Made by a program: the position numbers and the translations under genes
Notes under the pieces: generated by a model
Told to the model about the DNA's origin: nothing
Database searches by the model: none
What the model saw: only the letters and a program-made list of their open reading frames with translations
Shown here: one piece after another, positions 1 through 39,417 of the stretch
Layout: every line of letters begins with the position of its first letter
How positions within the stretch are numbered: the stretch's first letter is position 1
Source: a virus
Reading direction: 5' to 3' (one strand)
DNA: 39,417 bases
IMG/VR virus record: IMGVR_UViG_3300006641_000065
Coordinates: 1-39,417 of that record

Positions 1-81
1 GTCAATTTCGCATAGGCAAAATCTATGACCCGGGTATTCTCGATAGGGAAATACTAAGATCAATCTTTAGACAGGAAAGTT
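1..81. other. Left-end non-coding leader before small terminase
   Basis: No gene is seen here. A short inverted repeat CATAG/CTATG lies at 11-15 and 23-27, and an AGGAAA ribosome site precedes the first gene. If the window ends are joined, this stretch plus the last 67 bases form a roughly 150-base gap between the HNH gene and the small terminase gene, where cos or pac sites commonly lie. No terminal direct repeat is visible between the two ends. Confidence 0.4.
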
Positions 82-456
82 ATGAAACGCAAACCGCCAC
101 GGCAAATTATTGGCTACCTGAAAGACCCTTCCACCTGGGATGCGGTCGCTTTTGAGACGGCCATTCGCAACGAAGTCGAGAACACGACCGGCCCTTTGAC
201 CGCCAGCGACGAGGTGCTGATTGGCTCGCTGGTGATTGTCATGGCGACCATGTTGGACGCCCACGTAAACGTGCTGGCGCACACGCCGATCCAGCAATAC
301 GCATCCGGGACCGCGCCGTCAGCTTGGTATAAGATTCGCACGGAGTCTCTTGACAAGATAATCAAAGTTCTGGCGGAACTGGCGCTCGTCGCTCGGGGCC
401 GGCCGAAAAAAAACAACAAGCCGACCGAGGTCGACGAACTGTTTGCCGAGTCTTAA
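82..456 (+). CDS. Phage terminase small subunit (P27-like)
   Basis: Likely recognises the packaging site on concatemeric DNA and hands it to the large subunit. The 124-residue product has the layout of P27-type small subunits: a helical N-terminal half, then a WYKIRTESLDKIIKVLAEL segment that matches the conserved C-terminal helix of that family, then a basic GRPKKNNK patch. The gene starts with ATG seven bases after an AGGAAA ribosome site. It is the first gene of the rightward structural operon, one gene from the large subunit. The family call rests on the C-terminal motif and on position, because small terminases diverge fast. Confidence 0.75.
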   Translation: MKRKPPRQIIGYLKDPSTWDAVAFETAIRNEVENTTGPLTASDEVLIGSLVIVMATMLDAHVNVLAHTPIQQYASGTAPSAWYKIRTESLDKIIKVLAELALVARGRPKKNNKPTEVDELFAES

Positions 457-461
457 ACGAT

Positions 462-1127
462 ATGCACAAGACAATAATTGGCGATGCCACGCTTTACCTC
501 GGCGATTGCATGGAGGTGTTGCCGACGCTAGAGCGCGTTGACGCGGTGATTACCGATCCTCCGTATGGCATTGGTGACAAATGGGCAAAGGATGGAGGAT
601 TTGCGACTGCTGGTGGAAAGCTATGGTCAAGTGCTGAAGGATGGGACAACGAAATTCAGCAGTCGGCCATTGATGCCGCACGAGGCTTGGCTGATGTGGT
701 GGTCATTTGGGGAGGCAACTATTACGCGTTGCCACCTTCACGCGGTTATTTAATTTGGGACAAGATGCAGTCAGGTTTTAGCTTGGCTGACAGCGAATAC
801 GCATGGGTGAGCAAACCAATAACGCCAAAGACGTTTCGTTTTGCTAGAGCGCAACTGGCGTCTGAGGGGAAGCAGCATCCAACGCAAAAGCCATTGTCAA
901 TGATGAAATGGTGTATTGATCAAGCCGACAATCCGCAAACAATCCTAGACCCCTTTATGGGCAGCGGCACCACCGGCGTCGCGGCGATCCAGATGGGCCG
1001 CAAGTTTATAGGCATAGAGCGCGAGCCTAAATACTTTGAGATTGCCTGCAAGCGCATAGAGCAGGCCAGCCGGCAAGTGGATATGTTCGTGGACAAGCCG
1101 GCGGCAGAACAGGCGTCGTTCCTATGA
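462..1127 (+). CDS. DNA methyltransferase, N6-adenine or N4-cytosine type
   Basis: Transfers a methyl group from S-adenosylmethionine to an exocyclic amino group of DNA bases. The catalytic motif DPPY is at residues 32-35, and the SAM-binding motif DPFMGSG is near residues 163-169, close to the C terminus, preceded by HPTQKP. This order (catalytic motif first, SAM motif last) is the beta-class layout. The protein is 221 residues, compact for the class, with little room for a target-recognition domain. It sits between the two terminase genes, and its stop overlaps the large-terminase start (ATGA). No partner restriction enzyme is seen, so protection of phage DNA from host restriction or marking of the packaging region are both possible. 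The ribosome site is weak. Confidence 0.88.
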   Translation: MHKTIIGDATLYLGDCMEVLPTLERVDAVITDPPYGIGDKWAKDGGFATAGGKLWSSAEGWDNEIQQSAIDAARGLADVVVIWGGNYYALPPSRGYLIWDKMQSGFSLADSEYAWVSKPITPKTFRFARAQLASEGKQHPTQKPLSMMKWCIDQADNPQTILDPFMGSGTTGVAAIQMGRKFIGIEREPKYFEIACKRIEQASRQVDMFVDKPAAEQASFL

Positions 1128-2803
1128 GCTATTCGCCGAGTCTTGAAAAGGCATTTGACTACGCCAGGCGCGTGATCGCTGGTGATGTTCAGGCGTGTGA
1201 AGATGTGCGCCTGGCGTGCCAGCGGTTCCTAGACGGTGTCCAAAAAACGGACGCCCCTTATGAGTTCGTGCCGGCGAAGATCGAACACGTTCTTAAATTC
1301 GTGAAGTTCTGCCGGCACGTAAAAGGGCCGGAGGCCGGCAAGCCGATTGAGCTGGAACCGTTCCAGATCATGTTCCTGGCGGGCATCTACGGCTTTCGGG
1401 ACCGCCAAGACCACAGCCGCCGGTGGACAACCGATGTGGTGCTATTCGTGCCGCGTAAGTCGGGCAAGACCACCATAGCGTCGATCATTGCCCTTTATGA
1501 GCTGGTGCTGGGCGACGCCGGCGCTGAGGTGTTCACGCTGGCCACCAACCGCGACCAGGCCAGCATCTGCTTTGATTCTTCCAAGGCCATCGTCGAGGGC
1601 ATGGACCCGCAACTGGCGGCAAAGTTTGTGGTGTATCGCAGCGAAATCAAAAAGGCTGGCGATTCGACCAGCACCTACCGCGCCTTGAGCCGCGAGAACC
1701 GCAAGACCGGCGACGGCAAGAATCCTAGCGTGGCCATTATTGACGAGGCGGCGCAGATTATTGAGCGCTCGAGCATTGAGGTTTTGCACTCGGGTATGGG
1801 CGCGCGCAAGAACCCGCTGCGCCTGTATCTGACCACGGCGTCGTTTACCCGCGAGACAAAGTTTTTCGAAGACCTCCAGCATTTCCGGGCGGTCCTACGC
1901 GGCGCGGCCGAGGACACTTACAAATGGTTTGGGCTGCTCTACAGCATCGACCCTGGCGACGAGTGGAGCAACCCGGCCGTCTGGGGCAAGGCGAACCCGA
2001 TGCTGGGCATCTCGGTCACGACCGAGCATATTCAGCATATGGCCGACGAAGCGGCCAGCAAGCCGGCAAGCCTAAACGAGTTCCTGTGCAAGCAGCTAAA
2101 TATCTATGTCTCGGCCAACACGGCTTGGATCGACCGGCGCTGGTGGGACGAGTCTGCCAGGCCTATGCCGGCCGACCCGCCCGAATCAACCTTTATGGCG
2201 TTTGACCTGGCGCATAGCCGCGACCTAAATGCCATCTGCACCTTGCACCGGTACGATGAAGACGATTTCCAAGCCGAGTTTCAGTTCTTCTTGCCAGAAG
2301 AATCGCTAGACCTGGTGCCGAATCACTATCGGTCCATCTACGCCGAGGCGGTGCGGTCGGGCATTTTGAAGCTGACGCAAGGCAACGTCACCGACATGGT
2401 GGAGATTGAGCAATACATCACAAACCAATGCAAGCGCTACGACGTCAAAGAAATCGGATTTGACCCCTACAACGCCGCCGGTCTGGTGGCTAACCTATTC
2501 GGCAACGGCCTGCCGGTGAAAAAGGTGGGGCAGGGGATGGCGGTGCTGTCTAATCCCTCAAAATCGACAGAGCAGGCGATCCTAAAGCGCAACATCCACC
2601 ACGACGGAAACCCGTTCTTGGGCTGGCAGCTCGGAAACTGCGAGATTTACACCGACGTCAACGGCAACGTAAAGATTCGCAAGAACGAAGCCGACCCGTC
2701 GGCGAAGGTGGACGGGATCATTGCCTTGATTATGGCCATGCATTGCCACCTAGACAATGCATTTGTCGGCGAAACATTTGGATTTAGAACCCTTGAGTGG
2801 TAG
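1124..2803 (+). CDS. Phage terminase large subunit
   Basis: ATP-driven packaging motor and nuclease that cuts concatemeric DNA and pumps it into the prohead through the portal. The N-terminal ATPase has a Walker A-like PRKSGKTT at residues 110-117 and a Walker B VAIIDE ending at D207-E208. The C-terminal RNase H-like nuclease starts with FMAFDLAHSRD, whose D361 is the expected first metal ligand, and later residues include FDPYNA and a final metal-binding region near KVDGI. The length of 559 residues is normal for HK97/P27-associated Terminase_1-type proteins. It starts at the ATGA overlap with the methyltransferase and is followed by the portal gene. Confidence 0.95.
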   Translation: MSYSPSLEKAFDYARRVIAGDVQACEDVRLACQRFLDGVQKTDAPYEFVPAKIEHVLKFVKFCRHVKGPEAGKPIELEPFQIMFLAGIYGFRDRQDHSRRWTTDVVLFVPRKSGKTTIASIIALYELVLGDAGAEVFTLATNRDQASICFDSSKAIVEGMDPQLAAKFVVYRSEIKKAGDSTSTYRALSRENRKTGDGKNPSVAIIDEAAQIIERSSIEVLHSGMGARKNPLRLYLTTASFTRETKFFEDLQHFRAVLRGAAEDTYKWFGLLYSIDPGDEWSNPAVWGKANPMLGISVTTEHIQHMADEAASKPASLNEFLCKQLNIYVSANTAWIDRRWWDESARPMPADPPESTFMAFDLAHSRDLNAICTLHRYDEDDFQAEFQFFLPEESLDLVPNHYRSIYAEAVRSGILKLTQGNVTDMVEIEQYITNQCKRYDVKEIGFDPYNAAGLVANLFGNGLPVKKVGQGMAVLSNPSKSTEQAILKRNIHHDGNPFLGWQLGNCEIYTDVNGNVKIRKNEADPSAKVDGIIALIMAMHCHLDNAFVGETFGFRTLEW

Positions 2804-2828
2804 CATCGCGCGGAAATAGGGGAATTCC

Positions 2829-4232
2829 ATGGCGATTTTGGACATTTTCAAGGGCAAAAAAGCGGCCCAAAACAACGAAGCGAATACGCTTTTTGGGCAG
2901 TCGGCGCTTGGTAATAACATCATTTACCAGGCCGGCCAGAAGCCGCCGACCGCATCGACGCAGATTCTCTACGTCACCACCTCCAGCACGACCAGCGCGG
3001 GCCGGCCGGTGGATATGTCGGTGCTTACGCGCAATTCGACGGTTATGTCGTGCGTCGGTGTCAAAGCGCGTGCAATTGGCCAGCTACCAATTCGCATCAT
3101 GGCGGAGGTGGAACCCGGCGTTTTTGTGGACGCTACTCGGTCCGACAAGGTGGGATCGCGGGACAAAGCTAAGGCAAAGTCTGTCCACAACCTGCTGAAC
3201 AACCCCAACAATTTCCAAAGTACCTATGAGTTCTGGTATCAATGGATGATGTGGCACGAGCTGTCGGGAGAGGCATTTACGCTCTGGTGGCGCAAAGACC
3301 AAGACATTTCTACGCAGACGCCGCTAGAAATGTACATCATGGATTCGACGCTGATTGCCGCAACAATTACGCCGACCCGCTATCCGTCGTTCCGGCTTTC
3401 GACGCCTAGCTACGGTTTCACCGAAAACCAGCAGCTATCGTCGCATCAAATCATGCACATCAAAGACGCCGCCTGGCAGGGCAGCGCCGGTTTTAACAAG
3501 GGCATTTTGGCGACCGAGCTGGTGGGGCTAGATCAGGACATTGACCTGTACGCCAACTACATCATGCAAAACGGGGCCAAGCCTAGCGGCTTGTTCGTGA
3601 CCGAATCCAACATTCCCGACGGCAAATATAAGGAAATTGCCGCCCGGATCAAAGAGGCATGGAACCAGATGACGGGCGGCAAGACCAGCGACCCGTCCAA
3701 GGCTGGTCAAGGGATGCTGCTCGATAACGGCATGAAGTACATGCCAATCGACATGCTGACCTTGCAAGACGCCGACGCGGCCAAGCTAAAAGAACAGACC
3801 ATGAAGCGCCTATGCGGCCTGTTTGGCGTGCCGCACGCAATGCTGGGTATTGGCGAGAGCAAGTTCAACAACACCCAAACGATGCTGGACGAATTCTACA
3901 AATCGACCATGTATCCGGTGCTGGTCAACGTCCAGCAGAAGCTCAAACAACAATTGTTCGTCGGTCACCCGTCGCTGTTTGTTGAGTTTGATACCCGCGA
4001 TTTCCTCAAAGGTGCGCCGTTGGATCAAATGAATTACGTTACTTCGGCGGTGTCCAATGGCATCATGACGCCCAACGAGGCGCGCGCTTATGTCAATATG
4101 CCGGCGCTGGACGGGGCCGACGAGCTGAAAGACGACGCGAAAGCCGCCGAGCCGATTCCCGGCAGAAGCGCGCAGGACACCGGGGGCGGGGGCGGAAACC
4201 AGACCCGCAAAATGAATATTGGCAAGACCTAA
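2829..4232 (+). CDS. Portal protein (HK97 family)
   Basis: Forms the dodecameric ring at one capsid vertex through which DNA enters and leaves, and to which the connectors bind. The 467-residue length and position after the large terminase are typical. Family-type segments include the MSCVGVKARAIGQLPI region near residues 70-90, the YEFWYQWMMWHELSGEAF region, and the LCGLFGVPHAMLGIGESKFNN segment in the second half; the last matches the conserved region of HK97-like portals. The C terminus is Gly-rich and looks disordered. The ATG follows an AGGGGA ribosome site. Confidence 0.93.
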   Translation: MAILDIFKGKKAAQNNEANTLFGQSALGNNIIYQAGQKPPTASTQILYVTTSSTTSAGRPVDMSVLTRNSTVMSCVGVKARAIGQLPIRIMAEVEPGVFVDATRSDKVGSRDKAKAKSVHNLLNNPNNFQSTYEFWYQWMMWHELSGEAFTLWWRKDQDISTQTPLEMYIMDSTLIAATITPTRYPSFRLSTPSYGFTENQQLSSHQIMHIKDAAWQGSAGFNKGILATELVGLDQDIDLYANYIMQNGAKPSGLFVTESNIPDGKYKEIAARIKEAWNQMTGGKTSDPSKAGQGMLLDNGMKYMPIDMLTLQDADAAKLKEQTMKRLCGLFGVPHAMLGIGESKFNNTQTMLDEFYKSTMYPVLVNVQQKLKQQLFVGHPSLFVEFDTRDFLKGAPLDQMNYVTSAVSNGIMTPNEARAYVNMPALDGADELKDDAKAAEPIPGRSAQDTGGGGGNQTRKMNIGKT

Positions 4233-4238
4233 AATATT

Positions 4239-4448
4239 GTGTCAATCATTTTTCGAGTGGTGGTAGCATCTCTGGCAACTTACAAGCCACAAGATACGCC
4301 GCGCCCGAAACGGGGTCGACCGCCTAAAATAAAAGACATTGACCTTTCCAAATCAAAGGTGATCCATGACCAAATTGATGATGGTCTGCGAGGCGAAACT
4401 CCAGCTAGAAAAGCAGAGCGACGGCGCAGAGCCTACGGGCAAGATTGA
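4239..4448 (+). CDS. Small basic hypothetical protein (uncertain)
   Basis: I do not recognise this one. It would be a 69-residue, strongly basic protein with an AT-hook-like KRGRPPK and an Arg-rich C terminus. It begins with GTG without a good ribosome site, lies in the same frame as the portal gene just after the portal stop, and overlaps the first 83 bases of the protease gene. The amino-acid pattern looks protein-like, and the region 4233-4365 would otherwise be an unusually long gap for this operon, but start and expression are doubtful. Confidence 0.3.
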   Translation: MSIIFRVVVASLATYKPQDTPRPKRGRPPKIKDIDLSKSKVIHDQIDDGLRGETPARKAERRRRAYGQD

Positions 4449-5160
4449 AGCGCGTGTAACCACCTGGGGCGCACGCGAAGGCGCAGACGGCCGCAAGTTT
4501 TTCTACAAGCCCGAAGGATTTATGTCCTGGGCCAAAGAGTTTTCCAAAGCTGGCCGGCCCCTGCCCATGTTTGTCAACCACGAGGCCGACGCCATTCCCG
4601 TTGGCGAGTGGACGATGTTCGAGTTCGACGACGAAGGCATGACCGCCTCGGGCCGCATCTACACCAACACGACCGCCGGCTCTGACCTGTATAAAGTTAT
4701 GACCGAATCGCCCAATATGTTTGGCGGCGTTTCGGTCGGCGCTTACGCGGAATCGTATCAATGGGTCAAAGAGGACGGCTCGCCGATGACCGTCGGATCT
4801 GATGACCCCTACGAGGACGGCTACTTTCAGATCACCAACGGCGGTCTGCGCGAGGTATCCGTCGTCATGTACCCAAACAACCCGGCCGCAGAGGTGTCCA
4901 AGCTGGAGTTCTTCCGGCCCGACGGCTCTGCCGACCTGAAGATTTTGGAAAAGGCCCTGCGCGATGCTGGGCTGTCCAAGAAAGATGCGGTCGCTGCCGC
5001 ATCTACGTTCAAGCGCGTACTGGAGCAGCGCGACGCTGCGCCGGCACCGGTTGAACCTGCGCCGAGTCAGAGCGAGTCTGATGCGGAAGCGACCAAGGAA
5101 ATTCTTGCGGCTCTTGAGCAGCGGGAACTCATCAAGTACCTTTCTAAGAGGATCAAATGA
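4366..5160 (+). CDS. Prohead maturation serine protease (HK97 family), with scaffold-like tail
   Basis: Cleaves the N-terminal delta domain of the capsid protein and itself during head maturation. The protease domain is the first 200 or so residues: catalytic His in FVNHEAD (H72), catalytic Ser in GGVSVGAYA (S123), and the conserved GLREVSVV strand after it. Length is 264 residues; the last 70 are helical and charged, which may act as internal scaffold. The ATG follows an AAAGGTGAT ribosome site, which favours this start. Stop and capsid start overlap (ATGA), the usual portal-protease-capsid order. Confidence 0.93.
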   Translation: MTKLMMVCEAKLQLEKQSDGAEPTGKIEARVTTWGAREGADGRKFFYKPEGFMSWAKEFSKAGRPLPMFVNHEADAIPVGEWTMFEFDDEGMTASGRIYTNTTAGSDLYKVMTESPNMFGGVSVGAYAESYQWVKEDGSPMTVGSDDPYEDGYFQITNGGLREVSVVMYPNNPAAEVSKLEFFRPDGSADLKILEKALRDAGLSKKDAVAAASTFKRVLEQRDAAPAPVEPAPSQSESDAEATKEILAALEQRELIKYLSKRIK

Positions 5161-6494
5161 AAGAAATCATCGAAAAGCTGGACGCCATTGAGGCATCCAC
5201 GAAAGAAACCGCCAAGGTGGAGGCCGTGGCCGCTGCTGAAGCGATCAAGACCGAATTCGCCGAAAAGGTCGCCGCGCTCGAGGCCAAGATCGCCTCTGTG
5301 CAAGCGCCCGCGATCATTCGTCCCATTGCCAAGACCGTTCGCACCGACGTTAACCGCGCCGTGCGTGAGCAGCTTTCCTCCTTCTACAAGGGCGGCAAGA
5401 TGCTCGAAAAAGAGCTGCAAATGTTTGCCGACGAGTCGCAATACCAAGCCTACTTGGCAGAAGCCTCGGCGCTAACCGCCGGCGGTGACGGCAAGGGCGG
5501 TCGGACTGCCTATGACCCCGTGTTCGTCGCTTTGCGTCTGCGGAACCCGCTGCGCGGCGTCTCGCGCACCGTGGCCACCGATGGCTCGTCCTACCAGTTC
5601 CGCGTCAAGACCGGCAACGCTGGCGCTCAATGGGGCTACGCGATCCAGAACAACGGCGCGTCTACCACGGAAGATACGAGCATTTGGCAACTGGTGCTCA
5701 AGGACATTAACGTCCAATTCCCGATTCGTACCGCCGCGCTGGACGACATTGATGGTTTGGAAGCTAACGTGGTTGACGATATGCTGGCCGAATTTGCCCA
5801 GTCTGAAGCAACCTCGATGATCCAGAACAACGACCAATCTGGCACGGGCACCTCGGTGGCTACCGGCGGCGCTGATGGTCTGCGCGGTTTGGATCAATAC
5901 GCGGGTAACAATGCCACCTATACCGGCGGCACCACCTCTACGCCGTCGTTCGGTTCGTCTGGCACTGGCTCCTCTAGCGGTCTGCACAACCTGGCCACCT
6001 ACGACCAGCTCACGACCAACGCGAACACGGTGGGCGCTAATAACATCTCCTACAAAGACGTTATTAATTTCATCTACGCGCTGCCGCAGCAGTACTGGAC
6101 TCCGGACGCTAAGTTCGTGATTAGCCCGATCCTGCTCAACGCCATCCGCGCGCTGACCGACGACCAGAAGGCACCGATCTTCAACCGCGTTGAAGGTCTA
6201 TCTGTTGACGGTATCGTGGGCCAGTTGCTCGGCTTTGATGTGGTGGTTAACAAGTATCTGGACACCCCGTCGCAGACCACCACCGGCGCAGCAGGCACCA
6301 ACAGCCTCTATCCGATGTACTTTGCCGATTGGTCGCGTTTCCACACCATTGTGGATCGCCTCAATATGGTAATGAGAAGGTATGACCAAACGCTCCCAGG
6401 ATTTATTACTTTCTACGGAGAAAAGCGTTTGGCCACCTCGGTTCGTGACCCCAACGCCGGCGTGCGCTATCGCTCCACCGGCACCGCGACCTAA
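5157..6494 (+). CDS. Major capsid protein 1 (HK97 fold, with delta domain)
   Basis: Main shell protein of the icosahedral head. The 445 residues begin with a coiled-coil, Glu/Lys/Ala-rich delta domain of roughly 100 residues that acts as scaffold and is expected to be removed by the upstream protease near EASALTAGG. The rest is an HK97-fold body with family-type segments such as LRNPLRGVSRTV, FPIRTAALDDID and the C-terminal LPGFITFYGEKRLATSVRDP. The body aligns along its full length with the next gene product, so this is one of two tandem paralogues. Cleavage site position is inferred from the alignment, not seen directly. Confidence 0.95.
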   Translation: MKEIIEKLDAIEASTKETAKVEAVAAAEAIKTEFAEKVAALEAKIASVQAPAIIRPIAKTVRTDVNRAVREQLSSFYKGGKMLEKELQMFADESQYQAYLAEASALTAGGDGKGGRTAYDPVFVALRLRNPLRGVSRTVATDGSSYQFRVKTGNAGAQWGYAIQNNGASTTEDTSIWQLVLKDINVQFPIRTAALDDIDGLEANVVDDMLAEFAQSEATSMIQNNDQSGTGTSVATGGADGLRGLDQYAGNNATYTGGTTSTPSFGSSGTGSSSGLHNLATYDQLTTNANTVGANNISYKDVINFIYALPQQYWTPDAKFVISPILLNAIRALTDDQKAPIFNRVEGLSVDGIVGQLLGFDVVVNKYLDTPSQTTTGAAGTNSLYPMYFADWSRFHTIVDRLNMVMRRYDQTLPGFITFYGEKRLATSVRDPNAGVRYRSTGTAT

Positions 6495-6500
6495 TGAAAC

Positions 6501-6523
6501 GGGGAGGGCTAATCACCCTCCCC
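6501..6523 (+). terminator. Hairpin between the two capsid genes
   Basis: A perfect 8-bp stem GGGGAGGG/CCCTCCCC with a 7-base loop lies in the 55-base gap between the two capsid genes. Only three Ts follow it, so it is more likely a partial terminator or an mRNA stabiliser that sets the ratio of the two capsid proteins than a full stop. Confidence 0.5.
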
Positions 6524-6549
6524 TTTCCAGTTTCACCTAGGAATTTCAA

Positions 6550-7569
6550 ATGACCACGACTACCGAAAAAATTCTAGACGGCATCAAACGGGCCATTCAC
6601 GAAGGCGGCAAACAGAATATTGATCTGCGTGAAGCCTCGGCGATTACCGGCTCGGGTTCTGGTGTCGGTGGTAATGTAGTTTTCGATGATGCGTTCGCCG
6701 CGCTGCGGTACGCCAACCCTTTTCGCATGGGTTCCCGGCAAATCACGGTCGCTGGCTCTGACGCTCAGTTCGTCGCCAAGACCGGTAACGCCGCGAACAG
6801 CACGAACCCCTGGGGCTACACCTTCACGCCCAACAGCGGATCGCCCAACATTGACACGACGATCTGGCAATTGCCGGTGCGCGTTGTCGTGGCCCAGCTT
6901 CCCATCCGCACGGCTGTTTTGTCCGATGTGAACAACCTGCCGCAGACGCTGGTTGAGGACATGATGCTTGAGTTTTCGCAACTTGAAGCCGCCTCGATGG
7001 CTATTAATGACGACCAAGCTGGCTCTACGACCACCTCCACCGGAGCGACCAGCGGCTTGCGCGGTTTGGATTCGTACACCAGCGCCGGGGCCAGCGCTTT
7101 TGGCACCTCGGGCACGGCCATTACCAACGGCATTCACAGCATCGCCACGGTGTCCCTTGGCGGCGTCACGGTGACCTATAACAAGATGGTCGATATTGCC
7201 AAGGCATTGCCTTCGCAGTATTGGTCCCTGCCTGGGACCGCCTGGCACATTTCGCCCGACCTGATTCTGGCTTTGCGCCAACTCAAAGACACGCAAGGCC
7301 TGCCGCTGTTCCTTGAGATCGGCGACAAAGACGGCGCGTCGATTGGTAACGTGTTCGGGTTCCCGGTGATCCCTAATCCGTACCTGTCTGCCGCGTTCCC
7401 GATCTATCTTGCCAACTGGCCGCGGTTCTTTACTATCGGAGACACCGAGCAGTTCAACGTGCAAATGTACGAACAGACCGCGCCCGGTTTTGTGACCATG
7501 TACGCTGAAAAGCGCGTTGTCAGCACGGTTCTTGACCCGTTCGGTGGTGTCCGGGCCAGCGCTGCTTGA
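6550..7569 (+). CDS. Major capsid protein 2 (HK97-fold paralogue without delta domain)
   Basis: Second capsid-like protein, 339 residues. It aligns with the body of the first one: EASAITGSG with EASALTAGG, LRYANPFRMGSRQ with LRLRNPLRGVSRT, LPIRTAVLSDVNNL with FPIRTAALDDIDGL, SGLRGLDSY with DGLRGLDQY, PGFVTMYAEKRVVSTVLDP with PGFITFYGEKRLATSVRDP. The long N-terminal delta domain is absent, leaving only about 30 residues before the shared junction, so it resembles an already matured subunit. It may form vertices, a minor shell component, or a second shell protein co-assembling with the first. The ATG follows an AGGAA ribosome site. Confidence 0.88.
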   Translation: MTTTTEKILDGIKRAIHEGGKQNIDLREASAITGSGSGVGGNVVFDDAFAALRYANPFRMGSRQITVAGSDAQFVAKTGNAANSTNPWGYTFTPNSGSPNIDTTIWQLPVRVVVAQLPIRTAVLSDVNNLPQTLVEDMMLEFSQLEAASMAINDDQAGSTTTSTGATSGLRGLDSYTSAGASAFGTSGTAITNGIHSIATVSLGGVTVTYNKMVDIAKALPSQYWSLPGTAWHISPDLILALRQLKDTQGLPLFLEIGDKDGASIGNVFGFPVIPNPYLSAAFPIYLANWPRFFTIGDTEQFNVQMYEQTAPGFVTMYAEKRVVSTVLDPFGGVRASAA

Positions 7570-7577
7570 GGTAACGA

Positions 7578-8249
7578 ATGAGCGCAACCGACTACGTGAT
7601 GGGTTACCCCTTCGCAGGGGTGACGCGCAATCCGTTCAACTACGTCAAGGTTGAGCAGATCGACCGCGACGTCGTGACGCCGTGGCTGACGTTGGACGAA
7701 ATCACGCAGCAGATTAACCTCTACCAAGACGAGAGCCAAGACGTCTACCTTAAATCGCTCGAGCTGGCCGTGCGCCAGGCCGTCGAGGACTATCTGGGGA
7801 TGAGCATTTTCCCGGTGTCCTACCGGGTCTATTACGGCGGCGAAAGCCTGGTAGCGTCGCCTTGCTGCCTTGATCTACCCGAGGTGAGCCAGAACCAGTA
7901 TCCCAGCCAACCCGGTCTGACGATTGACGCGGTGCGCTACTACAACAGCAACGTGCCGGCCACGCTGACCACGATTGCCGCGTCAACCTATCAGTACGAC
8001 CCCAGCGGTAACAAGCTGATGTTGCAGGCATTGCCGAGCGATGTGAATAGCAACATGACCGCGCCAATCATGGTCGATTATTCGACCGTGGCGAACCCGT
8101 TGCAAACTTACCCGGTGATTAAGCAGGCGGCGCTGTTGCTCTATACGCACCTGTACAACAACCGCAGCAACACCACGGCGGTCAACCTGCGCGACATTCC
8201 GTTTGGGTTCGATCAGCTACTTCGACCCTATAAGCCGCTGGTGATGTAA
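7578..8249 (+). CDS. Head-tail connector (HK97 gp6-like adaptor)
   Basis: Likely forms the ring that binds the portal and extends the DNA channel. The 223-residue protein has the short helical core typical of gp6/gp15-like adaptors: LTLDEITQQINLYQDESQDVY followed by LKSLELAVRQAVEDYLG (residues about 37-75), then a beta-rich region. It follows the capsid genes, the standard slot. Its stop overlaps the next start (TAATG). The first 35 residues are extra compared with short family members. Confidence 0.75.
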   Translation: MSATDYVMGYPFAGVTRNPFNYVKVEQIDRDVVTPWLTLDEITQQINLYQDESQDVYLKSLELAVRQAVEDYLGMSIFPVSYRVYYGGESLVASPCCLDLPEVSQNQYPSQPGLTIDAVRYYNSNVPATLTTIAASTYQYDPSGNKLMLQALPSDVNSNMTAPIMVDYSTVANPLQTYPVIKQAALLLYTHLYNNRSNTTAVNLRDIPFGFDQLLRPYKPLVM

Positions 8250-8593
8250 TGGCGATCACGCGCTACGAGAACATCTCGGTCAACAATCTAGCGTTTGCCA
8301 AAAGCGATTTTGGCGAGCAAACCACGACGCAATCGCTGTGGTTTGGGACGCGGGCCGTGATTCACTCTGTGGCCAACCATGTCAAGATCGCCGAAAAGTA
8401 CCGCGTCTATTCGGACATTGTGCAGATGACGTTGAACTACACACCCAACGTCAAGACGATCATTGACAATCAAAACGCCTATTCGATCACCTGGCGCGGG
8501 TTTGATTGGCGAATCGACAACGTGCGCGAGAGCGACGATCGTATGAGCGCGACGCTCCTTTGCGTTCGCAACGACCCGGTGGTGGCGGTCTAA
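8249..8593 (+). CDS. Head closure protein (head-tail joining)
   Basis: A 114-residue beta-rich protein in the slot of lambda gpFII/SPP1 gp16-like stopper proteins, which close the head and provide the tail-binding surface. The ending WRGFDWRIDNVRESDDRMSA resembles the typical end of head closure proteins (a strand with G-x-x-W/Y-x-I followed by a polar turn). No motif gives proof; the call relies mainly on size, fold pattern and gene order between the adaptor and the tail-completion gene. Confidence 0.6.
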   Translation: MAITRYENISVNNLAFAKSDFGEQTTTQSLWFGTRAVIHSVANHVKIAEKYRVYSDIVQMTLNYTPNVKTIIDNQNAYSITWRGFDWRIDNVRESDDRMSATLLCVRNDPVVAV

Positions 8594-9013
8594 ATGGCAA
8601 CGCAGCAAAGCCCGATTCAGTACGGCAAGGCGATCCAGTACCAGCTACAGCAGATCGTCACGCCGGTGCCGGTCTATGCGGCGTTTAACCGCAACTTTGC
8701 GACGCAACCCAAATTCATCACTTGGATGCTTCGCAATGTCCACCAGCCGGTGTACACGGGTCAGATTCAGTCGGTGAAGGGCATTGATCGGCCCATCTTT
8801 CAGATCAATATTTTCACGCAACAGATCGAAGACGGTTTCACCATTTCCAATCAAATACTACAATTGCTCCACGGTTATAGCGGCTTGTTTGGCGGCGCGA
8901 CAAACGGCTTTTACATCTCAAAAGCCGACGTCATGTGGCTATACAACAGCTACGACAACGAGGACAAATTGGCCCAGGTCTATCTGGACTGCACGCTGGA
9001 CATTCCAACATAA
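8594..9013 (+). CDS. Putative tail completion/terminator protein
   Basis: A 139-residue protein directly after the head closure gene and before the tail tube genes, the position of the tail terminator (lambda gpU, SPP1 gp17). It has a mixed alpha/beta pattern with segments GIDRPIFQINIFTQQIEDG and ISNQILQLLHGYSG, where a strand is followed by a helix as in DUF3168-like tail completion proteins. It starts two bases after the previous stop. Function is inferred from order and pattern. Confidence 0.55.
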   Translation: MATQQSPIQYGKAIQYQLQQIVTPVPVYAAFNRNFATQPKFITWMLRNVHQPVYTGQIQSVKGIDRPIFQINIFTQQIEDGFTISNQILQLLHGYSGLFGGATNGFYISKADVMWLYNSYDNEDKLAQVYLDCTLDIPT

Positions 9014-9043
9014 AACACTCGTTCAATCCAACGGAGATTTATC

Positions 9044-9538
9044 ATGGCCCTGCCCAATAAAGTTTTGCCTGGTTTTAGCGCGGCGCTCTACTGCCAGCCG
9101 ACCTCTACGCCTACGCCGCTGACCGTGGCGCAACTGTCGCTTGTCGCCAGCGTGTCGCCCATCGCCGTTTCCGGCAACCTGCTGCCTGTTGAGGCAATCC
9201 CGGCGTTCGGCCAGGATGACGCGATGGCGAATTTCTCGGTCGCTGGCTCTCGCCAATCCGACAAGATTCCCACGCAGTCGGCACCTACGTCTATGACCAT
9301 TACGGCCGCATGGAACCCGTCCGATGCCAACCTGCTGCTGATGCGCGGCGACGCCTACAACGGCACCGTTGATCGCACGTTTGTTATCTCGGCGACCGAC
9401 GGCACCAATATCGTCTACTACGCTTTCAACGGTCGCGTGTCGCAGTTCCAAATCGACGCCCAACCCGGTGCCGAGGCGAAATGCGTGTTTACCGTGCATC
9501 CGCGCGGCAATCAATACGGCTGGTCTAACAACGCCTAA
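9044..9538 (+). CDS. Tail tube (major tail) protein 1
   Basis: Predicted building block of the tail tube. The 164-residue protein begins MALPNKVLPGFSAALY, an N terminus common in major tail proteins, and has the alternating beta pattern of the tube fold, including SMTITAAWNPSD and a long C-terminal stretch FNGRVSQFQIDAQPGAEAK. A GGAG ribosome site precedes the ATG. The next gene encodes a close paralogue: about 89 percent of the last 115 residues match by hand alignment, while the region at residues 15-50 differs strongly. Confidence 0.85.
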   Translation: MALPNKVLPGFSAALYCQPTSTPTPLTVAQLSLVASVSPIAVSGNLLPVEAIPAFGQDDAMANFSVAGSRQSDKIPTQSAPTSMTITAAWNPSDANLLLMRGDAYNGTVDRTFVISATDGTNIVYYAFNGRVSQFQIDAQPGAEAKCVFTVHPRGNQYGWSNNA

Positions 9539-9548
9539 GAGGTGAAAC

Positions 9549-10067
9549 ATGGCTCTCCCCAATAAAGTTCTACCCGGTTTTAGCGCCGCGCTGTGGATGC
9601 AATCCGCAGCTACTCCTACGCCCCTGACGACCGCCAACCTGTCGGTTTGGTCGGCGCAGGTTGCCACCATCGTCGGCACAGCCGCTGGCGGTACTGGTGC
9701 GGCCGGTGTCGCGGTTCCCGTCGAGGCGGTGCCTGCGTTTGGCCAGGACGATGCGGTCGCCAACTTCGCGGTGGCTGGCTCGCGTCAGTCGGACAAAATC
9801 CCGACGCAATCCGCGCCTACTTCCATGACGATTACCGCCGCCTGGAACCCGTCCGACACGGCCCTGCTCCAAATCCGTTCAGACGCCTATAACGGGACCG
9901 TAGACCGCACTTTCGTCGTGTCGGCATACGATGGCACCAACACCGTCGCTTATGCGTTTAACGGCCGCGTTAGCCAGTTCCAGATTGACGCCCAGCCTGG
10001 CGCTGAAGCTAAATGCGTGTTCACGGTTCACCCGCGCGGGAACCAGTACGGCTGGAGCAACAGCTAA
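9549..10067 (+). CDS. Tail tube (major tail) protein 2, tandem paralogue
   Basis: A 172-residue second copy of the preceding protein. The shared C-terminal part carries about 13 substitutions in 115 residues. The variable part at residues 15-55 carries an extra Gly/Ala-rich stretch (GTAAGGTGAAGVA). Synonymous sites differ widely, including TCG versus AGC serine codons, so the copies are old and held under protein-level selection. Possible roles are a mixed tube, a tip or collar tube ring, or a decorated tube subunit. Its stop overlaps the start of the next gene (TAATG). Confidence 0.85.
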   Translation: MALPNKVLPGFSAALWMQSAATPTPLTTANLSVWSAQVATIVGTAAGGTGAAGVAVPVEAVPAFGQDDAVANFAVAGSRQSDKIPTQSAPTSMTITAAWNPSDTALLQIRSDAYNGTVDRTFVVSAYDGTNTVAYAFNGRVSQFQIDAQPGAEAKCVFTVHPRGNQYGWSNS

Positions 10068-10273
10068 TGTCCGGCGTCTTTGAGGCTGTGCAATTGCTGA
10101 TGGCTGTTCAGGGCGATCTCGCTCTGGCAGCTCGCGGCATGGAAGTCGACCAAGCCGAGCTGGCAGAAGCAATTGCCGATGCCGACGCCGATAGCGCCGA
10201 GGCGGTGGCCATGCGCTACCTTGTCAAACCGCAGGCTGCGGCCCCAGCGCCGGACCCAGACCCTGAAGAATAA
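10067..10273 (+). CDS. Small acidic protein after tail tube genes
   Basis: Not recognised. The 68-residue product is helical and strongly acidic (VDQAELAEAIADADADSAE) and ends in an Ala/Pro/Asp tail. The start is placed at the ATG that overlaps the tube gene stop; an upstream in-frame ATG at 10013 would lie inside the tube gene. Position between tube and chaperone genes suggests a role in tail assembly, but nothing in the sequence proves it. Confidence 0.65.
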   Translation: MSGVFEAVQLLMAVQGDLALAARGMEVDQAELAEAIADADADSAEAVAMRYLVKPQAAAPAPDPDPEE

Positions 10274-10276
10274 AAG

Positions 10277-10498
10277 ATGACCACAATACAAAACACGAAT
10301 GACCTGCTGGGGTTCCTATGGAACCAAGCCAACTCGGGCCAGAAAAACTGGTTCAGTTTCCAGCAGCAAAAGGTGGCCGGTATCGACCTGGCCTACCGAA
10401 TGGCCATCGCCCACGCCGACAAGATGACGCCCAACGAAATCATTGATTACGTCATAGGGCTGAATGCGGCCATCTATAACAAGATGCTCAAGGGCTAA
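10277..10498 (+). CDS. Small hypothetical tail-module protein
   Basis: Not recognised. A 73-residue, mainly helical soluble protein (GQKNWFSFQQQKVAGIDLAY, then MTPNEIIDYVIGLNAAIYNK). It starts three bases after the previous stop and is followed closely by the gp10-like gene, so it is co-transcribed with tail genes. The even codon use and tight spacing support a real gene. Confidence 0.6.
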   Translation: MTTIQNTNDLLGFLWNQANSGQKNWFSFQQQKVAGIDLAYRMAIAHADKMTPNEIIDYVIGLNAAIYNKMLKG

Positions 10499-10503
10499 TC
10501 ATC

Positions 10504-11058
10504 ATGTCCGTCACCTTTAAGATTGAAGGTCTTGGGGATGTGACGCGGGCATTCGATCAACTTGCCGACGAAATCGGCGACAGGAAAGCGCAAAGTCGGG
10601 TTTTGGTTCCAGCCGCTAGGCAAGCCATCATGCCGGTTCTGACCGCAGCGCAACAAAACGCACCAATTGATAGCGGTGGCCTGCGGCTGTCTTTGCAAGT
10701 TGAGGCCAGACGGCCAACCAAACGAGACAAGCGGTCGAAATACATTGGTCAGAGCGATTCGGTGATTGCAATGGTCACGACGGCCAGCGGGCAAAAACTC
10801 GCCCAGATGAGCAGCGGCCGAGGTCTATCAAAAGCAAAAAAGCGATTGGCAAAGATGGGCGCAAGCGCCGAGCAGGTTGCCGGGTTTACCGGTATCAAAT
10901 CGGACGCGCGCGCAATCGCGCAAGAATTCGGGACGTCGAAAATTTCGGCGCAACCGTACCTTCGACCCGCAATGGAGTCGAATGCACAAGCTGTCGTTTC
11001 TCGTTTGGGAGAAGCGCTGGCACAACAACTCAATAAATACAGGAAAAATACAAGATGA
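10504..11058 (+). CDS. HK97 gp10-like head-tail/minor tail protein
   Basis: A 184-residue protein of the HK97 gp10 type, which takes part in completing or joining the tail. Typical features are the start FKIEGLGDVTRAFDQLADEI, a basic middle with PIDSGGLRLSL (residues about 58-70) and the ending ALAQEFGTS-type motif, here AIAQEFGTSKISAQPYLRPA (about 142-161). In HK97 this gene precedes the tail terminator and tube genes; here it lies after the tubes and directly before the chaperone gene, with an ATGA overlap to it. Confidence 0.8.
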   Translation: MSVTFKIEGLGDVTRAFDQLADEIGDRKAQSRVLVPAARQAIMPVLTAAQQNAPIDSGGLRLSLQVEARRPTKRDKRSKYIGQSDSVIAMVTTASGQKLAQMSSGRGLSKAKKRLAKMGASAEQVAGFTGIKSDARAIAQEFGTSKISAQPYLRPAMESNAQAVVSRLGEALAQQLNKYRKNTR

Positions 11059-11537
11059 CCAAACTAGGTTCTGCACTCGGTTCTGCCTATGAGGCAAAAC
11101 GGAAAGATCTTCTCATCCGCAAATTCGAACTCGGTGGCCACACCTTCAAAGTTCGCGTGCCTCTCGTTTCCGAATCCGACGAAATCTACCGGCGCATTTC
11201 TGAGCCAAGTTCGGATCGGATCAACAGCATCTATCAGAGCATGGTCGAGCCGCTGATGCAGTTTAAGGACGAAGGCGCAGAGTCTTTTAAGTTCACCGAC
11301 GACGATGTGCTGGTCGAAGGGCGCTCTATGCGTGAGGCCGCAAAGGCCAAATGCATCACCGAAACGCGCATCACCGAATTCATTAAGCTATTGGTGCCGG
11401 AGATTGAAAACGAAAGCCTGGCCGATCTGACCTACGAAGAAATCGAAGTTGAGTGGCCGTTGTCTGTGCAGCTCGCCATCTGCGAAAAAATTGGTGAGGT
11501 CATTTCCCCGACGTACAGGGAAGCTCGAAAAAACTGA
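11055..11537 (+). CDS. Tail assembly chaperone G-like
   Basis: A 160-residue protein in the slot of lambda gpG, the soluble chaperone that coats the tape measure protein during tail assembly. It is acidic and helical, with a beta start (LLIRKFELGGHTFKVRVPL). The gene ends in CGA AAA AAC TGA, so the last codons form an A AAA AAC slippery heptamer at 11528-11534. The -1 frame runs straight into the next reading frame and would yield a GT fusion. Start overlaps the gp10-like stop (ATGA). Confidence 0.85.
   Translation: MTKLGSALGSAYEAKRKDLLIRKFELGGHTFKVRVPLVSESDEIYRRISEPSSDRINSIYQSMVEPLMQFKDEGAESFKFTDDDVLVEGRSMREAAKAKCITETRITEFIKLLVPEIENESLADLTYEEIEVEWPLSVQLAICEKIGEVISPTYREARKN
11528..11534 (+). 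promoter_or_regulatory. Programmed -1 frameshift slippery site A AAA AAC
   Basis: The heptamer is in the right phase relative to the G frame (cgA AAA AAC tga), one codon before the G stop. A slip of one base back gives CTG ATT GGG, which continues open to 11887. No strong downstream hairpin is evident by eye; only a weak TTGC/GCAA pairing follows. Confidence 0.85.
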
Positions 11538-11887
11538 TTGGGTCGTTAAGGTTGCAGGTTGAATCGGCAATGATCTTTAACGGCCACACCCACGACAGCA
11601 TTGCCGACATTGACGATGTGACGATGGCAAACATCCAGACCATGTACGCCGATGGCGTGATTGGCAATCAGTCAATCATCACTCTATTGGGCACGATGGT
11701 GAACGGGATGTTCAACTACATCCGACCCGCAAATTCTGCGCCGTACAAGCTACAAACAATTATCGGTTCGGCTTACGATTACATCTATCCGCCGCTGCCA
11801 AAACACTTGCAGGAAGAGGCGACCAATCAAAACCTGCTGGCATTCATGGCGAGCGCACCAGGGTTCGACAAAAAGAGGTTTGAATAA
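11534..11887 (+). CDS. Tail assembly chaperone T part, made as G-T fusion by frameshift
   Basis: Read after the -1 slip, this frame adds 117 residues to the 160 of G, for a fusion of about 277 residues. It is the equivalent of lambda gpGT, whose T domain recruits tube subunits to the tape measure complex. As a separate gene the frame has only a TTG at 11552 or an ATG at 11570 without a convincing ribosome site, which supports expression by frameshift. The stop overlaps the tape measure start (TAATG). Confidence 0.8.
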   Translation: MIGSLRLQVESAMIFNGHTHDSIADIDDVTMANIQTMYADGVIGNQSIITLLGTMVNGMFNYIRPANSAPYKLQTIIGSAYDYIYPPLPKHLQEEATNQNLLAFMASAPGFDKKRFE

Positions 11888-14256
11888 TGGCTAACATCAT
11901 TTCACGGCTCGGCGTTGTCCTGGGTCTAAACAGCGCCGAGTTCGTGAAAGGGTTGGACACGGCCAGCAGCAAAATGGCCGAGTTTGCCAACAGCGCGCAA
12001 AGATACGGCGGCGTTGCTGTTGCGGCGCTTACGGCTGCATCTGTTGCCGCGTTAAAGTACGCCGACGAAATTGTCGACGTTGCCGCAGCAAATGATGTGG
12101 CGGTCGATTCGGTTATCAAGCTGTCTAACGCTCTTGCCAACTCTGGCGGCAAAGCAGAAAACGCCGGCAAGTTTCTTTCCTCGTTTACCAGCTTTGTAGA
12201 CAAGGCCGCATCTGGATCGGACGAAGCGCAAAAGGCATTTGCCAAAGCCGGCGTTTCTCTTAAAGACTTGGCGACGCTTAATACAGAGCAACTGTTCGCC
12301 AAGACCGCGCAGAATATTGGCCAGATTGCCGATCCGTTGACGCGTAATGCGTTGGCGATGGATGTTTTTGGAAAAGCGGCAAAGGGCGTTGACTTTACGG
12401 CGCTGGCTCAAGGTCTACAGGAAACAACACAAGCCACGCAAGAGCAGGCCCAGGCGCTAAAAGACGCGGCAGAAATGTACGACCTGTTTGCTCAAACAGG
12501 GCGGAATGCATTGCAAATTGTTGCAATTGAACTTGGTCCGCCGTTGAAGGCCAGTATTGAATACATGAAAACTTTGGGTGTTGAAACCAAAGTTTTTGGC
12601 GAAGTAGCCAAAACAGTTTTTCAAACTGTCGCCATTTTGGGGATGAATCTTGCCTATGTATTCAAAACCATAGGCACAGAAATTGGCGGAATGGCTGCAC
12701 AAGTTGCGGCCCTAATGCGTTTTGATTTTGAGGGCTTCCGCCAAATCCATAAAGAAATGGTCGCGGACGCTGAAAAGGCACGCCGCGAACTTGATGCCGC
12801 CGAAAAGCGAGTTATGGGCGGTGGCTCTAACGCTGGAGGTGGTGGCCGTCAAGGCATGGCGGTGCCTTCGATTGCAGATCAAGTTGCCGAATGGGAAGTC
12901 ACCAAAAAACGCGAAATTCAGCAATCTAAAGAGGCACTACAGCAACAAAAAAAGCTGGAGCTATTTAGGCAAGAAATTGCATTGTCTAGGATGCTGGCCG
13001 ACATTGACGCAAAACGGCTCGGGCTACAGATGGACGAAACCGCGTTGGGCAAAACGCTTTTCCAATATCTGTTAGATCAACTTACAACGCAAGAACAGCT
13101 CGCAAAGATTGAGAACAAGCGCAAGGTCGACCTAATACAAAATAAGGATGCAGCGGCAGACATTAAAAAAGCAATCAACGATGCTGCCGATGCTGAAGCC
13201 AAACGCGTCAAGTTGCTTCAAGAGGGCAAAGAAAAAATCTTGCAACAGCGCCTTGAATATGAGGCGCTTTTGTTGAAGATTGAAAATTCTTCCGATTTCA
13301 TGCGGTCGGAGAAACGCCGCGCTGGCGAATCAGCCGCCGCTGGTCTTGCCAACGCAACAGAAAAAGCTGGTCAACAATTCGCATTCGGTCAATCAATTGA
13401 TGAACAGACGCGCCAAAACAAATTGGCGAATGAGCGCGTCGAATATGAAATCAAAACTCTGTCGTTCAATCAGCGCCGGCGCATGGAGCTGATGGCTATG
13501 TACGACCTAGAGGTTCGCATCAATGAATTCCAAAGAACATCTCGCCGCCTTGGCGTTGACGAGGAAATTATCCAGCGACGGACCCAAGAAATTTACGAGT
13601 CTGGTATTCAAATGATTCGGCTGATTGAACAGCAAAAAGACGCGCAACGCTCGTTTAAATTTGGCTGGGATGAGGCATTCAGTTCTTACATGGATAACGC
13701 CACGAGCGCCGCAAGGGTTGCCGAGTCTATGTTCTCATCTCTTGCCAATAACATTGAGTCGGCAATTGATAGGTTTGTTAGAACGGGCAAATTGAAATTT
13801 GGTGATCTAGCACGATCAATCATTCAGGACATTATTGCGATCCAACTTAAGGCGCAGGCGTCGGCGCTGTTCTCAGCAATTGTTGGCGGGTCTGGAATCA
13901 AACTGTTCGGTTCTGAGCTTGGCGTGTCTCAATATTCTTTAACGCCTGGGGCAACACCTTATTCTGGTTTAGGTTTACGCGCCCGCGCTAATGGCGGCGA
14001 CATTTCATCTGGTCAACCGTACCTCGTCGGCGAGCGCGGCCCTGAGCTGGTGGTGCCTAGAAATTCGGGAACGGTGATTCCCAATCACGCGCTGGCCGGC
14101 GCAATGGGTGGCCAGGTGATTAACTACAACGGGCCGATCATTCAGAACATGAGCGCAATTGATACGCAGTCGGGCGTTGCGTTCCTGGCGAAAAACAAAC
14201 AAGCGGTGTGGGCGGCTAATCAGTCGGCGCAACGCTCTCTACCTGTGAGCCGTTAA
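11887..14256 (+). CDS. Tail tape measure protein
   Basis: Sets tail length and is ejected with DNA. At 789 residues it is the second-longest product. The N-terminal part (GLNSAEFVKGLDTASSKMAE) matches the start of lambda H-like tape measures, hydrophobic helices follow (residues about 40-55 and 240-275), then long coiled-coil charged stretches at about 300-600. The end has the Gly-rich ANGGDISSGQPYLVGERGPE motif typical of the family. At about 0.15 nm per residue a tail near 120 nm would be expected (inference). It follows the G/GT pair, as usual. Confidence 0.95.
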   Translation: MANIISRLGVVLGLNSAEFVKGLDTASSKMAEFANSAQRYGGVAVAALTAASVAALKYADEIVDVAAANDVAVDSVIKLSNALANSGGKAENAGKFLSSFTSFVDKAASGSDEAQKAFAKAGVSLKDLATLNTEQLFAKTAQNIGQIADPLTRNALAMDVFGKAAKGVDFTALAQGLQETTQATQEQAQALKDAAEMYDLFAQTGRNALQIVAIELGPPLKASIEYMKTLGVETKVFGEVAKTVFQTVAILGMNLAYVFKTIGTEIGGMAAQVAALMRFDFEGFRQIHKEMVADAEKARRELDAAEKRVMGGGSNAGGGGRQGMAVPSIADQVAEWEVTKKREIQQSKEALQQQKKLELFRQEIALSRMLADIDAKRLGLQMDETALGKTLFQYLLDQLTTQEQLAKIENKRKVDLIQNKDAAADIKKAINDAADAEAKRVKLLQEGKEKILQQRLEYEALLLKIENSSDFMRSEKRRAGESAAAGLANATEKAGQQFAFGQSIDEQTRQNKLANERVEYEIKTLSFNQRRRMELMAMYDLEVRINEFQRTSRRLGVDEEIIQRRTQEIYESGIQMIRLIEQQKDAQRSFKFGWDEAFSSYMDNATSAARVAESMFSSLANNIESAIDRFVRTGKLKFGDLARSIIQDIIAIQLKAQASALFSAIVGGSGIKLFGSELGVSQYSLTPGATPYSGLGLRARANGGDISSGQPYLVGERGPELVVPRNSGTVIPNHALAGAMGGQVINYNGPIIQNMSAIDTQSGVAFLAKNKQAVWAANQSAQRSLPVSR

Positions 14257-14937
14257 ATGAGCCTGCAAACCATTCTTTCAATCTGCGAGTCGGTGGGCAT
14301 CAATGACCAGCGATTCGTCGGTCAGACCCTGAGCCGCAACCAGAAAATCACCACCTCGGAAATTCTAACGGTGGTGCCTTTTGCGTTTGATATGCGGCCG
14401 ATGAACTACCTGCTGTATTCGCAGAATCGCGGCACATTGAACCAACTGCGCCTGGCCGACAAGTCGCTGACGCAGTACCTCAATTTCGGTTCAACCGGCT
14501 GGCTAAATTACATCAAGTACCAAGGCGAGATGACTTCGGTTCAGATCGCAACCTGCCAATGGCAGATCACCAGCGCAAACAAAACGCTGGTGCTGGGATC
14601 GCTGCCTAGCGTCGGGCCGACGGTGGTTCTGTTCCGCGCCGGCGATTTTGTGCAGGTTGGCCTCTATTCGTACATCGTCACAGCCGACGTTTTGCGCGGC
14701 ACAAACCCCACGGTCAATGTGCCGGTGCATCGCAACCTCATTTCGGCGCTGGCATCTACGGTTGCTTGTGTGGCCGGCGAGTTTGGAACCACGGTAAGCA
14801 TGGGCGGCACGACGTACACCGGCATCACGTTCCCGGTGGTGCTGCGAGACTACCCGACCTACACGCTGGTGCCAATGACGAACGATTCGTTCATTTCTTG
14901 GAACGGCTCATTCCAAGCATTTGAGGCGGTCCTATGA
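14257..14937 (+). CDS. Distal/minor tail protein
   Basis: A 226-residue beta-rich protein that starts immediately after the tape measure stop, in the slot of lambda gpM/gpL or distal tail proteins that build the tip. It has no motif that I can name; features are an N-terminal helix (LQTILSICESVGI) and many Thr/Val strands. The stop overlaps the next start (ATGA-type), so it is coupled to the next tip gene. The tip role is inferred from order. Confidence 0.65.
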   Translation: MSLQTILSICESVGINDQRFVGQTLSRNQKITTSEILTVVPFAFDMRPMNYLLYSQNRGTLNQLRLADKSLTQYLNFGSTGWLNYIKYQGEMTSVQIATCQWQITSANKTLVLGSLPSVGPTVVLFRAGDFVQVGLYSYIVTADVLRGTNPTVNVPVHRNLISALASTVACVAGEFGTTVSMGGTTYTGITFPVVLRDYPTYTLVPMTNDSFISWNGSFQAFEAVL

Positions 14938-15539
14938 ACATCATTACGCCGGTCGAAGATACCAACAACATTCGTATCGCCGATTTCATCCGAATTAACA
15001 ACGGCACGGACATTTTCCGGTTCACGACCGCAGGGTCTAACCAGCTTGTGCCGGCGGTCGACGCGACCGAATTTAGCGCGGTCGGCACGCTGATTAAGGT
15101 CGGCAATGTCCAGCGCGACATTAAATCTACGGCCAACGAGACAACGGTAACGCTAGTCGGCATTGATACGGCGATGCTTGGATTCGTTCTTGGGCAGTCG
15201 GTCAAGGGATCGGCGATCCAGATGTGGCATGGGTTCTATGACACCGATGGTGTTTTGATTGCCTCGGGCGGCTCTGGAGGTTTATATCAATTCTTTAGCG
15301 GCTACATCACATCGTTCCAAATCAGCGAGCAATGGATGGAGGACGTTCGAATGTATGCCGGCACGATCACGGTGTCGGCGTCGTCGGTGCAACTGATTTT
15401 GCAAAACCGAATCGCCGGCCGTTACACAAACGACAACGCTTGGCAGTTCTTCAATCCTGGCGATACCAGCATGAATCGCGTGCCATTCATTCAGAACATC
15501 AATTATTACTTTGGCAAAGATGCCCCAGCGAATTCGTGA
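14934..15539 (+). CDS. Minor tail tip protein (lambda gpL-like position)
   Basis: A 201-residue protein. The ending ILQNRIAGRYTNDNAWQFFN PGD followed by an Asn/Tyr tail resembles the end of many tip proteins, where an R-R-Y-T-x-x-D-Q motif precedes a PGD motif. Its N-terminal half is beta-rich. It overlaps both neighbours, the previous tail gene and the following GNAT gene. A structural role between tape measure and J-like tip is likely; details are not visible. Confidence 0.6.
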   Translation: MNIITPVEDTNNIRIADFIRINNGTDIFRFTTAGSNQLVPAVDATEFSAVGTLIKVGNVQRDIKSTANETTVTLVGIDTAMLGFVLGQSVKGSAIQMWHGFYDTDGVLIASGGSGGLYQFFSGYITSFQISEQWMEDVRMYAGTITVSASSVQLILQNRIAGRYTNDNAWQFFNPGDTSMNRVPFIQNINYYFGKDAPANS

Positions 15540-15972
15540 GGCGACGCCGGTCGATCTGCCGCAGCTACTGAATATGTTGCGGAAATATCGGGAGCAAACG
15601 CCGCTAGACTTTTTGTCCGAGGCCGATAATGCGTCTTACATCACGCAAATGCTGTGCGAAATCATGGCGGGCCGGGGGGTGGTGCTGGTGGCCGAGGACG
15701 ATGGCCTGATGGGAATGTTGATTGCCGGCATTCACCCGAGCCGCTGGTCGCCGGCGCATCTGCTATTGACCGAGCTGGCCTGGTGGGTTGAGCCAGAACA
15801 CCGAGGCGGGACCACGGGGCACCGGCTCTTAAAACGATACATTGAGGCGGGACAAAAGATGAAAGAACAGGGACGCATCTGCAATTTCTTTATCAGCAAG
15901 ATGAGCAATAGCCCGGACCTAGACTATGGTCGTTTCGGGTTCCGCTATCTAGAACAATTCTGGGTGCAGTAA
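15520..15972 (+). CDS. GNAT-family N-acetyltransferase in the tail tip cluster
   Basis: A 150-residue acyl-CoA-dependent transferase-like protein. The GNAT core is visible as strand GVVLVAEDDGLMGMLIAGI, strand LLTELAWWVEPEHRGGTTG with an R-G-G-x-x-G version of the acetyl-CoA pyrophosphate loop, helix LLKRYIEAGQKMKEQG, and the C-terminal YGRFGFRYLEQFWVQ. The ATG at 15520 was chosen over an in-frame TTG at 15511; it overlaps the previous gene by 20 bases. Many siphophages carry such an enzyme before J. It may modify a virion or host protein; the substrate is unknown. Confidence 0.8.
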   Translation: MPQRIREATPVDLPQLLNMLRKYREQTPLDFLSEADNASYITQMLCEIMAGRGVVLVAEDDGLMGMLIAGIHPSRWSPAHLLLTELAWWVEPEHRGGTTGHRLLKRYIEAGQKMKEQGRICNFFISKMSNSPDLDYGRFGFRYLEQFWVQ

Positions 15973-18900
15973 ATGCCGGCATCAATCATTCTGTCAGCGT
16001 ACTACGGTTCGGCTGCGGCCGCGTTAACGGCGCTCGGCGCTACCGGCGTTGCGATGGCGTCGTTCGCGATCAACATGGTTGCCTCGGCGATCATCAGTAA
16101 AGCATTCGGGCCGCAAAACGCAAACACTAACGACGCGCAAGGCCAGCCTAACCCTGGCAACAATCAGCAGTTCGGACCAGCCGGCGACAACAAGGTGCCG
16201 GTCGTCTACGGCTCGGCCTACGTCGGCGGCATCGTTACCGACCTCAGCATCAGCAGCAACAACCAGCAAATTTATTATGTGCTGACGCTTGCCGAGGTGA
16301 CGAACACCGAGGGCCAAAACGGAGCCACGCCGGACACATACACATTTGGTTACGTCTATTGGGGCGGTCGTCGGTGCATCTTTGATGTGACCGATCAATA
16401 CAAGGTCACCGGCCTGCTGGACGAGTCGACCGGCATTGTTGACACGACGGTCAACGGCAAAATCAATATTTACCTGTTTCGCAATGGCTCGTCGTCTGGC
16501 GTCAATACTGCTCAAACCGCCATTCAGATCATGCAAACGGCCGGCTTGGTGTATCAATGGGACGCCAGTAAGCTAATGAGCAATGTGGCGTTTGCCATTG
16601 TGCAGCTTACCTACAGCCAATCGGCGAACGTCACCGGTCTACAGCAGACGCGGTTTCAGATTACCAACAGCCGCTATAGGCCAGGCGATTGTTTCTCTGA
16701 CTTTCTGCTGTCTACGCGCTACGGCGCGGCGCTCAATTCCACGCAGGTCAATCCCACATCGTTCGCCGATCTGAATACTTATTCAGATCAGACGATGACC
16801 TACACGGACTACAGCGGCGGCACGCAAATTCAGACGCGATTCCGGTTTGATGGGGTGGTTAACACCGATCAAACCATCATGTCCAATATGCAGGCAATGG
16901 CGGCTTGCTGTGATTGCCTCATCAAGTACAACGAAATCCTCGGGCAATGGGGCGTGATCGTTCAATCGCCGACCTATACGGTCGTCATGGACATTAACGA
17001 TTCCAATATGGTTTCGGCCATCCAGATCACGCCGACCGATCTGTCGTCTTCCTATAACGTCGCCGAGGTCAAGTTTCCCGACGGCACGGCAAAGGATGCG
17101 TTCAACTCGGCCACGTTCGATTTAGCGGTGGTCAACCCTTCGCTGCTCTACCCTAACGAGCCGGTCAACAAACAGACAGTCACGCTTGGCCTGGTGAATA
17201 ACTCGGTGCGGGCGCAATACATCGCCAACCGATTCCTCGAGGGCGCGCGCGAGGATTTAGTGGTCAAGGTCGACGTCGATTTTTCTGGCATCCAACTTGA
17301 GGCCGGCGATGTGGTGACGGTGACCAATGCTAACTATGGCTGGACGGCAAAGCTGTTTCGCATCAGCCAAGTCACCGAGACATTTACCGACGATGGTCAG
17401 ATCACGGCCAGCCTTACGCTGCAAGAGTTCAACCCGGCGGTGTACGACGACGTTAACGTCACGCAGTTCACGCCAGCACCTAACACCGGCATCGGTTCGC
17501 CGCTGGGCTTTGGCACGCTTTACGCACCGACGGTTACCAACGTACAGATCAGTAACCCGGTGCCGTCGTTTGACATTGCGGTCACGGCCGCGAGCAACGG
17601 CATTGTTCAGTACGCCAACGTCTACTATTCGCTCTACTCCAGCCCGACCGATTCGCAGCGCATCTTTATTGGCACGACGGCGGTCAACCCTGGGGGCAAC
17701 CCCTACAACCCGTCGTCGTCAATGGGCGTTCTAACGATCAACTCGCTGCCGCAGGGCGATTGGTATTTCAGCGTCAAATATGTCAACGCGCTCGGCGAAT
17801 CTAATTTCTCGCCATCATCGTCGGTGTTTCAATGGCGACCGTTAACCTTCCAATACGCCGAGCGCTGGCTGGCCGTTGCCTACGCCGACAACGCGACCGG
17901 CACCTCCGGGTTCAGCTACAACCCGCGCAACAAACTTTACTTTGGCCTCTACAACAACGACACGGCCAACGGCGGGACCGACCCGACGCTTTACACCTGG
18001 TACACGGTCGCCAACTTCGGCACGACTAACTACCTGCTGTACGCCAATCGAACAAACCGCAAGTTCAGCTTTAACGTCGGCAACGCCGGCTATGTCAACT
18101 TGGGCGGTGCATTCGTACCGACGGCCACATCAATCTATGACAGCAATGTGTGGTCTGGCCTAGTGGACCCGTCTGGCGCTCTGCAAAGTTTCATAGACCT
18201 AGACGCGCGCACTGGCCAGACGATCATTGCCGGCACAACATCAAACAACATCAACGACGGTTTTCTTTCGGTCACCAACAACGTCGACGGAACAATGCGG
18301 GTCAATCTGCAAGAGTTCCTAAATTTCGGCTCTGGCATCTACACGAAATCGTTTTCTGCCGCCACGCTCACGATTGACGTTTACGGTCGCGTCGTCGGCT
18401 TTCAGGAACAGGATCAGTTTTTTTACACCGAGACGGTCTACACGGCCACCGGTGGGCAGACTTCGTTTAGCAACACGCACACCGTCGGCTGGATTCTTGT
18501 GTTCCGCAATGGCGTCTTGTTGGACCCAAGCGAATACTCGGAAACGTCGACCACGGTGGTCATGGGCACAGCTTGCGTCGCTGGCGAAACGGTGGTCATT
18601 ATTTATATGCGCGGCGTTAGCACCTCGGCGGCTTACGAGGACTTGAACATCACCATCGCCAGTAGCACCACGAACTCAATTACGTACAGCAACGCACCGT
18701 ATCAGATCATCAACGCCGGCGACCTATTGACATTCACCGACAGCGGCACGCCGACCACCTACACGGTGTCGACGGTCAACACCAGCACCAAGGTTATTAC
18801 CTTTACCGGCACGATTGCCGGGGCAACGGCAGGCAACAGCGTTTACCGCTACCGCGCCGCCAGCTCTAACTATGCGCCGTTCAGCCGCTACGATCAGGAC

Positions 18901-19320
18901 GTGACGGCGGTTACCTCGTTCTTGCCGACGACCTACGCCATTCAAAACGGCGCAGAATCAATCTACGTTAACGGAAGTCAAATCAACGAGATTGATTACG
19001 ACATCGCGCTTGGCGCGGTGGAGGGGTTTCCTGCGCCGCTAACAGGCCGGTTTACGATCATTCAATACGCACCAAATAACTTGGCGGTGCCGGCCAGCAA
19101 CATTGCCAACACGACGGCATATAGTACAAGCGGCCAGACCACCTACCCGTTTGCCTCCAATCCTCTCAGCATGGAGGTCTACGCTAATGGTGCATTGTTG
19201 GCCAAAGGCGCCGGGTACGATTACACGGCAAGCGCCGCAAATTACATTTTGACCACGGCGTTCAATAACAATGTCACTTTGCTTAATCAACAAACCTTCG
19301 CCCGAAACGGAGCCGCATAA
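15973..19320 (+). CDS. Tail tip/central fibre protein (lambda J-like)
   Basis: Largest product, 1115 residues; probably forms the tip of the tail and contacts the receptor. A hydrophobic N-terminal stretch (residues about 10-45) is followed by the family-type VPVVYGSAYVGG at about 75-86. The middle has beta domains ending with LEAGDVVTVTNANYGW and TLQEFNPAVYD, as in J-like proteins, then fibronectin-like strands. The last 250 residues hold at least three similar beta modules around NG: VFRNGVLLDPSEY, IYVNGSQINEIDY and VYANGALLAKGAGY. Host specificity is expected in this C-terminal part. Confidence 0.9.
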   Translation: MPASIILSAYYGSAAAALTALGATGVAMASFAINMVASAIISKAFGPQNANTNDAQGQPNPGNNQQFGPAGDNKVPVVYGSAYVGGIVTDLSISSNNQQIYYVLTLAEVTNTEGQNGATPDTYTFGYVYWGGRRCIFDVTDQYKVTGLLDESTGIVDTTVNGKINIYLFRNGSSSGVNTAQTAIQIMQTAGLVYQWDASKLMSNVAFAIVQLTYSQSANVTGLQQTRFQITNSRYRPGDCFSDFLLSTRYGAALNSTQVNPTSFADLNTYSDQTMTYTDYSGGTQIQTRFRFDGVVNTDQTIMSNMQAMAACCDCLIKYNEILGQWGVIVQSPTYTVVMDINDSNMVSAIQITPTDLSSSYNVAEVKFPDGTAKDAFNSATFDLAVVNPSLLYPNEPVNKQTVTLGLVNNSVRAQYIANRFLEGAREDLVVKVDVDFSGIQLEAGDVVTVTNANYGWTAKLFRISQVTETFTDDGQITASLTLQEFNPAVYDDVNVTQFTPAPNTGIGSPLGFGTLYAPTVTNVQISNPVPSFDIAVTAASNGIVQYANVYYSLYSSPTDSQRIFIGTTAVNPGGNPYNPSSSMGVLTINSLPQGDWYFSVKYVNALGESNFSPSSSVFQWRPLTFQYAERWLAVAYADNATGTSGFSYNPRNKLYFGLYNNDTANGGTDPTLYTWYTVANFGTTNYLLYANRTNRKFSFNVGNAGYVNLGGAFVPTATSIYDSNVWSGLVDPSGALQSFIDLDARTGQTIIAGTTSNNINDGFLSVTNNVDGTMRVNLQEFLNFGSGIYTKSFSAATLTIDVYGRVVGFQEQDQFFYTETVYTATGGQTSFSNTHTVGWILVFRNGVLLDPSEYSETSTTVVMGTACVAGETVVIIYMRGVSTSAAYEDLNITIASSTTNSITYSNAPYQIINAGDLLTFTDSGTPTTYTVSTVNTSTKVITFTGTIAGATAGNSVYRYRAASSNYAPFSRYDQDVTAVTSFLPTTYAIQNGAESIYVNGSQINEIDYDIALGAVEGFPAPLTGRFTIIQYAPNNLAVPASNIANTTAYSTSGQTTYPFASNPLSMEVYANGALLAKGAGYDYTASAANYILTTAFNNNVTLLNQQTFARNGAA

Positions 19321-20304
19321 ATGACGCAAGCCTACAACCTCTCTCAGCTCGCCAACAACCTCAATACTTCGGGGCAACTAGACGCCACCGACGGTTTAGT
19401 CAACGCTGTGCCGGTCGCCAACGGCGGCACAGGTGCATCTGATGCGGCAACCGCCAGGACCAACCTCAGCGTGCCCAGCACAACGGGCGGCGGCGCGTCG
19501 GGAACCTGGGGCATTAGCGTCACCGGCAACGCGGCGACGGCCACCTCGGCAACGACAGCGGCGACGGCAACGTTTGCAACCACGGCCGGCAATGGCGGCG
19601 TAACTTCGGTTAATGGGTTAACCGGCGCGGTTACGGTTCTAGGTGGTGGCGCAAGAACTCAGGTGTTTACCAGCAGCGGGACGTTTACTGTGCCGGCTGG
19701 CGTGACCTCGTTAGAAGTCGAGGCATATGGCGGCGGTGCTGGTGGCGCTGGGGCTTCAGGAGTTTATCCAACTTCGCCTGTCGGCGGCGCAGGCGGTTAT
19801 GGTCGAGCTGTCTTGTCTGGTCTTACGCCAGGCGCATCTATTACCGTAACAATTGGCGCGGGTGGTGCTGGCTCTGCAACCAGCGGCGGTATTGGTACAG
19901 CCGGCGCAAACGGTGGGACTACCACGTTTGGCGCTTATTTAACCGCAACAGGTGGCTCGGGTGCTGCGCCAAATAACGGGACACCAGCACAGGGAAATTC
20001 TGGGACTTTTACCACCACCGGCACATTGGTCCGGCAAGGTGGTGGAATTGGTAATTTGTTTTATTTTGGTGGTGGAGCGCCTGGCGTGGGAGGAGCCGCC
20101 GGCGGTGGTGGGCCAGGTATGAGTGGTGGTGGCGGTAGCGCCGGGTCTGGCGTTGCAGGCGGTCGCGGTGGACCAGGCAATCCCGGCGCCAATGGCGGCG
20201 TTTCTACTGCTGGTGCGGGCGGAGGTTCTGCCGGAGGTGCAGGTGGCGGCGGCGGCGCTGGCGGCGGCGGTGGCGGCACCGGCGGTGTGATCGTCTACTG
20301 GTAA
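19321..20304 (+). CDS. Glycine-rich tail fibre/adhesin
   Basis: A 327-residue fibre protein. Residues 1-60 carry the PVANGGTGASDAATARTNL motif found in many tail fibres. A beta domain follows (TQVFTSSGTFTVPAGVTSLE), which opens the glycine-rich domain. Residues about 140-325 contain runs of Gly with GGAGG and GGGGG repeats, which in phage adhesins can pack as polyglycine II helices. It starts right after the J-like stop. The protein likely attaches to the tip and binds the cell surface. Confidence 0.85.
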   Translation: MTQAYNLSQLANNLNTSGQLDATDGLVNAVPVANGGTGASDAATARTNLSVPSTTGGGASGTWGISVTGNAATATSATTAATATFATTAGNGGVTSVNGLTGAVTVLGGGARTQVFTSSGTFTVPAGVTSLEVEAYGGGAGGAGASGVYPTSPVGGAGGYGRAVLSGLTPGASITVTIGAGGAGSATSGGIGTAGANGGTTTFGAYLTATGGSGAAPNNGTPAQGNSGTFTTTGTLVRQGGGIGNLFYFGGGAPGVGGAAGGGGPGMSGGGGSAGSGVAGGRGGPGNPGANGGVSTAGAGGGSAGGAGGGGGAGGGGGGTGGVIVYW

Positions 20305-20312
20305 TCTATTCT

Positions 20313-20332
20313 GGGCGATGCGATAATCGCCC
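20313..20332 (+). terminator. Hairpin after the glycine-rich fibre gene
   Basis: A perfect 7-bp stem GGGCGAT/ATCGCCC with a 6-base loop lies 8 bases after the stop. No T run follows, so it may be a weak or factor-dependent terminator or an mRNA processing element. It opens the 94-base gap before the next fibre gene. Confidence 0.45.
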
Positions 20333-20398
20333 AACAAGACACGACAACGCGAGCCGCAGAAAGCGGATTACGTCACTACCTGAGAGCAGGGAAAAGTC

Positions 20399-22296
<1,898 letters not shown>

Positions 22297-22737
22297 ATGC
22301 CCGCAAATACCGCACCTATTTTTCCCTTAGTCGCAGAAACTACTTGGGTCAGCGGCCCAGCAGCCAACGCCGCAACTCCCGGCGTAACAGCTAACACGAC
22401 CTTTGACCTGACCAGCGGAACGATCTACGGCCCGATCATTACTGGCGGCACCAACGGTACGCGAGTGGATTTTATTAAGTCACGGGCGCTGGGCACCAAT
22501 GTGCAAACGGTTGTGCGTATTTGGATCAACAATGGCAGCGTGACGACTACGGCAACGAATAACGCCCTGTATCTGGAACGTACTCTTGGCGCAACAACGG
22601 TTTCTCAAACCAGCGAACAGGCGGACATCATTTTGCCATTGAGCATTTCCATTCCGTCTGGCTATCGCATTTACGCAACTTTTGGCACGGCGGTAGCTGC
22701 TGGATTCCACCTGATGGCGGTGGGCGGGGATTATTAA
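22297..22737 (+). CDS. Small beta-rich virion protein
   Basis: A 146-residue protein that starts directly after the collagen-like gene and overlaps the next start (TAATG). It has a beta pattern with TRVDFIKSRALGTNVQTVVR and IILPLSISIPSGYRIYATFG, which looks like a compact beta-sandwich seen in small structural proteins near fibres. No known motif. Probably a fibre accessory or decoration protein. Confidence 0.6.
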   Translation: MPANTAPIFPLVAETTWVSGPAANAATPGVTANTTFDLTSGTIYGPIITGGTNGTRVDFIKSRALGTNVQTVVRIWINNGSVTTTATNNALYLERTLGATTVSQTSEQADIILPLSISIPSGYRIYATFGTAVAAGFHLMAVGGDY

Positions 22738-24041
22738 TGTTTAACGGTTTTCCCTCAACGAATACACCTGCTTTTCAGGTGTGGGATTGCAAAGTTAATG
22801 GACAAAGCATTTCTTTGCCAGATGATTGCGCTCCAATTCAGTTTTTTAAAACAGGCTCAACTTATGAGGGGTCTATCAGAGTAAATCTCCCAAATGCCAT
22901 ACCAGAAGGGAAGAGAATACTCTTTATAAATAATGCCTATTACAGTAACGGACCCACATCTCTTCAGCTTTTTTGTACAGATGTTGGAAGCGCAGCAACA
23001 GCTTATTATGTTGGCGCAGGGCAGACCTTGGAGCTTTGCTATAGCAAACAATTAATTACAGTCGCCAACTCAACAAACCCTGCGTCGGGTTGGTTTCCTC
23101 TTAATCAAGGTTCGCCTTTTTCACTAAATGCCAATAGTTTTGTAGTTGGTAACTCTAATAGAGTTAGAGCTGCTGATGCAGCTTCAATTGCGGGATTTAA
23201 CAATTTTGTGTACGGCAATGGATGCGCTGCTGTTGGTGGCCGCAATCATTCAGCCGCTGGGAATTATTCAACAATTGCCGGAGGTGAAAACAATAGCATT
23301 GGTAGCAACTATAATGGAATTTTAGGCGGGGCGTCTAATAATATTCAAGGCACAAATAGCGGCATTGCTGGAGGCTCTTCAAACACTATTTTCTCTGGGA
23401 CTAACAATGCAATTGCAGGAGGTAATGCCAATGCCGCCACCGGAGGTTCCGCATTTATTGGTGGGGGGAGTAGCAATACCGCATCAGGATCAGGGTCTGC
23501 GGTAGTAGCTGGTAATACTTGTACGGCATCCGCTACTAACTCAAGCGTTGTAGGCGGTTCTTATGGCACAACAAGATCAAATATTGGCCGAACAGTTTTC
23601 CCAGGGTCTACAAATACAATCGCTTCTGTTGCTGGCGTTACGCAGTCTTCTTTACTTTTACTTGGTAGACAAACAACTGACGCCACAGTCATTACGCTGA
23701 CTAGCAATAATTCTGTCGCAGGCACTTCTAACCAACTTGTTCTACCCAACAACAGCGCTTATTATGTGCGGGGTTCTTGTATTGCTAACGTAACAGGCGG
23801 CGGCGATACTAAGGCATGGTCGTTTGAGGCAGCTATAAAGCGCGGTGCCAGCGCAGCAACCACAGCTATTGTTGGCGCAGTCACTAAAAACGTAGTATCT
23901 GCCGACGCTGGTGCTGCAACTTGGGATATAACGATTTCTGCCGACACGACCAACGGCGCATTGCAAGTTCAGGTAACCGGTGCAACAGCGACCACAATTC
24001 GCTGGGTATGCAAACTCGAATCAACCGAGGTAACTTTCTAA
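22737..24041 (+). CDS. Adhesin-like fibre with YadA-head-type repeats
   Basis: A 434-residue protein. An N-terminal beta domain (1-125) is followed at about 125-300 by short repeats built on SFVVGNSN, NSIGSNYNGILGGASN, SNTIFSGTNNAIAGG and similar units of 14-16 residues, the pattern of a left-handed beta roll as in YadA or Hia heads. A compact C-terminal beta domain (about 305-434) ends in WVCKLESTEVTF. Base use is visibly richer in A and T than in the neighbours, especially in the first two thirds, which suggests recent acquisition. It probably binds a receptor. Confidence 0.75.
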   Translation: MFNGFPSTNTPAFQVWDCKVNGQSISLPDDCAPIQFFKTGSTYEGSIRVNLPNAIPEGKRILFINNAYYSNGPTSLQLFCTDVGSAATAYYVGAGQTLELCYSKQLITVANSTNPASGWFPLNQGSPFSLNANSFVVGNSNRVRAADAASIAGFNNFVYGNGCAAVGGRNHSAAGNYSTIAGGENNSIGSNYNGILGGASNNIQGTNSGIAGGSSNTIFSGTNNAIAGGNANAATGGSAFIGGGSSNTASGSGSAVVAGNTCTASATNSSVVGGSYGTTRSNIGRTVFPGSTNTIASVAGVTQSSLLLLGRQTTDATVITLTSNNSVAGTSNQLVLPNNSAYYVRGSCIANVTGGGDTKAWSFEAAIKRGASAATTAIVGAVTKNVVSADAGAATWDITISADTTNGALQVQVTGATATTIRWVCKLESTEVTF

Positions 24042-24304
24042 TGGCTCTCAAACTCTCCATCCCCACCAGCAGCGTCGGCATCCCGTTCACCGAGGCATAC
24101 GCCCGCATCACCAATATTTTTGGTAACAAAGATCAATGCCAGTATCAGGTCAGTGTCAGCGCCAACGCGGATGCTCGGCAAGCTAACGCGCAAGAGGTGG
24201 CAAGCCACGCTTTCTATTGCGCTACGCCGCAGGGCAACATCATGGAAGGCTTGTATGCTGATCTGAAGACGCAAGCGGGGTTTGAGGGCGCGGTCGATTG
24301 CTAA
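24041..24304 (+). CDS. Small hypothetical protein between fibre and glycosyltransferase genes
   Basis: An 87-residue protein, not recognised. The start is the ATG overlapping the adhesin stop (TAATG); a longer in-frame start at 23921 would lie within the adhesin gene. Residues such as PFTEAYARITNIFGNKDQCQYQVSV form beta strands, and the product resembles short proteins found after fibre genes in related phages. Function unknown. Confidence 0.65.
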   Translation: MALKLSIPTSSVGIPFTEAYARITNIFGNKDQCQYQVSVSANADARQANAQEVASHAFYCATPQGNIMEGLYADLKTQAGFEGAVDC

Positions 24305-24319
24305 CCAACACTACAAGAC

Positions 24320-25381
24320 ATGACACTAAAAATTGCGGTGTACGCCATCAGCAAAAACGAAGAGGCATTTGTAAAACGATTCTGCGAGTCTGCCGCCGAC
24401 GCTGACTTAATCCTGATTGCCGACACCGGGTCGACCGACAACACGGCCAGCCTGGCGGCTGAATGTGGCGCTACGGTCCACAACATTTGCATTTCGCCGT
24501 GGCGCTTTGACAAGGCGCGCGACACGGCGCTCGCGCTCATTCCTGGCGACTACGATCTGTGCATCTCGCTGGATTTGGACGAAATCCTAGAGCCAGGCTG
24601 GCGGCAGGAAATTGAGCGCGTCTGGCAGGCCGACACCACCAGGCTGCGCTACAAATTCGATTGGGGCTGTGGCATTAGCTTCTACTACGAGAAAATTCAC
24701 CACCGGCGCGGCTACCATTGGCATCACCCGGTGCATGAATACCCACGCCCGGACGGGCGCATCACCGAGGTCTACGCTCAGACCGATATGCTGTTGGTGA
24801 GCCATCACCCGGACCCGACCAAATCGCGCGGTCAATATATGCCGCTGCTGGAGCTGGCGGTCAAAGAGGACCCGCATTGCCCGCGCAATGCGTTCTATCA
24901 CGCTAGGGAATTGACGTTCTATGGCAGGTGGGACGAAGCAATTACGGCGCTGAATCGCTATCTGGCAATGCCCGAGGCCAACTGGGCCAATGAGCGCTGC
25001 TACGCCATGCGCCTTCTGGGCAAGGCCCACGACGAGCTGGGCCGGGGCTGGGACGCGCTCAAATGGTATCGCCTGGCCGTCGCCGAGGCACCAGGCACGC
25101 GCGAGCCTTGGGTCGAGCTGTCCATGCTGACCTACCGGTTCGGGATGTGGACCGAGTCTTATGCGGCCGCTAAATCGGCGCTTCAGATCAAAGATAAGCA
25201 GCTCGTCTACACCATGGACCCTAGCGTCTGGGGTGAGAAACCGTGGGACTTGGCCAGCATCGCCGCCTGGAACCTTGGCCTCAAAGAGGAAGCTATTCAG
25301 CTTTTAGACGAAGCCCTAAAATTGGCGCCAGACGATGCTCGTCTGCTGTCCAACCGTAAATTGATGCAACCGCCCGACTAA
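24320..25381 (+). CDS. Family 2 glycosyltransferase with TPR-like C-terminal half
   Basis: Probably transfers a sugar from a nucleotide-sugar donor. The GT-A fold is clear: DTGSTDNT at residues 35-42 and the DxD metal site at D85-L-D87 in SLDLDE. The C-terminal half (about 190-345) has TPR-like helix pairs (WDEAITALNRYL, WDALKWYRLAVAEAPG, LKEEAIQLLDEALKLAPDD). It stands between the fibre and lysis genes. Targets may be virion proteins, for example the Thr-rich collagen-like fibre, or host surface sugars. No membrane segment is seen, so it is cytoplasmic. Confidence 0.88.
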   Translation: MTLKIAVYAISKNEEAFVKRFCESAADADLILIADTGSTDNTASLAAECGATVHNICISPWRFDKARDTALALIPGDYDLCISLDLDEILEPGWRQEIERVWQADTTRLRYKFDWGCGISFYYEKIHHRRGYHWHHPVHEYPRPDGRITEVYAQTDMLLVSHHPDPTKSRGQYMPLLELAVKEDPHCPRNAFYHARELTFYGRWDEAITALNRYLAMPEANWANERCYAMRLLGKAHDELGRGWDALKWYRLAVAEAPGTREPWVELSMLTYRFGMWTESYAAAKSALQIKDKQLVYTMDPSVWGEKPWDLASIAAWNLGLKEEAIQLLDEALKLAPDDARLLSNRKLMQPPD

Positions 25382-25382
25382 C

Positions 25383-25592
25383 ATGGAAACCGAAATCGAC
25401 CCGATCAAATATGGCGTGCTGTGGGAGCGCGTACAAGCTATGGATCGCAAGGTCGACAAGATGGAGCGCCAACTAGAAGAGTTGGTAGCCCTAGCGAACA
25501 AAGGCAAGGGCGGTTTCTGGATGGGCATGACGATTGCCAGCATGGCCGGCGGCATCATCACTTGGGTCGCTGGGCACCTTAAGGGTGGCTAA
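25383..25592 (+). CDS. Small membrane protein, XhlA/holin-like
   Basis: A 69-residue protein with an N-terminal coiled coil (VQAMDRKVDKMERQLEELVA) and one C-terminal membrane segment (GMTIASMAGGIITWVAGHL). This layout is that of XhlA-like haemolysin/holin-associated proteins. It is the first of five lysis-cassette genes, one base after the glycosyltransferase stop. It may help holin function or link the membrane to the endolysin step. Confidence 0.65.
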   Translation: METEIDPIKYGVLWERVQAMDRKVDKMERQLEELVALANKGKGGFWMGMTIASMAGGIITWVAGHLKGG

Positions 25593-25594
25593 TC

Positions 25595-26065
25595 ATGATC
25601 ATGATCGACCCTATCGCCGCGCTGGAGGCGGTCAATAAGGCGGTCAAAATGGTCAAGATGGCCAGTAAGACGGCCAACGATGTATCGCAGCTCGGGCCGC
25701 TGCTCGGCAACTACTTTGACGCCAAGGCCACGGCCACCAAAGCGGCGCGCCAGGCTAAGAAGAAGGGCGGCTCCAACCTCGGTGCCGCAATGCAGATTGA
25801 GATGGCGCTCAAGGCGCAGGCCGATTTCGAGCGCGAGGTGCAGGGGTTGTTCTTCAGTTCGAACAACATGGACATCTGGCACCAGATCAAAAAGCGCGAA
25901 GCCGAGATGAATGCCGAGGACAAGCAAGAGGCCGAGCGCGAAAAGATCGCAGAGATTCAACGCCAGCGCGAGATGCAGGAGTTTCGGGACATTGGTGTTG
26001 CGATCGCTATTGCGGCGGTGCTGCTCGGTGCGGTTGGATGGGTGTTAGTGAAAATCATCTTCTAA
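25595..26065 (+). CDS. Helical protein with C-terminal membrane anchor, lysis cassette
   Basis: A 156-residue protein: long charged helices (residues about 1-128, with KKREAEMNAEDKQEAEREK) and one C-terminal membrane segment (VAIAIAAVLLGAVGWVLV). It stands two bases after the holin-like gene. The single anchored tail and the helical body could suit a spanin or holin-type role, but the anchor is at the wrong end for a classic i-spanin. Function is not certain. Confidence 0.6.
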   Translation: MIMIDPIAALEAVNKAVKMVKMASKTANDVSQLGPLLGNYFDAKATATKAARQAKKKGGSNLGAAMQIEMALKAQADFEREVQGLFFSSNNMDIWHQIKKREAEMNAEDKQEAEREKIAEIQRQREMQEFRDIGVAIAIAAVLLGAVGWVLVKIIF

Positions 26066-26072
26066 CCATGAG

Positions 26073-26246
26073 ATGCCACGCAAGCCGGTCGACGTCCATC
26101 TCGTTCTCATTGAGGCGATGGAAAAGTGGCTCAAGGTCGTTTGCTACCTGGGGTTAATCAACATCGCATTCGACATCATCATCACGCTGCCGCCCGAAAT
26201 CGCCAACCGCATCTTTGATGCCATCTTTAGAAAGCTGGGGTTCTAA
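26073..26246 (+). CDS. 57-residue membrane microprotein in lysis cassette
   Basis: A short gene between two lysis-cassette genes. The product has a charged N terminus (MPRKPVDVHLVLIEAMEKWLK), a hydrophobic centre (VVCYLGLINIAFDIIITL) that would cross the membrane once, and a polar/basic end. The stop TAA is followed directly by the next ATG, and codon use matches the neighbours. It could be a holin or antiholin; the sequence alone does not decide. Confidence 0.6.
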   Translation: MPRKPVDVHLVLIEAMEKWLKVVCYLGLINIAFDIIITLPPEIANRIFDAIFRKLGF

Positions 26247-26783
26247 ATGCTCACTCTCCTATCCACGCTCATTTCGTTTTTGATGGGCGGTCTGCCCAAA
26301 TTGCTCGAGTTCTTCCGCGACCGCCAGGACAAGCGCCACGAGGTCGAGCTGGCCCGTATGCAGATTGACCGCGAACTCCAGATGGCCGAGCGCGGGTTCA
26401 TGGCGCAGGCCAAGCTCGAGGAAATCAAGCTGGACGAACTGAAAGTTCAATCGGACGCGCAAAAGTACATGGCCGACGCGCAGACCCGCCAAGCCGTAAT
26501 CGGTGCCCAGCAAGCCGAGATGGCGGCGGTCTATGACTACAGCAAAAGCCTCGGCGATGGCGTCAGCACCTGGGTCAAGAACCTGCGCGGTTCCACGCAG
26601 TCGATCATCTCGCTGGGGTTTTTCCTACTGCTTTGCTTTATCGACGGGTGCCTGATCGTCTATTGCTTTGAAAACAAGGTGCCATTCGACCAAATGGCCG
26701 AGATGCTCTGGGACGACAACACGGCCACGCTGTTCGCCTCAATAATCGCCTTTCATTTTGGCGGTCGGGTGTTTGGCAAATGA
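26247..26783 (+). CDS. Putative holin, 3TM GTA-type
   Basis: A 178-residue membrane protein. It has an N-terminal hydrophobic segment (LTLLSTLISFLMGGLP), a long charged coiled coil (residues about 20-85, RQDKRHEVELARMQIDREL) and two C-terminal segments (SIISLGFFLLLCFIDGCLIV and TLFASIIAFHFGG). This order fits the 3TM holins of gene-transfer-agent type and many siphophages. Its stop overlaps the endolysin start (ATGA). It would time release of the cytoplasmic endolysin. Confidence 0.75.
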   Translation: MLTLLSTLISFLMGGLPKLLEFFRDRQDKRHEVELARMQIDRELQMAERGFMAQAKLEEIKLDELKVQSDAQKYMADAQTRQAVIGAQQAEMAAVYDYSKSLGDGVSTWVKNLRGSTQSIISLGFFLLLCFIDGCLIVYCFENKVPFDQMAEMLWDDNTATLFASIIAFHFGGRVFGK

Positions 26784-27265
26784 TTAGCCAGGCCGCGCTT
26801 GAGATGATCAAGCACCACGAGGGCGTGCGCCTGCGCGCCTACCGGTGCCCAGCTCGGCTATGGACCATCGGCGTCGGTCATGTGATCGACCAAAACCATA
26901 TCAAGGTGCCATTCGCCCAGCGCCTCGAGTTGGCGCTGCCGGCCGGCTGGGACCGGCCATTTAGCATGGAGGAAGTCGATGCAATTCTGGCTAAGGACCT
27001 TGAGTCTTTTGAGCGCGGTGTGGTTCGATTGTGTCCTGGCTCTCTTGATAATCAAAGCCACCTGGACGCTCTGGTCAGCTTTGCCTTTAACGTAGGCTTG
27101 GGTAACTTGCAGCGGTCCACGATCAGAATGAAATACAACCGCGCCGATTACTCGGGCGCGGCTGAATCTTTCATGGACTGGACTAAAGCGGCCGGCAAGG
27201 TGCTGCCGGGCCTAGTAAAACGGCGCGAGGCCGAGAGGGCGCTGTTCCTGTCAGACGCTGCCTAG
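26780..27265 (+). CDS. Endolysin, T4-type lysozyme (GH24)
   Basis: Cleaves the glycan strands of peptidoglycan at the end of infection. The catalytic triad pattern E-8aa-(D/C)-5aa-T is present: E14 in KHHEG, C23 in RCPAR, T29 in WTIGVGH. The remaining GH24 segments include LVSFAFNVGLGNLQRST and the C-terminal GLVKRREAERALF. With 161 residues the length is typical. No signal peptide or SAR anchor is visible, so it needs the holin to reach the wall. It is the last rightward gene of the structural/lysis operon. Confidence 0.95.
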   Translation: MISQAALEMIKHHEGVRLRAYRCPARLWTIGVGHVIDQNHIKVPFAQRLELALPAGWDRPFSMEEVDAILAKDLESFERGVVRLCPGSLDNQSHLDALVSFAFNVGLGNLQRSTIRMKYNRADYSGAAESFMDWTKAAGKVLPGLVKRREAERALFLSDAA

Positions 27266-27395
27266 AGTCAGGCACGGCACGCTCCTCAGTCGTGAACCGA
27301 TGCTCGTTACCGCACGCGCGCGATCTTCGGACGAACTCGTCGGTCTGCCTGGTTGATATTACCGTCGTCCACGCGTTGCAAAACGGGCATTTCAT
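27183..27395 (-). CDS. Small zinc-ribbon protein (NrdR/Ogr-like N terminus)
   Basis: The first 40 residues resemble the zinc ribbon of NrdR or Ogr-type proteins: C3 and C6 in MKCPFC, then C28 and H32 in RACGNEH, followed by RFTTEE. The remaining 30 residues overlap the end of the endolysin gene on the other strand and look less constrained. The gene also overlaps the next leftward gene by 89 bases in another frame. A regulatory DNA- or RNA-binding role is possible. It is the last gene of the leftward operon. Confidence 0.55.
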   Translation of the reverse strand: MKCPFCNAWTTVISTRQTDEFVRRSRACGNEHRFTTEERAVPDSRQRLTGTAPSRPRAVLLGPAAPCRPL

Positions 27396-27492
27396 TTTTT
27401 GGTTTCCATCCGTGTTCGCGCCATTTGTCTTGGATGTTGGTGTACGCGGCAGGCGTGTACTTGAATTTCGGGTCTAGGATATTCGGTCGCAT
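27307..27492 (-). CDS. Small phage hypothetical protein
   Basis: A 61-residue protein. The segment KFKYTPAAYTNIQDKWREHG followed by WKPKNE resembles a small family widespread in phages, in which K-Y-x-P-A-x-x-T-N precedes a W-x-x-x-G-W-x-P-P motif; its function is unknown. A strong GGGAGGCAG ribosome site precedes the ATG. Its 3-prime part overlaps the zinc-ribbon gene in another frame. Confidence 0.65.
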   Translation of the reverse strand: MRPNILDPKFKYTPAAYTNIQDKWREHGWKPKNEMPVLQRVDDGNINQADRRVRPKIARVR

Positions 27493-27505
27493 GACTGCCT
27501 CCCAA

Positions 27506-27733
27506 TCATTTGAGCAACGCGCTCACCTTTTGACGAACCTCGGCGGTAACAGCGTGACCCAAATCGTCGGGGTCAATAAGGCGCGCAAGAAACGCACGCA
27601 GGCGCTGTGTCTCTAGGTCTGGTTTTAAGCGCTCTTCGATGGTGCTAACCAGCATCGCCCGGTCAAAAGCCTGGCGCGGGCTTTCGGTCAAGTAGCGCAG
27701 GCAAAGCGCCAACAATTCGCGGTCACTTTGCAT
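27506..27733 (-). CDS. Small helical hypothetical protein
   Basis: A 75-residue helical, charged protein (ESPRQAFDRAMLVSTIEERL and LRAFLARLIDPDDLG). Not recognised. It overlaps the upstream gene end by 11 bases, with an AAAGAG ribosome site inside that gene, which points to coupled translation. No membrane segment. Confidence 0.6.
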   Translation of the reverse strand: MQSDRELLALCLRYLTESPRQAFDRAMLVSTIEERLKPDLETQRLRAFLARLIDPDDLGHAVTAEVRQKVSALLK

Positions 27734-27899
27734 CGCGCTCTTTCATATCTTTGATGGCGGCAATTGCAATTCGCACTTCGACAATCGCGTTCATGCCAGC
27801 GAGCAACGCGTCGTCGTGCCTGTTTTCCAACATGGCGTTATGCAGATCGCGCAGGGACTTTTCCGCCATCATGCAAGGATAAGCATAGTCAAGGTTCAC
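27723..27899 (-). CDS. Small helical hypothetical protein (GTG start)
   Basis: A 58-residue product if read from the GTG at 27899, which follows a GAGGA site by nine bases and overlaps the upstream stop as GTGA. A shorter product would begin at the ATG at 27872, without a good ribosome site. The end ALLAGMNAIVEVRIAIAAIKD is helical. Not recognised. The upstream extension to 28082 is in the frame of another gene and was not used. Confidence 0.5.
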   Translation of the reverse strand: MNLDYAYPCMMAEKSLRDLHNAMLENRHDDALLAGMNAIVEVRIAIAAIKDMKERDAK

Positions 27900-27988
27900 A
27901 GCAGCGCATCCTCGTAATCCTCGTGGCCCAATGGGATACGAGTTGGTTGGTTGATCGGTATGGGTTGAGGCGGGAAAGGCCAGCTCAT
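27896..27988 (-). CDS. 30-residue microprotein
   Basis: A very short gene: the product begins MSWPFPPQPIPINQPTRIPL and ends EDYEDALL. An AAGGGG site lies six bases before the ATG, the start overlaps the upstream stop as ATGA, and its own stop overlaps the next GTG. These three signals support translation; there is no other evidence of function. Pro-rich and soluble. Confidence 0.4.
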   Translation of the reverse strand: MSWPFPPQPIPINQPTRIPLGHEDYEDALL

Positions 27989-28254
27989 GCTTGGCCCCTT
28001 GCGCGGCGCGCCTGCACGCAGGCAGGTTTCTGGCAATCGTCGTGGCAGGTATGAATGTCGTCGGTAAATAGTACCTTGCCATGGGACGGACAATCGCGCC
28101 CCTGCTTGCACTTGCCGTCGCATGGTGGGCAGGTGCGGCCTAGCCAACGGCTGTCGTCGTCGTCTTCAACCATGGAATCAATGTATTCGTGTACGAAATG
28201 CATGATCGTACCGCCAACGACAACGCCAACAATTAAGCCAACGGCGAAATTCAT
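27985..28254 (-). CDS. Membrane-anchored Cys-rich small protein
   Basis: An 89-residue product with one N-terminal membrane segment (VGLIVGVVVGGTIMHFVHEY) and a Cys-rich rest (CPPCDGKCKQGRDCP and HTCHDDCQKPAC), at least eight Cys, which may bind metal or form disulfides. Not recognised. Start and stop both overlap neighbours (ATGA). Confidence 0.6.
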   Translation of the reverse strand: MNFAVGLIVGVVVGGTIMHFVHEYIDSMVEDDDDSRWLGRTCPPCDGKCKQGRDCPSHGKVLFTDDIHTCHDDCQKPACVQARRARGQA

Positions 28255-28421
28255 TTGCGTGCCTCCTGCCTGCCTTGTTCAATAAGCCGTCGCGCCTCGG
28301 TCTGATCCTCTGGCGTCTCGGATTCCAGCATATTACGGATACGCTGGGCCTCGGCAAGCGATTGTTTGGCAACCTCGTAGCGGTAGCCTGCGGTGATGTA
28401 GTCCGCCTCGGTGTGTCTCAT
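28251..28421 (-). CDS. Small helical hypothetical protein
   Basis: A 56-residue charged helical protein (YEVAKQSLAEAQRIRNMLES, then EARRLIEQGRQEARK). The ATG at 28421 was chosen because it has a GGTGA site and overlaps the stop of the microgene upstream; an in-frame start further up would swallow that microgene. Not recognised. Confidence 0.55.
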   Translation of the reverse strand: MRHTEADYITAGYRYEVAKQSLAEAQRIRNMLESETPEDQTEARRLIEQGRQEARK

Positions 28422-28507
28422 GGTTTCATCACCCACAGAAAATAGTAGGCGAAGGGTGCGCCGATGAGGGCGGCGCAAAGGAGGGCGGAAAGGCAGTCGC
28501 GGATCAC
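28418..28507 (-). CDS. 29-residue single-span membrane microprotein
   Basis: A GTG start follows an AGGAG ribosome site by seven bases, and the stop overlaps the next ATG (ATGA). The product (VIRDCLSALLCAALIGAPF, then AYYFLWVMKP) is almost one membrane helix. Tiny membrane proteins of this type are common in phage early regions and may act on host membrane proteins or replication; no function can be assigned here. Confidence 0.5.
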   Translation of the reverse strand: MIRDCLSALLCAALIGAPFAYYFLWVMKP

Positions 28508-28580
28508 GGTTTTAGCTCCTGTTACGTTGTTGACAGCCTGATGTTCCCACAATTTCGCACACTGCACATAGGGACAAACC

Positions 28581-28730
28581 CTAGGTTTTGTTCTTTTCTT
28601 TTGCCATGCCCTGCTTCAAGTAGTGCAACACCTGCGCCACCAGCGTGCGGGTGTTTTGCTCGGCGTGTTTACGCAAGGCCTGCTCAATGTCGGCAGGCAG
28701 GCGAATGGTCAAATAACGATCTTTGGTCAA
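28581..28730 (-). CDS. Arc-like ribbon-helix-helix DNA-binding protein
   Basis: A 49-residue product with a ribbon-helix-helix pattern: strand RYLTIRLP, helix DIEQALRKHAEQN, turn TR, helix TLVAQVLHYLKQ, and a Lys-rich end. Such proteins bind DNA as dimers through the strand and often repress transcription, as phage Arc does. It starts with TTG nine bases after AGGAG, and the start overlaps the VRR-NUC stop (TTGA). A 73-base gap separates it from the next microgene. Target unknown. Confidence 0.7.
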   Translation of the reverse strand: MTKDRYLTIRLPADIEQALRKHAEQNTRTLVAQVLHYLKQGMAKEKNKT

Positions 28731-29059
28731 GGTTGCTCCTTAAATTCGAGGATTTTTGTCTTGGCATCCTCCGCACCTTTTCCCACTATACACCAGTATT
28801 CGTGCGACGCTAAATATTCGATCCAATCCTTCTGTTCAGGACTGACCACACCACCTTTTGCTCGCTTCATTTCGATCCACAAACGCCAGGCTGGGACGCA
28901 TAGATCAGGAACGCCGCTACTCACCCCTTCAGCTTTAAGTCGCGCCGCCGTGGAGGGCGATCTAAGCCCGCCATTGGGGATCGCAAAGATACGCACGCCG
29001 GGATAGGTCTGGCGAAACCATTGGACAAGCTCGCGCTGCTCTTCATGTTCTGTTTTCAT
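28727..29059 (-). CDS. VRR-NUC domain nuclease
   Basis: A 110-residue nuclease of the VRR-NUC group, with the PD-(D/E)xK core: IPNGG (residues about 28-32), SGVPDLCV with the metal-binding Asp, and WIEMKRAKGG carrying E-x-K, followed by S-P-E-Q. Such small phage enzymes cut branched DNA and can act as Holliday junction or flap nucleases. It lies in the recombination operon, overlapping both neighbours. Confidence 0.9.
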   Translation of the reverse strand: MKTEHEEQRELVQWFRQTYPGVRIFAIPNGGLRSPSTAARLKAEGVSSGVPDLCVPAWRLWIEMKRAKGGVVSPEQKDWIEYLASHEYWCIVGKGAEDAKTKILEFKEQP

Positions 29060-29468
29060 GCTTCCACCAGTTGTATGTCATGTCTCGAAAATCCATCTCC
29101 CACATATTTTGTCCGGTGAGCGCCTTTTGGTGCGTGCGAAAGCGCCGCATTGCTTTCATGAGAATCTGGCGCACGCGCTCTTGCGTGCGACCCATCTCAA
29201 TGCCGGCCTCTTTCAGCGTGCAGTTGTCCAGCACGCAAAGCGCAACGGCCTGCTCTTCGGCCTCGGTTAATGGCGTGATTTCCACCAGGCGGCGCACAAA
29301 ATCTTTCCACAGCTCCAGCTCTGGGTCGGTGTGCAATGTCCAATAGGTGTCTATCGGCTCGCACGGCTCTGGCTCAATATGGCGGCTGTACCAAATTGCT
29401 TTGACCTCGCTGGCCAAATTGACAACACCCAGCTTGCCGTAGTGCGGTATTGCGCGGCCCCTAGTCAT
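29043..29468 (-). CDS. Sigma-70 region 4-like helix-turn-helix protein
   Basis: A 141-residue product read from the ATG at 29468, which overlaps the helicase stop. Residues about 66-115 (LTEAEEQAVALCVLDNCTLK, then EAGIEMGRTQERVRQILMKA) closely resemble region 4.2 of sigma-70 factors, which contacts the -35 box. No region 2 is seen, so it is not a full sigma factor. It may be an activator that recruits RNA polymerase to phage late promoters or alters the host sigma function. Confidence 0.7.
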   Translation of the reverse strand: MTRGRAIPHYGKLGVVNLASEVKAIWYSRHIEPEPCEPIDTYWTLHTDPELELWKDFVRRLVEITPLTEAEEQAVALCVLDNCTLKEAGIEMGRTQERVRQILMKAMRRFRTHQKALTGQNMWEMDFRDMTYNWWKHENRT

Positions 29469-31053
29469 TTGCCCATTCCCTCTTGATAACTCTAAAAAAT
29501 TTCCCGTCGCGCTTGTATTCAATGTCGGACGGGTGCTGCGCTTGGTTGAGATAGATCACCGTTTCTTCTAGCGATTGCCGGCCGGTGAGCTGCGCGCCGG
29601 CTTGCTGCGCGATGGACGCCACGCGCTGCACGGCCATCTGGCCAGCGTAGCCGTCGTGCAAGACCGGAAAATACTCGGTGACCGTCGGGTCGCTGAGGCA
29701 CCCGTAATAGGTGCAGGCAATCATCTCTTTGCCGCTGGTGCGGCTAATGTGTTTGCGCCAGGTCCATTGCGTGACCTGCATATCCAGACCTTCGACGCCC
29801 ATAATGTCATCGTCGTGGAGCTGCAACTTCTTACGCTCTGGCTCGGGGAATTTGTGGCCACAGGCGGGACACTCGCGGGCGCTGATGGGCACCAGCTCGT
29901 CGCAGTTGTCGCAGACCTTCACAGGCGCTTCGCCGTTTCCGTCGCCCGCCTTGGTCGGCGGCTGCACCGCGGTGATAGGGCCATGCGTCGCCACTACGCC
30001 AGCGAAGTCAAGCACCAGGCAATGATCGGTGTGGCTCTTTACGCGCATACCGCGACCGGCCATCTGCACATAGAGGCTGGCGCTCATAGTGGGGCGCAGC
30101 ATGGCGATCAAGTCAATGTCCGGGTAATCAAAGCCGGTGGTCAACACATTGGCGTTGGTGAGCGCGCGCAGCTTGCCGGCTTTGAAATCGGCCAAGATTC
30201 GCTCGCGCTCGGCCTTGGGCGTGTCGCCGGTCACGCACGCGGCTGGGATGCCGTGGATCAAATCCAGCACGACCGCCACGTTCTCGGCGTGTTTGACACC
30301 GGCGCAAAAGAACAGCCACGCTTTGCGGTCACCTGCCAAGCCGACCACCTCGCTTACCGCCGCTACGTTGTTTGCATCGGTATCGACCGCCGCCTGCAGC
30401 TCGCTCTCAATAAACTCGCCGCCGCGTTTGTGTACGCCATCGACGTTTAGTTTTGCCTTGGTGATTTTGCTGCGTAGATTCGACAGATACCCTTTAAACA
30501 CCAACTCTTCGATGCCCACCGGCTCGATGAGCGCATCAAAGAGCGCCGGCTTGTCGGTGATAAGGCCGTGGCCCAGGCGGTACGGCGTCGCGGTAAGGCC
30601 CACGACGCGCAGCGTTGGGTTGATGCGCGTGAGGTCGCCGAGCAGCTTGCGATAGCCGCCTTCGTCTTTGTGGTTGACGAGGTGGCACTCGTCAATGATC
30701 ACCAAGTCAATGTGGCCGAGCAGATCGGCCTTGCTACGCACGGATTGGATGCCGGCGAATGTGATCGGCTCGCCGAGCTGGCGTTTACCGATGCTGGCGC
30801 TGTAGATTCCCATTGGCGCGCCAGGCCAATGCAGTCGCATTTTCTCGGCGTTCTGTTCGATCAGTTCTTTGACATGAGTGAGCATCAAGATGCGCGTCTC
30901 GGGCCAGGTCTGGATCGCGTCTTTGCATAGCGCCGCAACTATGTGGCTCTTGCCTGAGCCGGTCGGCAGCACCAGGCATGGGTTGCCTTTGTTGCCAGCG
31001 TCGAACCAGGCATAGAGCTGGTCAATAGCGCGCTGTTGGTATTCACGGAGCAT
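29461..31053 (-). CDS. SF2 DEAD/DEAH-box DNA helicase
   Basis: A 530-residue ATP-driven helicase. Motif I is PTGSGKS (30-36), motif II is DECH (121-124), motif III is LTATPYR, and the second RecA-like domain has the TTGFDYPD and QMAGRGMR segments (motifs V and VI). A Cys cluster, CDNC and CPAC around residues 400-420, resembles a zinc ribbon. The ATG at 31053 overlaps the previous gene by 11 bases. The layout is that of phage T5 D10-like or type III restriction-like helicases used in replication or recombination. Confidence 0.92.
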   Translation of the reverse strand: MLREYQQRAIDQLYAWFDAGNKGNPCLVLPTGSGKSHIVAALCKDAIQTWPETRILMLTHVKELIEQNAEKMRLHWPGAPMGIYSASIGKRQLGEPITFAGIQSVRSKADLLGHIDLVIIDECHLVNHKDEGGYRKLLGDLTRINPTLRVVGLTATPYRLGHGLITDKPALFDALIEPVGIEELVFKGYLSNLRSKITKAKLNVDGVHKRGGEFIESELQAAVDTDANNVAAVSEVVGLAGDRKAWLFFCAGVKHAENVAVVLDLIHGIPAACVTGDTPKAERERILADFKAGKLRALTNANVLTTGFDYPDIDLIAMLRPTMSASLYVQMAGRGMRVKSHTDHCLVLDFAGVVATHGPITAVQPPTKAGDGNGEAPVKVCDNCDELVPISARECPACGHKFPEPERKKLQLHDDDIMGVEGLDMQVTQWTWRKHISRTSGKEMIACTYYGCLSDPTVTEYFPVLHDGYAGQMAVQRVASIAQQAGAQLTGRQSLEETVIYLNQAQHPSDIEYKRDGKFFRVIKREWAND

Positions 31054-31234
31054 CTTGCACCCACACACGACAAGCATGATGCAAACTGGATTCGGCCTGC
31101 TCGCCATCTTTTAAAACAACATATCGTGTCCCTTTTGGCGTGCTGTAATCGCGCCGCACGAATCTATACTTTTCGCCAGTACGCAGCAAAATGAATTGCT
31201 GTCCAGGCTGAAGGTTTCGCATAAATTTTTTCAC
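31043..31234 (-). CDS. Small hypothetical protein
   Basis: A 63-residue beta-rich product (GQQFILLRTGEKYRFVRRDY). Not recognised. A GTG start overlaps the nuclease stop as GTGA, and an internal ATG four codons later is an alternative. It lies between nuclease and helicase genes of the recombination operon. Confidence 0.6.
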   Translation of the reverse strand: MKKFMRNLQPGQQFILLRTGEKYRFVRRDYSTPKGTRYVVLKDGEQAESSLHHACRVWVQDAP

Positions 31235-32256
31235 CCCACAATCCTCCCATCAAACTGCTGGCGCAGCTCGGTCAATTGCTCGCTCGGGTTAGCGCACGCC
31301 GACGGGTTAGCCAGTATCTCGCGGCTGGTGTAGACATGGGCGTCGCCTTCGCCATTGGCAACGTCTTTGCCATCAATCACATAGACCGCTGTCCAATCGT
31401 CGAGGCCGTCTTTGCGTTCCCACGGTACGAGGTCGGGGTGCAAGGTGTGACCACCACAACCCTGTCGTTGCCATTCGATTGGTATATCGGCCTCATGCAC
31501 CTCACAACGCCAGGTGCTGTCCGGTGTCGCGGTGCTATGAGCGCAGGTGCGACAGTTAACGTGTTTCGTTAGCTTGGTGCTGTGGCAGAACTCGTGCGCG
31601 TCGCAGAACTTGCATTGATACCACGACGGATCGGTGCTGATCGGTGGAGGCATCCGGTCTGCAAGCGCCAGGTAGTGACCGCGACGAATATACTTTTCGG
31701 CGGTTTCCTTGTCATATCGCACGCGCTCTGTATAGATTTGGTCGTTGTCTTTGCAGACGGCGACGTAGAGGGCGCGGTCGATCTTGGTGCCATGCATATA
31801 CAGTTGCATCTGCACGAAATGCTCGGGCTTTGATTTCTCTACGCCGTGTTTGTCAAGGTCGTCAAAGCTCTTCTTGCTGTGCGTCTTAAACTCGGCGACA
31901 TGGCGTTTCTTCGGTGCCTCGGGCACACCAGATTCAATAACCGCGTCAATGCTCCCGGACACGTGAGCGCCAAGGTCGACCCGTTGCTGCTTGGTGCCGG
32001 TCATACGCAAGTCGAGGCCGATGGCGCGCAGATCAGACACGATTGTCATTTCCTCGTTCTGACCCCGACGAAACAGGCGCAAGATGCGGCCAGGGAACTT
32101 GGGTTGTACTGCCCAGCGAAACGAAAGCCAAATCCAGCGATCACAAACGTGACCTAACTGGCTGCAACCCATATGCCCTCTGGGTGGTCTGGCTAAAGAT
32201 TCGTGATGCTTGTCAATTAGCGCCTGTATGCTATTCTCTGCTTCGGGTATTTTCAT
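31231..32256 (-). CDS. Cas4/RecB-like PD-(D/E)xK exonuclease with Fe-S-type cysteines
   Basis: A 341-residue nuclease. The core has D104 in GSIDAVI, E122 and K124 in AEFKTHS, and a QMQLYM motif near 149-154, as in RecB, YqaJ and Cas4 enzymes. C31 or C38 in the N-terminal part and C215, C218 and C224 (QCKFCDAHEFC) have the spacing of the iron-sulphur staple of Cas4/AddB proteins. More Cys follow. It probably degrades DNA ends for recombination together with the Sak4-like ATPase and the ssDNA-binding protein. The ATG follows a strong GGAGTGGG site. Confidence 0.85.
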   Translation of the reverse strand: MKIPEAENSIQALIDKHHESLARPPRGHMGCSQLGHVCDRWIWLSFRWAVQPKFPGRILRLFRRGQNEEMTIVSDLRAIGLDLRMTGTKQQRVDLGAHVSGSIDAVIESGVPEAPKKRHVAEFKTHSKKSFDDLDKHGVEKSKPEHFVQMQLYMHGTKIDRALYVAVCKDNDQIYTERVRYDKETAEKYIRRGHYLALADRMPPPISTDPSWYQCKFCDAHEFCHSTKLTKHVNCRTCAHSTATPDSTWRCEVHEADIPIEWQRQGCGGHTLHPDLVPWERKDGLDDWTAVYVIDGKDVANGEGDAHVYTSREILANPSACANPSEQLTELRQQFDGRIVG

Positions 32257-32283
32257 TTGCCCACTCCTTTCAAGTTGATGTTT

Positions 32284-32315
32284 CCCCGACCTCGAAAGAG
32301 GCCGGGGATTTTTTT
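32284..32315 (+). terminator. Rho-independent terminator, rightward orientation
   Basis: A 10-bp stem CCCCGACCTC/GAGGCCGGGG with one mismatch and a GAAA tetraloop is followed by ATTTTTTT on the plus strand. It lies in the 57-base gap between two leftward genes, so it would stop transcription opposite to the operon. In the leftward direction the stem also forms (with a G-U pair) but the T run is on the wrong side. Confidence 0.7.
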
Positions 32316-32769
32316 ATTGAATTTCCCATCGAAATTTTGCTTGTCCGACAACCGATTGCCATTCACGGCCCGGCCTGCTTTTCCACATTTCGGGTTTGTT
32401 TGCGTCAAGTTCTGCAATCACTTTCCAACCAGCACCGCGCAACGAAGCACCAGATTCTGATTGCAATGTATACGTCACCAATCGACGCCAACCCAATGCC
32501 TTAGCGGCCTGCCACGCTCTGGCATAAAGAAATGAACAAGTACCTTTCGGGGAACCATCTTTGACGCAACAGCGGGTCACCTCACAGGTGACGCCAGTAT
32601 CAAGCGCTCGAGCTACTGGACGACCAATGATCGCAACGCCGACCAACTGCTCACCATCACTTACCCCAACCGCAAACAATCCACCTTGCGGCGCTTTGTT
32701 ATGGCGGTGGAAGTTAGTGACAAATTGCTTCGCCTCGGATAGCGTCATTGGAACCGCTGTCAATCCCAT
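32314..32769 (-). CDS. XF1762-type GNAT-like protein
   Basis: A 151-residue protein of the XF1762-like phage group, which has an acetyltransferase-like fold. Recognisable parts are FHRHNKAPQGGLFAVGV, LVGVAIIGRPVARALD, TCEVTRCCV and TYTLQSESGASLRGAGWKV. No function is known for the group. It lies between the ssDNA-binding protein gene and the nuclease gene in the early operon. Confidence 0.75.
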   Translation of the reverse strand: MGLTAVPMTLSEAKQFVTNFHRHNKAPQGGLFAVGVSDGEQLVGVAIIGRPVARALDTGVTCEVTRCCVKDGSPKGTCSFLYARAWQAAKALGWRRLVTYTLQSESGASLRGAGWKVIAELDANKPEMWKSRPGREWQSVVGQAKFRWEIQ

Positions 32770-32771
32770 AA

Positions 32772-33269
32772 TTACTTAAGCCAAGGAGGCGTTGCACCCT
32801 TTGCCGCTGCTGCCGCAGAGGCCGCAGGCTTGGCCACAGGGGCCGCACCGCTAACGGCGCTATAACCCTTGACTTCGTTAGCGGCATCGTAGGTCTTGCC
32901 GGTGCGCTCATCCGTGCGAGCTGCACGAATGGCCACGCGGATTTTCACCGCGCCCCCAATCAACTCATCCGTATCACGCACACGCGATAGGCCAATCGCT
33001 CGCATAATTTCGCCGAGCTGCTGCTTGCCAATTTCCTCAGCTTTGACGCTGGCGTTTTTGATGTTGAGATTGGCAAACACCACGCGACCCTGGTGGCTCG
33101 GGCCGGTAATGTCCAGGCGTAGTTTGATGTACTCGCCGGTGCCATCGTTAGTCGTCTTGAGTTCAGCCTGCGTGACGGTCGCGTTGTAGCTACCTTCAGG
33201 AATGGGGCCGAAAGACGTGCTGCTTTGCGGCAGCTCAGATGCGTCGAAAGTCTGCGACAAAATCGCCAT
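32772..33269 (-). CDS. DUF669-type ssDNA-binding protein
   Basis: A 165-residue protein with the DUF669 pattern: PIPEGSYNATVTQAELKTTN, then GEYIKLRLDITGPSHQGRVV, FANLNIKN and LGEIMRAIGL. The last 40 residues are Ala/Pro-rich and end in PPWLK, as in several phage single-strand-binding proteins. It probably coats ssDNA during replication and recombination, alongside the Sak4-like ATPase and the Cas4-like exonuclease. An AGGAG site precedes the ATG. Confidence 0.82.
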   Translation of the reverse strand: MAILSQTFDASELPQSSTSFGPIPEGSYNATVTQAELKTTNDGTGEYIKLRLDITGPSHQGRVVFANLNIKNASVKAEEIGKQQLGEIMRAIGLSRVRDTDELIGGAVKIRVAIRAARTDERTGKTYDAANEVKGYSAVSGAAPVAKPAASAAAAAKGATPPWLK

Positions 33270-33274
33270 GATTT

Positions 33275-33688
33275 TTACTCCTGTTCAATAGAAAAAGATG
33301 GACGACCAGGTTTGGTCGTAATTGCACCCGACAATGCTCGGGTGATGCTCTCATCAGTACCTTTCCAGGCACTCATGTTGAGTTCTGCCTTCCAGCGAAA
33401 GAGGCTGGTAAGGTACAAAACCAGTCCATGCTCTGCCGCCAGCTCTTGCACTTTGTCGGAATCGACCTTGCGGTCAAGGCGGCTCACAATCTTGACTTTG
33501 TAGCCTGGCACTTTCAAATTTTCGGTGCCTTCCACATCGTCACGAATGCCGGTCAATTCACGCACGCGGTCTTCAATAAGACGTCGGTCTGCCGTTGCGG
33601 TTGCCTCCGCTTGTTTGGCCATTAGCCACATACTGGCAAGCGAGGAAACGTCGGTAACGGTTTTAATGAATTCTTCGCGGTTGCTCAT
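33275..33688 (-). CDS. Conserved phage early protein
   Basis: A 137-residue protein. The end (LFRWKAELNMSAWKGTDESI, then AITTKPGRPSFSIEQE) resembles a conserved family seen next to recombination genes in many phages. The N-terminal half is a helix (SLASMWLMAKQAEATATADR). Function unknown; position between the ssDNA-binding protein and the repeat-containing small protein suggests a role in recombination. ATGA overlap with the upstream gene. Confidence 0.6.
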   Translation of the reverse strand: MSNREEFIKTVTDVSSLASMWLMAKQAEATATADRRLIEDRVRELTGIRDDVEGTENLKVPGYKVKIVSRLDRKVDSDKVQELAAEHGLVLYLTSLFRWKAELNMSAWKGTDESITRALSGAITTKPGRPSFSIEQE

Positions 33689-34086
33689 TCCTTACCACCG
33701 ATCCCGTGGGCGCGCTCAATGTCGCGGGCAAATTGCAGCACGTCGCTAGGCGATTCGACCCACATCTCCCACAGCATTTCATTCGTCAGCGGCTGGCGCT
33801 GTGCTGCGGGTGGGGTGGTGTAGAGCATGGACAAGTCGGCAGGCTTGCTGAACCACAGCACCTGCCCACGCCCATACGCTTCCTCTTGCAGTTGTCCCAC
33901 CGGCTCTTGCTTCTCTTGCTGGGGCAAGGAGACGTGTTGCAGCACAAGACCATGCAGCCTCTCAATTTCCTTCTCGGCGTCCTTGATGATGGAGCCGTAG
34001 AAATTGTTGACCTTCACTGCCGCCATACGGCGTGACAGTTCAATGTTTACCAGCGGCTCCTGCTTCATTACTTCAACTTGATTCAT
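33685..34086 (-). CDS. Phage early protein with EPVG/QRQPL modules
   Basis: A 133-residue product read from the ATG at 34086, which overlaps the methyltransferase stop. It has a helical N terminus and two short modules, KQEPVGQLQE and YTTPPAAQRQPLT, that recur in the protein encoded two genes upstream. It ends with helical DVLQFARDIERAHGIG. Such modules are common in phage early proteins of unknown function. Confidence 0.6.
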   Translation of the reverse strand: MNQVEVMKQEPLVNIELSRRMAAVKVNNFYGSIIKDAEKEIERLHGLVLQHVSLPQQEKQEPVGQLQEEAYGRGQVLWFSKPADLSMLYTTPPAAQRQPLTNEMLWEMWVESPSDVLQFARDIERAHGIGGKE

Positions 34087-34673
34087 ACTCTGCCTCCCCA
34101 TTGATTTGCAAAAGCCTCGGCAATTCCGGCGTAGGTTTCGCTACGAATTTTCCAGCGGTCTTTGCTGGGTGGCAGCTTGTTCTGCCCGTTAGCAGTCTGG
34201 TTGCTCCTGCGCGTCTTGGCATCACCTGGCAACACATGAGTCTTTTCAAGTAGCGGCAGATTTTTCAGCCACAAGCAGGTTTTCTTGCTTGCGTCATGAC
34301 CAAACCACCACGGCTGGATAATCTGGTCCGGTTTACGGATGCGCGTGCTGATAATGCTTATCGGATTTTCGATGGCGATTCGCTTGATTGGAGCGTCCAT
34401 TAGGCGCTGCACAAACGCAAGCGCGTTCTCGGTCAACTGCGGGTCACGCAGTCCGCGAGTCGTCCAATGCATACCGCTGACGGACAAATAGGTGCATGGC
34501 GGGTGGGCGATCATCAAATCCCATCCATCATTGATGATGTCAAACACGTCGCCTTGATAGTGCGGGCCTGGTGCATCTGTCGGCAGCAAATCGCAGCTCA
34601 TGACGTCATGCCCGTACCTTAGAAAAGCATCCCGCACTTTTCCGCTGTACTCGCAGGCTACTAAAACTTTCAT
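34083..34673 (-). CDS. Dcm-like DNA cytosine methyltransferase-type protein
   Basis: A 196-residue protein with features of a small C5-cytosine methyltransferase: VLVACEYSGKVRDAFLRYGH (SAM-binding start), DLMIAHPPCTYLS with the catalytic-type C60, and IAIENPISI with ENP in place of the ENV motif (102-104). The family is frequent in phages and is often annotated as a DNA methylase. It lacks a clear target-recognition domain. The ATG follows AGGGGGAAG. It may protect phage DNA from host restriction. Activity is not proven. Confidence 0.7.
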   Translation of the reverse strand: MKVLVACEYSGKVRDAFLRYGHDVMSCDLLPTDAPGPHYQGDVFDIINDGWDLMIAHPPCTYLSVSGMHWTTRGLRDPQLTENALAFVQRLMDAPIKRIAIENPISIISTRIRKPDQIIQPWWFGHDASKKTCLWLKNLPLLEKTHVLPGDAKTRRSNQTANGQNKLPPSKDRWKIRSETYAGIAEAFANQWGGRV

Positions 34674-35365
34674 GCTTCCCCCTTTGCTGCCCCGATCCCG
34701 TGGGCGGCCAGAAGGCTCAGACACTTCTTGGCCGCGAACTCAATGCTCATTCCCGGCAATGCTTCATGCCTAATTTCTACCCCGGTCACAAGTTGGGTGA
34801 CCGTCTTGTCGCCAACCCAAATGATGACGCCTGCGTACGCCAGCGGCTGGCGCTGGGGCGGGGCGGTGTAGACCGCGACATTTGCTCCAGTTTCTTTTCT
34901 CGGATACACATACCCGTATGGCAAACGTCCTTGCTGCAATTCATGGAGGTGGCCTGCGTTCATAAAGCCCACCGGCTCAACTTGTAAAGATTGCTTACCA
35001 GTTGGTCGCTGATCCATCGCCCAGCTGAGCCATTGCTCGGCAGTCATGTCGTAATAGCCATCAGGCCCGACGCTGGACAGTTCTTCACCGATCCGCATCG
35101 CAGCGTTCTTCCACGCCACCGGCTCCTGCTCAATCGTAAAGGGAAACCTCTCCCGAAAACACTTATCAAAATAGTCTTCCCACATCTTCCGCATTTCGGG
35201 ATGCATCGGCTTCTGCTCCTGACGCTCGGCCTCATCAATCGCCCGGCGCAGGACATCACTAGCCACGCACACGGGGCAGTCGCAGTTGATCGGCTGCTTA
35301 GGAGTGATGTGGTCAGCGGCCCAATCCAAAGCGCCGAGAGCCGTTTTCATTGCGTCGATGCTCAT
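34670..35365 (-). CDS. Phage early hypothetical protein with repeated EPVA/EPVG modules
   Basis: A 231-residue product read from the ATG at 35365, which has a GGTGGGTGAG site and lies one base from the ATPase stop. It contains a CDCPVC cluster near residue 30, modules QEPVAWKN and VEPVGFMNAG, and YTAPPQRQPL near residue 170, the last also present in the 33685-34086 product. The C-terminal part is alpha/beta. Function unknown. Confidence 0.6.
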   Translation of the reverse strand: MSIDAMKTALGALDWAADHITPKQPINCDCPVCVASDVLRRAIDEAERQEQKPMHPEMRKMWEDYFDKCFRERFPFTIEQEPVAWKNAAMRIGEELSSVGPDGYYDMTAEQWLSWAMDQRPTGKQSLQVEPVGFMNAGHLHELQQGRLPYGYVYPRKETGANVAVYTAPPQRQPLAYAGVIIWVGDKTVTQLVTGVEIRHEALPGMSIEFAAKKCLSLLAAHGIGAAKGEA

Positions 35366-35366
35366 C

Positions 35367-36038
35367 TCACCCACCGATCTTTGCAATGATTGCACCAAGG
35401 TCCGGTGCCTCCCACGGGGCCAGTTTCCCCGAGCGATCCTTGGCAAGCCATAGGCCATCGCCATCGCACATCAATGCGCGCTGCGTATTGCCATCGCTAT
35501 CGCGCTCGATTCGCAGCGCCAGCACTTCGTCAAAGTAGTACGGCAGGCTCTGGCCAGTCTTGTTGCCAGGCATCGAGGGCGCATACAAGATGCGGCCCAT
35601 CTCATCTTGACTTTTTTCCAACTTCGCGCTCATGTACACGTGCCGGCCAGGCAGATCGCGGAAGGCGCGAATAATGTCGGCCATCTGCTCTTGCATTGCA
35701 CCGTATGCCTGGCGCGGGTCTTTGGTTGCTTTCTTTTCCGCATTCAGCACCACCTCGGCAATTTCGGAGATGCTGTCCAGCGCCACCGACTGAAAGCCTT
35801 TCGCCTCTGCGCTCTCGGTCAGCCATTGATACGATTCTTTAAGCGCCTCCATGCCATCAATAGCAATGTAGGGAATGTCCGCATCTTGAATCGAAAGCAG
35901 GCCACCTTCTGCCGAGAGCACAATCGGGCTCGGTAGCGTTTTAATAAGGCTGGTTTTGCCTGCGCCTGCCTGGCCGTAGACCAGCACCTTGACCCCACTA
36001 GCGGACAATCCGCCAGTTCGTTTCACATTAATAGCCAT
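35367..36038 (-). CDS. Sak4-like recombinase ATPase (RecA-fold)
   Basis: A 223-residue ATP-binding protein with Walker A GQAGAGKT (22-29) and a Walker B-type VALDSISE (D88). It matches the AAA_24/Sak4 layout of phage recombinases that anneal or exchange strands. Together with the ssDNA-binding protein, the Cas4-like exonuclease and the VRR-NUC nuclease it forms a recombination set. It is the first gene of the leftward operon, 60 bases after the predicted -10 box. Confidence 0.85.
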   Translation of the reverse strand: MAINVKRTGGLSASGVKVLVYGQAGAGKTSLIKTLPSPIVLSAEGGLLSIQDADIPYIAIDGMEALKESYQWLTESAEAKGFQSVALDSISEIAEVVLNAEKKATKDPRQAYGAMQEQMADIIRAFRDLPGRHVYMSAKLEKSQDEMGRILYAPSMPGNKTGQSLPYYFDEVLALRIERDSDGNTQRALMCDGDGLWLAKDRSGKLAPWEAPDLGAIIAKIGG

Positions 36039-36149
36039 CTCTGGCTCCTTTCAGTTGTTGCTGCGCCTTCGGCCAATTCCAATCGCGCAGGGTTGCAACG
36101 ATAAATGATCTGGCGTACCATGTCAACATCTAAATGGACGATTTAAACG
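36039..36149. promoter_or_regulatory. Divergent early control region
   Basis: This 111-base gap separates the leftward and rightward early genes. Leftward: TTGACA (36121-36126, read on the minus strand), 17 bases, then TATCGT (36098-36103). Rightward: TTGCAA (36093-36098), 17 bases, then TACCAT (36116-36121). The two promoters overlap, so they may compete. An inverted repeat TAAAT/ATTTA (36131-36135 and 36141-36145) just before the HTH gene is an operator candidate. Confidence 0.6.
36098..36126 (-). promoter_or_regulatory. Leftward early promoter
   Basis: TTGACA and TATCGT on the minus strand are separated by 17 bases, the best spacing for a sigma-70 promoter. The -35 box is a perfect match and the -10 box matches at four of six positions. 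It would drive the operon that starts with the Sak4-like gene. Confidence 0.6.
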
Positions 36150-36350
36150 ATGGGACAAAAAATGATGACGCTAGAGCAAATTAGGCACGCGCTGGTTGAC
36201 AGACGACCGGGGCTGGTCGCGCAGGCAACCGGCTTGCACCTGAACACCGTGCGTGATGTGCGCGACAACGCCGACGCCAACCCGACCTACAAGGTGCTAA
36301 AGGCGCTATCCGACTACCTCCAGCACCGAGAGGCAACCATCAATGGCTGA
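36150..36350 (+). CDS. Small HTH regulator (Cro/XRE-like)
   Basis: A 66-residue DNA-binding protein. The helix-turn-helix is visible at GLVAQATGLHLNTVRDVRDN, followed by PTYKVLKALSDYL as in XRE/Cro-like proteins. An alternative start (ATG at 36162) has a GGGA site closer by. It stands right after the divergent promoter region, so it probably regulates it, perhaps by binding the TAAAT/ATTTA repeat. The stop overlaps the primase start by eight bases. Confidence 0.75.
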   Translation: MGQKMMTLEQIRHALVDRRPGLVAQATGLHLNTVRDVRDNADANPTYKVLKALSDYLQHREATING

Positions 36351-38355
36351 CCTATCCAATGTTTTAGGTGGCCCTTGGGCACCACCAGCAGAAAAGCGCG
36401 TAGACCCGCCCGAAACACAGCTCATAGACGCCATGCGTGCGGCTGGCCTCGAGCCACCGGCCGAGATACATCTGGACGGAAAGATTCATAGATTTCGCTC
36501 AGGCACCAAGGGATCGCCAGGCCATGGTGACAAGCCGGGGTGGTATCTGGTCTTTGGCGATGGCATTCCTGCCGGCCGGTTTGGCTGCTGGAGGGCTGGC
36601 ATCGAGGTGACATGGCGGGCAGATGTTGGTCGGCAGCTCACCGACATAGAGCAGATGGCGCACGCCAGGCGCATTTCTGAGGCGCAAGCGCTACGCGACG
36701 CAGAGCTGGTGCGCCAGCGTGAAGTCGCCGCCAGCACGGTCGAGGCGATCTGGACCGGGGCACAGGGAGCAAAGCCCGAGCATCCATACCTTCAGCGCAA
36801 AGGCATTCAGACGCACGGCGCACGAGTGACAGGCGATGGTCGCTTGGTGGTGCCTTTGTACGATGTGGATGGAAGCTTAAGCACCCTTCAATACATCGAC
36901 CACGAGGGCAACAAGCTGTATCACCCTGGCGGTCAGACCGGCGGCAAGTTCTGGATGCTAGGCACGATGGATGAGCCAGGCCGCATCTACATCGCTGAGG
37001 GGTTTGCCACGGCAGCGACCATTCACCAGACCACGAACCGACCGGTGGTGATTGCCTACAGCGCGAGCAACCTAGTGCCGGTCACCGGCACTATGCGAGA
37101 GCTGCACGGCCCCACACAGGACATTGTGATCGTGGCCGACAACGATAAAAGCGGCGTTGGCCAGCGGTATGCCGAGCAGGCCTCGGCCAAATATGGCGCG
37201 CGTATGGTCATGCCACCGATCCTTGGGGACGCCAATGATTACGCCCAGGCAGGCCACGACCTAGCCAGCCTGCTATCGCCATCCAAGCACGATTGGCTGG
37301 TGCCTGTAGACGAGTTTTCGGCCCAGCCTGCGCCTATCAGTTGGCTGGTTAAAAGGTGGCTCCAAAGCCAGGCGCTCATCATGGTGCACGGCCCATCAGG
37401 CGGCGGCAAGACGTTTGTGGTCCTAGATTGGTGCCTGCGTATGGCCAGCGGAACCGTCGATTGGTGTGGTCAAAAGGTAAAACCGGGCAATGTGGTGTAC
37501 CTAGCCGGCGAGGGCCACCACGGCCTACGCGGGCGCATTGCGGCATGGAAGCACCACAACAGCGCCGGCAAGTTGGCCATGTGGCTATCCAAAGATGGCT
37601 GCGACCTAAACACGCCAACCGGCTATTTGCAGGTGGTTGAGCAGGTCCGGCTACTGCAAGAAAAGCCCGCCGTGATCGTCGTGGACACGCTGCACCGGTT
37701 CCTGTCGGGCGACGAAAACTCGGCGCAGGACGCCAAAACGATGCTGGATGCCTGCGGCAACCTGATGCAAGAGTTTGATTGTTCCGTCATTCTGGTTCAC
37801 CATACAGGCGTATCAGACGAGGCCCAGCACCGGGCACGAGGGTCTAGCGCCTGGCGCGGTGCATTAGATATTGAGATTAGTGTCGTGCCGGGTAAAAAGG
37901 ACGAGCCAATGCAATTGGTGCAAAGAAAATCAAAGGATGCCGAGCTGGCACCAACGGTTTATTTGCAATTGCAGACAGTCACCATTCCGGGTTGGTATGA
38001 CGAAGATAACCAGCCAGTAACCTCGGCAGTTATTATTGAATCAAATGCACCAGTAGAGCCGAAAAAGGATAGCAAAATAGAGACGCATCGTAAGATGTTT
38101 GAAAATGCTTGGTGGGCCTGCGGTGCGGAAGAGCGAGACGGTACACCTTATTTAAGCAGGTCGGCATTAAAAGATAAGTTACTTCAGGACGGCAACGCCG
38201 AGCGCACCGTGCGGAACATGGTTAACCCGTCCTATGGCGACAAATTGATCGGGGCGCTCATCAACGCCGGGATCATTGAGGCAAACGAGCATGGCTGGAT
38301 CGTCACCAATGACGTCCAGGCCAGTTCTATGCTACTGAGGAAAAGCACAGTATGA
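36343..38355 (+). CDS. Primase-helicase (Toprim plus RecA-type ATPase)
   Basis: A 670-residue replication protein. The Toprim domain has E219 in IYIAEGF and D266-N-D268 in VADNDKSG. The helicase-type ATPase (AAA_25/RepA-like) has Walker A GPSGGGKT (350-357) and Walker B VIVVDT with D448; SVILVHHTG follows. The C-terminal part (about 580-670) has helical features that resemble a winged helix. It would open the origin and synthesise primers. The origin-like repeat block lies right after the gene. Confidence 0.92.
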   Translation: MADLSNVLGGPWAPPAEKRVDPPETQLIDAMRAAGLEPPAEIHLDGKIHRFRSGTKGSPGHGDKPGWYLVFGDGIPAGRFGCWRAGIEVTWRADVGRQLTDIEQMAHARRISEAQALRDAELVRQREVAASTVEAIWTGAQGAKPEHPYLQRKGIQTHGARVTGDGRLVVPLYDVDGSLSTLQYIDHEGNKLYHPGGQTGGKFWMLGTMDEPGRIYIAEGFATAATIHQTTNRPVVIAYSASNLVPVTGTMRELHGPTQDIVIVADNDKSGVGQRYAEQASAKYGARMVMPPILGDANDYAQAGHDLASLLSPSKHDWLVPVDEFSAQPAPISWLVKRWLQSQALIMVHGPSGGGKTFVVLDWCLRMASGTVDWCGQKVKPGNVVYLAGEGHHGLRGRIAAWKHHNSAGKLAMWLSKDGCDLNTPTGYLQVVEQVRLLQEKPAVIVVDTLHRFLSGDENSAQDAKTMLDACGNLMQEFDCSVILVHHTGVSDEAQHRARGSSAWRGALDIEISVVPGKKDEPMQLVQRKSKDAELAPTVYLQLQTVTIPGWYDEDNQPVTSAVIIESNAPVEPKKDSKIETHRKMFENAWWACGAEERDGTPYLSRSALKDKLLQDGNAERTVRNMVNPSYGDKLIGALINAGIIEANEHGWIVTNDVQASSMLLRKSTV

Positions 38356-38529
38356 AGTTGACCCTAAATGACCCTAGGGTCAAGTTTAGGGTCAGGGTCA
38401 AAGTTGCACAAAAAAGCGGCAAAGTTGACCCTCCCTGACCCCTAACCCTATAGGGTTAGGGTCAAGGGTCATGCCGCGTATGGGGTCAACCAGGGTTAAA
38501 TTCATTTTTTAAAGTAAGCGAGGACTAAC
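38356..38529. repeat. Iteron-like repeat cluster, candidate replication origin
   Basis: A 174-base non-coding block after the primase-helicase gene. It holds about ten copies of a TTGACCCT-like octamer in both orientations: TTGACCCT at 38358-38365 and 38425-38432; AGGGTCAA at 38376-38383, 38394-38401 and 38458-38465; ATGACCCT at 38368-38375; variants at 38388, 38435, 38465 and 38482. A 22-bp perfect palindrome lies at 38440-38461. An AT-rich stretch follows at 38495-38518. The pattern is that of an origin with iterons and an unwinding element; a regulator-binding array is the alternative. Confidence 0.65.
38440..38461. repeat. 22-bp perfect palindrome
   Basis: The centre is two inverted half-sites CCTAACCCTA and its complement at 38441-38460, extended one pair on each side. 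With a one-base bulge it grows to a dyad of 29 bases (38434-38463 or so) that takes in two octamers. It could form a cruciform or bind a dimeric protein. Confidence 0.75.
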
Positions 38530-38934
38530 ATGAAATTCAAAGCCAGTATTGAGCAGGCCAACACCACCAAAGCACCAGTGCCGGCGCTCATGATGTGCCT
38601 GTTGCACAGCGTCACCAACGCGCATATCCTGCATCTACAGAGCCGGTCTTATTCCGAGCATCAAGCCCTTGGCGCTTATTACGCTGAGATTGGCGATCTG
38701 GTGGATGCATTTATTGAGGCATATCAGGGTAAGTATTCAATCATTGATAACTACCCGGTGGAATATGAGGCGCCGCCCGTTGGTGCTATTGCTTACCTAC
38801 AATACCTCGAGGCCGAGGTGCAGACGCTTAGGCGCGCTGATGGTTTCCCGCAAGATAGTGAACTACAAAATGAGGTGGACAATATTGCCAACCTTATCAA
38901 TAGCACGCTGTATAAGCTAAGGTTCTTGAAGTAA
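38530..38934 (+). CDS. DUF5856-like phage protein (ferritin/Dps-like helical pattern)
   Basis: A 134-residue protein. The segment TNAHILHLQSRSYSEHQALG, then YYAEIGDLVDAFIEAYQGKY, is typical of the DUF5856 group found in many phages, and the H-x-x-H/E spacing resembles ferritin-like four-helix proteins. A metal-binding or DNA-protecting role has not been shown. AGGAC precedes the ATG; its stop overlaps the HNH start (TAATG). Confidence 0.75.
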   Translation: MKFKASIEQANTTKAPVPALMMCLLHSVTNAHILHLQSRSYSEHQALGAYYAEIGDLVDAFIEAYQGKYSIIDNYPVEYEAPPVGAIAYLQYLEAEVQTLRRADGFPQDSELQNEVDNIANLINSTLYKLRFLK

Positions 38935-39350
38935 TGCCTAGTCTGCCTCGGTCACAATGCAATAGTATGGGGTGCAAGATACCTAGCATCCCACACTCAC
39001 GCTTTTGTGCTGACCATGCACCAGCGAGCAAGCATAGGGACGCTGGGCATGACGCGATGTACAAGACCTCGGCATGGGCCAGCCTGCGTAAGAGCCAGAT
39101 GAGCAGGCAACCGCTATGCCAGGCCTGCTTGCTCGAGGGTCACATAGCCAGCGCGGCGCACGTAGACCACGTGTTTCCTTGGCGCAGCATAGGCACCGAG
39201 GCATTCAGGGCTAACCTGTTGCAAAGCCTGTGCGGGCCGTGTCACTCACGCAAGACGGGGCTAGAGCAGAAGGGCACCTTCAGGCATTACCGCACCGATG
39301 GGGTGCGCGACTATGCAATTGAAGATTGGAATGCAGTCGCTAACCGCTAA
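38934..39350 (+). CDS. HNH endonuclease next to terminase end
   Basis: A 138-residue nuclease. The HNH core is clear: HVDHVFPW with the catalytic His, then NLLQSLCGPCHSRKT with Asn, Cys-x-x-Cys and the second His. A Cys-rich N terminus (CNSMGC and FCADH) may bind zinc. In HK97-like phages such an enzyme stands beside the terminase genes and is needed for cutting packaged DNA. If the window is circularised it would precede the small terminase gene. Confidence 0.92.
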   Translation: MPSLPRSQCNSMGCKIPSIPHSRFCADHAPASKHRDAGHDAMYKTSAWASLRKSQMSRQPLCQACLLEGHIASAAHVDHVFPWRSIGTEAFRANLLQSLCGPCHSRKTGLEQKGTFRHYRTDGVRDYAIEDWNAVANR

Positions 39351-39417
39351 GTGTTAGTTTTGCTTAAAAAATGTGCAAAAATGCGAGAAACTAAAAGTTT
39401 TTGGGTTTGAATGGGAG
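39351..39417. other. Right-end AT-rich non-coding segment
   Basis: No gene is seen. The stretch is rich in A and T and contains a short inverted repeat AAACT/AGTTT followed by TT, which could act as a weak terminator for the HNH operon. It probably adjoins the left end. Confidence 0.35.

Follow-up and report, generated by a model that had tools for sequence, protein, structure and literature searches.

Tandem HK97-fold capsid genes in a widespread group of small phages suggest a head of two shell subunit types

We analyzed the whole stretch of DNA held as IMG/VR virus record IMGVR_UViG_3300006641_000065 (positions 1 to 39,417, referred to here as the window) and found that it carries an HK97-type head operon in which the capsid gene is doubled. 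The first capsid gene encodes a main HK97-fold capsid protein with an N-terminal scaffold (delta) domain (MCP1), and the second encodes an HK97-fold protein that is without the coiled-coil scaffold tower (MCP2). The best reading of this arrangement is a head built from two types of shell subunit, in which MCP2 would most likely be present in the virion as a minor, low-abundance subunit. As for its position in the shell, we consider it on balance probable, by analogy with known heads, that MCP2 is the pentameric vertex protein.

The genes for the large terminase, the portal and the S78 prohead protease lie 5' of the capsid pair, while a head-tail connector gene lies 3' of it. A DNA methyltransferase gene (462-1127) is found immediately 5' of the large terminase gene; no small terminase was recognized. 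The HK97-type prohead protease (4366-5160, plus strand; Pfam Peptidase_S78, 2.3e-07; PHROG head maturation protease, 6e-11) is expected to remove the scaffold domain. On the same strand follow MCP1 (445 residues, 5157-6494; Pfam Phage_capsid, 1.7e-26), MCP2 (339 residues, 6550-7569; Phage_capsid, 1.4e-14) and, directly after the pair, the head-tail connector, or adaptor (7578-8249; Pfam Phage_connect_1, 7.3e-07; PHROG head-tail adaptor). Two tandem major tail protein genes, both of PHROG 158 (9044-9538 and 9549-10067), and an acetyltransferase-like gene (PHROG 1249, 15511-15972) amid the tail genes were also observed.

An earlier note on this DNA had called the two capsid reading frames at the positions given above, which we confirmed, and had described their products as paralogues rather than as a capsid protein with a decoration protein. 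Comparison by BLASTP agrees with that description, as 138 of 343 aligned columns are identical (40%, E 1e-70) in an alignment that starts at the EASA junction and runs to the C-terminal end, and the shared motifs that had been pointed out (EASA-[LI]-T, FPIRTA/LPIRTA, LRGLD and PGF-T) are all present. Both proteins pass the cut-off of 24.2 bits for Pfam PF05065 Phage_capsid, with 93.7 bits for MCP1 and 54.7 bits for MCP2, and both match the PHROG 'major head protein'. A decoration protein is an accessory that is non-paralogous to the shell subunit and bound outside the shell; since MCP2 shares the HK97 fold with the MCP and is its paralogue, it is not such a protein.

When profiles built from 21 homologues of each protein were compared with solved structures, the first match in both cases was the MCP of RcGTA, the Rhodobacter capsulatus gene transfer agent (1.7e-09 for MCP1 and 2.8e-07 for MCP2). 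We then modeled MCP2 with AlphaFold2 from 63 sequences (mean pLDDT 69.6, pTM 0.70). The model matched the RcGTA MCP (6tb9) in Foldseek at 4.7e-17 with a TMt of 0.69, and superposed on RcGTA/HK97 capsid subunits with a VIA Z of 21.3 over 255 residues (rmsd 3.8). The earlier note had named a structure prediction without the HK97 fold as the outcome that would count against it; the model instead matches that fold, whose defining parts are the E-loop, spine helix, A-domain and P-domain. The corresponding model of MCP1 was poor (pLDDT 52), and its fold was therefore assigned from sequence homology.

The two proteins differ in what precedes the EASA motif, which is a segment of about 101-105 residues (median 105) in MCP1 and of about 26-27 residues (median 26) in MCP2 across approximately 145 distinct pairs. 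In MCP1, residues 1-101 (5157-5459, plus strand) make up the predicted scaffold domain, recognized from the alignment and from helices modeled with low confidence at residues 2-47, 61-78 and 93-106. The junction motif EASALT that follows (residues 102-107; 5460-5477, plus strand) is conserved in the alignment and lies near the presumed maturation cleavage. MCP1 has both of the marks of HK97-type assembly, namely a helical N-terminal scaffold of ~100 residues and a protease gene upstream. In MCP2, residues 1-27 (6550-6630, plus strand) are conserved and are modeled as an amphipathic helix (4-18), a turn and a strand (21-25), followed by the junction motif EASAIT (residues 28-33; 6631-6648, plus strand), in which E28, S30 and T33 are invariant in 63 sequences. 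Across these sequences the hydrophobic positions 4, 8, 9, 12 and 16 share one face of the helix, and an alternating strand at positions 22, 24 and 26 leads into the invariant E-x-S-x-x-T.

A similar element is known from the scaffold of phage D3, which consists of a coiled-coil tower of 70-80 residues and a helix-turn-strand P-domain-associated region (PDAR, residues 81-109, with the helix at 81-94 and the strand at 104-109), followed by a flexible arm that bears the cleavage site (PMC12749128). In structural alignments, the match of the MCP2 model to the prohead chains of D3 (prohead-1, 9osb) and HK97 (prohead-I, 8fqk) begins at model residue 3, which pairs with chain residues 81 and 76, respectively; for the mature chains of HK97 (1ohg) and D3 (9ous) the alignment begins near residue 51. 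We infer that the tower was lost in MCP2 and that a clamp-like, PDAR-like element was kept, or regained, the likeness being one of shape in a model whose pLDDT in that segment is 57-68. Profile alignment of the 26 N-terminal residues of MCP2 with the MCP1 scaffold did not score above shuffles (p 0.5-0.7), so descent of the element from the MCP1 scaffold is not established. The same result led us to drop a start-to-start likeness seen by eye ('EKLDAIEA'/'EKILDGIK'). It had been claimed that only the first gene has the ~100-residue scaffold domain, and this holds for the coiled-coil tower, but MCP2 does keep a conserved helix-turn-strand of 26 residues. The accompanying suggestion that MCP2 enters assembly in a matured-like form fares less well. 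MCP2 is probably not fully matured at that stage, because a helix-turn-strand still occupies the PDAR position of the D3/HK97 scaffold and its EASA-[LI]-T junction is that of MCP1. Since this junction motif is kept in both capsid proteins, MCP2 may well be trimmed too, as is presumed for MCP1.

We next consider how widely the pair occurs. Scans of IMG/VR with MCP1 and MCP2 retrieved several hundred relatives. These phages are small, come mostly from freshwater and form a widespread group. Scanning bacterial genomes gave four contigs, in metagenome-assembled genomes (MAGs). The pair is present in the order MCP1 to MCP2 and in the same orientation in 205 fetched loci (201 simple and 4 frame-broken), and the remaining 12 end at a contig edge beside the capsid gene shown. 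No loss of MCP2 was seen among relatives with enough flank. As some loci overlap one contig, the number of distinct protein pairs, 147, is the safer count; a search for the same pair in related phages, which had been proposed earlier, thus yielded these pairs and also the cultured phage P19250A. The four frame-broken loci (L005, L073, L130 and L197), in which one capsid gene is split in two frames, are single cases that may stem from errors in assembly or sequencing.

A tree built from 30 genomes places MCP1 and MCP2 in distinct clades (SH-aLRT 81 and 96), and so the duplication is older than the diversification of the group. The available outgroups are remote (22-26% identity, one MCP each), which makes the root of this tree uncertain. 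Both capsid genes are under strong purifying selection, with dN/dS for close pairs of 0.05-0.18 in MCP1 and 0.03-0.16 in MCP2, and neither is therefore a decaying copy. Analysis of co-evolution gave no special signal beyond that of neighboring genes, the distance correlation being 0.73 for MCP1 and MCP2 versus 0.81 for MCP1 and the portal. A baseline for tandem Phage_capsid genes was sought in 143 bacterial genomes, of which only 7 had matches and none a new tandem pair, too few for a rate.

The capsid genes are separated by a G+C-rich, terminator- or attenuator-like hairpin (6501-6523, plus strand; GGGGAGGG-CTAATCA-CCCTCCCC, then TTTCC) with a z of -3.3 in the window, where the counts from a generic terminator scan equaled those of shuffles. 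The MCP1-MCP2 junctions of 108 distinct relatives all have a best hairpin with a dG <= -14 kcal/mol, whereas an equally strong hairpin occurs at the protease-MCP1 and MCP2-connector junctions in only 5.6%. The stem is followed by at least four T within 8 bases in 88 of the 108, and in 45 of 59 genomes this hairpin is the strongest or second strongest with a T-run in the head-tail region. Because the T-run in the window is short (TTTCC), termination at its own hairpin may be weak. An extra long hairpin (about 17 bp) accompanies the usual one at the capsid junction in a subgroup comprising loci L021 and L024. Another strong hairpin (10101-10132) is found in the window after the second tail-tube gene, and several relatives have one at a comparable distance, about 3.1-3.6 kb past the MCP1 stop.

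A strong hairpin directly 3' of the MCP gene is also found in HK97, KS9, RHph_X2_25 and Azospirillum Cd, each of which has a single MCP, and this ruled out the hairpin as a mark of two-capsid phages. Such a hairpin usually delimits the abundant capsid message on its 3' side, and the MCP2 gene lies beyond it with the low-copy connector genes. This position on the far side of the post-MCP hairpin suggests that MCP2 is produced in lower amounts than MCP1. As the hairpin is shared with single-MCP phages, it suggests low expression of anything downstream and does not speak for a vertex role.

Among known systems, T4 offers a head in which two paralogues divide the shell. Eleven of the T4 vertices are pentamers of gp24, which is a paralogue of gp23, and the two proteins lose propeptides of 10 and 65 residues, respectively; in other well-studied phages pentamers are built from the MCP (PMC9958956). 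Like gp23 and gp24, MCP1 and MCP2 are HK97-fold paralogues encoded close together among head genes, with an N-terminal segment that is much shorter in the second; in T4 this segment is a propeptide, as it may be in MCP2. A terminator-like hairpin also follows the main capsid gene in T4, after gene 23 and before segD and gene 24. T4 differs from the phages described here in being a large, prolate myophage whose scaffold proteins are separate, and its two paralogues are about 20% identical, as against 40% for MCP1 and MCP2. An hmmscan of Pfam (E <= 1) gave Phage_capsid as the sole match of MCP2 and none to the gp23/gp24 families. The likeness of MCP2 to gp24 would therefore be one of way of working, and the duplication looks independent of that in T4.

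MCP1 itself resembles HK97 gp5 and the D3 MCP, with a fused scaffold domain of ~100 residues and a protease gene just upstream, and HK97 also shares the hairpin after the MCP gene and a similar genome size of about 39 kb. HK97 and D3, however, have a single capsid gene, whose product serves for hexamers and pentamers alike. The nearest solved relative, by profile for both proteins and by fold for MCP2, is the RcGTA MCP (6tb9, 6tba). To our knowledge, RcGTA has a single capsid protein with no second paralogue alongside. The Methylophilaceae phage P19250A (KX815270) has an identical gene order and both capsid genes, at 59% and 58% identity, with one tail-tube copy as against two in the window; its MCP2 (gene P19250A_0006) is annotated 'hypothetical protein'. 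This phage is a cultured siphovirus of the LD28 clade (PMC7678222).

We propose a T4-like arrangement because the paralogy, the shortened scaffold, the low-expression position and the fixed pairing match those of T4. Of the possibilities raised in the earlier note, a division between hexamers and vertices thus agrees best with the data. Two HK97-fold subunit types derived from an old gene duplication would build the head, with the tower-bearing MCP1 assembling the hexamer lattice together with the portal and the protease. The scarcer MCP2 would be excluded from the scaffold coiled-coil bundles, would dock by its PDAR-like helix-turn-strand and, like T4 gp24, would most likely supply the pentamers of the eleven vertices that the portal does not occupy. 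If the head were T=7, it would contain about 55 copies of MCP2 and about 360 of MCP1. Small HK97-type phages mostly form pentamers from their one MCP, so that a vertex protein is in principle unnecessary. The main rival to the vertex placement, which we regard as rather unlikely, puts MCP2 elsewhere in the shell, at fixed or random hexamer places or in the ring around the portal. Such a mixed lattice would explain the paralogy, the fold and the co-conservation equally, and mixed shells with irregular tiling are known from Family 2B two-component encapsulins, whose two HK97-fold paralogues co-assemble in one shell (PMC12407261). Those encapsulins are, however, compartments of cells and have no portal, protease or scaffold; where scaffold towers are bundled in a hexamer, a tower-less subunit would be a poor fit, and the low-expression position suits 55 copies better than hundreds.

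Readings in which MCP2 is no lasting part of the phage head were also weighed. A temporary plug or size regulator that acts during assembly and then leaves, so that MCP2 is absent from the mature virion, would fit the low-expression position and the short N terminus, but we judge it improbable, as strong selection conserves the whole core, long P-domain strands and spine helix included, as would be expected of a lasting member of the lattice. We give marginally less credence still to an alternative particle apart from the phage head, for example a smaller or non-phage shell. MCP2 does keep the full core fold, and a gene transfer agent capsid is the closest resemblance of both proteins; yet every relative has MCP2 inside the head operon, flanked by MCP1 and the connector, the protein itself lacks a scaffold tower, and the genes examined showed neither a second portal nor a second terminase. 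That MCP2 is a functionless spare or decaying duplicate is scarcely credible and already contradicted. Tandem doubling does occur here, since roughly one relative in three carries the nearby tail-protein gene in two copies (25 of 68, as against 43 without the doubling, among them P19250A), but that duplication comes and goes, whereas the MCP1/MCP2 split predates the group, and the low dN/dS of MCP2 and its retention in every relative speak against decay.

A search of the open-access literature, outside which the P19250A genome paper (Moon 2017) falls, found no description of this capsid pair. T4 already provides an example of an additional HK97-fold subunit, but a small phage in which the scaffold is fused to one paralogue while the other is tower-less appears to be new. 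Well-studied tailed phages mostly use one protein for hexamers and pentamers, T4 being the classic exception. It is possible, though we hold it with some doubt, that small HK97-type siphophages of an abundant lineage have, independently of T4, divided the work of the shell, with one protein forming hexamers and bearing the scaffold and the other forming vertices without a tower, only the PDAR clamp being retained in it. If this is true, the bundling and clamping functions of the scaffold are separated naturally within one head, and the phages would provide a second independent case, available in hundreds of environmental genomes and a cultured isolate, in which the role of the tower could be tested both for pentamers and for the control of head size. 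A gene family currently annotated as hypothetical would also gain a function.
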